From Clostridia bacterium (GTDB taxonomy: Bacteria > Bacillota > Sulfobacillia > SLMV01): a stretch of DNA of 36,497 bases. Position numbers and translations under genes: made by a program. Positions 1-36,497 of the stretch are shown one piece after another. Under the pieces are notes generated by a model, which saw only the letters and a list, made by a program, of their open reading frames with translations, searched no databases and was not told where the DNA came from. Location of the stretch: assembly GCA_003551365.1 (NCBI GenBank), contig PUMM01000057.1, positions 1-36,497 on the forward strand, in the 5' to 3' direction. How positions within the stretch are numbered: position 1 is the stretch's first letter; the number at the start of each line of letters is the position of its first letter.

Positions 1-856
1 CCGCCACTTCCTCCGCCTGCCGGAAGTGGGGGCGGACGATCTCCCAGGCTTCTTTGTGCAGCTCTTCGGGCCGCATTCTCTCCGGATTGCCCGGGATACC
101 CTCTTGCAGCAGGTTGGGGCGGGAGTTGGCCTCGCGGTAAATGGGGAGCAGGTACTGCACGCCCGCCAGAACCAGTGGAGCCTGATCATCTCCCAGTACG
201 TCGCGCAGCCCGTTATCTATCTCAGAGAAGAAACGATATAGGTCGCTGCGCGCATCGTCGCTTTCGTACCCCTGCCCGTGGTATATGGCCTGACTTCCCC
301 CGCGTCCATCCCGCATCCCGGTGCGGAACTGCAGATGGTCGTCCGGGTCCACGGTGCCCAGCACTTCATCCAGACTGGTGGGCATATCGCCGAGGTCCTC
401 CACCGGGTTCACGTTGAAGCGCGAGCCCTGAAAGAGACGCACCTGGTTCTTACTCAGCGCCAGTATGTAGAAGCGACCGTCACCGGTGGACAGCGGCAGG
501 AGCGGTTTGATGTGGAATCTGTCCCCGACGGTAACCAGCTGGCGGAAGCGCAGTGGGACGCGGTAGTGCAGAAACTCCTCAGGGTTGACGAAGACTGCGA
601 GACCATCGCTCTGGTGCTGCCAGAAAATCGTCTCGCGTTCCAGGGTCTGAGCTGGACGTAGAAGTTCATCTACGTCGGCAGTGCGCATTCCGTAGTCAAT
701 GAGGTCGTTGCGGGCACGACGCATCAGGTTCTTGAAGGTGATGGCATCGCCCTGGGTGTGGGCACCGGTCCGGTGCGTCGGCATGAACAGTGATACGGCC
801 GGTCCCCCGTGATAATCCATCAGTGTGCGTATTCGATCCATGGTCAATACATCCAT
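1..856 (-). CDS. baeRF family 3-like protein (partial, 3' end outside window)
   Basis: An open minus-strand frame of 285 codons runs off the left edge, so the C-terminus is missing. The start ATG at 856-854 has a GGGAGGG Shine-Dalgarno six bases upstream. The N-terminal half has features I associate with the bacterial archaeo-eukaryotic release factor family (baeRF family 3): an early VSLFMPTHR segment, then FWQHQSDGLAVF around residue 82 and GDRFHIKPLLPL followed by GDGRFYILALS near residues 112-135. Family members are predicted to act on ribosomes or tRNA, but their biochemical role is mostly unknown, so no function is claimed. It is transcribed in the same direction as the symporter gene upstream of it, with a gap of about 160 bases, and may or may not share its transcript. 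The family assignment is from memory of motifs. Confidence 0.7.
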   Translation of the reverse strand, partial: MDVLTMDRIRTLMDYHGGPAVSLFMPTHRTGAHTQGDAITFKNLMRRARNDLIDYGMRTADVDELLRPAQTLERETIFWQHQSDGLAVFVNPEEFLHYRVPLRFRQLVTVGDRFHIKPLLPLSTGDGRFYILALSKNQVRLFQGSRFNVNPVEDLGDMPTSLDEVLGTVDPDDHLQFRTGMRDGRGGSQAIYHGQGYESDDARSDLYRFFSEIDNGLRDVLGDDQAPLVLAGVQYLLPIYREANSRPNLLQEGIPGNPERMRPEELHKEAWEIVRPHFRQAEEVA

Positions 857-1018
857 GCGCAGCCCTCCCATCTGACGGGTACGCCCACGCGGCGCCCGAC
901 TGGAAACTGCATGCATCCGTCATATTTCATTTCGCCTCGAGCGCATTGGATTCCTTCGTGCCGACCGGTGGCCCGTGCCGCTGCACCGGCAGAAGCAGAC
1001 TGGATTAACTGTACCCGC

Positions 1019-2770
1019 TCACCATCCGGGGGGGAATGTCGTGAGATCTATCCCCCAGGCCACCGGCAGCCAGAAATAGGTCACCAGCGGCAGCAGCACT
1101 ATGGTGAGCAGTGTCAGCAGCAAACCGGCCTTGGCCATCTGCGGGATCGTGATGTAGCGGCTGCCGAATACCACGGCGTTCGGTGGGGTGCCTACCGGCA
1201 GCAGGAAGGCAAAGGAACCCGCCGTCGCACAGGTGATCATCAGTGCGTAGGGGTGAACCTGCATGGTGACGGCCATGGCCACCATTACCGGAAGCATCAT
1301 GGATACCGTGCCGGTGTTGGATGTGACGTTGGAGAGCAGAACCACCAGTGCGACCACCGCCAGCATAATTACCACCATGTGGACGCCGGCCAGGGCTGCC
1401 AGCTGATTGCCCACCCATTCGGACAGACCCGTTTCGGTGAAGCCGGTGGCGATGGCGATGCCTGCTCCAAACAGAAGCAAAATGCCCCAGGGGATCTCGA
1501 CGGCGCTGTCCCAATCCAACAGAAACTCGCCGCGAGCAAAATTGACCGGGATGAGAAATAGCAGGACAGCTCCCAGTACCGCGATTAGTGGGTCACTGAG
1601 TCCTGGAATCAGATCTTCCAGCAGCAGACTGCGAAAGATCCACAGCGCTGCCACACTCACAAATACTGCTCCCACCATTCTTTCCGGCCGCGTTATTGGC
1701 CCGAGCGATGCCAGCTGTCTCTCGACTACCTCCTCGCCTCCCCGGATGTGCCCCAGTTCCTTGATGGGAAAGGCGCGGATCAGATAGGCCCAGGCCAGCA
1801 GGGTGAAAACGACCGCAATGGGAAAGCCGTACAGAAGCCACTGGGCAAAGGATATGTCGGTATCGAACATGCTGCCGACCACGGAGGCAAAGATGGCGTT
1901 GGGAGGAGTACCGATCAGCGTTCCCACTCCCCCAATGGTTGCTGAATAGGCTATGCCCAGCATGAGGGCAGTCCCGAAGGAGAACCTGCCGAAGCTGGTA
2001 TCCACCCCCATATCCTCCTGGTTCACCAGTTCCGCCACCTGTCCGATGACTGCCATAGCTATGGGCAGCATCATCATGGCCGTGGCCGTGTTGCTTATCC
2101 ACATGGACAGAAAGGCTGTGGAGGCCATGAAGCCCAGGATCAGGGTCGGAGGGTTGGTCCCCACCTTGCTGATTATGGTCAGTGCCAGACGGCGGTGCAG
2201 ATTCCACCGCTGCATGCATACTGCCAGCGTGAAGCCACCCAGAAAGAGAAAGACGTTGGGATCGGCGTAACCCACCACGGTCTCCTCAAAGGAGACGACT
2301 CCTGTCAGCGGAAACAGTATCAGCGGCAAAAGCGAAGTGGCTGGTATTGGAAGGGCCTCGGTTACCCACCATATGGCCACCCATGCGGTGCAGGCTGCTG
2401 CTGACCGCATCAGCGGCGTAAAGGTTTCATTGGCAGGGAGGAAGAGAAGAATGAGTATAAAGGATATGGGTCCCAGGAATAGGCCCAGACGTTCGCGCAG
2501 ACCGTACGATGAGTGTCCCGCCCCCTCCGGTTCTCGCTCCGGCCCGGGGGAAGGAGGAGGTGGCGAGCCCGCCCCCGACGCATCTCCGGGCGACCTCCGC
2601 TCGTCATCTGCCTCATCGTCTTCTTCGTCGCTTCCCTCTTCGTATTCCATCTGTGCCTCATCCGAACACCCCTGGTGGATCCAGGTGAGTGGATTCAACG
2701 CGGCTTTCGTTCGCTCGCTGCAGGAGTGCAGTGTGTTCCACAAGCCCTGCGCCGATGTGACACTGATCAT
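1019..2770 (-). CDS. DASS (SLC13) family sodium:C4-dicarboxylate symporter
   Basis: A 583-residue polytopic membrane protein of the divalent anion:sodium symporter family, predicted to import succinate, fumarate or malate with sodium. It has the two family repeats: SNTATAMMMLPIA and SNTGTVSMMLPV (the SNT sodium/substrate motifs), and the paired GTPPNAIF and GTPPNAVVF loops. The start ATG at 2770 follows GGGAGGAAAG at a good distance; the frame stays open 38 codons further upstream but without a ribosome site. Unusually, the first transmembrane segment begins only near residue 95. Before it come a strongly acidic stretch (residues about 37-57, Glu/Asp runs) and a Pro-rich linker (about 70-82). 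Substrate choice is inferred from the neighbouring fumarase and malic enzyme genes; sulfate or other dianions cannot be excluded from sequence alone. Confidence 0.9.
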   Translation of the reverse strand: MISVTSAQGLWNTLHSCSERTKAALNPLTWIHQGCSDEAQMEYEEGSDEEDDEADDERRSPGDASGAGSPPPPSPGPEREPEGAGHSSYGLRERLGLFLGPISFILILLFLPANETFTPLMRSAAACTAWVAIWWVTEALPIPATSLLPLILFPLTGVVSFEETVVGYADPNVFLFLGGFTLAVCMQRWNLHRRLALTIISKVGTNPPTLILGFMASTAFLSMWISNTATAMMMLPIAMAVIGQVAELVNQEDMGVDTSFGRFSFGTALMLGIAYSATIGGVGTLIGTPPNAIFASVVGSMFDTDISFAQWLLYGFPIAVVFTLLAWAYLIRAFPIKELGHIRGGEEVVERQLASLGPITRPERMVGAVFVSVAALWIFRSLLLEDLIPGLSDPLIAVLGAVLLFLIPVNFARGEFLLDWDSAVEIPWGILLLFGAGIAIATGFTETGLSEWVGNQLAALAGVHMVVIMLAVVALVVLLSNVTSNTGTVSMMLPVMVAMAVTMQVHPYALMITCATAGSFAFLLPVGTPPNAVVFGSRYITIPQMAKAGLLLTLLTIVLLPLVTYFWLPVAWGIDLTTFPPGW

Positions 2771-3429
2771 CTGGTCTTTCCTCCCTGATGTCGGCCAGTT
2801 TCCGGCATCTACCCGGTGCCAGTACATCCCGTCAGAATGAGATTCTACCAGATGGCCGCCCGGAAAACGACCGTTCGAGTGCAAATTTGTGTGCTAATTA
2901 CTGCGATCTCTGCTGAAGCTAAGCGTTGTGATTCCCGTAACGATCTTTGCCGGATATAGTCTATCTTATCACCCCCCGGTGTGCAACAGTCGATATTCTA
3001 CAACTGCACTAACGTCAATCTGGGCTGCCACCCGGCCGATCTCGACAGGTTGAGTGCCGCTGCACTGGTTATATGAGATAAATCGCTGTGTCAGTCCCGA
3101 AACACAGCGGCACCCGCCGGCACCCCGCACCCCAGAGGCGGATTTCGTCACATAATCCCTTTGCCGGAAATGGAGAGTGAACTCATGTGAACGGGAGCAC
3201 AGCTGGCAGCTTGCTGGCAGTGAATTACCGGATTGTAGGTGTTCACGATGATATATTGCAGGGTCCGGGGACTCTGCCCGGATCGGCCCGCTGACGGACG
3301 GGCTGAGCGCATCAGCATATGGAATTCATGGTAGGCGCTGGCATGATGCCCTCCATATCAGGGCGCGGCGCAATGGCAGCTGCGCTGCTTTAGTCACGCT
3401 TAACGAGAAGTAGCAGAAATCAATGTGCA
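2771..3429. other. Intergenic divergent region between symporter and DUF3870 genes
   Basis: About 660 bases between divergently read genes, so it should hold the promoters for both. On the minus strand a TTGACG...TATCGA pair with a 17-base spacer lies near 3005-3034 and could be a symporter promoter, but the -10 match is poor. No plus-strand promoter stands out. Short open frames here lack ribosome sites and conserved motifs, and I see no RNA gene. Confidence 0.4.
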
Positions 3430-3903
3430 ATGGTGGGAAGGAGTTTATACTGCTATGTAGAACTACGAAACAAGACAGATCACTTACGCCACATTGTCAG
3501 CGGAAGACAGGGTGCGGAAAGGAGAGACGAAACTATAGTAGGCGGGGACCGGGGAGAGGGACAATCGAGCGGAAAGAAGTATCCGGATACCATATTCATT
3601 CCCGGTTACGCCAAGCTTCCGGACGGAATCACTGCCCGTGAAATATTCTCCGTGGTTGGAATCGGCCTGGAGATTGATGGGGAAGAGGGAGTCATAGTTG
3701 CCGCTGACTGCACCCTGGCGACTGACGTGGCAAAGCGCTTTTTCTCCAAGATTGTGGAGGGGAAGAAGCTGGTGGAGGATTACGAGTACATCGTGCATGA
3801 GGTGGAGATGCGCTACCACGGCAACGCCCAGAAATCGTTGATCAGTGCTCTGCGCATCGCCCGTGACAAATATACGGTGTACCGGGACAAGATGAATCTC
3901 TGA
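3430..3903 (+). CDS. DUF3870 domain protein
   Basis: The conserved part starts near residue 52 of this frame with YPDTIFIPGYAKLPDGITA and continues through GIGLEIDGEEGVIVAADCTLAT to RYHGNAQKSLISALRIA at the C-terminus, the pattern of DUF3870, a small family of about 100 residues of unknown function found in anaerobic Firmicutes. The start is unresolved. The ATG at 3430 gives a 157-residue product with an unconserved N-terminal 50 residues and no convincing ribosome site. A good GGAAAGGAG at 3516-3524 lies just upstream of the conserved region, but no ATG, GTG or TTG follows it in frame; only an ATA at 3535 sits at a plausible distance (10 bases). Its place between the symporter and fumarase suggests a link to dicarboxylate metabolism, which is inference. 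Confidence 0.75.
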   Translation: MVGRSLYCYVELRNKTDHLRHIVSGRQGAERRDETIVGGDRGEGQSSGKKYPDTIFIPGYAKLPDGITAREIFSVVGIGLEIDGEEGVIVAADCTLATDVAKRFFSKIVEGKKLVEDYEYIVHEVEMRYHGNAQKSLISALRIARDKYTVYRDKMNL

Positions 3904-4039
3904 AACCGCATCTGGACGGAATGATCGCAGGGTGATTCCGAAAGGAGCGGGAGCCGTCTGAAACCCCGGCCGTCGGGCAGACCCCGATGGCAGAAAGGGA
4001 TGAGGAGCCGGCCCGAGCTGCACTGAGGGCTGGCTTTTT
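3904..4039 (+). promoter_or_regulatory. Possible structured leader RNA upstream of fumarase genes
   Basis: The 100 bases between the DUF3870 stop and the terminator fold into several consistent elements: CGGAAT/ATTCCG around 3917-3940, enclosed by GACGG/CCGTC; then CCGTCGGG/CCCGATGG (about 3970-3990) whose loop CAGAC is complementary to GTCTG at about 3956-3960, a pseudoknot-like arrangement. A terminator follows and the fumarase ribosome site lies just beyond it. This is the layout of a transcription-attenuating leader. It matches no riboswitch class I know, and could also be only an ornate 3' end of the DUF3870 transcript. Confidence 0.35.
4006..4039 (+). terminator. Intrinsic terminator before fumarase alpha
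   Basis: Nine-base-pair stem AGCCGGCCC / GGGCTGGCT (one G-T pair) with a 12-base loop, followed directly by TTTTT. It ends about 30 bases before the fumarase start, so it either ends the DUF3870 transcript or attenuates the fumarase operon. Confidence 0.7.
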
Positions 4040-4072
4040 GTGTTGTATGGACGTACAGAAAGGGGGATGAAG

Positions 4073-4915
4073 GTGAGAGAAATCGACGTTGAACAGGTGA
4101 AGGATACGGTCAGCGATCTATGTGTCCGGGCCAACTACCATCTACCCGATGACGTCATGGATGTGTTGAAGAGGGCCACTGAAGAGGAAGAGTCACCGGT
4201 GGGCCGGGAAGTGCTGGAACTCATCATAGAAAATGCCGAAACCGCCTCTGCGGAAGAGATGCCCATCTGTCAGGATACCGGGTCTGCGGTGATCTTCCTG
4301 GATGTCGGTCAGGATGTTCGCTTCGTCGGAGGAGACCTGGAGGAGGCCATTAACCGGGGAGTTGCCGAGGGTTACGAAGCCGGATACCTGCGGAAGTCAA
4401 TGACGGTGGACCCGTTCCAGCGGGACAACACCGGAGATAACACTCCCGCGATCATACACACCCAGATCGTGCCCGGTGATCAGGTGAGGATTGTAGTGGC
4501 GCCCAAGGGCGGCGGATCGGAGAACATGAGCGCCGCACGCGGACTCACCCCGGCCGACGGTCCCGAGGGTGTCAAAGACTTCGTGGTTGACACCGTGAGC
4601 CGGGCCGGATCCAATCCATGCCCGCCCATAATCGTGGGAGTCGGGGTTGGCAGCACACTGGAGAAGGCCGTCCTTCTGGCCAAGAAGGCGCTGATCCGTC
4701 CGGCACGAAAACCCCACCCGGAAGAGCACATCGCCGAACTGGAGCGAGATACCCTCGCGGCGGTCAACGATCTGGGGATCGGTCCGCAGGGTCTCGGTGG
4801 ACGCACGACGGCCCTGGCGGTGCATATCGAACCCCACTCGTCGCACATCGCCTCGCTCCTGGCCGCAGTGAACATCCAGTGCCACGCCGCACGGCATGCG
4901 GAAGCCACCCTGTAG
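4073..4915 (+). CDS. Class I fumarase, alpha (N-terminal) subunit
   Basis: This 280-residue protein is the large subunit of the oxygen-sensitive [4Fe-4S] class I fumarase/tartrate dehydratase family, which interconverts fumarate and malate in the cytoplasm. Three cluster cysteines are visible: Cys66 in PICQDTGS, Cys183 in SNPCPP and Cys270 in IQCHAARH. Other family motifs are PKGGGSENMS and GVGVGSTLEKAV. I prefer the GTG at 4073 because the AAAGGGGG ribosome site ends six bases before it; an in-frame ATG at 4067 touches that site and is less likely. The beta subunit follows after 13 bases. L-tartrate dehydratase is the main alternative, but the malic enzyme and FrdAB genes downstream favour fumarase. 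Confidence 0.92.
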   Translation: MREIDVEQVKDTVSDLCVRANYHLPDDVMDVLKRATEEEESPVGREVLELIIENAETASAEEMPICQDTGSAVIFLDVGQDVRFVGGDLEEAINRGVAEGYEAGYLRKSMTVDPFQRDNTGDNTPAIIHTQIVPGDQVRIVVAPKGGGSENMSAARGLTPADGPEGVKDFVVDTVSRAGSNPCPPIIVGVGVGSTLEKAVLLAKKALIRPARKPHPEEHIAELERDTLAAVNDLGIGPQGLGGRTTALAVHIEPHSSHIASLLAAVNIQCHAARHAEATL

Positions 4916-4928
4916 GAGGTGACGTGAA

Positions 4929-5477
4929 GTGGAGAAGAGAATATCTGCGCCGCTGACCGACAGCGACATCGAAGCGCTGGAGGCGGGAGACAAGGTCCTG
5001 ATTGACGGTGTGATCTACACTGGGCGGGATGCCGCGCACAAGCGTCTGGTGGAGACGCTGGAACGTGGTGAGGACCTGCCCGTGAATCTGGAGGGACAGA
5101 TCATCTATTACGTCGGACCGTGCCCGGCCAAGCCCGGCGACCCCATCGGCTCGGCTGGCCCGACGACCAGCGGGCGGATGGATGCCTACACGCCAACCAT
5201 GCTGGATGTCGGATTGCGCGGCATGATCGGCAAGGGTAATCGATCCGACGAGGTAGTCGAGGCCATAAAGGAGCACAAGGGAGTTTACCTGCTGGCGATA
5301 GGCGGGGCCGGTGCACTGCTGGCCAAATGCGTGAAAAAGGCCGAGGTCGTGGCCTATGAGGAACTGGGACCGGAAGCCATCTTCCGGCTGGAAGTCGAGG
5401 AGTTCCCGGTCGTAGTTGGAGTGGATGCGGCCGGAAATGACATATATGTACAGGGACGACAGGAATACGCCCGCTGA
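4929..5477 (+). CDS. Class I fumarase, beta (C-terminal) subunit
   Basis: The 182-residue partner of the preceding gene, forming the C-terminal swivelling domain of class I fumarase. It shows the family motifs GPCPAKPGDPIGSAGPTTSGRMD, in which the Ser-Ala-Gly-Pro-Thr-Thr stretch binds substrate, and GKGNRSDEV, IGGAGALLAKCV and FPVVVGVDAAGND. Translation begins at GTG 4929 behind an AGGAGGTGA site that overlaps the alpha stop codon, so the two subunits are coupled and probably made in equal amounts. The length is typical for a split two-subunit enzyme. Confidence 0.92.
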   Translation: MEKRISAPLTDSDIEALEAGDKVLIDGVIYTGRDAAHKRLVETLERGEDLPVNLEGQIIYYVGPCPAKPGDPIGSAGPTTSGRMDAYTPTMLDVGLRGMIGKGNRSDEVVEAIKEHKGVYLLAIGGAGALLAKCVKKAEVVAYEELGPEAIFRLEVEEFPVVVGVDAAGNDIYVQGRQEYAR

Positions 5478-5495
5478 AAGAAAGGAGAGTTGTGC

Positions 5496-6740
5496 ATGTC
5501 CGTACGTGACGAAGCACTGAAGCTGCACCGGGACAATGGGGGAAAAATTGAGGTGATCAGCAAGGTTCCGGTCAACACGCGCGACGACCTGACCCTGGCC
5601 TACACCCCGGGGGTTGCCGAACCCTGCAAGGAAATCGCTGACGACCCCGACATGCTCTACGAGTACACCAACAAGTCCAACCTGGTCGCGGTTGTCTCCG
5701 ATGGCTCCGCCGTACTCGGGCTGGGCAACATAGGTGGCGGCGCCTCCATGCCGGTCATGGAAGGCAAATGTGTCCTGTTCAAATGTTTCGGCGGGGTCGA
5801 TGCCTTCCCCATCTGCGTCAACACGCAGGAAGTCGATGATATTGTAAACTTGGTCAAGTGGTTGGAACCGACTTTTGGGGGAGTCAATCTGGAGGATATT
5901 GCCGCGCCAAACTGTTTCGAGGTGGAGCGCCGCCTGAAGGAAGAGACCAACCTGCCGATATTCCACGACGATCAGCACGGCACTGCAGTGGTCGTGCTTG
6001 CCGCCATTTTCAATGCTCTCAAGGTAGTGAACAAGGAAATAGGGGAGGTCAGTGTTTCCGTGGTCGGAGCCGGAGCCGCCGGCGTGGCCACTACCAAGCT
6101 GCTGCTGGATCTCGGTGTCGATGATGTGATCCTCGTCGATCGGACCGGAATCGTACACGAGGGGCGCGAGGAGGGCATGAACCCGGCCAAGGAAGAGATG
6201 GCCCGGCGCAGCAACAAGGAGGGCCGTACCGGTTCGCTGGCCGATGCGATGGCCGATACTGACATATTCATCGGCCTGTCGGGGCCCGAACTGGTGGACC
6301 GGGACATGGTGGCGCGCATGAAGGACGATGCCATCGTCTTCGCCATGGCCAATCCGGTACCGGAGATCTACCCGGACGAGGCGGCAGCCGGCGGGGCCCG
6401 GGTCATCGGAACTGGTCGTTCCGACTTCCCCAACCAGATCAACAACGTCCTCGGCTTCCCCGGCATTCTGCGCGGGGCGCTGGATGTAAGAGCCACCGAC
6501 ATCAACGAGGAGATGAAGATCGCCTCCGCCCGTGCCCTGGCCGAGGTGATCCCGGAGTCCGAGCTGCACGAAGAGTTTGTGATTGCCGAGAGCTTCGATC
6601 GCAAGGTTGTCCCGGCAATTGCTGCTGAGGTGGCCAGAGCGGCAATGGATACCGGTGTGGCGCGGATCGAGCGCGACCCGGACGAAATAGCTGCTACGGC
6701 AGAGAAACTGGTTGACAAGGCCAACAGGTTCTTCAAGTGA
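5496..6740 (+). CDS. NAD(P)-dependent malic enzyme
   Basis: A 414-residue single-domain bacterial malic enzyme that decarboxylates malate to pyruvate with reduction of NAD(P). Visible motifs: LTLAYTPGVAEPCKEI and SAVLGLGNIGGGASMPVMEGK (substrate region), FGGVNLEDIAAPNCFEVE, the metal-binding FHDDQHGTAVV, and a Rossmann motif VVGAGAAGVATTKLLL followed by a charged strand end (VDRTG). The start ATG at 5496 follows AAAGGAG with an 8-base gap. The in-frame TTG at 5490 is not preferred. The C-terminal half continues with IFANANP-like FAMANPVPEIYPDEA and FPNQINNVLGFPGILRGALD. Cofactor preference cannot be fixed by eye. It directly follows fumarase, forming a fumarate-malate-pyruvate route. Confidence 0.93.
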   Translation: MSVRDEALKLHRDNGGKIEVISKVPVNTRDDLTLAYTPGVAEPCKEIADDPDMLYEYTNKSNLVAVVSDGSAVLGLGNIGGGASMPVMEGKCVLFKCFGGVDAFPICVNTQEVDDIVNLVKWLEPTFGGVNLEDIAAPNCFEVERRLKEETNLPIFHDDQHGTAVVVLAAIFNALKVVNKEIGEVSVSVVGAGAAGVATTKLLLDLGVDDVILVDRTGIVHEGREEGMNPAKEEMARRSNKEGRTGSLADAMADTDIFIGLSGPELVDRDMVARMKDDAIVFAMANPVPEIYPDEAAAGGARVIGTGRSDFPNQINNVLGFPGILRGALDVRATDINEEMKIASARALAEVIPESELHEEFVIAESFDRKVVPAIAAEVARAAMDTGVARIERDPDEIAATAEKLVDKANRFFK

Positions 6741-6751
6741 GGTCAGCGCAG

Positions 6752-6779
6752 GGGCCGGGGAGTTTGCGCTCCCCGGCCC
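6752..6779 (+). other. Strong hairpin between malic enzyme and hdrC
   Basis: Perfect 11-bp inverted repeat GGGCCGGGGAG / CTCCCCGGCCC with a six-base loop, 11 bases after the malic enzyme stop. There is no T-tract after it, and the hdrC ribosome site follows within a few bases. It may stabilise or separate the upstream and downstream parts of one transcript rather than end it. Confidence 0.6.
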
Positions 6780-6797
6780 AAGAAGGGGGCGGACAGA

Positions 6798-7199
6798 GTG
6801 AAACTGACACGGCACGGACTGCACAGCGAGATGATCGAAAAGATTGAGGAGATCAGCGGCGAGGAGATCTCCAACTGTTACCAGTGCGGCAAGTGCTCGG
6901 CGGGCTGCCCGGTCGCGGAGGAAATGGGTACGCTGCCCCACCGGGTGATCCGGCACCTGCAGCTGGGACAGGATGAGAGGGCCCTGACGGCTGAGGCCGT
7001 TTGGTTCTGCACTTCCTGTCACACCTGCGAGTCCAGATGCCCCAAGGAGTTCGACCTGTCTCGCGTGATGGAGGCACTGCGGGCGGTGCTGCTGCGGCGG
7101 GGTGAGGGTCCGGTGCGACCGGAGGAGCTGCCGCCGGAACTGTTTGCCGGGGCTCCTCAACAGGCCATCGTTAGCTGCTATCGCAAATACGTAAGTTGA
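6798..7199 (+). CDS. hdrC: Heterodisulfide reductase subunit C-like iron-sulfur protein
   Basis: A small soluble protein of 133 residues that carries two ferredoxin-type [4Fe-4S] motifs: Cys27-x2-Cys30-x2-Cys33-x3-Cys37-Pro and Cys71-x2-Cys74-x2-Cys77-x3-Cys81-Pro. This is the HdrC pattern; the protein passes electrons between HdrA and HdrB. Translation starts at GTG 6798 behind an AGGGGGCGGA site. It opens a nine-gene run with very tight spacing. HdrC of this soluble type lacks the heme-containing membrane partner HdrE, which fits a cytoplasmic HdrABC complex. Confidence 0.9.
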   Translation: MKLTRHGLHSEMIEKIEEISGEEISNCYQCGKCSAGCPVAEEMGTLPHRVIRHLQLGQDERALTAEAVWFCTSCHTCESRCPKEFDLSRVMEALRAVLLRRGEGPVRPEELPPELFAGAPQQAIVSCYRKYVS

Positions 7200-7243
7200 G
7201 CCGGCCGACTCAGTCGTCGGTCAAGGAAAGGTATGAAGTGTCC

Positions 7244-8110
7244 ATGAAATACGGCTACTATCCCGGCTGTACCTTATATCAGCAGGCCGAGGCGTTCGAC
7301 GTCACGACGCGGGAAAGTGCCCGCGCGTTGGGCATTGAACTGGAGGAACTGGAGAACTGGCAGTGCTGCGGCGCAGTTTTTCCCATGGCCACGGATGCCG
7401 ACATCAATCTTGCCGCGCCGTTCCGCGCCCTGGCATTTGCGCATCAGGCCGGGGTGGAGCTGGTCACGGTGTGCGCCGGTTGCCTCAACGTCCTGCGCCG
7501 CACCAACAATCTGGTGCGGAGCGATGTGGAGACGCGCGATAAGCTCATCGATTTTGTCGAGGAAGAATACGCGGGCGAGGGTCGGGTGCACCACCTGCTC
7601 GAGCTGCTACGGGACCAGGTGGGGTTCGACAGAGTGGGCGAGAGGGTGCGGCGGAGCCTGAACGGGTTGCGGGTTGCTCCCTACTACGGATGCCTGCTCC
7701 TGCGACCCACCGAGGAAATGGCTTTTGACGACGGGGAGGATCCGCAGATCCTCGAGGACATGCTGAGGGAGATTGGGGCCGAACCGGTGGAGTATCCGCT
7801 CAGGTTGGATTGCTGCGGCGCCTACCTGTCGATCGGTGAACCGGGCAAGCGCAGGAATCGAGCGTCCCTGGCAGTCCTGCGGTCGGCCTGCACAGCGGGA
7901 GCTGAGGCCATAGTGACCAGCTGTCCGCTGTGCGCCTACAACCTGGAACAGTGCATGCAGGAGGAACCGGAGGTCGAGGACGTACCAGTACTGTATTTCA
8001 GCCAGGTTCTGGCCTACGCGCTCGGGCTTGACGCGGAGAGCTGCGGATTGGAACCGGACGGAATGCACGCGGATGTGTGCAAAAAAATGGGCATCGGCGA
8101 GGTGAAGTGA
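7244..8110 (+). CDS. hdrB: Heterodisulfide reductase subunit B
   Basis: HdrB-type protein of 288 residues with both CCG domains complete: first YPGC..., WQCCGAVFP and VCAGC; second YYGC..., LDCCGAY and SCPLC. In methanogens these cysteines hold two non-cubane [4Fe-4S] clusters where the heterodisulfide is reduced. In bacteria without coenzymes M and B the acceptor is usually unknown. Here the adjoining FrdAB-like genes suggest electrons pass onward to a fumarate reductase. Start: ATG 7244 matches the conserved MKYGYYPGC beginning; a GTG at 7238 with better spacing to AAGGAAAGG is possible. The frame extends further to a TTG overlapping the hdrC stop, which is not supported. Confidence 0.9.
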   Translation: MKYGYYPGCTLYQQAEAFDVTTRESARALGIELEELENWQCCGAVFPMATDADINLAAPFRALAFAHQAGVELVTVCAGCLNVLRRTNNLVRSDVETRDKLIDFVEEEYAGEGRVHHLLELLRDQVGFDRVGERVRRSLNGLRVAPYYGCLLLRPTEEMAFDDGEDPQILEDMLREIGAEPVEYPLRLDCCGAYLSIGEPGKRRNRASLAVLRSACTAGAEAIVTSCPLCAYNLEQCMQEEPEVEDVPVLYFSQVLAYALGLDAESCGLEPDGMHADVCKKMGIGEVK

Positions 8111-8111
8111 A

Positions 8112-10112
8112 GTGCGCAAGATAGGAGTGTTTATCTGTCACTGTGGTTTGAATATCGCCGGTACAGTGGATGTGCAGCGGGTGGCCGAACGCTGCGGAGA
8201 GATCCCCGGCGTGGTACACTGCGAGGATTACAGCTACATGTGCTCGGATCCGGGGCAGAACCTGATTGCCGAGGCCATCGCGGAGAAGAACCTGGACAGT
8301 ATCGTCGTGGCAGCGTGCTCGCCGACCATGCACGAGCCGACCTTCCGGGCAGCGGCGGAGCAGGCAGGCATCAATCCCTATCAGGTACAGATGGCCAACA
8401 TCAGGGAGCAGTGCAGCTGGGTCCATCCGGATGACCAGGAGGAGGCCACCCGCAAGGCGGAGGCCATCGTGCGAGCAGCGGTGGAGAAGGTCAGGCGCGA
8501 TGAGCCGCTGGTACCGCATGAGATACCCGTAACCAAGCGGGCCATGGTAGTGGGAGGCGGAATTACCGGCATGCAGGCAGCACTGGACATCGCCGACGCC
8601 GGTCACCCGGTGGTGCTGGTGGAACGTGAGGCCACGATCGGTGGCCGCATGGCCCAGCTATCTGAGACCTTTCCCACCCTTGACTGTGCGTCCTGCATCC
8701 TGACCCCGAAGATGGCCGAAGTTGGGCGCCATCCATTGATACAGCTCATGGCCTACAGTGAGGTGGAGGAAGTCTCCGGCAGCGTGGGCAACTTCCGCGT
8801 CCGGATCAGACAGAAACCCACCTATGTGGATTGGGACGCCTGTATGGGATGTATGGAGTGTCAGCAACAGTGTCCCTCTGAGGTCCCGAGTGAGTTTGAG
8901 CGGGGAGTGGGAGTGAAGAAGGCCATAGGAGTGGACTTTCCGCAGGCCATCCCCAACCGACCCAAGATTGATCCGGAACACTGCGCTCACATGCGCGGGG
9001 ACTTCTGCTGGCTGTGTTCGCGGAGCTGTCCTGTCGACGCCATTGACTACGATCAGGAGGCAACAATCGTTGAGGAGGAAGTCGGGGCCATAGTACTGGC
9101 CACCGGATACGATGTCCTTCCGGTCGAGACCCTGGGCGAGTACGGCTACGGCAAATATCCCGATGTGATTGACAGTATGGCCTTTGAGAGAATGAAGTCA
9201 TCCTCCGGCCCCACCGGCGGAGTCATCCGGCGACCATCCGATGGCGAGATTCCCAAGGAAGTAGTATTCATACAGTGTGCCGGTTCGCGGGACCCGGACA
9301 AGGGACAGCCGTACTGTTCCAAGATCTGCTGCATGTACACAGCCAAGCATGCCACCCTGTACAAACATGACGTGCCGGACGGGCAGGCGTACATCTTCTA
9401 CACCGATGTCCGGGCCGGCGGTAAGGGCTACGAGGAGTTCGTGCAGAGGACGGTGGAGGAAGATGATGCCCTCTATCTGCGCGGACGCGTCTCTCGCGTC
9501 TACCCGGAAGGGGACAAGATGCTGGTCAAGGGCGTCGATACCCTCTCCGACGAGAATGTGGAAATACACGCCGACCTCGTGGTCCTGGCCACCGCAGTTA
9601 CGCCGCGCGGGGATGCGCTTGATGTGGCCCGCACCTTCAATGTGGGCACTGATGAACACGGTTTCTTCAATGAGGCCCATCCCAAGTTGCGCCCGGTGGA
9701 GACGTCCACCCCGGGTATCTACGTCGCCGGGATGGTGCGCGGGCCCAGGGATATCTCCGATGCTGCGGCAGAGGGCTCGGGAGCTGCTTCCAAGGTGGCC
9801 ATGCTGCTGTCGCGCGACGAGATGCAGAGCGATCCCCTCATTGCTGATGTGGATGAGGATGAGTGCTCCGGATGCCTGTGGTGCGTGGCGGCCTGTCCAT
9901 TCGACGCAATCGAGGAGAAGTACATCACGCGGAGAGTTGGCGAGCGCGAGGTATCCCGACGGGTGGTTGAGGTGAATGTAGGTGTCTGTCAGGGTTGCGG
10001 TGCCTGCACCGTCGCCTGCCGCGACGGAGCCATGAACCTCAAGGGATACAAGGATGAACAGATACTGGCGGAGGTGGAGACGATATGTCTGATAGCTGGC
10101 AGCCAACAATAA
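8112..10112 (+). CDS. hdrA: Heterodisulfide reductase subunit A (FAD, electron-bifurcating)
   Basis: A full-length HdrA of 666 residues. Features in order: N-terminal Cys-rich domain (to about 130), FAD-binding Rossmann motif GGGITG at 148-153, conserved DCASCILTPKM near 191-201, a first [4Fe-4S] motif CMGCMECQQQCP at 244-254, a second Cys group ending CWLCSRSCP, the family signature YCSKICCMYTAKHA, and two C-terminal ferredoxin motifs CSGCLWCVAACP and CQGCGACTVACR. In known HdrABC-MvhD complexes this flavin splits electron pairs between ferredoxin and a high-potential acceptor. GTG 8112 starts one base after the hdrB stop, with a GAGGTGA site. Its end overlaps mvhD by 28 bases, so translation is coupled. 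Confidence 0.94.
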   Translation: MRKIGVFICHCGLNIAGTVDVQRVAERCGEIPGVVHCEDYSYMCSDPGQNLIAEAIAEKNLDSIVVAACSPTMHEPTFRAAAEQAGINPYQVQMANIREQCSWVHPDDQEEATRKAEAIVRAAVEKVRRDEPLVPHEIPVTKRAMVVGGGITGMQAALDIADAGHPVVLVEREATIGGRMAQLSETFPTLDCASCILTPKMAEVGRHPLIQLMAYSEVEEVSGSVGNFRVRIRQKPTYVDWDACMGCMECQQQCPSEVPSEFERGVGVKKAIGVDFPQAIPNRPKIDPEHCAHMRGDFCWLCSRSCPVDAIDYDQEATIVEEEVGAIVLATGYDVLPVETLGEYGYGKYPDVIDSMAFERMKSSSGPTGGVIRRPSDGEIPKEVVFIQCAGSRDPDKGQPYCSKICCMYTAKHATLYKHDVPDGQAYIFYTDVRAGGKGYEEFVQRTVEEDDALYLRGRVSRVYPEGDKMLVKGVDTLSDENVEIHADLVVLATAVTPRGDALDVARTFNVGTDEHGFFNEAHPKLRPVETSTPGIYVAGMVRGPRDISDAAAEGSGAASKVAMLLSRDEMQSDPLIADVDEDECSGCLWCVAACPFDAIEEKYITRRVGEREVSRRVVEVNVGVCQGCGACTVACRDGAMNLKGYKDEQILAEVETICLIAGSQQ

Positions 10113-10507
10113 TCGCTTTTGCCTGTCAATGGTGCACCTACGCGGGTGCCGACCTTGCCGGCACCAGTCGGATCCCATATCCGCCATCCGTACGGGTCAT
10201 CAAGGTCCCGTGCTCGGCCAGGGTAGATCCTTCCTTCGTGATACGCGCATTTCAGCGCGGAGCGGATGGAGTGTTGGTCTCCGGGTGTCACCCGGGCGAC
10301 TGCCACTATATGGAGGGCAACTATCTGACCCGACGGCGGTTCTCCCTGGCCAAGCCCTTCATGTCCTATCTGGGTCTCGAGCCGGGACGGGTGCGGGTGG
10401 AATGGATATCCGCGGCCGAAGGACAGCGGTTTGCCGAGATCGTGCGAGAGATGACCGAGGACATCCGGGCACTGGGTCCCAATCGGAAAATGAGGGAGCA
10501 ACTATGA
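10085..10507 (+). CDS. mvhD: MvhD/FlxD-type [2Fe-2S] electron transfer protein
   Basis: A 140-residue MvhD-family protein with the cysteine pattern CQWCTYAGADLAG, VPCSARVD and GCHPGDCHYMEGN, which binds a [2Fe-2S] cluster and delivers electrons to HdrA. In methanogens the donor is a hydrogenase; in bacteria with Flx genes the same domain (FlxD) brings electrons from NADH. No hydrogenase gene is present here, so the Flx role is favoured. It starts at ATG 10085 inside the end of hdrA behind GGAGGTGGAG, and its TGA overlaps the next ATG (ATGA), so three genes are translationally linked. Confidence 0.92.
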   Translation: MSDSWQPTIIAFACQWCTYAGADLAGTSRIPYPPSVRVIKVPCSARVDPSFVIRAFQRGADGVLVSGCHPGDCHYMEGNYLTRRRFSLAKPFMSYLGLEPGRVRVEWISAAEGQRFAEIVREMTEDIRALGPNRKMREQL

Positions 10508-11496
10508 GAATCCGAGAGCACCAAGATCAGCTGAGAGAGAGAGTCAGGAATCTGCTGAAAAGCGGCGAGATAAGAGCATTTATCGGCTACAGATCTGGCC
10601 TGCGGCCATCGGAAGCGGTGGTGACCTTCGCCTCGGAGCCCGGGGAGGCAGATGAACTCATCCTCAATGAGTTCTGCGGACTGGGGCTCGGACGCTATGC
10701 TCTGGATCGGGCGCGCGCAGCGGAGGAGGAAGTCGAAGAACCTCCGCTGGGAGTGCTGGCCAAGGGATGCGATGAGCTGGCTCTGCAGCGACTCATGTGT
10801 GACCACCGGGTGCTGCGGGAGGATCTGTACATCATTGGGATGTCCTGTGAAGGCATGGTTGACTCCCGCGAGGTCGTGCGCCGCTTCGGGGCAGATGTGC
10901 AATCGGTGCGGATCGATGAAGATGAAGTCATCGTGGAAAACTCCGGCGGATCACACACCATCCCGCGGGAGGAGATGCTGCTGGACAAATGCCTGCACTG
11001 CGAGTATTCCCTGCCGACTGAAGTGGATGAAATGGTAGACGGACGGCTGGGGGAAGAACCGGTGGGGGAGATGGACTTCAGCCCCGTGGCGGACATCGAA
11101 AATATGGACGTAGATGATAGATACGAATACTGGAGCCGTCAGTTCTCGCGCTGCGTGCGGTGCTTCGCCTGCCGCAACGTCTGTCCGGCCTGCAGCTGCG
11201 AGGAGTGCTCTCTGGACAGCTGGGAGCCGGAATGGTTGAGCCGACACACCGGTCTCTCCGAGCAGTTCATGTTCCACTTCACGCGGGCCTTCCACGTTGC
11301 GGGTCGATGCATTGGCTGTGGCGAATGTGAGCGGGTCTGCCCGGTCGATGTGCCGCTGATGCTTCTGAACCGGAAGCTCATGCGGGATGTGCGGGACATG
11401 TTCAATGTACCGGAGCCGCACATTCCGACCGAAACGGAGCCGCTCGGCACGTACAGTCCCGACGATATGGACGGCTGGCGCGAGGGGGAGGGTTGA
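10504..11496 (+). CDS. flxC: 4Fe-4S dicluster protein of Flx-Hdr module (FlxC-like)
   Basis: A 330-residue soluble iron-sulfur protein. The N-terminal half resembles coenzyme F420 hydrogenase/dehydrogenase beta-type proteins: VLAKGCDELALQRLM, REDLYIIGMSCEGMVD, then DKCLHC. The C-terminal third has two cluster motifs, CVRCFACRNVCPACSCEEC and CIGCGECERVCPVDVP. Proteins of this type sit between MvhD and the NADH-binding subunit in bacterial Flx-HdrABC clusters (flavin oxidoreductase-heterodisulfide reductase). Which protein deserves the letter B or C is by analogy only. The start ATG 10504 overlaps the mvhD stop as ATGA and follows GAGGGAGCA. The open frame reaches further upstream, but that part lies inside mvhD in another frame. 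Confidence 0.82.
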   Translation: MRIREHQDQLRERVRNLLKSGEIRAFIGYRSGLRPSEAVVTFASEPGEADELILNEFCGLGLGRYALDRARAAEEEVEEPPLGVLAKGCDELALQRLMCDHRVLREDLYIIGMSCEGMVDSREVVRRFGADVQSVRIDEDEVIVENSGGSHTIPREEMLLDKCLHCEYSLPTEVDEMVDGRLGEEPVGEMDFSPVADIENMDVDDRYEYWSRQFSRCVRCFACRNVCPACSCEECSLDSWEPEWLSRHTGLSEQFMFHFTRAFHVAGRCIGCGECERVCPVDVPLMLLNRKLMRDVRDMFNVPEPHIPTETEPLGTYSPDDMDGWREGEG

Positions 11497-11497
11497 G

Positions 11498-12508
11498 ATG
11501 AAGCGACTGAAGAGATCAGATCTGGCACGGTTTCTCGAGATTCTCAGCGAGGATCGCACGGTGTACGCTCCGCAGTGCGAGGACGGTACGGTCCTGCTGC
11601 GCGAGTGGGACGGAGGCGAGCCCGCGGATGACTACATCAATCTCGACGTCTCACCCAAGGATGTGCTCTTCCCACAGAGTGAGGCCCTCTGTCGGTTCTG
11701 TGGTGGGTTTGCTGACACCTCAGTTGAAACGGTGGAACCAGACGGACCCGCGGCAGCTTTTGGCATCCGGCCCTGTGATATCGCCGGTCTAGAGCGCATT
11801 GAGCGGGTGTTCACCGGGGGCGACTTCACGGATGCAAACTACGCGGCCCGCCGGGAAAACACTGCTCTCATCGGCGTAGCATGTTCCGAGGCGGGCCCGA
11901 ACTGCTTCTGCGGTGCTGTGGGAGTAAGTCCCACCCTGCCCGGGGGCAGCGATGTCTTCTGCTACCCCGAAGAATCAGCACTGTATCTGCAGCCCCGCAC
12001 CGACCTGGGTGAGGAGCTGCTGGAGGCGGCGGACGACGTTCTGGAGGATGTATCCGCGGATGAAGCGGATCAGGTAGTCTCTGCCGCGGAGGCGATGGAG
12101 GCCCCGCGGGGTGGCGCCGACCCGGTCGAGGCACTCCCACAGGGGGCCTTCGAATCGGATGCCTTCTGGGCTGACCTCTCGGAGGGATGCCTCAGCTGTG
12201 GGGTCTGTGCGTATGTGTGCCCCACCTGCCACTGCTTCTCGATTTTCGACGTTCAGCGGGGATTCTCCGGTGTCCGCATGCGCGGGTGGGACTCCTGCCA
12301 GTTTGAGGAGTTCCTCCTCATGGCCGGCGACCACAATCCCCGGCCCACGGAACAGGAGCGCGTGCGACAGCGATTCATGCACAAACTCAGCTACTACCCG
12401 GAGGAGCACGATGAGCTGATGTGTACCGGGTGCGGACGATGCGTGCAAAGCTGCCCAGTGGGCATTCACATGCTCAGAGTACTAAAAGATACGGAAGAGG
12501 TGCTCTGA
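11498..12508 (+). CDS. flxB: 4Fe-4S dicluster protein of Flx-Hdr module (FlxB-like)
   Basis: The protein has 336 residues and resembles anaerobic sulfite reductase subunit A and the beta subunits of some NiFe hydrogenases. It shows FGIRPCDIAGLERIERVF, a Cys region VACSEAGPNCFCGAVG, then two ferredoxin motifs CLSCGVCAYVCPTCHC and CTGCGRCVQSCPVGIHM. In Flx-Hdr complexes this protein links the flavin/NADH subunit to the rest. Start ATG 11498 sits behind GAGGGGGAGGG, overlapping the end of flxC by a TGAGATG arrangement. Its stop is immediately followed by the ATG of flxA. There are no sulfite reductase B or C genes, so an Asr role is unlikely. Confidence 0.82.
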   Translation: MKRLKRSDLARFLEILSEDRTVYAPQCEDGTVLLREWDGGEPADDYINLDVSPKDVLFPQSEALCRFCGGFADTSVETVEPDGPAAAFGIRPCDIAGLERIERVFTGGDFTDANYAARRENTALIGVACSEAGPNCFCGAVGVSPTLPGGSDVFCYPEESALYLQPRTDLGEELLEAADDVLEDVSADEADQVVSAAEAMEAPRGGADPVEALPQGAFESDAFWADLSEGCLSCGVCAYVCPTCHCFSIFDVQRGFSGVRMRGWDSCQFEEFLLMAGDHNPRPTEQERVRQRFMHKLSYYPEEHDELMCTGCGRCVQSCPVGIHMLRVLKDTEEVL

Positions 12509-13336
12509 ATGATCGAGAATCCGTTGGTTCCGCAGGTGGCGGAAATAAAGGATGTCGTTCCGGAGACGGAAGATGGTGACGTTAAGACCTTTGTGGTGGA
12601 ACTGGAGAATGACTCTTTCGAATACCGGCCCGGTCAGTGTGCCATGTTGTCGGTACTCGGCGAGGGCGAATGCATGATATCCATAAGCAGCAACTACGCG
12701 GCGGGCGCCCCGCTGGAGTTCAGCGTGCAGCGGGTGGGGCGGGTCACCGCCGCCCTACACGAACTCGAGCCCGGCCATCGCGTGGGCGTGCGCGGTCCGT
12801 ACGGCAATTCGTTTCCTCTGGATGATTGGAAGGGCAAGAACCTGCTGTTCATCGGCGGCGGCATAGGCCTTGCGCCGCTGCGCCCGGTGATCAACCGCTG
12901 CCTGGACCGCCGGGACGACTTCAGCGAGATGCAGCTCATATATGGAGCCCGCACTCCGGGAAATCTCTGCTTCAAGCGGGAGCTGTATGACAACTGGTCC
13001 GAGAATCCAGACCTGGATGTCTTTCTTACGGTCGATGAGGGAGACGAGGACTGGGACGGGGCCGTGGCCCTGGTTCCGCACTATCTGGAAGAGCTGGCTC
13101 CAGCCAGCGAAGACACCGTGGCCATCACCTGCGGTCCGCCGATAATGATACGGTTCACCATCGAGGCGCTGCAGCGACTCGGCTTTGCCGATGCGGACAT
13201 AGTGACGACTCTGGAGCTGAAGATGCAGTGCGGCGTCGGCAAGTGCGGCCGTTGCAACATCGGCAGCAAGTACGTCTGCGTTGACGGACCGGTCTTTACT
13301 AACGAACAGCTGAAGAGCGTACCTCAGGAGTACTGA
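12509..13336 (+). CDS. flxA: FAD/NAD(P)-binding oxidoreductase of Flx-Hdr module (FlxA-like)
   Basis: A 275-residue ferredoxin-reductase-fold protein. Order of domains: FAD-binding barrel with EYRPGQCAMLSV and a MISISS flavin loop, NAD(P)-binding domain with FIGGGIGLAPLRPVI near residues 112-126 and a CGPPIMI segment, then a C-terminal Cys cluster CGVGKCGRCNIGSKYVC as in dihydroorotate dehydrogenase B iron-sulfur subunits ([2Fe-2S]). It should be the entry point for NADH electrons into the Hdr complex. It starts at ATG 12509 directly after the flxB stop, so its translation is coupled. NADH rather than NADPH is assumed from characterised Flx-Hdr systems and cannot be read from the sequence. 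Confidence 0.88.
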   Translation: MIENPLVPQVAEIKDVVPETEDGDVKTFVVELENDSFEYRPGQCAMLSVLGEGECMISISSNYAAGAPLEFSVQRVGRVTAALHELEPGHRVGVRGPYGNSFPLDDWKGKNLLFIGGGIGLAPLRPVINRCLDRRDDFSEMQLIYGARTPGNLCFKRELYDNWSENPDLDVFLTVDEGDEDWDGAVALVPHYLEELAPASEDTVAITCGPPIMIRFTIEALQRLGFADADIVTTLELKMQCGVGKCGRCNIGSKYVCVDGPVFTNEQLKSVPQEY

Positions 13337-14065
13337 GTGGGGGTGGAGACAGTGCAGGAGGAGGCAAAAACGGTGGACGAGCAAAATGAGGCTAAGAGCA
13401 CGGTTTCCGTATATGTGATGGGCAAGAAGTACGAGGTCCCGGAAGGTCTCACCATCATGAAGGCCATGGAGCACGCCGGCTATCGGCTGATACGGGGAGC
13501 TGGCTGCAGAGGGGGGTTCTGCGGCGCATGCGGCACGGTATTCCGCATGGAGGGTGACTACCGCCTGCAGGTCGGTCTGGCCTGTCAGACCGTGGCTGAG
13601 GACGGTATGTATATGACCCAGATACCGTTCTTCCCCGCCAATCGGGCCAAGCACGATCTGGAGTCGCTGGACCCCGATCTGGCATCCCTGATGCGCCTGT
13701 ATCCGGAGTTGAGTCGGTGTGTCGGGTGCAATACCTGCACCAGGGCCTGCCCACAGGACCTGGAGGTCATGGACTTCATGGCCGCTGCCATGCGCGGTGA
13801 CATAGCCAAAGCGGCGGACATGTCGTTTGACTGCATCATGTGCGGGCTGTGCGCATCGCGCTGTCCGTCCGAGCTGGTGCAGTATCAGATAGCCATACTG
13901 TGTCGTCGGCTTTACGCCAGGTACCTGGCGCCGGAGACCGAGCATCTCCGGGAGAGAATCGCCGAGCTGGAGGACGGACGACTGGATGAAGAAATCGACG
14001 AGCTGATGGCCCTCGATGAAGACGCGTTGCGTGAGCGATACAACGCCCGCGACATTGAAGAATAG
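13337..14065 (+). CDS. frdB: FrdB/SdhB/TfrB-like iron-sulfur subunit
   Basis: A 242-residue protein built like succinate dehydrogenase/fumarate reductase iron-sulfur subunits. The N-terminal plant-type [2Fe-2S] domain has CRGGFCGACG and a later Cys in LACQTV. The C-terminal domain has CVGCNTCTRACPQD and CIMCGLCASRCPSE. Both latter motifs are complete Cx2Cx2Cx3CP sequences, predicting two [4Fe-4S] clusters instead of the usual [3Fe-4S] plus [4Fe-4S]; the soluble thiol:fumarate reductase subunit TfrB is similar in this respect. Start GTG 13337 immediately follows the flxA stop with CAGGAG six bases upstream; later GTGs at 13343 and 13352 are possible. The tail after residue 200 is very acidic and helical. 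No anchor subunit gene is adjacent. Confidence 0.85.
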   Translation: MGVETVQEEAKTVDEQNEAKSTVSVYVMGKKYEVPEGLTIMKAMEHAGYRLIRGAGCRGGFCGACGTVFRMEGDYRLQVGLACQTVAEDGMYMTQIPFFPANRAKHDLESLDPDLASLMRLYPELSRCVGCNTCTRACPQDLEVMDFMAAAMRGDIAKAADMSFDCIMCGLCASRCPSELVQYQIAILCRRLYARYLAPETEHLRERIAELEDGRLDEEIDELMALDEDALRERYNARDIEE

Positions 14066-14081
14066 GGAGGATGAGAGCGCA

Positions 14082-15686
14082 GTGTACACCGATGAGATGC
14101 GCGCATCCATTGAGAAAGTGAACCAGACGCGGAAAGAGCGGCTGGGGGAAAAGCATCCAGCGCTGGAGCCGGACGAGAAACAGGAGCTTTTGGAACAGTT
14201 TCATCCCGACTACCGGGAGGACAAGCAGCGCGAGGTGCGCGTCGGTCCCAACCAGGGGGATCGCATGCCGGTGGAACTGGCATCTCTCCTGGAGGGCCGC
14301 ACCAGGTTGGACCCGGATGAAGTGGACCTCGATGATCCGGACTATGACGTCGACGTTTTGATAATTGGTGGAGGCGGGGCCGGGGCTGCGGCAGCTCTGA
14401 CTGCTCACCAGCAGGGAGCGGATGTACTGTTGGTGACCAAGCTACGCCTGGGTGATGCCAATACCATGATGGCGCAGGGTGGAATCCAGGCGTCCACAAA
14501 GCCAGGTGATTCGCCGGCCACCCACTTCCTCGACGTGCTCGGGGGAGGAGGTTTCAGCAACGAGAGGGAGCTGGTTCGGGCCCTGACCAATGATGCCCCG
14601 CACGTGATGCAATGGTTGGAAGATCTGGGCTGTATGTTCTCCAAGGAGCCCGATGGGACCATGCAGACCAATCACGGTGGAGGTACATCCCGCAAGCGCA
14701 TGCACTTCGCCCGCGACTACACCGGGGCGGAGATTATGCGCACACTGCGGGACGAACTACTCAATCACCCGATCCCGGTGGTGGAGTTCTGCCCTGCAGT
14801 GGAGCTGATACTGGACGAGGAGGGCAAATGCGCGGGTGCCGTCCTGCAGAACCTGGAGACTGATGATGTCCTGGTGGCCCGTGCCAAGACCACCATTGGA
14901 GCAACGGGTGGCTTTGGTCGTCTGCATGTGTCGGACTTTCCCACCAGTAACCACTACGGCGCTACGGCGGATGGTCTGGTCATGGCCTACCGGGCCGGGT
15001 GCAGGTTGGCCTTCATGGGCTCGACGCAATTTCACCCCACCGGCGTGGCCTATCCGGAACAGATGGTGGGCCAGCTGGTGACCGAGAAGGTGCGGGGGAT
15101 AGGAGCGCAGCTGGTGAATACCGAGGGAGAACAGTTTGTGTACTCTCTGGAGACCAGAGATGCGGTTTCCTCGGCCATCATCCGGGAGTGCACTGCTGCC
15201 GATCGCGGTTTCACCACCGTGACGGGGCAGCCCGGGGTCTGGCTGGATTCGCCGATGATAGAGGAAATACACGGTGCAGGTACGGTGAAGGCGGAGTTGC
15301 CCGCCATGTTCCGGCAGTATGAACGGTTCGGAATAGATATGGCCAACGATCCGATCCTCATCTACCCGACCCTGCACTACCAGAACGGTGGCATAGAAAT
15401 CAGGGACACCGGCGAGAGCCGGCAGGTGCCCAACTTGTTCATTGCCGGCGAGGCGGCAGGAGGAATTCACGGTCGCAACCGCCTGATGGGCAACAGTCTG
15501 CTGGACATCCTGGTTTTCGGCCGCCGTGCCGGTGCAGAGGCGGCCAGCAGGCGGGATGAGACCTCCGTCGGGCGCCTGAACCTGGATCACGCCAGAGGCT
15601 TCAACGACGAAGTGGAGAGGGCCGGGTTGGCGGAGGAGGCATCTCCCATGCTGCTTCCCGACTATCTGTACGGTAAGGCGCGGTGA
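14082..15686 (+). CDS. frdA: Fumarate reductase/succinate dehydrogenase flavoprotein subunit
   Basis: A 534-residue flavoprotein of the SdhA/FrdA/TfrA family, which interconverts fumarate and succinate. FAD motif IIGGGGAGAAAA at about 94-105; substrate-site motifs TQFHPTG (His), LETRDAVSSAI (the catalytic Arg), LHYQNGGI (His) and HGRNRLMGNSLLDILVFG are all present. Two oddities: a charged extension of about 88 residues before the FAD domain, and Asn127 (in ANTMMAQGGI) where membrane-bound enzymes have the His that binds FAD covalently. The FAD is therefore probably non-covalent, as in soluble relatives. GTG 14082 is 11 bases from GGGAGG; ATG 14097 is an alternative. It ends the operon. L-aspartate oxidase is the nearest alternative, made unlikely by the paired FrdB gene. 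Confidence 0.88.
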   Translation: MYTDEMRASIEKVNQTRKERLGEKHPALEPDEKQELLEQFHPDYREDKQREVRVGPNQGDRMPVELASLLEGRTRLDPDEVDLDDPDYDVDVLIIGGGGAGAAAALTAHQQGADVLLVTKLRLGDANTMMAQGGIQASTKPGDSPATHFLDVLGGGGFSNERELVRALTNDAPHVMQWLEDLGCMFSKEPDGTMQTNHGGGTSRKRMHFARDYTGAEIMRTLRDELLNHPIPVVEFCPAVELILDEEGKCAGAVLQNLETDDVLVARAKTTIGATGGFGRLHVSDFPTSNHYGATADGLVMAYRAGCRLAFMGSTQFHPTGVAYPEQMVGQLVTEKVRGIGAQLVNTEGEQFVYSLETRDAVSSAIIRECTAADRGFTTVTGQPGVWLDSPMIEEIHGAGTVKAELPAMFRQYERFGIDMANDPILIYPTLHYQNGGIEIRDTGESRQVPNLFIAGEAAGGIHGRNRLMGNSLLDILVFGRRAGAEAASRRDETSVGRLNLDHARGFNDEVERAGLAEEASPMLLPDYLYGKAR

Positions 15687-15721
15687 ACTCCCAGTCTGAT
15701 ACAGGCATATAGGGCCGTTCG

Positions 15722-15749
15722 AGGGCCGCTCCCCTGGGGCGGCCCTTCT
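15722..15749 (+). terminator. Terminator of the hdr-flx-frd operon
   Basis: Stem AGGGCCGC / GCGGCCCT (8 bp) with a loop that can pair further as CCCC/GGG, followed by the weak T-rich run TTCT. It lies 36 bases after the frdA stop and directly before the group II intron boundary. Confidence 0.7.
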
Positions 15750-15756
15750 GCTGCTG

Positions 15757-16479
15757 GTATGCCCGGCATGGGCGAATGCTGAGGGGTGAAAGTCCCCTGT
15801 GGGCCGTGGCCACGTAGGACCACTAGCTGAAGGCAAGGGTGCCCGCGGTGACGCGGGATCTGAAGGAAGTTGGAGGCAAAACCGCGACCCGTGGAGCACG
15901 AACCCTGGACGAGGCGTGACGGACTGGGCGAGTCTGCCAAACAAGACGAAGCCCCATATTGGCCGAAGGTTCGTTGCGTAAACAGCGCGGGTGTGCGGGG
16001 AAAGTATTCGCTCTTACCCGGGGAGGCCTGTCGACCCCGTCGGTGAGAACTGACAACCCGTGCTATGAGGTATGGCTGAGGCGGCAGGAGTCAGTAGACG
16101 TCATAGTGTGCAGGAGCAGTTATCGGGGTATGGAGGGGAGATTGAGGCACTGTCAACCGAAAGGGGCAGTTCCAGTTGGGCCCCACCTAATCCCTGTTGC
16201 TGAGCCCTGCGGAAGGACCGAACATGAACGAGAGGATGGAGTCCGTGAGTTCGCAGGATGCTCCCAGACAGCAGAAAACTCCCCATGGAGCCGACCTTCA
16301 GGAGGAGACGGTGAATCCGTCAGGGCCTGAAGGCGGGCCGAGTGCATCCCCGGCACGACTGGGAGAGCCATCCCGCGAGGTAGACTTGCTATTCGTCAAC
16401 GTGCATGAACCGCCGGATGCGGACCCGCATGTCCGGTGGTGCGGGGGAACGGCGGGGGCGACCCCGCCTTCTACCCGAT
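15757..16479 (+). mobile_element. Group IIC intron, ORF-deleted
   Basis: The RNA is recognisable along its length as a bacterial class C group II intron: 5' end GTATGCCCGGCATGGGCG, then GGGTGAAAGTCCCC, AAGGCAAGGGTG, GATCTGAAGGAAG, CGAAGCCC and CTTACCCGGGGAGG segments of domain I, which follow the Oceanobacillus iheyensis intron closely as I remember it. Domain V is intact at about 16408-16441, a hairpin with the class C triad CGC at 16411-16413 and a two-base bulge. Domain VI follows (GGCGGGG/CCCCGCC), and the 3' end is CTACCCGAT. It lies 10 bases behind the frd operon terminator, the usual target type of this class. Only about 50-60 codons of the domain IV ORF remain, so it cannot move without a helper protein. 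Confidence 0.85.
16224..16400 (+). pseudogene. Remnant of intron-encoded reverse transcriptase (N-terminus only)
   Basis: Inside intron domain IV an ATG at 16224 follows GGAAGGACCGAAC and opens a frame that runs straight into domain V. Its polar N-terminal stretch (MNERMESVSSQDAP...) resembles leader segments of some intron proteins, but no reverse transcriptase, maturase or endonuclease motif is present. Most of a protein of usually 400 or more residues is missing, so I read this as a deletion remnant. Confidence 0.55.
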
Positions 16480-16515
16480 CAGGACCCCAATCCCGGAAGG
16501 AACCAGTTCTCAGCC

Positions 16516-18144
16516 TCACCTCACCTCCCGGTCAAAATGCAGGTCGCGTACGCGCGATCCGGTAACAGTGAGGCCGACGATCTCGCCGTCCTGCTCAATG
16601 AAGTCGATGCGGCCGGGTCGCGAACCGCGTGACTGGAAGGCGGAATCAGAGATGGGCAGTAGATGGACGTCACTGTGCCGGACGTGGCGCAGAATCAGAC
16701 TGTCCTCCGTCTCGTCTGTCCGGACCTCGTAGCCGGCCTGCAGCTCCGGGCTCCAGTACTGTCCGGCCAGTTTCTCCAGGCGATCGGGGGTGGGATAATG
16801 GCGTCGATAGCGCTCGGCGGTGAGAGTGCGGGCACCCGCCTCGAGGGTAAACCTCTCTGCCCGTTCCCCGTCAAGGCAGAACTCCACCTGACGACCGGCA
16901 GGCAATATCGCGAAGCGCAGCCCGCCCACCGGCTGCAGTTTCGCCGACGGCCCCTCTCCCAACTGCAGCTGCAGACCGCCATCTGACACCCACACTTCAG
17001 CGGAGCCCATGGAGTCGAGCAGGTAGGTTCCCGCGCAGGCCTGCAATCTCTCGCGGTCCAGCAGTGGCACCTCTGCATCAGGTATCTTAGTAGTTCGTTC
17101 ACACATGTCGGCCTCCAGATACAGTTCTGCCACCCGCATGGCCATCTCGTGGGGATCAAACTGGGCCATGTTGCTGAGGACGACGACCCCCAGATCGCAG
17201 TCGACAAAGCGACCACAGAAGCTGCGGAAGCCGGCGTCCGCCCCGCTGTGTCCGACTACGCGTAGCCCCCGATACTCTGCGTGCTGCAGTCCAAATGCGT
17301 AGGGGATGGTCTCTCCGCTGTTCAGCGTGAAGCGTTCATGCAGCTTCCGGGTCAGCTGGCGTCCACCGATCGAACCAGTGTCCAGATTGACCAGCCAGCG
17401 GGCCAGATCCTCGACCGTGGTGAACAGGCTCGTGGCCCCGACATTGGCGTAGTTGAGTGGACTGATCTGCAGATTCTCGTCTGCATCCTGTGTATAGGAG
17501 TACGCCCTGCCCGGCACAATCTCGCAGTGATCATCGTGAAAGTGGGTGGAATGCATCTGCAGGGGGCGGAACAGGTTGGCAGCGGTGAACTCCCGGAAGG
17601 AGAGACCACTCACCTGCGCTACAATGCAGGCCATAAGAGTGTAGCCGGTGTTGCTGTACAGGTGCTCGTCGCCGGGTGCGAAGTTCAGCTCACGCTGGTG
17701 CCGCACCTTCTTGCGGATGTGTTCTTCGGTTATGACATCATCCATGCGCCACCCCGCCAATCGCAGCAGTTCCCACTGGTCGCGCAGACCGCTGGTGTGA
17801 TGTATCAGATGCCGTATGGTGATGGTGGGGCCGAAATCGGGAATATCGGGAAGGTGGGTGCGGATATCGTCCTCCAGTGACAGGACACCTTCCTGTGCCA
17901 AAAGAGCCACTGCCGCCGCGGTGAACTGTTTGGACACTGATGCCACGTGAAAGACTGTCGACGGGGTTATGGGCACATCGTATTCCAGCTGGGCACACCC
18001 GTATCCGCGGCTGAATACCACCTCACCTCCGCGCACCACCGCCACAGCTGCTCCCGGCGAGTCGATGCGATCCCAGGGCGCAAAGATCCGGTCAATTTGC
18101 TCGGATATGCACTGCTTTCCTTCACTCACAATCAGTTCCCCCAT
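16516..18144 (-). CDS. Serine hydrolase, class C beta-lactamase fold (PF00144)
   Basis: A 542-residue protein with the penicillin-binding/beta-lactamase family catalytic set: SVSK at residues 69-72 (nucleophile Ser and Lys), YSN around residue 164, and HSG around residue 297. The N-terminal 350 residues form this hydrolase domain; the remaining 190 are beta-rich and resemble the C-terminal lipocalin-like domain of Pab87-type peptidases. No signal peptide is visible, so it should be cytoplasmic. Likely substrates are D-amino-acid peptides or esters; a true antibiotic-resistance role is not supported. The ATG at 18144 has no clear ribosome site, whereas an in-frame GTG at 18129 follows GGGGGAA and may be the real start. 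The intron ends 36 bases beyond its 3' end. Confidence 0.85.
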   Translation of the reverse strand: MGELIVSEGKQCISEQIDRIFAPWDRIDSPGAAVAVVRGGEVVFSRGYGCAQLEYDVPITPSTVFHVASVSKQFTAAAVALLAQEGVLSLEDDIRTHLPDIPDFGPTITIRHLIHHTSGLRDQWELLRLAGWRMDDVITEEHIRKKVRHQRELNFAPGDEHLYSNTGYTLMACIVAQVSGLSFREFTAANLFRPLQMHSTHFHDDHCEIVPGRAYSYTQDADENLQISPLNYANVGATSLFTTVEDLARWLVNLDTGSIGGRQLTRKLHERFTLNSGETIPYAFGLQHAEYRGLRVVGHSGADAGFRSFCGRFVDCDLGVVVLSNMAQFDPHEMAMRVAELYLEADMCERTTKIPDAEVPLLDRERLQACAGTYLLDSMGSAEVWVSDGGLQLQLGEGPSAKLQPVGGLRFAILPAGRQVEFCLDGERAERFTLEAGARTLTAERYRRHYPTPDRLEKLAGQYWSPELQAGYEVRTDETEDSLILRHVRHSDVHLLPISDSAFQSRGSRPGRIDFIEQDGEIVGLTVTGSRVRDLHFDREVR

Positions 18145-18606
18145 TCACAGAGCTGGTCAATCACATTATTCTGTTTCGGTCTCCCTTCCCCTGCCGGGGA
18201 GAAAAGCCCAACGGCGGATGCTGGGTGAGCCTCAATGTGATCGTCGCCGACGGCGCGCGGTGACTGCCGTTCGGCACAAATGCCGCTGCCAGCACACATT
18301 CCGTCATGGCCGAAGTTAGCACGTAGTGGTGTCAGCCCAACCACACAGAGCGCGACCCGTCCGATCAGACTCGGATCCGGCGCGGCCCCGACGAGCAGGG
18401 GTTGCCAGCCCCTCTGGTATGGTGAATGAACGGCACAACACAGACTTAGATCTTATACGCCCATCCGCGGGCAGGGTTGCTGCTTTCGTGCGGCGCCGGT
18501 TGGTACAGAGCGATCGTCGACACCAAAAAGCCGCAGCTGTGGGACGCTCGAGCGATAGCCGGCCAGCTGCCCCCGCAGGAGGATCGGCATAGATCCCGCA
18601 TCCTGT
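18145..18606. other. Intergenic region between two serine hydrolase genes
   Basis: About 460 bases between two minus-strand genes. The short frames on both strands lack ribosome sites and recognisable motifs. No clear terminator or promoter was found. I see nothing else in it. Confidence 0.4.
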
Positions 18607-19452
18607 TCAGCTGAGCTGGTCGTAGCACATACGCGCCATTTTTTGTATGGACATTGCCGCGGCGGCGACTCCGGGGACACCGTCCTGCACATCACCCGCC
18701 GGCACCTCGTCGGTTATCACTGCCAGCACAAACAGGGGCTGCTCATCTGAGCCGAAGACTATGCCCGCGTCGTTTATGTTGCGCTTGCCGGTGCCAGTTT
18801 TGTGTCCCACGCGAGTACCCGGGGGAAGCAGGAACGGAAGTCGAGCCCGCAGCTTCTGCTGACACAATATTTCCAGCGCCAGCTGGCAGAGTGCCATCGT
18901 GCATCCCAGTCGTCCGGCCGCTTTTGGACTCTCAGTACCGGCCAGGATGAGATCCAGAAGGTGTCCCAGATCATTGACGGTCGTCGCATTGCCGGCCTCC
19001 ACAGGATGGTCGGCCGGTTGCCCCTTCATACCCATGGGCATGCGGTGTGCCGTGCCGGTCATGCCCACCCGGCTGCTGTAGTCGTTAATCGCGTCCAACC
19101 CCAGCATGTCGCAGATGGTTCCGGTGCAGGTGTTGTCACTGACTATGATCATCATGGTTATGGCATCGCGCAGTGTGATGGTGAAGCCGGGTGTGAGATG
19201 CTGGAAGGTGCCAGAGGTGTTATCCTGAAACTCCTCGCGCACAGCAATTGGCTGCTGCAGATCCAGTTCGCCGCGATTTACCTGTTCCAGGGCTGCCATC
19301 ATTATGGCGATCTTTCTGGTACTGGCCGAGGGTAGAACCTCATCTCCCCAACGGTCAGCGGTCTCTTCAGTGCGCAGGTTCTTAAGATGCCAGCTGGTCA
19401 CAAATGACTGGTCGTCGCAGTATGTGTGCAGCGTCTCGATCAAGGATTTCAT
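18607..19452 (-). CDS. Serine hydrolase, class A beta-lactamase-like
   Basis: A 281-residue protein with class A beta-lactamase landmarks: STRK at residues 44-47, SDN at 105-107 and KTGTG at 218-222. The omega-loop motif ExxLN that supplies Glu166 for deacylation is not present; the corresponding segment (about 140-160) reads QPADHPVEAGNATTVNDL, keeping only the following TT-x-x-D. There is also no signal peptide. This points to a cytoplasmic class A-related hydrolase rather than a secreted antibiotic-degrading enzyme. Start ATG 19452 has GGGAGGGG upstream; a TTG at 19455 is also in frame. The neighbouring class C-fold hydrolase on the same strand suggests related substrates. Confidence 0.85.
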   Translation of the reverse strand: MKSLIETLHTYCDDQSFVTSWHLKNLRTEETADRWGDEVLPSASTRKIAIMMAALEQVNRGELDLQQPIAVREEFQDNTSGTFQHLTPGFTITLRDAITMMIIVSDNTCTGTICDMLGLDAINDYSSRVGMTGTAHRMPMGMKGQPADHPVEAGNATTVNDLGHLLDLILAGTESPKAAGRLGCTMALCQLALEILCQQKLRARLPFLLPPGTRVGHKTGTGKRNINDAGIVFGSDEQPLFVLAVITDEVPAGDVQDGVPGVAAAAMSIQKMARMCYDQLS

Positions 19453-19768
19453 CAAATACCCCTCCCGGTGCCCTTTGCATTCGAGTTCGCAACGCGAGCG
19501 GAGTTTCCTTCCCCACTGGTATATTCATCTCATTCTGCCCGGGGAAACCGCCCGGCTGGAGAGAGTCGGAGGTTGTGTGAGGAGCACATGACCTTCCGTG
19601 CAGCAGCCGCTGGCATGCACTCAATGTTGCGGAGATGATCGTGCGGGGATGATGCGCTCCCCCGACTGTGCCCCACACCTCGGGACTGTGAGATAGCCAA
19701 AGGGAGTTCACGGGGGGAGGATCCCATGACAACTGGGAGAATGTGTGTCCCCGAGGGGGGTTGAGTAC
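19453..19768. other. Divergent intergenic region
   Basis: About 315 bases between the minus-strand hydrolase and the plus-strand zinc-ribbon gene; it should hold both promoters, but no convincing -35/-10 pair was found. No RNA gene or repeat recognised. Confidence 0.35.
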
Positions 19769-20062
19769 TTGAACTGCCCATTCTGTGCAGAGGGCTTGCA
19801 GGGTGAGGGGGAGGTTGAACTGCTGAGAGGAGCGCACCTCGCCACCCGGCTGGTCTTCAATGCAAATTGGCGTGAGCTGGTGGTTGCCGAGCTGTATCGC
19901 TGCCGGGGCTGCGGTTTTCTGGCCCTTTTCTCGGCCGATGACAGCTGTGCGGGGATGCCCCAGGCAGACAGAGTATCCTCTGATGTGCAGGATTGCCCGA
20001 AGTGTGCCGCCCGAAATTTCCGTCGGGAAAATTGTCACGCCTGTGCTGAGAATCTGCAATAG
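19769..20062 (+). CDS. Small zinc-ribbon protein (DUF6487-like)
   Basis: A 97-residue protein with four Cx2C knuckles: NCPFC at the start, YRCRGC near residue 45, DCPKC and NCHAC near the end. The first two pairs flank a beta-rich stretch (VELLRGAHLATRLVFNANW) in the way of DUF6487-type zinc ribbons that begin with MNCPYCG; the last two form a second zinc-binding pair. The likely start is TTG 19769, which puts the CPFC motif at the N-terminus and follows CGAGGGGGG by eight bases. A GTG at 19745 would add eight residues. Function unknown; the zinc ribbon suggests binding to nucleic acid or a protein partner. No operon partner is evident. Confidence 0.65.
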   Translation: MNCPFCAEGLQGEGEVELLRGAHLATRLVFNANWRELVVAELYRCRGCGFLALFSADDSCAGMPQADRVSSDVQDCPKCAARNFRRENCHACAENLQ

Positions 20063-20537
20063 GGTCGGACAGCCGGGATATGGAGGCAGGTTTCATCGGG
20101 TCGCCTCCCCTGGCGCCCGGGCCAGATTATGGGTCCGCCGTGTTGAACTCACCCTGCGGGACAAGGCGCAGAGGTAGACGGCTGAGCCGTCTGTGTGCTG
20201 TGCGCGGCGATTTCACTGGTCCGACGGTTCATCTTCCGCTTCGGGTGAAGAGAGAACCCGGGCGGGCTCGTCGGTTGACCCCGGCACCTGATGCTCATCA
20301 GTTGGCTGCCGGCTGAATCCACCGATGTGGGCCATTTCCTTCAGGTAGAGCCCCCACATGAACCGATCATTTGCGGGACGACGGGAGACGTTGAGAGTCT
20401 GCTGTGCAGCCATGTGCGCGCCATCGGTGCAAGATCTCGTATGTGTACCGATTATACGGGTAGGTGGTGCTCATTGGAGATACAGATCGCCCGACACAGT
20501 CGTTGTTCTGGTGAATCCAGAGAGGGGAGTCATTACG
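20063..20537. other. Intergenic region upstream of the SLH protein
   Basis: About 475 bases. The reading frame of the next gene is open upstream to 20358, but that portion lacks a ribosome site and precedes an obvious signal peptide, so it is treated as leader. No clear promoter, terminator or RNA was recognised. Confidence 0.35.
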
Positions 20538-22415
20538 GTGAAAGACAGAAGCAGGAGAAGCCCCCGGTGCCCACATTTCTGGATGGCTGCGACATTCATT
20601 GTGCTGGTCACTCTTATGCCGGCCGCTACATATGGGGTGGGTGGGGAGATTGAAAGGGAGCCATTTGATGATGTGCCTTCGGATCATGAATCATTCGACG
20701 CCTTTGCAGCTCTCTATGTGCTGGGCATATTTACCGGCTACGGCGACGGCACTATGGGACCGGCAGATCCCCTGTCGCGACAGGAATATGCCAGGGTCGC
20801 CGCGGCCGCAGTTGACGCAGGAGATCTGGCCCGCAAATTGGCTGAGGAGAGGCCGGACTTCCAGGATTCGGAGCATATCTCTGACTGGGCGTTTGGGTGG
20901 GTCCGCGCCGCTGTGGAGATGGATTTGATTGATGGCTATCCCGACGGGGAGTTCAAACCACATGCTGACATCAGTTTCTCCGAGGCGGTTACCATGTTGC
21001 TGCGTGTGACGGGGTACGCGGAACACGTCGGCGATGCAGCTAACTGGCCCGATGCTCAGTTGGAGACGGCGTCGCAAATCGGACTCATTGATGAGATTCC
21101 CCATGATATGGGAGAGGCGATCTCCCGCAGCACGATGGCGCAACTGGTCTACAGTGCACTGCAGATCAATCCTCCCGATACAGCCACCGGTCGTCCCGAC
21201 CCAGACGGCAGCCCAATGATCGAAAAATACCGCACCGAAGGACGGGTAGACGAGAGTCGTCTTGCCGATCGGGTGCTGCTCCTGGGAGCTGGTTCACTGG
21301 AAGAGGTGCGCGGCCATGAGCTGCAAATGCTGAAGACGCCGGAGAATGACATTGGGTTGATCCAAATGACGGAGGAAGAGGAAGCCGACGCTCCAACTGG
21401 TGAGTGTGACCGGGGTGCAGTGCAGTATTACGAAAAGGAAATGACGGTCGACGATGGCACGGGCACGGCGCAGGTGGTGCAAGTGAATCTTTCCGATCCG
21501 GACCTTACCGTCGCTGCGGCTATGTCGCACGATAGGCTGGGAGACGCTGAGAGTTTTTCTGACATGGTAGATAGAGAGAACGCACTCGCCGCGATCAATG
21601 CTAACTACTTTCACTCCGAGGGGAATCTCGAACCCATTGGAACAGTTGCCAGTGACGGGGAGGTTCATCTCATGGAGGGCGGGCAGGTGAATGTAGGATT
21701 CACTGAGGACAATGACGTTTTCTTCAATGAGAAAGCTCCCCTCGTGCGCGGCAAACTGAAGGACGCAGGGGGCGAAGAAATCGCTACGTGGAGTGCATGG
21801 ATGGTCAATGCTTTACACGCAGATGAAAACACCATGGCCATTTTCACCCCGCACAGAGGCGAATCGGTTGAGATCGAGGCCGAGGGCAAAGCCTTCATCA
21901 TCCGGGACGGCATTATTCGGGATAATGTGGTTACGCCCGGCAAGGTGGATATTCCAGCGGATGGGATGATCATCTTCTGCGGTGCGGAGATCACCGGTGA
22001 AAGCGGTGAGCACATCTATGATCGATTCTCCATAGGTCGGAGGGTGACTCTCTCCTACTCGTTCAGTGGTGCCCCGGATGAAGCTGCCAGGTTCTGGCAC
22101 GAGTCACAGGAGATAATTACTGCAGGACCCAGGCTGCTTCGTTCCGGTCGTACGGATGTAGCAATCCATGCGGCGAGTGAAGAGGACAGGCGTGGGGGGA
22201 GCCGCCGGAGGAGCGCTCTGGGTGTATCTGATGACGAGCTCTTTCTCGTGAGCGTCAAATCTGCGACATACTCTGAGCTGGCCAGAGTGATGAAGGGTCT
22301 TGGTGCCGTTGATGCAATAAGTTTGGATGGAGGGGCATCCAGTGCCCTCTATCACGACGGAGAGATCAAGGTTACGCCCGGACGGGAGTTGAGTACTATT
22401 CTGCTGGTGCGCTGA
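20538..22415 (+). CDS. Exported SLH-domain protein with phosphodiester glycosidase (NAGPA) domain
   Basis: The 625-residue product begins with a signal peptide (basic start, then MAATFIVLVTLMPAATYG). Three S-layer homology repeats follow: FDDVPSDHESFDAFAALYVLGIFTGYGDGT, then FQDSEHISDWAFGWVRAAVEMDLIDGYPDG, and a weaker third ending AISRSTMAQLVYSAL. These anchor proteins to secondary wall polymers in Firmicutes. The second half (about residues 290-625) is a phosphodiester glycosidase (NAGPA-type) domain: INANYFHSEGNLEPIG, a middle beta-rich region, and the C-terminal SLDGGASSALYHDGEI. It would cleave a sugar phosphodiester in cell-wall or capsule polymer outside the cell. The GTG at 20538 follows GAGGGGAG and puts the signal peptide at the N-terminus. 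Confidence 0.9.
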   Translation: MKDRSRRSPRCPHFWMAATFIVLVTLMPAATYGVGGEIEREPFDDVPSDHESFDAFAALYVLGIFTGYGDGTMGPADPLSRQEYARVAAAAVDAGDLARKLAEERPDFQDSEHISDWAFGWVRAAVEMDLIDGYPDGEFKPHADISFSEAVTMLLRVTGYAEHVGDAANWPDAQLETASQIGLIDEIPHDMGEAISRSTMAQLVYSALQINPPDTATGRPDPDGSPMIEKYRTEGRVDESRLADRVLLLGAGSLEEVRGHELQMLKTPENDIGLIQMTEEEEADAPTGECDRGAVQYYEKEMTVDDGTGTAQVVQVNLSDPDLTVAAAMSHDRLGDAESFSDMVDRENALAAINANYFHSEGNLEPIGTVASDGEVHLMEGGQVNVGFTEDNDVFFNEKAPLVRGKLKDAGGEEIATWSAWMVNALHADENTMAIFTPHRGESVEIEAEGKAFIIRDGIIRDNVVTPGKVDIPADGMIIFCGAEITGESGEHIYDRFSIGRRVTLSYSFSGAPDEAARFWHESQEIITAGPRLLRSGRTDVAIHAASEEDRRGGSRRRSALGVSDDELFLVSVKSATYSELARVMKGLGAVDAISLDGGASSALYHDGEIKVTPGRELSTILLVR

Positions 22416-22553
22416 GTGGCGGGGCAATCCGCTCTTCTGCAGACCCCCGATGGGAGCGGAACCGCAGTCCAAAATGGGGGTGCCGGGAGCCCTCCGCCCT
22501 TTACAGGCACGGGGGGTTGTGATATAAGCTCTTTAACATTGCAAAATACCAAA

Positions 22554-22808
22554 GGCAATGTGCGGGAGTAGTATCTGCCAGATCCGGGCGGCAGCGAGTC
22601 GGGGATAGTGTGAGCCCGACCCTCAGGAAGGCGGTGAATGGACCCGTGAGCCGCAGGTCGAAAGGCATTTGCCGTGTAGGCCGAGCCGGAACCTCTACCG
22701 TTATATTGAGGCAGGTGTGAACTCGCACCTGGCCGAGAGGAGCGCGGATTGTGCTCCATATGGGTGGCACCACGGAACCTTCCGTCCCATGGGGACGGGA
22801 GGTTTTTG
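22554..22808 (+). promoter_or_regulatory. T-box leader, tRNA-Trp type, controlling trpE
   Basis: A full T-box RNA. The basal Stem I helix pairs GGCAATG (22554-22560) with CATTTGCC (22666-22673). The specifier region reads GTGAA-TGG-ACC, giving codon TGG (22639-22641) for tryptophan. Stem III is GGAGC/GCTCC, and the T-box sequence GGGTGGCACCACGG is at 22762-22775. Uncharged tRNA-Trp should stabilise the antiterminator and allow transcription of trpE-trpG. The codon choice agrees with the downstream genes. A second T-box/terminator unit follows immediately. Confidence 0.9.
22776..22807 (+). terminator. Terminator of first T-box
   Basis: Stem AACCTTCCGTCCC / GGGACGGGAGGTT (13 bp, one G-T pair), short loop, then a T-tract at 22803-22807. 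Its 5' arm begins right after the T-box sequence, as expected for mutually exclusive terminator and antiterminator. Confidence 0.9.
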
Positions 22809-22948
22809 CATGTGCGAGAGATAGTGGCCAGGCGCATCAGCGGTATTCACACCGCAGAGAGGGGTTGTGCGGGTGGTCATGGTTGACCCGCAGATCCAAA
22901 CAGGGTGGTACCGCGGTACGTCCGTCCCGGTCGGGGCGGACTTTTTTT
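22809..22948 (+). promoter_or_regulatory. Second T-box unit with missing or ultrashort Stem I
   Basis: A second T-box sequence GGGTGGTACCGCGG at 22903-22916, preceded by a Stem III (TGCGGGT / ACCCGCA, about 22867-22892) and followed by its own terminator. Only about 95 bases separate it from the first terminator, too little for a normal Stem I. The room is filled by two small hairpins: GTGCG/CGCAT, with loop containing TGG, and GCGGT/ACCGC. Either the unit reads tRNA through an ultrashort Stem I or it depends on the first unit's Stem I. Confidence 0.8.
22920..22948 (+). terminator. Terminator of second T-box unit
   Basis: Stem GTCCGTCCC / GGGGCGGAC (one G-T pair) with a four-base loop and a run of seven T (22942-22948), 34 bases upstream of the trpE start. 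Confidence 0.92.
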
Positions 22949-22982
22949 GTGCGATTCGGCTTCGTTGAGAGGAGCAGAGACC

Positions 22983-24467
22983 GTGTTATATCCAGAACTG
23001 GAATCATACATTGAGTTGGCGCAGGAGGGAGGGGTAATACCCCTGTATGCAGATATCATGGCCGATGAACACACCCCGATATCGCTGTATCGCACGCTGC
23101 GTAGTGAGTCGCCCTCTTATCTGCTGGAGAGTGTAGCTGGAGGAGAACAGGTGGCACGCCATTCCTTCATTGGCATTGAACCCTTTGCCAGTTTCACCTG
23201 CAGGGACGGCCAGGTGGAGGTGTCGGGCCCGAGTGAGGTCGAGCTGCCGGAGGATCCCTTTGACGCCCTGCGCGCCTGGACTGAATACTACACTCCGGGG
23301 CCTCAGACGCAGGCCTTTGCGCGGGAGCATCTACCTCCATTTTTTGGCGGCGCAGTGGGATACCTCGGTTATGAGATGGCCGCTCACATCGAGGACATCC
23401 CCGTTGCAGCTGCCCGGGCGGTAGACGTACCCGACAGTCAGTTCATCATGTCGCACCTGGTCGCAGCTTTTGATCATGCCACCAACCGAATCAAGTTGAT
23501 AGTCAATACCCTGCCGGGCCAGGATCCCGAACGAACCTACCATTGTGCCGGGGAGACCGTGCAGAGAGTGTTGCGAAGTATGGAGAAGGCATCTCCGCAA
23601 TGTGAGGAGTCCTCGCCGGTAGCCTCCCTTGAGCCTGCGAGCAATGTGCGCAGAGAGGATTTCACTGCTCAGGTGCAGCGGGCCCGGGACTACATTCGCG
23701 CGGGAGACATCTTTCAGGTGGTCCTATCTCAGCGGTTGGAGGTGCCCCTCAGGACCTCCAGTTTCACGGTTTATCGGCACCTGCGCTCTCTGAACCCATC
23801 GCCCTACACTTTCTATCTCGATCTGCCAGATGTAACGCTGGTGGGGTCCTCGCCGGAGCTGTTGGTAAAGGTGGTGGATGGAGTGGTGGACACCAGACCC
23901 CTCGCCGGCACGCGACCCCGGGGTAGCGATGACGCGCAGGACAGGTTACTGGAGGAAGAACTGCGGAGTGATGAAAAGGAACGCGCAGAACACATCATGC
24001 TGGTGGATCTCGGTCGCAATGATGTGGGTCGCGTCGCACAGTACGGAAGCGTCCGCGTCCCCGAATTGCTCGGTGTGGAACGATACTCACATGTGATGCA
24101 CCTCGTCTCGCACGTGCAGGGAAATCTGTGCCCGGACATGGACGCCATTGACGCGCTCAAGGCCTGCTTTCCCGCCGGGACCCTGTCGGGAGCACCGAAG
24201 GTGCGGGCCATGGAGATAATCGCCGAGATGGAATCTGAACAGAGGGGTCCGTACGGGGGAGCCGTGGGATATCTGGGGTTCTCCGGGAACCTGGATAGCT
24301 GCATCATCATCCGCACTTTAATCATCAAGGACGGCCGCGCCTACATTCAGGCTGGCGCAGGAATTGTGGCTGATTCCGATCCACAGAAGGAGTATGAGGA
24401 GACGCTCAGCAAGGCGAGTGGACTGCTGGCCGCCCTGGAACAGGCTGAGAGGAGCGTGCTCCCGTGA
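22983..24467 (+). CDS. trpE: Anthranilate synthase component I
   Basis: TrpE, 494 residues, converts chorismate to anthranilate with ammonia from TrpG, the first step of tryptophan synthesis. N-terminal region carries the LLES motif (residues 47-50) of the tryptophan feedback site. The C-terminal chorismate-binding domain shows VLSQRLEVPL, TLVGSSPELLVKV, RPLAGTRPRG, HIMLVDLGRNDVGRV, GTLSGAPKVRAMEII, and YGGAVGYLGFSG. GTG 22983 follows GAGAGGAGCAGAGACC; the open frame upstream lies within the T-box terminator. Control is by the tandem T-box just upstream and probably feedback inhibition. Para-aminobenzoate synthase PabB is the related alternative, made unlikely by the LLES motif and the tryptophan T-box. 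Confidence 0.95.
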   Translation: MLYPELESYIELAQEGGVIPLYADIMADEHTPISLYRTLRSESPSYLLESVAGGEQVARHSFIGIEPFASFTCRDGQVEVSGPSEVELPEDPFDALRAWTEYYTPGPQTQAFAREHLPPFFGGAVGYLGYEMAAHIEDIPVAAARAVDVPDSQFIMSHLVAAFDHATNRIKLIVNTLPGQDPERTYHCAGETVQRVLRSMEKASPQCEESSPVASLEPASNVRREDFTAQVQRARDYIRAGDIFQVVLSQRLEVPLRTSSFTVYRHLRSLNPSPYTFYLDLPDVTLVGSSPELLVKVVDGVVDTRPLAGTRPRGSDDAQDRLLEEELRSDEKERAEHIMLVDLGRNDVGRVAQYGSVRVPELLGVERYSHVMHLVSHVQGNLCPDMDAIDALKACFPAGTLSGAPKVRAMEIIAEMESEQRGPYGGAVGYLGFSGNLDSCIIIRTLIIKDGRAYIQAGAGIVADSDPQKEYEETLSKASGLLAALEQAERSVLP

Positions 24468-25078
24468 TTGTTGTCCTGGATAACTATGATTCCTTCACCT
24501 ATAATCTCGTGCAGCTCCTCGGAGAACTGGGAGCCGAGCTGCACGTTGTGCGCAATGACCGCATCACAGTAGATGAGATCCGGGCCATGAATCCGCAGCG
24601 GATTGTCATCTCTCCCGGCCCCGGGATCCCCGATGACGCTGGGATCAGTGTTGAGCTAATCCGCAGCCTGGGTCCGCAGATTCCGATTCTCGGTGTCTGT
24701 CTCGGGCATCAGGCCATCGGCAGGGCCTACGGGTGCCGCGTGGGCCGGGCCCCCGTCCTCATGCACGGAAAGGCTTCGCATATAACCCACGACGGCCGGG
24801 GACTCTATCGCAATTTGCCCAACCCATTTCTGGCCACTCGCTACCATTCTCTGGTTATAGACGAAACCACGCTCACGCCACAGCTGCAGGTGACAGCCAG
24901 GGATTCCGCGGGTATTGTGATGGGAATCAGACACAGAGAGTACCCGGTGGAGGGCGTGCAGTTCCACCCTGAGTCGATATTGACCCGGGAAGGGGAGCGC
25001 CTGCTGAAAAACTTCTACCGAACAGAAGCCGAACGACGCCGGCCCGGCGACCGGGAGAGTGCAGATCCTCAGCACTGA
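24464..25078 (+). CDS. trpG: Anthranilate synthase component II (glutamine amidotransferase)
   Basis: Glutamine amidotransferase, 204 residues, supplying ammonia to TrpE. Class I triad visible: Cys79 in GVCLGHQAIG, and His167 and Glu169 in VQFHPES. The oxyanion segment SPGPGIPDDAG lies at 50-60, and DNYDSFTYNLVQ at 6-17 is typical. GTG 24464 overlaps the trpE stop (GTGA), so the two subunits are translationally coupled. No trpD, trpC, trpF, trpB or trpA gene follows, which is unusual; a PabA-like dual role in folate synthesis is therefore possible. The C-terminal 20 residues are polar and not conserved. Confidence 0.94.
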   Translation: MIVVLDNYDSFTYNLVQLLGELGAELHVVRNDRITVDEIRAMNPQRIVISPGPGIPDDAGISVELIRSLGPQIPILGVCLGHQAIGRAYGCRVGRAPVLMHGKASHITHDGRGLYRNLPNPFLATRYHSLVIDETTLTPQLQVTARDSAGIVMGIRHREYPVEGVQFHPESILTREGERLLKNFYRTEAERRRPGDRESADPQH

Positions 25079-25341
25079 TGGTGGGGAGGCGGCTGGCCCT
25101 CCGTCCCTCCAGTGGGGGTCCGAGAGCCCAGCTGAAGTTACCCGAGACCTTCTGTATTCGCCGCTGGCTGCTGATATCGGCCACTGCAGATGTGCGTACT
25201 GACTCCGTACGTTCCCTCCCTATTGTGACTGCGGGACACGCCCACCCACCTGCAGCGGGGGATTCACGCAGGGCTGCGCAGGACATTCGCGCATGAGAAT
25301 GGAATGCATGGCATGAACAGTCTGGTGGGGTGATACCATTG

Positions 25342-28059
25342 GTGACGCTGATGAAGACGAAGTATCAGATGCCTCCGCTGCCTGCAGGTCTCCTGCGGCG
25401 CGATGATCTGTGCGCCAAAATGGAGGAGGGCCTGTCGTCGGATGACCGGTTCATGCGCAAACTCACCCTCGTCTCAGCTCCTGCCGGTTACGGGAAGACT
25501 ACGGCAGTCCTGCAGTGGCTGGATACGCACCGCTCCCGCGTGGCCTGGGTTTCTCTTGATGAGGGAGATAATGAGGGCAGGATGTTCTGGTCCTACTTCC
25601 TTCGAGCCATGGCGGAGATCGATGACCGCGTAGGTGCCGAATCGGGCGAGTACCTACAGGCGGTAACTGCTCAGCTGCCGGGCACAGGTGGCGCACGGGC
25701 GGACGGTCGGAGGTTTGTGCAGAGGTTCGTGAATGAACTCGCCCTCAGCCGCTCGCCGATCATTGTCGTTCTGGACGACTACCACGTCATAGAGGATTGC
25801 ACCATACACGATGCAATGGCTACGCTCCTCACCCATTTGCCCTCCACTGTTCACCTGGTGTTGGTGACGCGAGCCGATCCCCCGCTGCGTCTGGGACGTC
25901 TGCGCGGGCGGGGCGAGGTAAGTGAGATACGGGGGGACGACCTTCGCTTCGATGAGCGGGCCGCTGGCCAGTTGCTCCGACGACTGACGGGGGCCGAACT
26001 TCCCTGCAGGGATATCTCCCGTCTCATCCAGCACACCGAGGGCTGGGTAGCCGGGCTCAAGATGTTGGCCCTGTCCCTGCAGAGAGTCAGTGACCCATCC
26101 CGCCTCATCGACGATATGGCGCGGGAGAATCGTTACATCTTCGAGTATCTCATGGATGAGGTGTTGGGGCAGCAGCCGGAGGAAGTGAGAGAGTTCCTGC
26201 TGCAAACGGGGCCCCTGGATAGCTTCACGCCCTCGCTGTGCAGGAGAGTGACCGGCATGAGCGGGGCGCGGGACATGATAATGCAGCTTTACAGGCGCAA
26301 TCTGTTCATCAATCGGCTCGATGGCTCCGGGAGGTGGCATGCTTACCATTCGCTCTTCACGACAATCCTGCGCCACCAGCTGGCCCGCGATGCACCAGAG
26401 CAGCTCTCCCGCATACTCTGCTCGGCGGCGGAGTGGTACGAGGAGCAGGATATGATCCCCGATGCCGCCAGCGCGCTCCTGCGGGCCGAAGACCACGTGG
26501 GGGCAGCGAGACTTCTCGACCGATGGGGGGAGAACCTGTGGTTCGAGGGCGGGGGTGCCACTCTGCTTCGCTGGCTGGATGCTCTGCCGGATGAGCTGGT
26601 GCAGCAGTATCAACGGCTCAGTGCGATTTATGCCTTCCTGCTGCTGGCGAACATGCGCACCTCCCGGGTGGAGACCTTTTTGGCTGCAGCTGAGGGGGAG
26701 GGTCCGGACGGTGAGCGGGAGGAGGAGCTGCCGGATTCACCAGTTCGTCTATCCCCGCGCGAGGGCAGAGGAGTTACCCGGGCGGTGCGGGCACACATGG
26801 CCGGATTTCGCGGCGATGCGGAGGGATTTTTGCGGTCCGCTCGGGGGATCATGCGGCATTTTCAGCGGAGGTCCATCTGGCGCCCCATAGCTGCCACCGT
26901 TGCCGCTGATGCGGCGGAGTGGGAGGGTGATGTGCAGCAGTCGGACCAGATGTTCCGGCTGGCACTGGAGGACGGATGGGCGATGAAGAATCCGTTTTTC
27001 TGCCTGATGGCCGGCAACAGGCTGGGCTTCATGAAACTGAGGGATGCGCGGCTGGGTGAGGCCACCGATGTTGTCAGGGGGCAGCTGGAGTTTGCCGCGC
27101 AGGCCGGATTTGCTGACGAACCGCGCGCCGGAGGACTGTGGACGCTCATGGGTGAGGTGAAAAGAGAACAGAACGACCTGAGAAGGAGTGAACAACTCAT
27201 TGCACGCGGGCTCGAGTTGAGTCGGGAGGCGACGGTGGGTGTGCGCAGCTGGTGTGACGTGTGCCACGCCCGCCTTCTGCTGTCACTTGGGCGGCTGGAT
27301 GAGATGGAGAACCTGCTGGGTCAGATTGAAACCTCGGCATATGGTTTGCTGGCCTGGATCGACCGACAGGTCACCGACCTGCGGGCGCTGATGGCCCTGC
27401 AGCGCGGCCAGTACTCGCGGGCAGAGAACTTACTGCGCCAGCATCTCACCGCGGCCGAACCCATCGGACCCTGGTACGATACCACTCATCTCGTGGGTGC
27501 CCGGCTGCATCTGGCCGGAGGAGAAACGGGTAAGGCACATGCCCTACTCCAGTCCATGCTGGAGTACTGTTTGCACAAGGGATCCAGGAGGGGCCGGATG
27601 GAGACCGATATGTTGATGGGGCTTTCACTTTATGCTGAGGGGCAGGTAGACGCAGCTATGGAGCATATGGCCTCTGCCCTGCGCGTGGCTGCGCCCGAGG
27701 GGTATGTGCGGCTCTTCGCGGACGAGGGAGAAGCGATGAGAGGCGTGTTGGCCGAGGCGGAGAAACGGGGCATCTTCCCCGATCACGTAGTCCGCCTGCA
27801 GTCGGCCATCGCCCAGGATGAGGTGAGGAATGATGTCTGCAGCGGTGATTCTGACCGAGGCGCGGATCAGTTGAGCGAAAGAGAGCTGGAAGTGCTGCAG
27901 CTGCTGGCCCGGGGGCATTCCAACCGGCAGCTGGCCGAGAAGCTGTTCATCTCCGAAAATACAGTGAAGTGGCATACCAGCAACATATATGGGAAACTGT
28001 CGGCGGCAAATCGCACTGAGGCAGTCAGGATGGCGCGAGAACGCGGCATCGTGCAATGA
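25342..28059 (+). CDS. MalT/LAL-type LuxR family transcriptional regulator
   Basis: A 905-residue regulator of the LAL (large ATP-binding LuxR) class. N-terminal STAND-type NTPase: Walker A APAGYGKTT at about 47-55 and Walker B VVLDDYH at about 143-149, followed by an arginine-containing sensor region (LVTRADPPLRLGRLR). A long helical repeat region resembling TPRs spans about 350-830. The C-terminal LuxR helix-turn-helix is clear: LSERELEVLQLLARGHSNRQLAEKLF then ISENTVKWHTSNIYGKL. It should sense a small ligand and activate target promoters; neither ligand nor targets are known. GTG 25342 lies seven bases after GGGGTGAT; other in-frame starts at 25330, 25339 and 25351 are possible. It stands alone on its strand after trpG. 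Confidence 0.9.
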   Translation: MTLMKTKYQMPPLPAGLLRRDDLCAKMEEGLSSDDRFMRKLTLVSAPAGYGKTTAVLQWLDTHRSRVAWVSLDEGDNEGRMFWSYFLRAMAEIDDRVGAESGEYLQAVTAQLPGTGGARADGRRFVQRFVNELALSRSPIIVVLDDYHVIEDCTIHDAMATLLTHLPSTVHLVLVTRADPPLRLGRLRGRGEVSEIRGDDLRFDERAAGQLLRRLTGAELPCRDISRLIQHTEGWVAGLKMLALSLQRVSDPSRLIDDMARENRYIFEYLMDEVLGQQPEEVREFLLQTGPLDSFTPSLCRRVTGMSGARDMIMQLYRRNLFINRLDGSGRWHAYHSLFTTILRHQLARDAPEQLSRILCSAAEWYEEQDMIPDAASALLRAEDHVGAARLLDRWGENLWFEGGGATLLRWLDALPDELVQQYQRLSAIYAFLLLANMRTSRVETFLAAAEGEGPDGEREEELPDSPVRLSPREGRGVTRAVRAHMAGFRGDAEGFLRSARGIMRHFQRRSIWRPIAATVAADAAEWEGDVQQSDQMFRLALEDGWAMKNPFFCLMAGNRLGFMKLRDARLGEATDVVRGQLEFAAQAGFADEPRAGGLWTLMGEVKREQNDLRRSEQLIARGLELSREATVGVRSWCDVCHARLLLSLGRLDEMENLLGQIETSAYGLLAWIDRQVTDLRALMALQRGQYSRAENLLRQHLTAAEPIGPWYDTTHLVGARLHLAGGETGKAHALLQSMLEYCLHKGSRRGRMETDMLMGLSLYAEGQVDAAMEHMASALRVAAPEGYVRLFADEGEAMRGVLAEAEKRGIFPDHVVRLQSAIAQDEVRNDVCSGDSDRGADQLSERELEVLQLLARGHSNRQLAEKLFISENTVKWHTSNIYGKLSAANRTEAVRMARERGIVQ

Positions 28060-28553
28060 AGGGGTTCGCCCACAGAAACTGCATCGGTTCGGCCGGTATT
28101 CAAACCGTCGGAGAGGGAGTCGCCCGCCGTGCGGTGAGAGGGATGATGATGGCTGACGGGTGGCGGGAGGCCGAGTTTTCGGGGGTCAGATGGATAATCT
28201 GCGGCAGGAATATCGGTGCGCGCTGACTATCGATGAAATCAGGCGGCAGCTCCCTGCGGATGTTTCCCGAATATGGTGGGGGAGGCGACTGAGGGGAGAG
28301 AACTGATGCGGTGCTTCTGTTCTGCGCGAATAGGCATCCTGCGCGGTTTAGACTGCAGCCGGCGAAAAGAGGAAGCGGACAATGGGTTGAAGCCGTCACT
28401 GGAGATGGTTGGCGGGTGCTGTGCAGTACAGGGGAATGCCCGCTGAGTAGGCTGTGGGCCCATCTGGTGAGACAGTGCAGACCGCATTGTCATTGGTGCG
28501 GCAGCAGCATCTGTATGCCGTAAAGATCAAGAGGATGCAGGGAGGTATGCAAT
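28060..28553. other. Intergenic region between LAL regulator and iadA
   Basis: About 490 bases. Short frames on both strands (the longest about 84 codons) lack ribosome sites and known motifs. No clear terminator for the regulator gene or promoter for iadA was found. Confidence 0.35.
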
Positions 28554-29717
28554 ATGGATGACGGAATGTCGATGGAGGCCAGCATCATCCGCAATGCCCG
28601 CATATTGAGTCCCCGGGATCGCGGGGTGGGTACGGTAGTGACGGTAAACGGGCGAATCGCTCATATCGGTGCCGGGGACGTATCGATTCCTGACTTCTTC
28701 GCGCCCATTCGGGAGTACGATGTGCAGGGAGATTACCTGGTGCCCGGCCTGATTGATGGTCACGTGCACATACTGGGCGGCGGGGGAGAGGGCGGGCCGG
28801 CTACTCGCACGCCGGAGATAAGTCTGTCGCATCTGACCACTGCTGGTATCACTACGGTGGTGGGCCTTCTGGGCACAGATTCGACCACGCGGAGCATTCC
28901 TGCTCTGCTCGCCAAGGCGCGAGCGCTGGAGAAGGAGGGTTTGACTGCGCGTATCTACACCGGAGCCTATCGCGTGCCGGGTCCCACACTGACTGGATCG
29001 GTGCGGGACGACATCGCTTTGTTGGACTCGGTCATAGGAGCCAAAGTGGCGTTATCAGATCATCGCGCCTCGCATCCTCCCATTGACCAGCTGCGATTCC
29101 TCGCGTCTGAATGCAGGGTCGGGGGCATGCTGGGGGCGAAGCCGGGGCTGCTGCATGTGCACGTTGGAAATCTGCAGTCCGGTCTGGATCCGCTCTTCGA
29201 TGTGGTGGAAAATACCGGCATTCCCGCCTCGCAGCTGTACCCCACTCACGTTGCGCGCTCAGAAGAACTGCTGCAGCGGGCCGCGGAATTCACCCGAACC
29301 GGAGGGTACGTGGATGTGACTGCCGGCTCCCGGGCGGCGGATGCGGTGCGCTATCTGTCTGACGGGGGAGCCGTTATGTCCACCGTGACGCTAAGCTCGG
29401 ATGGCAATGGCAGTATGCCCAAATTTGATGCTGACGGGAATTTTGTCGGTCTCGGAGTGGGTTCTCCCACCACGTTGCTGCAGACTGTGAGGGATCTGGT
29501 GCGCTCCGGATGGGAACTGCCGCAAGCCCTACCCCTGCTCACGACAAACCCGGCGGCAGTCCTGGGCCTGGATCGCAAGGGTAGCGCCGCGCCCGGTATG
29601 GATGCCGACCTGCTATGCCTCAGTAGTGATGACCTCACGGTTCGGCACCTCTGGGCCCGCGGTGAGCTGATGGTGCGAGATGGGGAAGTAATGCGCCCGG
29701 GTACGTTCGAGAAGTGA
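28554..29717 (+). CDS. iadA: Isoaspartyl dipeptidase (beta-aspartyl peptidase)
   Basis: A 387-residue amidohydrolase matching IadA, a zinc enzyme that splits beta-aspartyl dipeptides formed from damaged proteins. Motifs: PGLIDGHVHILGGGGEGG near 62-79 (first metal His pair plus the Gly-rich family stretch), GITTVVGLLGTDSTTR, the bridging carboxylated Lys in GAKVALSDHRAS near 163, HVHVGNLQSGLDPLF, THVARSEELL, and SSDGNGSMP with the catalytic Asp. Length is typical. ATG 28554 follows CAGGGAGGT; an ATG at 28566 is also in frame. A convergent M20 dipeptidase gene lies 306 bases beyond, suggesting a peptide-recycling neighbourhood. Confidence 0.93.
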   Translation: MDDGMSMEASIIRNARILSPRDRGVGTVVTVNGRIAHIGAGDVSIPDFFAPIREYDVQGDYLVPGLIDGHVHILGGGGEGGPATRTPEISLSHLTTAGITTVVGLLGTDSTTRSIPALLAKARALEKEGLTARIYTGAYRVPGPTLTGSVRDDIALLDSVIGAKVALSDHRASHPPIDQLRFLASECRVGGMLGAKPGLLHVHVGNLQSGLDPLFDVVENTGIPASQLYPTHVARSEELLQRAAEFTRTGGYVDVTAGSRAADAVRYLSDGGAVMSTVTLSSDGNGSMPKFDADGNFVGLGVGSPTTLLQTVRDLVRSGWELPQALPLLTTNPAAVLGLDRKGSAAPGMDADLLCLSSDDLTVRHLWARGELMVRDGEVMRPGTFEK

Positions 29718-30023
29718 ATCTTGCCGGGGGACAATGGGCAGTTGCACCCGGGCTGCATTTTACTACCGTCTGCGTCCGGCTTCGCTGAACTGACAGGGGA
29801 GGACTGCGCGCCTTGCGCTGCCAGCCGCACCACTATCACTGCCGCCCCGGCCGTGTATGCACGGGCGGCCAGGAGGAAAGTAGAGCAGGGGTGACCGGAC
29901 CCGGAGACCCGGCCCGGTCTGCGGACGGGGCAGGATTCCGGTGTGAGCGGCTGGGGAATCGGTATCTCCCGCAGTGAGAGCCTCCACCGGCGGGGACAGT
30001 GCATTCGCCGGGTAGGTGCTATC
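29718..30023. other. Convergent intergenic region
   Basis: About 306 bases between the 3' ends of iadA and the M20 peptidase. Several imperfect GC-rich inverted repeats occur, but none has a T-tract convincing enough to call a terminator. Nothing else recognised. Confidence 0.35.
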
Positions 30024-31403
30024 TCAGATTTGTCCTCTCTGCCGGGCGCGGGCCAGTTCGAACAGCAGCAGCGCGCTGGTGTGTATCCCCCGGAAGAAGT
30101 AATCGAGGCGCAGGTTCTCGTTCGGTGAATGATTGTGTTCGTCGGCATTGGCATAGGGAACCCCTATGTGGGCGGTGCCCAGTTCCTGGGGCCAGACGGC
30201 GTTGGGCAGGCTGCCTCCCCCGGAGGGGAGTATGAGGGGGTCAGTACCATGAACGCCACGTATCGCCTGCGACACGGGTGCTATCGTCGGATGATCGGGG
30301 CTGGTGCGGCTGGGTTCCATGGATCCCACCTGACCCACCTTTACTCGGACCTGCGGTGCGTGGCGGTGCACGTGTGCCTGCAGTTTGTCGGCAATGTCGG
30401 CAGTTTCCTGGTCGGCCACCAGACGGATATCGATGCGGCATTCCGCCTGACCCGGAATGATGGTCTTGGCACCGGGTCCCACGTAACCGGAGGAAAAGCC
30501 ACTTATGTTGAAGTATGGCTGCAGCATGATCCGCCGATAGTACTCCCCGGGGGTCATATTCAGCTCCTGCAGACCCATGGTTGCCCCCATTTCTCGTCGG
30601 TCAAAGGGCAGATCCGCAATGAGGGCCTCTTCCGTTTCGGTGATCGGGCGCACGTCGTCGTAGAAACCGTCTATGAGCACCTCTCCAGTGGGATCCACTG
30701 TAGCTGACAGGAGGTGGGTGAGGGTCCAAACGGGATTGGGGACGGCCCCGCCCTTGTTTCCGGAGTGGTTGTCACGATCGGCTTCTTCCGCCAGCAAACT
30801 GACGCCCAGTATACCGCGGTTTCCCAGAGATACCGTAGGATTGCCGGATGGATGCATGCCCCCGTCCGATATATACACCAGGTCCGAGCGCAGCAGTTCC
30901 GCATTGTCGCGCACGAAACTGCGCAGATTGGGTGACCCTGATTCTTCCTCCCCCTCAAACACGAACTTCACGTTGATCGGGGTATCGCCGCTGACCTCAA
31001 GCCAATGTGCTGTCGCCAGAATGTGGGCGAGGAGCTGTCCCTTGTTGTCACCCACCCCGCGCCCGTACATGCGACCGTCGCGGATTTCCGGCTCAAAGGG
31101 GGGCGATTCCCACTCCTCCAGCGGCTCGGGGGGCTGCACATCGTAGTGCCCATAGCACAGCAAAGTATAAGCGTTGGGATCGGTCATTATCTCACCGTAG
31201 ACGACTGGCTGGCCCTCACTCGGGATTATTCGGGCTTTTATGCCAGCATCCCGCATGATCTCACAGAGGAGCTCGGCGCATTCCCTTACTCCCTCATTGC
31301 GCGCGCTGATGCTGGGTTGGGCTACCAGGCGCTGCAGTATCTGTAGTGTTTCGTCTTCACCCTGTTCAATGTTTTGGTGCACATGATCCAACTGCTCATG
31401 CAT
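30024..31403 (-). CDS. M20 family metallopeptidase (dipeptidase)
   Basis: A 459-residue M20 di-zinc peptidase of the carnosinase/CNDP-like dipeptidase branch. Metal and catalytic motifs are complete: CYGHYDVQPPEPLEEW (first His and the catalytic Asp), GRGVGDNKGQLLA (bridging Asp), VFEGEEESGSP (general-base Glu and metal Glu), YISDGG (metal Asp), and DEHNHSPNEN (last metal His). The dimerisation domain lies in the middle (NISGFSSGYVGPGAKTIIP). It should hydrolyse dipeptides in the cytoplasm; there is no signal peptide. ATG 31403 sits behind AAAGGAGATG. The cysteine-synthase-like gene on the same strand ends about 93 bases upstream, so the two may share a transcript. Confidence 0.92.
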   Translation of the reverse strand: MHEQLDHVHQNIEQGEDETLQILQRLVAQPSISARNEGVRECAELLCEIMRDAGIKARIIPSEGQPVVYGEIMTDPNAYTLLCYGHYDVQPPEPLEEWESPPFEPEIRDGRMYGRGVGDNKGQLLAHILATAHWLEVSGDTPINVKFVFEGEEESGSPNLRSFVRDNAELLRSDLVYISDGGMHPSGNPTVSLGNRGILGVSLLAEEADRDNHSGNKGGAVPNPVWTLTHLLSATVDPTGEVLIDGFYDDVRPITETEEALIADLPFDRREMGATMGLQELNMTPGEYYRRIMLQPYFNISGFSSGYVGPGAKTIIPGQAECRIDIRLVADQETADIADKLQAHVHRHAPQVRVKVGQVGSMEPSRTSPDHPTIAPVSQAIRGVHGTDPLILPSGGGSLPNAVWPQELGTAHIGVPYANADEHNHSPNENLRLDYFFRGIHTSALLLFELARARQRGQI

Positions 31404-31496
31404 AGGCGCCCATCTCCTTTCGGCACATATTCATGTACCTATCTGCGGCATTCTCCGAAATCCTGCTGCAAACCCGGCGGTAGGGATAACCTGAGA

Positions 31497-32414
31497 TCAA
31501 CTCGGTTGGTACCTGGCATATCGCTCCCCCGCGTCGGGAAGGATGATGAGGGCAGCAGCTCGTCGTGTGGGAGTCGACCTCTCGGCAATTATCTGCTCCA
31601 TTGCGTTCAGTACGGCTCCCGAGGAGGGACCGCCCGACAGCCCTTCAGTTCGAGCCAAGCGCCGCACTGCCTCTGCTGACCTATCATCATCCACGGCTAT
31701 GATCCGGTGCAGCAATGAGGTATCGAGAAGATCGGGAACACGTCCAGTTCCAATTCCGTGTATGGAGTGATCTCCCGGTTCTCCGCCGGAGAGGACCGGC
31801 GAAGCCGCCGGTTCGACGGCGATAAGCTGTACGTCAGTCAACTGCCTGCCAAGCTCCGTAGCCACCCCTGTGAAGGTGGCTCCGGTGCCCACCCCGGCGA
31901 CGAAGTAGTTCAGCTGTACGCCCAGCGAAAGCAGTATCTCACGGGCAGTAGTGCGTCGGTGTGCCTCCGTGGGGGCCGGATCAACGCCCTCAGACAGTTG
32001 GTAGAAACCCTGCGAACGCGCCAGCTCTGCAGCTCGGGTTTCGGCTCCATCCATGCCCTCGGCCGCGGGAGTCAGTTCAACTTTTGCGCCGAAGTGCCGC
32101 ATGCCGGCCACCAGTCCCGGGGGTGTGTCCTCCGGGGTGACGCTCACAAAGTCATATTGCCAGGGCCCCGTCAGCATGGCCAGCGAGATGCCTGTGTTTC
32201 CGGCCGTAGCCGCGGTGATAGTATCTCCCGGCGCGATATCATCGCGTTCCTGCGCCCTGCGCAGCATTGCCAGACTGGTGCGATCCTTTATGCTGCCGCC
32301 GGGATTGAACCCCTCGAGCTTGGCATAGACCCGGACGGCGCTGTCCGGAAAGAACCGATCGAGTGCGATGATCGGGGTGTTGCCAATCAGGTCAGTGATG
32401 TGATCGTAGCTCAT
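31497..32414 (-). CDS. PLP-dependent cysteine synthase-like enzyme
   Basis: A 305-residue fold-type II PLP enzyme related to O-acetylserine sulfhydrylase and cystathionine beta-synthase. Seen: IGNTPII, the PLP lysine Lys43 in GFNPGGSIKDR, a substrate loop TAGNTGISLAM at 70-80 (standard enzymes have T-S-G-N-T-G), the phosphate loop GVGTGATFTGV (standard GTGGT), and GPSSGA near the end. The conserved PETMSxER stretch of cysteine synthases is replaced by PEDTPPGLV near 95-104. These changes suggest a different substrate or nucleophile from normal cysteine synthesis. ATG 32414 follows GGAGAGGAGC; the frame extends ten codons upstream without a better site. It lies beside two dipeptidase genes. 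Confidence 0.88.
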   Translation of the reverse strand: MSYDHITDLIGNTPIIALDRFFPDSAVRVYAKLEGFNPGGSIKDRTSLAMLRRAQERDDIAPGDTITAATAGNTGISLAMLTGPWQYDFVSVTPEDTPPGLVAGMRHFGAKVELTPAAEGMDGAETRAAELARSQGFYQLSEGVDPAPTEAHRRTTAREILLSLGVQLNYFVAGVGTGATFTGVATELGRQLTDVQLIAVEPAASPVLSGGEPGDHSIHGIGTGRVPDLLDTSLLHRIIAVDDDRSAEAVRRLARTEGLSGGPSSGAVLNAMEQIIAERSTPTRRAAALIILPDAGERYARYQPS

Positions 32415-32605
32415 AATGCTCCTCTCCAGAGAGACGGATGTCACAGAATATCAGTTCAGTTCTCAGGTCACGTGATCAAGTCCACTCATCCACCCCGTAC
32501 GATGCGATGGAGGGGGTCGGGAACCCGAATTGTGGGCTCATCTCTGATGATATGGGGCGCAGTGCCCGCAGTCAAAGCTTCTGCCGGGAGAAAGGAGCAT
32601 CACAT
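32415..32605. other. Upstream region of the PLP enzyme gene
   Basis: About 190 bases. On the minus strand it should carry signals for the PLP enzyme gene, but no consensus promoter was seen. The nearest strong minus-strand promoter is in repeat copy A at 33264-33291. Confidence 0.3.
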
Positions 32606-32647
32606 ATGGCAGATCTGATCAGACAGGCAGCGTTACACGGTAGATGA
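32606..32647 (+). CDS. Possible 13-codon leader ORF
   Basis: A tiny frame (MADLIRQAALHGR) with a very good ribosome site, GAGAAAGGAG, eight bases before its ATG. Its TGA overlaps the ATG of the next frame at 32644 (ATGA), as in translational coupling. It could be a leader peptide or the start of a gene broken by a frameshift. No homology recognised. Confidence 0.3.
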   Translation: MADLIRQAALHGR

Positions 32648-32961
32648 ACAGATTGCCGCGGGACAGATTCCTGCAGGCACAGCCCCGGTTCGCCGTTCAC
32701 ATAGAGCATGCTATCACGGCGCCGCGGAGCCTTGAAGGTCACCTCACTGAAACGAGAGAGGTGCGTGGTGTGTTCGGCACGTGGGTGACAGAGATCAACG
32801 GTCCAATGATGGCATGGGAGACCGCGCCTGTCCTGGAGGCATCTGTGTCTGCAGTGGTCGACACAATGGTATTGGATCCCCTTTGCCGCACTACGGTGGC
32901 GAACCTGGCGCCGGCGAAAGGGTGTCGCATTCTGTTCGAAAGGGAGGTTGGTTGGGTGTGA
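32644..32961 (+). CDS. Hypothetical protein (weakly supported)
   Basis: A 105-residue frame with GC-rich third positions similar to neighbouring genes. It has no ribosome site of its own and would depend on coupling to the 13-codon frame that overlaps its ATG. No domain is recognised; composition is ordinary and there is no signal peptide or membrane segment. It may be a fragment of a decayed gene, given the gene-poor region and nearby transposase remnants. Confidence 0.25.
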   Translation: MNRLPRDRFLQAQPRFAVHIEHAITAPRSLEGHLTETREVRGVFGTWVTEINGPMMAWETAPVLEASVSAVVDTMVLDPLCRTTVANLAPAKGCRILFEREVGWV

Positions 32962-33092
32962 AACGTGGGATCCGTCCGCCGTATCCACCCCCACAGCGGA
33001 TAACCATGAAGTGGATGGCGGGCAAATTTCAGTTAGATTGTAGGTGCCGCATATGCGCCGTCGAAGTTGGCGAATGCTGGGCTTGGTGACGC

Positions 33093-33121
33093 AAAAGAAA
33101 AGCCGGCCCGCTCGGGGCCGG
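33093..33121 (-). terminator. Terminator of peptide unit, copy A
   Basis: On the minus strand: CCGGCCC / GGGCCGG (7 bp, five-base loop) followed by CTTTTCTTTT. It lies 17 bases after the peptide stop codon. Confidence 0.85.
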
Positions 33122-33126
33122 ACTCG

Positions 33127-33149
33127 CGTCCACTGCCTCACAGTGGACG
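33127..33149 (-). other. Hairpin overlapping the peptide stop codon, copy A
   Basis: Perfect 9-bp inverted repeat CGTCCACTG / CAGTGGACG with loop TGAGG; the stop TGA is in the loop. Its 3' arm (GGAC) could alternatively pair with GTCC at the 5' side of the terminator through a GCGA tetraloop, giving two exclusive folds. Confidence 0.7.
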
Positions 33150-33197
33150 TGAGATCAGCGACACCCGCCCATGGAAGAAGAACTTCCTCATCAACAT
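33138..33197 (-). CDS. 19-residue peptide MLMRKFFFHGRVSLISRPL, copy A
   Basis: A short ORF with an excellent ribosome site, AGGAGGTGAT at 33201-33210, seven bases before ATG. The peptide is basic, has three consecutive Phe codons (TTC) at positions 6-8, no cysteine and no membrane-length hydrophobic stretch. It is bracketed by its own promoter and terminator and is repeated identically in copy B. Possible roles are a leader peptide for attenuation, a secreted or signalling peptide, or a type I toxin-like peptide. None can be chosen from sequence. The next gene downstream on this strand is the PLP enzyme, about 680 bases away. Confidence 0.6.
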   Translation of the reverse strand: MLMRKFFFHGRVSLISRPL

Positions 33198-33207
33198 AAC
33201 ATCACCT

Positions 33208-33243
33208 CCTGACGGACGCGATATCATGCTGACTTCCGACAGG
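33208..33243 (-). other. Leader hairpin touching the Shine-Dalgarno, copy A
   Basis: CCTGTCGGA pairs with TCCGTCAGG (one T-T mismatch) in the leader. Its 3' arm takes up the first three bases (AGG) of the AGGAGG ribosome site, so it could modulate translation of the peptide. Confidence 0.45.
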
Positions 33244-33263
33244 CATCACCCTTTTCACCCACC

Positions 33264-33291
33264 ATTGTACTCACACATAGCGATGTGTCAA
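33264..33291 (-). promoter_or_regulatory. Consensus promoter with palindromic spacer, copy A
   Basis: Minus strand TTGACA (33291-33286), 16-base spacer, TACAAT (33269-33264). A perfect palindrome ACACAT-CGCT-ATGTGT (33273-33288) overlaps the -35 box and fills most of the spacer, a typical repressor operator position. This is the best promoter in the window. Confidence 0.75.
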
Positions 33292-33292
33292 G

Positions 33293-34164
33293 GAATCTGT
33301 CCGCAAGTCAACTGCTCCTCTCCACCGTCATGCGCTGTCCCCGGGTCACTGCGTGGGCAGCCCAGAGATCGGATCTTGCGTTCCGGGCATTGGCTGTAGC
33401 GCTGGGCTCCATGTGCCGTTGCTGGCACAGTTCTCCCAGGGGAGACAACGCGGTTCATCGGGATGAAAGCGCTGGCTCAACTGGGGTTTTCGGTGCAGCG
33501 GTCCGCCCCCGGGCCAGAGCATGAGCACATCCCAGAAGTCCCGGATTTTCTCTTCGGGCAGCTGATCAACTCTCTGGAAGTGACCCACACTTACCTGGCG
33601 GAACAGACCGTGCCTGCATATAATGTACGATGGAGCGGCAAGCCTGCTTTGCCAGCAGCTTGAGATCGATCAAAATCAGGGCTTTTTGCCAAAATAACGC
33701 AGGTCTCATTTGATGTGAAGTTGCTCGAATTATCTGGCGCCGGGAGGTCTGCTGCAACTGGCAGGGGATCCCCGGGATCATGCCAGCGGTGGTTGATCCG
33801 GCGCGGGATGGTGTGGGTGTCGCGCTAAACGCCGATCCCCGAGCGGTTGCACAGATAGTTAAAGCGCCCGTCCGGATTTGCTGACCTGCAGACTCCGTGC
33901 CCCCGATATCCATTTCCGCCCATTAGATGTCCCGATGTCAGTTGTGTCGGTATGGAGTGCAGGAGAGGGTGTGGATGAGGCGCTCGATGCACGGCTGTGG
34001 ATGGCTACATTGCATCTCGCTGGTACGAAGCACGCAACTGTAACTATCAGTAGGGTTTGCGGCGACAGAGTGCCGGGTGGATTTGCTCCTGCAGGATATG
34101 GGAGATTTGGCCTTTCGATAAGACCAGATGCACCTGCATCGATAGGAGCAGAGAGACGGGCGAA
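33293..34164. other. Region between the two repeat copies
   Basis: About 870 bases without a convincing gene. A minus-strand frame at 33346-33588 begins with HFQRVDQLPEEKIRDFWDVL, which looks protein-like, and another at 33566-33913 includes ALILIDLKLLAKQA; neither has a good ribosome site and they may be decayed gene pieces in two frames. A TATAAT at 33619-33624 (plus strand) lacks a matching -35. Confidence 0.35.
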
Positions 34165-34193
34165 AAAAGAAAAGCCGGCCCGCTCGGGGCCGG
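34165..34193 (-). terminator. Terminator of peptide unit, copy B
   Basis: Same CCGGCCC / GGGCCGG stem and CTTTTCTTTT tract as copy A, here extended by two more T on the transcript side. Confidence 0.85.
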
Positions 34194-34209
34194 ACTCGCG
34201 TCCACTGCC

Positions 34210-34269
34210 TCACAGTGGACGTGAGATCAGCGACACCCGCCCATGGAAGAAGAACTTCCTCATCAACAT
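34210..34269 (-). CDS. 19-residue peptide MLMRKFFFHGRVSLISRPL, copy B
   Basis: Identical in every codon to copy A, with the same AGGAGGTGAT site; the spacer to ATG differs by one base (ATT instead of GTT after the site). Downstream on the minus strand there is no gene for almost 1.8 kb, so copy B does not look like a leader for a neighbouring gene. That weakens a pure attenuator model and favours a role for the peptide or the RNA itself. Confidence 0.6.
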   Translation of the reverse strand: MLMRKFFFHGRVSLISRPL

Positions 34270-34335
34270 AATATCACCTCCTGACGGACGCGATATCATG
34301 CTGACTTCCGACAGGCATCACCCTTTTCACCCACT

Positions 34336-34363
34336 ATTGTACTCACGCATAGCGATGTGTCAA
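34336..34363 (-). promoter_or_regulatory. Promoter of peptide unit, copy B
   Basis: TTGACA, 16-base spacer, TACAAT as in copy A. The palindrome is ACACAT-CGCT-ATGCGT here, broken by one substitution, so binding of a symmetric repressor may be weaker than at copy A. Confidence 0.72.
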
Positions 34364-34412
34364 GAGGCCCCGCTTCGCACTCCTTGCCGTTTCCTTCCGC
34401 AATTATTGAGTT

Positions 34413-34750
34413 GTCCGTCCCCGCCTCAGGTATCTGCAAGGTGTGTGAAAACATCAGCCGCAGACCCAGCAATTTCAACAGCTGCTGGGGAACCGGGATG
34501 CTATCAAACAGTTGCCTGTTTCCGACTACCATCATGTGCGTGAGAAGCCGCAGGATGCTGAACACCAGAGGCGTCGCGAGAAAGAATGGACCAGTGCCTC
34601 CACCCGCTGGGGCTTTGTCATGTACACTGGGCCCACAATCCTGGGATCCTCGATGAAGGCGAAGTGCCCAGCGCGCTCCGTTTTGGCGCTGGACGACCAT
34701 GTCGTGCCCGACCCATGCATTGGGGGCAGAATTTTTTGCCCTTCGATCAT
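34413..34750 (-). pseudogene. Decayed IS1634-type transposase, C-terminal fragment
   Basis: Two overlapping minus-strand frames join into one transposase-like C-terminus. The first gives FAFIEDPRIVGPVYMTKPQRVEALVHSF, close to the FxFLKDPxxVxPVFLKxPxRVEAL segment of IS1634-family transposases. The second continues after a one-base shift near 34585 with FLATPLVFSILRLLTHMM and a tail QQLLKLLGL. No N-terminal part is present. It is therefore a frameshifted remnant. It lies between repeat copy B and the lipoprotein gene. Confidence 0.6.
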
Positions 34751-35389
34751 TCAACTCAACACAACGACCATACCGATCACTATCGTGATCACGCCAAACG
34801 CCCTGGTGACGCCCAGAAATGCGTCACTGGGTTCGGAGTCCTTCATCTTCCAGCCGAGCTGCAGGAAGAAGGCCAGATGTGGGTTGATCACCGAAACCAA
34901 TCCTCCCCCGATAAGTAGCAGGCCGGCAGCAAAACGAAGTCCGCTGGCACTGTCAGATGAGGGTTGAGGTTCGGGAGCTCCGTAGACCAGTTCTCCGAGA
35001 TCATCCACCCGGTTCCAGTCTGCAAACGATGTTTGGATTCCCGGTTCCGAGCTGCCACTGGTAGATGAGTCTTGATGTCTTCGCGTAAGCGTGCGGCCGT
35101 CCGGGAATTTCACGGCATAATTTCGCGCCGAACCCGACAGGTAGTATTCCTCTGCGGTTGTGCCATTTTCGATGTACACCGCATAGTCCCATGATTCTTC
35201 CTCTACTGAAACGACGCGCAGCTGTGTGTCGCCTCCAGATGCCCGAAAAACCCTGTCGTCTCCTTCTGCGGTCGCGAGTGAGTACACCTCGCCGTCGAAG
35301 GTTATGGCAGGATCCTCAGATGAACAGCCCGCGCCCAGCATGAGGATTGCGGCAATGATCAGGGTGAAATGAGGTTTGCGATCTATCAT
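34751..35389 (-). CDS. Putative lipoprotein with DUF6199-like C-terminus
   Basis: A 212-residue protein that begins with a lipoprotein signal peptide (basic start, hydrophobic LIIAAILML, then LGAGC with Cys22 as lipidation site). The middle is a small beta-rich extracellular domain followed by a Ser-rich linker. The C-terminus holds two hydrophobic segments around NPHLAFFLQLGWKMKDSEPSDAF, which resembles the DUF6199 pattern of short Firmicute membrane proteins (NPxxxWxxxYGWRxKDAEPS). Function unknown. ATG 35389 is five bases from GGAGG; the adjacent ATG at 35392 is only two bases away. The frame stays open to 35443 without another site. Confidence 0.75.
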   Translation of the reverse strand: MIDRKPHFTLIIAAILMLGAGCSSEDPAITFDGEVYSLATAEGDDRVFRASGGDTQLRVVSVEEESWDYAVYIENGTTAEEYYLSGSARNYAVKFPDGRTLTRRHQDSSTSGSSEPGIQTSFADWNRVDDLGELVYGAPEPQPSSDSASGLRFAAGLLLIGGGLVSVINPHLAFFLQLGWKMKDSEPSDAFLGVTRAFGVITIVIGMVVVLS

Positions 35390-36425
35390 CATTACCTCCA
35401 CAGCAGATGTATTACCTCGACGAGGCGTTTGGTACTGGCCCATAGTGAGTACAGCTTCATGTCAGCCTATCATCCCACCAGAAGCGGGTGCAATTTTGAC
35501 TTTGCTGCCGCCGTCGGAAAAAGGGGGTAAGGGGCTGTCTGAGAGCACGCAACGTCCCGAATTCATCCTGAATGCCGCAGTCTCAGTTGCTGCAGGGTTG
35601 TCTTAGGGCCAAGCAGTTTGCGCCTTTTAGCGAGCGCGCCGGGATGAGCAACGATAAATCGGGATACGAGGATACCTTGCAATCCATGCTGCAATAATCT
35701 TTGCAGTCTTCGAGCCGAGGGGCGTCCGTTGTGAGCTCAAAAAATGAGCACTACCGATCCACTGAAAGGCGTCGATTCCCGACGGGGGCAGGCTCTTCCC
35801 TTCGCTGTTGCGGGAAACATCCCTTTCTCCGGGGGGCTGTGTGCGGGTTTCCCCGTCGGCTGGTTCAGATGATTTTGCAGTGACAACCAGAGGATTCAGC
35901 ATGCCGTCGCCCCCCCCCGGGGGTGTGGGGGGATAATCGCACAGAGGGGTTATACGCTGAACGAGTATCAACCCATGCCGGATGCCAGTGAACTCCTGAC
36001 CGGCAGAATGGATGCCGTGATCAGAGAGTAATCGACCGAGGTACGGGGGCCAGAAAATGTGCGCGGAACTCACTCCGGTGCAATGTGCGTTACTCCCGGA
36101 TTCGTCTCAGATCTTGCGGACGTCATGTCTGCCGGCCCGGATGATGTGCGGCGCGCTCCACGGTCGCGGCATTATGTGCTTTGTTGTTAGGTTCGATGGT
36201 GTCTGGCGCTGTCCGCATCCGGCACCGGGATACCGACGAGAGAGTTCCCATCACCTGCCCATCGAATACCCATCTGCCGGACGGCGCGCGGCGGCACTTG
36301 CCACGCACTTTCCGCACCCTAATTTCGGCTGACCCAGAATAAATTGATTGTTGATTTTCCAGGTATTGCCTAGCTTTTCTCCTCCGTTTGTGCTATGGTC
36401 AGCTCGACGGGAGGAGGCGAGGCTT
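35390..36425. other. Long gene-free region
   Basis: About 1 kb. The longest frame (35627-36073, minus) has no ribosome site or motif. A run of nine C followed by five G at 35910-35923 can form a hairpin. The last 80 bases include a GGGAGGAGG ribosome site at 36410-36418 for the partial transposase gene. Otherwise nothing recognised. Confidence 0.35.
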
Positions 36426-36497
36426 TTGACCACCGTGTTGTTTGATGGTCCCGCACCAGTGATCAATGCTCTGTGTGAGCAATTGGGAGTGCGCCGG
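36426..36497 (+). CDS. Possible IS1634-type transposase, N-terminal fragment (cut by window end)
   Basis: A 24-codon frame starting at TTG 36426, eight bases or so after GGGAGGAGG, runs off the right edge. The visible residues VLFDGPAPVINALCEQLGVRR resemble the N-terminal DUF4277-type segment of IS1634-family transposases (GPxPIxxAxxERLGLR). The rest of the element is outside the window. The insertion sequence's left end is probably within the preceding 100 bases, but no inverted repeat can be defined without the right end. The decayed fragment at 34413-34750 belongs to the same broad family but lies on the other strand. Confidence 0.45.
   Translation, partial: MTTVLFDGPAPVINALCEQLGVRR

Follow-up and report, generated by a model that had tools for sequence, protein, structure and literature searches.

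Translational T-boxes with an ultrashort Stem I are known from ileS in Actinobacteria. T-boxes with duplicated terminator-antiterminator elements, called partially tandem, were reportedly described by Vitreschak and colleagues in 2008. The portion of a 2020 review considered here (PMC7583486) mentions these partially tandem T-boxes and gives their mode of action as unknown; following Li et al. 2019, it defines the discriminator as the RRRxG motif, Stem III, AA and the antiterminator, which sense aminoacylation. Fully tandem T-boxes are expected to give a digital, pseudo-cooperative output, according to the sections of PMC12452182 consulted, and the excerpted description of the TBDB (PMC7778990) includes a class II model for ultrashort Stem I, translational T-boxes. 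The window, i.e. the whole stretch of 36,497 nucleotides that was analysed (contig 187 of a 2.78 Mb assembly, G000), carries upstream of trpE an arrangement that belongs to the known partially tandem T-boxes, by a class definition that we applied to 62 loci. We propose, with a probability of roughly two in three, that a single tRNA-Trp decoder would here serve two aminoacylation checkpoints in series, the discriminators being swapped by co-transcriptional strand exchange.

Results

All coordinates refer to the forward (+) strand of the window. Unit 1 (22549-22792) is a complete Trp T-box leader with Stem I, Stem II, Stem IIA/B, Stem III and antiterminator, matched end to end by RF00230 (model positions 1-219, E 8.3e-20) at 88.1 bits, which is below the curated gathering score of 93. 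The specifier codon TGG (22639-22641) is assigned by its position in the Stem I specifier loop GGTGAATGGACC (22633-22644) and by the same context in relatives, and it fits the regulated pathway, as this loop lies upstream of trpE. Between Stem IIA/B and discriminator 1, directly 5' of the latter, folding gives a linker hairpin (22712-22731) formed by the A arm CAGGUGUG, the loop AACU and the A' arm CGCACCUG. Discriminator 1 (22735-22771) was located by positions and by the RRRxG-Stem III motif in the part of PMC7583486 used here; it comprises GAGAG, Stem III (22739-22757) and, again by position, T-box 1, GGGTGGCACC (22762-22771), with UGGC. Terminator 1 (22777-22807), which has a 12 bp stem by inspection and 5 U, competes in the sequence with antiterminator 1 (22762-22788); its U-tract is short, and it is not called by the consensus terminator scan that calls terminator 2. 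The original prediction of a complete Trp T-box with specifier TGG and a terminator is therefore confirmed, and so is the second T-box and terminator that it placed about 95 bases further on, with 95 nt between the end of terminator 1 and T-box 2.

The leader precedes trpE (22983-24467), which encodes anthranilate synthase component I (Pfam PF00425 and PF04715) from a GTG start predicted with the help of an alignment with relatives, and a gene for a trpG-type glutamine amidotransferase (24464-25078; Pfam PF00117). Directly after trpG, positions 25330-28059 encode a MalT-like LuxR-family regulator of 909 aa, and on the other side a 685 aa protein with S-layer homology and phosphodiester glycosidase domains (20358-22415) ends just before the leader. 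Parts of a group II intron are present at 15842-16479 (RF02001, 133.3 bits; RF00029, 45.9 bits).

Stem I, Stem II and Stem IIA/B are all missing from unit 2, and Rfam recovered no T-box part within it at E<=5, in agreement with the prediction that a covariance search would find no normal Stem I there. It does, however, carry a discriminator. The upstream part of discriminator 2 (22857-22902) consists of GAGAG (22857-22861), Stem III (22862-22897) and AAACA, a layout seen also in the relatives G006, G002, G005 and, by eye, G001. It is followed by T-box 2, GGGTGGTACC (22903-22912, with UGGU), and antiterminator 2, both read from the sequence and together spanning 22903-22928, and antiterminator 2 is overlapped by terminator 2 (22920-22948), called by the scan with 9 bp and 7 U. 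Unit 2 thus shows each element of the discriminator definition in the portion of PMC7583486 at hand, i.e. RRRxG, Stem III, AA, the T-box bulge and antiterminator/terminator. As it has all discriminator features but no decoder, unit 2 is, as judged from its sequence, a second aminoacylation-sensing discriminator without a decoder. The Stem III that had been predicted for unit 2 is present, whereas the separate mini-hairpin with TGG in its loop is not: this hairpin is Stem III itself, and the TGG at 22880-22882 sits in the Stem III loop.

The motif before Stem III reads GAGAG in the window, GAGAG in G001, GAGUG in G006, GAGCG in G002 and GAGUG in G005; that of G001 was read from the sequence, the scripted check having chosen the wrong place there. 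Therefore GAGxG (x = A, U, C, U) is kept in these four trpE-leader relatives, while the Stem III arms differ. The five family members examined share a unit 2 with T-box, GAGxG, Stem III and overlapping antiterminator and terminator but no decoder, and the segment that precedes discriminator 2 retains little apart from complementary strands. In the window this segment can also fold into a local mini-hairpin (22840-22855; GCGGU/ACCGC with the loop AUUCAC), an alternative to the exchange.

The complementarity of unit 2 to the linker had no place in the original prediction. Unit 2 starts with the B' strand, GGCCAGGCGC (22826-22835; p=0.024 against mononucleotide shuffles), which forms 9 of 10 pairs with the A' arm and spacer of unit 1, GCACCUGGCC (22725-22734). 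The A'' strand, UUCACACC (22846-22853), is the perfect complement of GGUGUGAA (22714-22721), which is the A arm with two loop bases, and GAGAG lies three bases downstream of it. In relatives the letters vary and the pairing is retained, with 39/40 cells paired and five columns changed on both sides, in an eight-column layout chosen by eye and with one bulged G002 base, whose partner is not contiguous, set aside. Over nine loci, with hairpin halves set by hand from unit 1, the linker 5' arm and loop pair with their own strand before the unit 2 GAGxG at -141.4, against -92.6 for permuted partners (0/20000); when only the family's five trpE leaders are used, 2/120 permutations reach the own pairing, the true one included. 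Within the family, A':B' pairing shows conservation rather than covariation (25/120 permutations reach the own value). The cofold gain of the window is -2.6 kcal, no better than shuffles (p=0.31); the corresponding values in relatives are p=0.67 (G006), 0.20 (G002), 0.05 (G001) and 0.02 (G005). Energy evidence for exchange from the window alone is weak.

A pattern of two spaced T-boxes occurs in 24/154 genomes of the class (three spacing patterns, matching 14, 8 and 4 genomes with overlaps), and the reversed-pattern control gave 0 in all, so that the double motif does not arise by chance; the G005 leader was added by hand beyond the pattern matches. Two patterns run on 398 genomes sampled from the phylum matched 12 and 25 of them, and 31 distinct genomes among these lie outside the class. 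We read 62 loci, i.e. the window and 61 others (27 from the class, 11 + 24 from the phylum), and all have one specifier domain with two terminator-antiterminator modules. Upstream of trpE the double motif is present in 9/28 loci with enough upstream DNA, out of a set of 30 loci that includes the window's own and two too short to judge (L051, L057). A contig scan based on TrpE gave distant loci, and a motif scan of those 80 revealed no half-tandem leader. The genome of the window holds a second half-tandem leader, upstream of trpD (G000:C96:430-797). A further T-box on its contig C162 (L008, 423-694) has the GAATGGACC context (Trp), with one discriminator seen, and precedes a short reading frame and another that resembles a membrane permease. 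In G008, two T-box motifs 374 nt apart upstream of trpE (L055) probably form a fully tandem T-box.

The specifiers of the 62 loci are Trp in 26, Phe in 27 and Tyr in 6, with 3 unread (L165, L166, L168), and 24/27 class loci read as Trp, under a codon pattern limited to Trp, Phe and Tyr. Half-tandem leaders accordingly read almost only these three; because the pattern allowed no others, other amino acids cannot appear. Two half-tandem leaders before an aminotransferase-like gene (L166 in G028 and L165 in G059) are probably serine T-boxes by eye. Downstream proteins were compared with NCBIfam for 30/62 loci, with many of the matches below the model's curated cut-off and none for L166; those named comprise trpE, trpD, a TrpB-like enzyme, DAHP synthase and TrpX-type binding proteins, together with PaaK-type ligases, Na/solute symporters and one peptide-type binding protein.

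A variant occurs in other lineages: the 5' strand of Stem III is missing from unit 2, which pairs instead with the 5' arm and loop of Stem III in unit 1. Over 18 such loci from 11 genera, own pairing amounts to -147.1 against -94.6 (0/2000), with hairpin halves again set by hand from unit 1, because automatic Stem III picking by folding was noisy. The split of loci into types A and B was made by eye after reading them, and within type B the loci L159, L163, L166 and L170 clearly fail to exceed shuffles, several others being marginal. A wide-window test free of hand choices was borderline for the class loci (274/5000) and, with slightly changed windows, gave 92/5000 for the first 11 phylum loci. 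For a held-out test, regions and scoring were fixed on the 11-locus phylum script before unseen loci were sought. In the 24 unseen loci from 14 genera, own pairing reached -320.7 kcal against -233.4 kcal for deranged pairs (sd 13.4; 0/5000), so that own pairs beat between-genus pairs sharing the same duplicated hairpin, and the cofold gain of the same loci was -126.9 against -59.4 (0/3000). Since copying a hairpin in itself yields partial complementarity to the original, a spacer test was run on the linker helix end and the spacer up to the purine motif, the spacer part lying outside the hairpin. Against the start of unit 2, these regions gave -183.5 for own and -123.1 for other pairs (0/5000) in 20/24 loci from 13 genera, L195, L196, L197 and L218 being left out as the rule found no purine motif in them; in G443, 12/12 pairs form. 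The longest exact sense copy averages 7.10 for own and 6.02 for other partners, and the longest antisense match 6.85 and 5.42; as the sense copy is as long as the antisense match, traces of duplication are present too. Long duplex predictions across whole regions were uninformative. Taken at sequence level, unit 2 appears to contain a strand that complements either the linker or Stem III of unit 1 and covaries between lineages. Unit 2 of L184 (G287) contains a 14 bp complement that spans the GAGAG purine motif of unit 1 and would dismantle discriminator 1.

The base that follows UGG in a T-box is expected to fit the discriminator base of the tRNA. In 33/33 Phe or Tyr loci, this N base is U in both T-boxes, while the 26 Trp loci have, for unit 1/unit 2, C/C in 18, C/U in 6 and U/C in 2. 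The tRNA-Trp carries G73 in 5/5 family genomes in which ARAGORN found it; therefore UGGC would pair with it, and UGGU, as in unit 2, would form a G-U wobble. No tRNA-Trp was found in the window's own assembly, which is incomplete, and a strict pattern for tRNA-Trp had no match in 8 genomes, whereas a looser one gave matches. According to the part of PMC7778990 consulted, the TBDB records U at the N position in 46% of Trp T-boxes. The N base of T-box 2 is thus, on these base identities, a predicted fit to the same tRNA as that of unit 1.

Discussion

The observed anatomy, its conservation and the long-range complementarity across genera suggest a model in which the exchange, its order and the tRNA response of unit 2 are proposed. 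The first step would be that of any standard T-box: with uncharged tRNA-Trp on Stem I, antiterminator 1 would be stabilised and RNA polymerase would pass terminator 1, charged tRNA leading to termination there. The emerging B' strand would then pair with the spacer and the 3' arm of the unit 1 linker hairpin, after which A'' could capture the freed 5' arm and loop. Such a four-strand exchange would place discriminator 2 where discriminator 1 stood, behind the same decoder. T-box 2 would put the bound tRNA, or one that has replaced it on this Stem I, to a second test, and trpE would be made only if both tests read 'uncharged'. In the variant from other lineages, the partner of unit 2 in unit 1 would be the 5' arm and loop of Stem III instead of the linker. 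The original prediction had offered a duplicate antiterminator that uses the codon reader of unit 1 as one of two readings, and the discriminator without a decoder, the fitting N base and the complementary strands argue for it. Beyond the window, we lean slightly towards a design widespread in Bacillota and nearly restricted to aromatic amino acids, in which one decoder would serve two platforms in turn through a programmed, toehold-led exchange in the nascent RNA. This would amount to kinetic proofreading in RNA form, with one tRNA checked two times before trp, phe or tyr genes are expressed.

A decoder could also be shared without any exchange, if the acceptor end of the tRNA hopped to T-box 2 through RNA flexibility and the complementarity were left over from duplication. 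Partial duplication is the likely origin of unit 2, duplicated hairpins are self-complementary to some degree, and the exchange is near energy-neutral in the window, all of which this explanation accommodates. We consider it unlikely, however, since own pairs exceed between-genus pairs with the same duplicated hairpin (0/5000), and the complement extends to loop and spacer bases beyond the hairpin arms and varies with them. That the pairing is real but serves another purpose, e.g. locking the transcript after readthrough or tRNA release rather than presenting the tRNA again, would explain why B' can pair right up to the unit 1 purine motif and why the 14 bp match of G287 covers this motif. Yet a complete second discriminator follows A'' by a few bases, as in unit 1, and would be useless if the tRNA were only released, which makes another purpose very improbable.

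Two further explanations concern unit 2 itself rather than the pairing. The unit could be a decayed T-box, now a tRNA-independent terminator that merely lowers basal expression, as its missing decoder and its escape from Rfam would allow; against this stand the T-box, GAGxG, Stem III and antiterminator/terminator overlap kept in five members with Stem III variable in sequence, and the similar units in many genera of the phylum, and we regard decay as distinctly improbable. The original prediction also considered that unit 2 might be an ultrashort-Stem-I T-box in its own right, with a codon in the loop of a mini-hairpin. The window does have a hairpin ahead of Stem III with UUC within its loop AUUCAC, and a tRNA with A73, for example tRNA-Phe, would match UGGU. 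Nevertheless, neither the hairpin nor its loop sequence is conserved in G001, G006, G002 and G005, these relatives do not retain the TGG either, which is part of the Stem III loop, and Rfam gives no match, so that this reading of the prediction fails and we find it scarcely credible. An ultrashort Stem I for Trp was rejected on the unconserved TGG inside the Stem III loop. The combination of UGGU (A73) with a Phe codon, UUC, in the loop of the mini-hairpin was dropped because the UUC letters belong to the strand complementary to unit 1, because the mini-hairpin is not conserved, and because U at the N base is reported in 46% of Trp T-boxes (PMC7778990, in part).

The preferred reading, a shared decoder with strand exchange, would provide partially tandem T-boxes with a concrete, testable mechanism, and it names the bases to mutate. 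No description of strand-exchange pairing was found in the literature searched, a set that excludes two main older papers on T-box evolution. If the reading is true, one sensor drives two platforms in series, an arrangement absent from the tandem-riboswitch schemes in the parts of PMC12452182 and PMC9481103 consulted. Unit 2 shows, in addition, why searches with whole-T-box models miss the second half of such leaders.

The fully tandem trp T-boxes of Bacillota resemble these leaders in having two T-boxes in series upstream of trpE/trpD, as presented in the sections of PMC12452182 used here; in those schemes, however, each unit has its own aptamer, and one aptamer with two platforms does not appear in them. 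The ultrashort Stem I T-boxes of ileS likewise combine a reduced upstream domain with a normal discriminator, but unit 2 of the window is without a conserved codon loop and its output is an intrinsic terminator. Unit 2 matches the T-box discriminator domain of Li et al. 2019, as defined in the portion of PMC7583486 available, but without an adjacent decoder. The partially tandem T-boxes also have one specifier domain followed by two antiterminator/terminator modules; compared with that class as outlined above, the loci described here show strands in unit 2 whose complement lies in the linker helix or in Stem III of unit 1.

Follow-up and report, generated by a model that had tools for sequence, protein, structure and literature searches.

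The window, as we call the whole stretch of 36,497 nucleotides that was analysed, carries on its minus strand two copies (A and B) of a 200-bp unit that runs from a promoter to an intrinsic terminator and encodes a 19-residue peptide. We tentatively read this unit, largely from its predicted folding, as a small mRNA, self-contained and duplicated, that keeps its peptide locked against translation and may work in the manner of tisB or aapA. An earlier note on this DNA had described the repeat, its sequence signals and the peptide; the present analysis adds a predicted fold that closes the RNA end to end, a Shine-Dalgarno sequence and AUG buried within that fold, and the specificity of the predicted structure for one RNA strand.

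Two nearly identical copies with exact ends

33093..33292, minus strand: copy A, the unit from promoter through terminator (repeat alignment and genome search)
34165..34364, minus strand: copy B, the 200-bp unit (repeat alignment and genome search)

Alignment confirmed two gap-free copies of 200 nt each, both on the minus strand with 1072 bp between corresponding positions, which are 99% identical and differ, as the earlier note had it, at three sites (cassette positions 18, 30, and 93). No further copy occurs in the 2.78-Mb assembly, and the two share a contig. The unit starts one base 5' of TTGACA, at a C common to both copies, and stops at the end of the terminator T-tract. Since the sequence on both sides of copies A and B was no more similar between them than shuffled sequence, the repeat really stops at the -35 box, with the C common to both copies, on one side and at the T-tract on the other, where its limits had already been placed. 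An ancient duplication with decayed flanks was rejected, as the flanks of the two copies could not be aligned. Such exact ends are compatible with a functional unit that moved or was converted, and equally with one on which selection acted.

Sequence signals and open reading frame

33264..33291, minus strand: copy A promoter, TTGACA-16-TACAAT (promoter scan)
34336..34363, minus strand: copy B promoter, TTGACA-16-TACAAT (promoter scan)
33288-33273, minus strand: copy A spacer palindrome, ACACATCGCTATGTGT (sequence)
34360-34345, minus strand: copy B spacer palindrome, one base altered (sequence)
33138..33197, minus strand: copy A ORF, 19 codons, MLMRKFFFHGRVSLISRPL (translation of DNA)
34210..34269, minus strand: copy B ORF, 19 codons, identical peptide (translation of DNA)
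33093..33121, minus strand: copy A intrinsic terminator and T-tract (terminator scan)
34165..34193, minus strand: copy B intrinsic terminator and T-tract (terminator scan)

The promoter reported earlier was found in both copies, as was the coding sequence of the peptide, and each terminator consists of a 7-bp G+C helix followed by the T-tract. The ORF is preceded by AGGAGGTGAT, a perfect 10-nt Shine-Dalgarno sequence located 3 nt 5' of the ATG, with its AGGAGG core 7 nt from the ATG. When both strands of the 36.5 kb were scanned, this sequence occurred only at copies A and B, correctly spaced in each. The encoded peptide is cationic, with a net charge of +4, and only mildly hydrophobic: its GRAVY is 0.43, rising to 1.02 in the most hydrophobic window of 11 residues. 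Its helical moment is 0.06, and it does not clearly contain a membrane segment.

The 16-bp palindrome between the -35 and -10 boxes (ACACAT-CGCT-ATGTGT) resembles an operator. It is exact in copy A, as had been claimed, and in copy B the difference at position 18 breaks one arm position (ATGCGT); no second promoter with the same palindrome was found elsewhere in the genome in a search allowing up to three mismatches. Starting instead at an in-frame ATG further upstream (33227-33138 and 34299-34210, minus strand) would give a peptide of 29 residues, MISRPSGGDVMLMRKFFFHGRVSLISRPL, with ISRP at both ends; these residues correspond to a 13-base internal near-repeat (11/13 identical), which could pair alternatively with RNA positions 126-133.

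A predicted transcript closed from end to end

33093..33256, minus strand: copy A predicted transcript, 164 nt (folding; transcription start inferred)
34165..34328, minus strand: copy B predicted transcript, 164 nt, with the structure and energy of copy A (folding)
33190..33233, minus strand: copy A hairpin burying the Shine-Dalgarno sequence (33210-33201) and AUG, a 16-bp helix with a 3-bp tip, -27.6 kcal/mol (folding)
34262..34305, minus strand: copy B hairpin burying the Shine-Dalgarno sequence (34282-34273) and AUG, the A/G difference still pairing with U (folding)
33123..33153, minus strand: copy A hairpin spanning the stop codon (folding)
34195..34225, minus strand: copy B hairpin spanning the stop codon (folding)

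The transcription start was placed 8 nt after the -10 box, at unit position 37, and the transcript was taken through the T-tract. The whole 164-nt RNA was predicted to adopt a single closed shape (-92.3 kcal/mol, z -8.9), and 0/200 shuffles were as stable. In this prediction the two ends of the transcript are paired, 5' GAAAAG with 3' CUUUUC, closing the entire fold, and a 13-bp outer helix (RNA 7-19 with 88-100) encloses a small hairpin over the Phe codons and a 16-bp helix (RNA 24-39 with 52-67, plus the 3-bp tip, with five G-U pairs) that contains the Shine-Dalgarno sequence and the AUG. What had been called a leader hairpin does exist as a helix and is actually this 16-bp element holding the start site; the stop-codon hairpin and terminator described earlier were both recovered. 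The sole difference between the copies within the transcript, G57 to A57, lies opposite U34 and keeps the pairing, which as a single difference is no test of covariation.

Taken together, the 13-bp and 16-bp helices comprise 29 pairs, 11 of them G-U. Owing to these G-U pairs, domain 1 folds strand-specifically: as minus-strand RNA it reached -51.5 kcal/mol (z -6.9), compared with -17.5 kcal/mol (z -1.2) for its complement. With this strand bias the structure looks selected as RNA rather than as a DNA palindrome, and the bias, seen in folding models, is the strongest evidence that the minus-strand RNA has been kept.

The unpaired probability of the start codon was near 0 in the predicted full-length RNA. 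According to the model, opening the initiation region of the full-length RNA would cost about 30 kcal/mol. With the 3' end trimmed the cost would be 28 kcal/mol, but trimming of the 5' end to RNA position 36-44 would lower it to about 9-14 kcal/mol. Because the upstream arm is transcribed before the Shine-Dalgarno sequence, the lock can form during transcription. An RNA thermometer was rejected, as the predicted hairpin remains closed at 70-80 °C and the amino-acid composition of the window's proteins suggests a growth optimum near 45 °C. A switch pairing of GGACGCGA (RNA 126-133) with UCGCGUCC (36-43) came out 28 kcal/mol less stable than the main fold and is only noted here.

Search for relatives

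No described family was recognised, in agreement with the earlier note: Rfam gave no match above the gathering score (best 20.4 bits vs 50 needed). BLASTN with the unit found no relative in seven other genomes of the family or in 397 other genomes of the phylum; of the matches obtained (E 0.001-0.8), those viewed in context were short and mostly inside coding sequence, and were attributed to chance. A covariance model found none in 151 genomes of the class and 398 of the phylum (stricter filters). The peptide search of 398 genomes gave a best foreign E value of 0.024 per genome, which is at chance level, and its best eight matches were rejected for want of a Shine-Dalgarno sequence or matching layout. 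A search with degenerate peptide patterns was extended to one genome per species for 84,980 species, plus viral contigs. There, the pattern KFFFHGRV occurred at 22 loci, with no comparable stand-alone ORF and none fitting the RNA model, and two MLMRKFF sites in viral contigs were set aside as alike each other and unlike the unit. The nucleotide, covariance-model and peptide searches that had been proposed as checks thus returned nothing beyond copies A and B, and with no relatives found, comparison between genomes speaks neither for nor against coding by the ORF or covariation in the RNA.

A proposed locked message or a non-coding RNA

In the reading that we favour, each copy would be an independent small gene, whose strong sigma-70-type promoter would drive synthesis of an RNA of about 164 nt ending at its own terminator. 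Upon synthesis, the upstream arm (RNA nt 24-43) would capture the Shine-Dalgarno sequence and start codon of the 19-residue basic peptide, and the 13-bp outer helix and the pairing between the 5' end and the U-tract would secure the fold. With its start site captured in this way, the full-length RNA would be a silent message, and the peptide would be made only once a nuclease, a helicase or a pairing RNA had removed or opened the 5' arm. The analysis shows the duplication, its limits, the sequence signals, the lack of relatives in the collections examined, and that the predicted structure is specific for one strand. We infer that the unit is transcribed from the proposed start point, that its message is translated after such an activating step, and that the peptide may have a toxic or signalling activity.

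The main rival is that the copies are twin non-coding sRNAs, in which the folded RNA is what functions, through protein binding or target pairing, and the ORF and the Shine-Dalgarno-like run are incidental or vestigial. We consider this possible but doubtful. It would account for the extreme RNA-level structure over the whole transcript, for the almost complete occlusion of the start site in the predicted fold, and for a peptide with neither recognisable relatives nor a clear membrane segment; indeed, the modelled initiation block may be so strong that the ORF is never used. However, a perfect 10-nt Shine-Dalgarno sequence at ideal spacing from an ATG, and nowhere else in 36 kb, is unlikely to be an accident, and the predicted fold leaves few single-stranded seed regions.

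Extending the locked-message reading, the unit might found a new family of small messages that silence themselves, in a lineage that is under-sampled: the fully closed RNA would keep its cationic 19-residue peptide in untranslatable form, without an antisense partner, and release it only when the 5' arm was cleaved or remodelled; we regard this broader proposal as unlikely, if conceivable. If made and locked as predicted, the RNA would represent a toxin-like or dual-function small message outside the well-studied groups, resembling no catalogued family and apparently lacking an antisense RNA, and the combination of a strand-specific fold with a well-placed but buried ribosome-binding site would expose genes that sequence searches miss.

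Mobility of the unit

It is improbable that the 200-bp unit is a tiny mobile or converting element, moved or copied as DNA with its contents as passengers. Such an element would explain exact shared ends within unrelated flanks, duplication within 1 kb and absence from the relatives searched, but only two copies exist in 2.78 Mb, both of them local, whereas a mobile mini-element would be expected in several copies scattered over the genome, with repeats at their ends or duplicated targets. No target-site duplication was seen when the flanks of A and B were compared, the unit has no terminal inverted repeats as DNA, and, because domain 1 is rich in G-U pairs, it offers no DNA hairpin of matching strength. 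The phage collection gave no match and the plasmid collection only short chance matches. Of the mobile regulatory RNA/peptide cassette suggested earlier, the self-contained unit outside any described family stands, and its mobility gains little from two copies 1 kb apart on one contig.

Genomic setting and the attenuator hypothesis

34751-35443, minus strand: DUF6199 gene, 230 aa, with a C-terminal DUF6199 domain, E 7e-9 (domain search)
32575-32547, minus strand: cysK promoter-like site (promoter scan)
32444-31497, minus strand: cysteine-synthase-type gene, cysK (order on contig)
31403-30024, minus strand: M20 peptidase gene (order on contig)

Along the minus strand, the order is DUF6199 gene, copy B, copy A, cysK, and M20 peptidase gene, with gaps of 386 bp between the DUF6199 gene and copy B, 872 bp between copies B and A, and 648 bp between copy A and cysK. 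The ORFs tested in these gaps gave no family match above Pfam's cut-off; the statement that copy B has no gene close downstream thus held and applies to copy A likewise. A role of the unit as the cysK leader was rejected because of the 648-bp distance and the separate cysK promoter-like site.

A leader-peptide attenuator or its relic (for example Phe-rich, with UUC UUC UUC), which formerly controlled a downstream gene, is very improbable: its promoter, short ORF with a Phe run, stop hairpin and terminator follow an order resembling that of amino-acid attenuators, but the terminator helix forms in every fold that masks a ribosome position (at initiation, codon 8, codon 13, and stop), no mutually exclusive antiterminator and terminator set by ribosome position are evident, no recognisable gene follows within 648 and 872 bp, and an occluded ribosome-binding site would be unusual for the class.

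Apart from the two units, about 2.3 kb (32445-34750) lacks a recognisable gene, and some of its frames resemble decayed coding sequence. A relative of the DUF6199 protein was found in G002 (43%) and in none of the seven remaining genomes searched for it; five of these eight genomes belong to the family. The contig analysed here appears to be a native part of its genome, since the same-genus genome G005 has the cysK orthologue at 62% identity adjoining what reads as the same peptidase; in G005 the contig ends shortly upstream of cysK. The taxonomic order comprises only eight genomes, so sampling near the lineage is poor. Elsewhere, at 15842-16479 on the plus strand, Rfam group II intron pieces (RF02001, 133 bits; RF00029, 46 bits) span about 640 bp end to end and leave too little room between them for a reverse transcriptase, possibly marking an ORF-less or decayed intron.

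Comparison with known systems

The unit presumably resembles the Phe-type leader peptides pheL and pheM in its FFF run, its stop-codon hairpin and the nearby terminator; unlike them, it has no antiterminator and no downstream gene, and its ribosome-binding site is occluded.

The type I toxin messages offer closer parallels, since tandem duplication and occluded ribosome-binding sites have been reported for them (PMC6733600, PMC8309996, PMC4147584). In tisB, the 5' leader of the full-length message is structured, and translation depends on processing at the 5' end (PMC4147584); zorO, too, is a duplicated locus (PMC3919570). As in tisB/istR-1 (and dinQ and zorO), the peptide is short and, in the model, the start site becomes easier to open once the 5' arm is gone (9-14 kcal/mol instead of about 30); the unit differs in that no antisense antitoxin was found, the peptide is not clearly membrane-spanning and the sequence is unrelated. 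In aapA and hok, the 5' and 3' ends pair, the Shine-Dalgarno sequence is masked and the full-length message is translationally inert (PMC6733600). The unit matches aapA/isoA of Helicobacter and hok/sok in its predicted end pairing, sequestered Shine-Dalgarno sequence and inert full-length RNA, and departs from them in that no antisense RNA was found for it. Since a local helix does the occluding, trimming of the 3' end alone would give no release, unlike in aapA and hok.

The Ibs/Sib loci are multicopy. IbsC is strongly hydrophobic (GRAVY 2.3 vs 0.43 for the unit's peptide), and, unlike Ibs/Sib, the unit has no antisense promoter that we found. The length of the peptide is shared, the Ibs/Sib toxins also having 19 residues (PMC8309996).

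The plus strand of the unit has no promoter-like site at the standard threshold (the best weak sites matched 8/12, and a weak promoter may be present), and no sequence complementary to the unit's RNA was found elsewhere in the assembly. Unlike known type I toxins, the peptide is only mildly hydrophobic and not clearly membrane-spanning, and a message folded with its translation blocked was found in the predicted structure. Two findings kept the unit from being classed as a type I toxin-antitoxin system: the scans turned up no antisense promoter, and the cationic peptide does not clearly span a membrane. They also count against the toxin-like element suggested in the earlier note, but with the ribosome-binding site locked in the predicted RNA, that label still gives the nearest functional parallel. 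While it is not established that the unit is a type I toxin-antitoxin system, it is reasonable to say that it works like a locked type I message.
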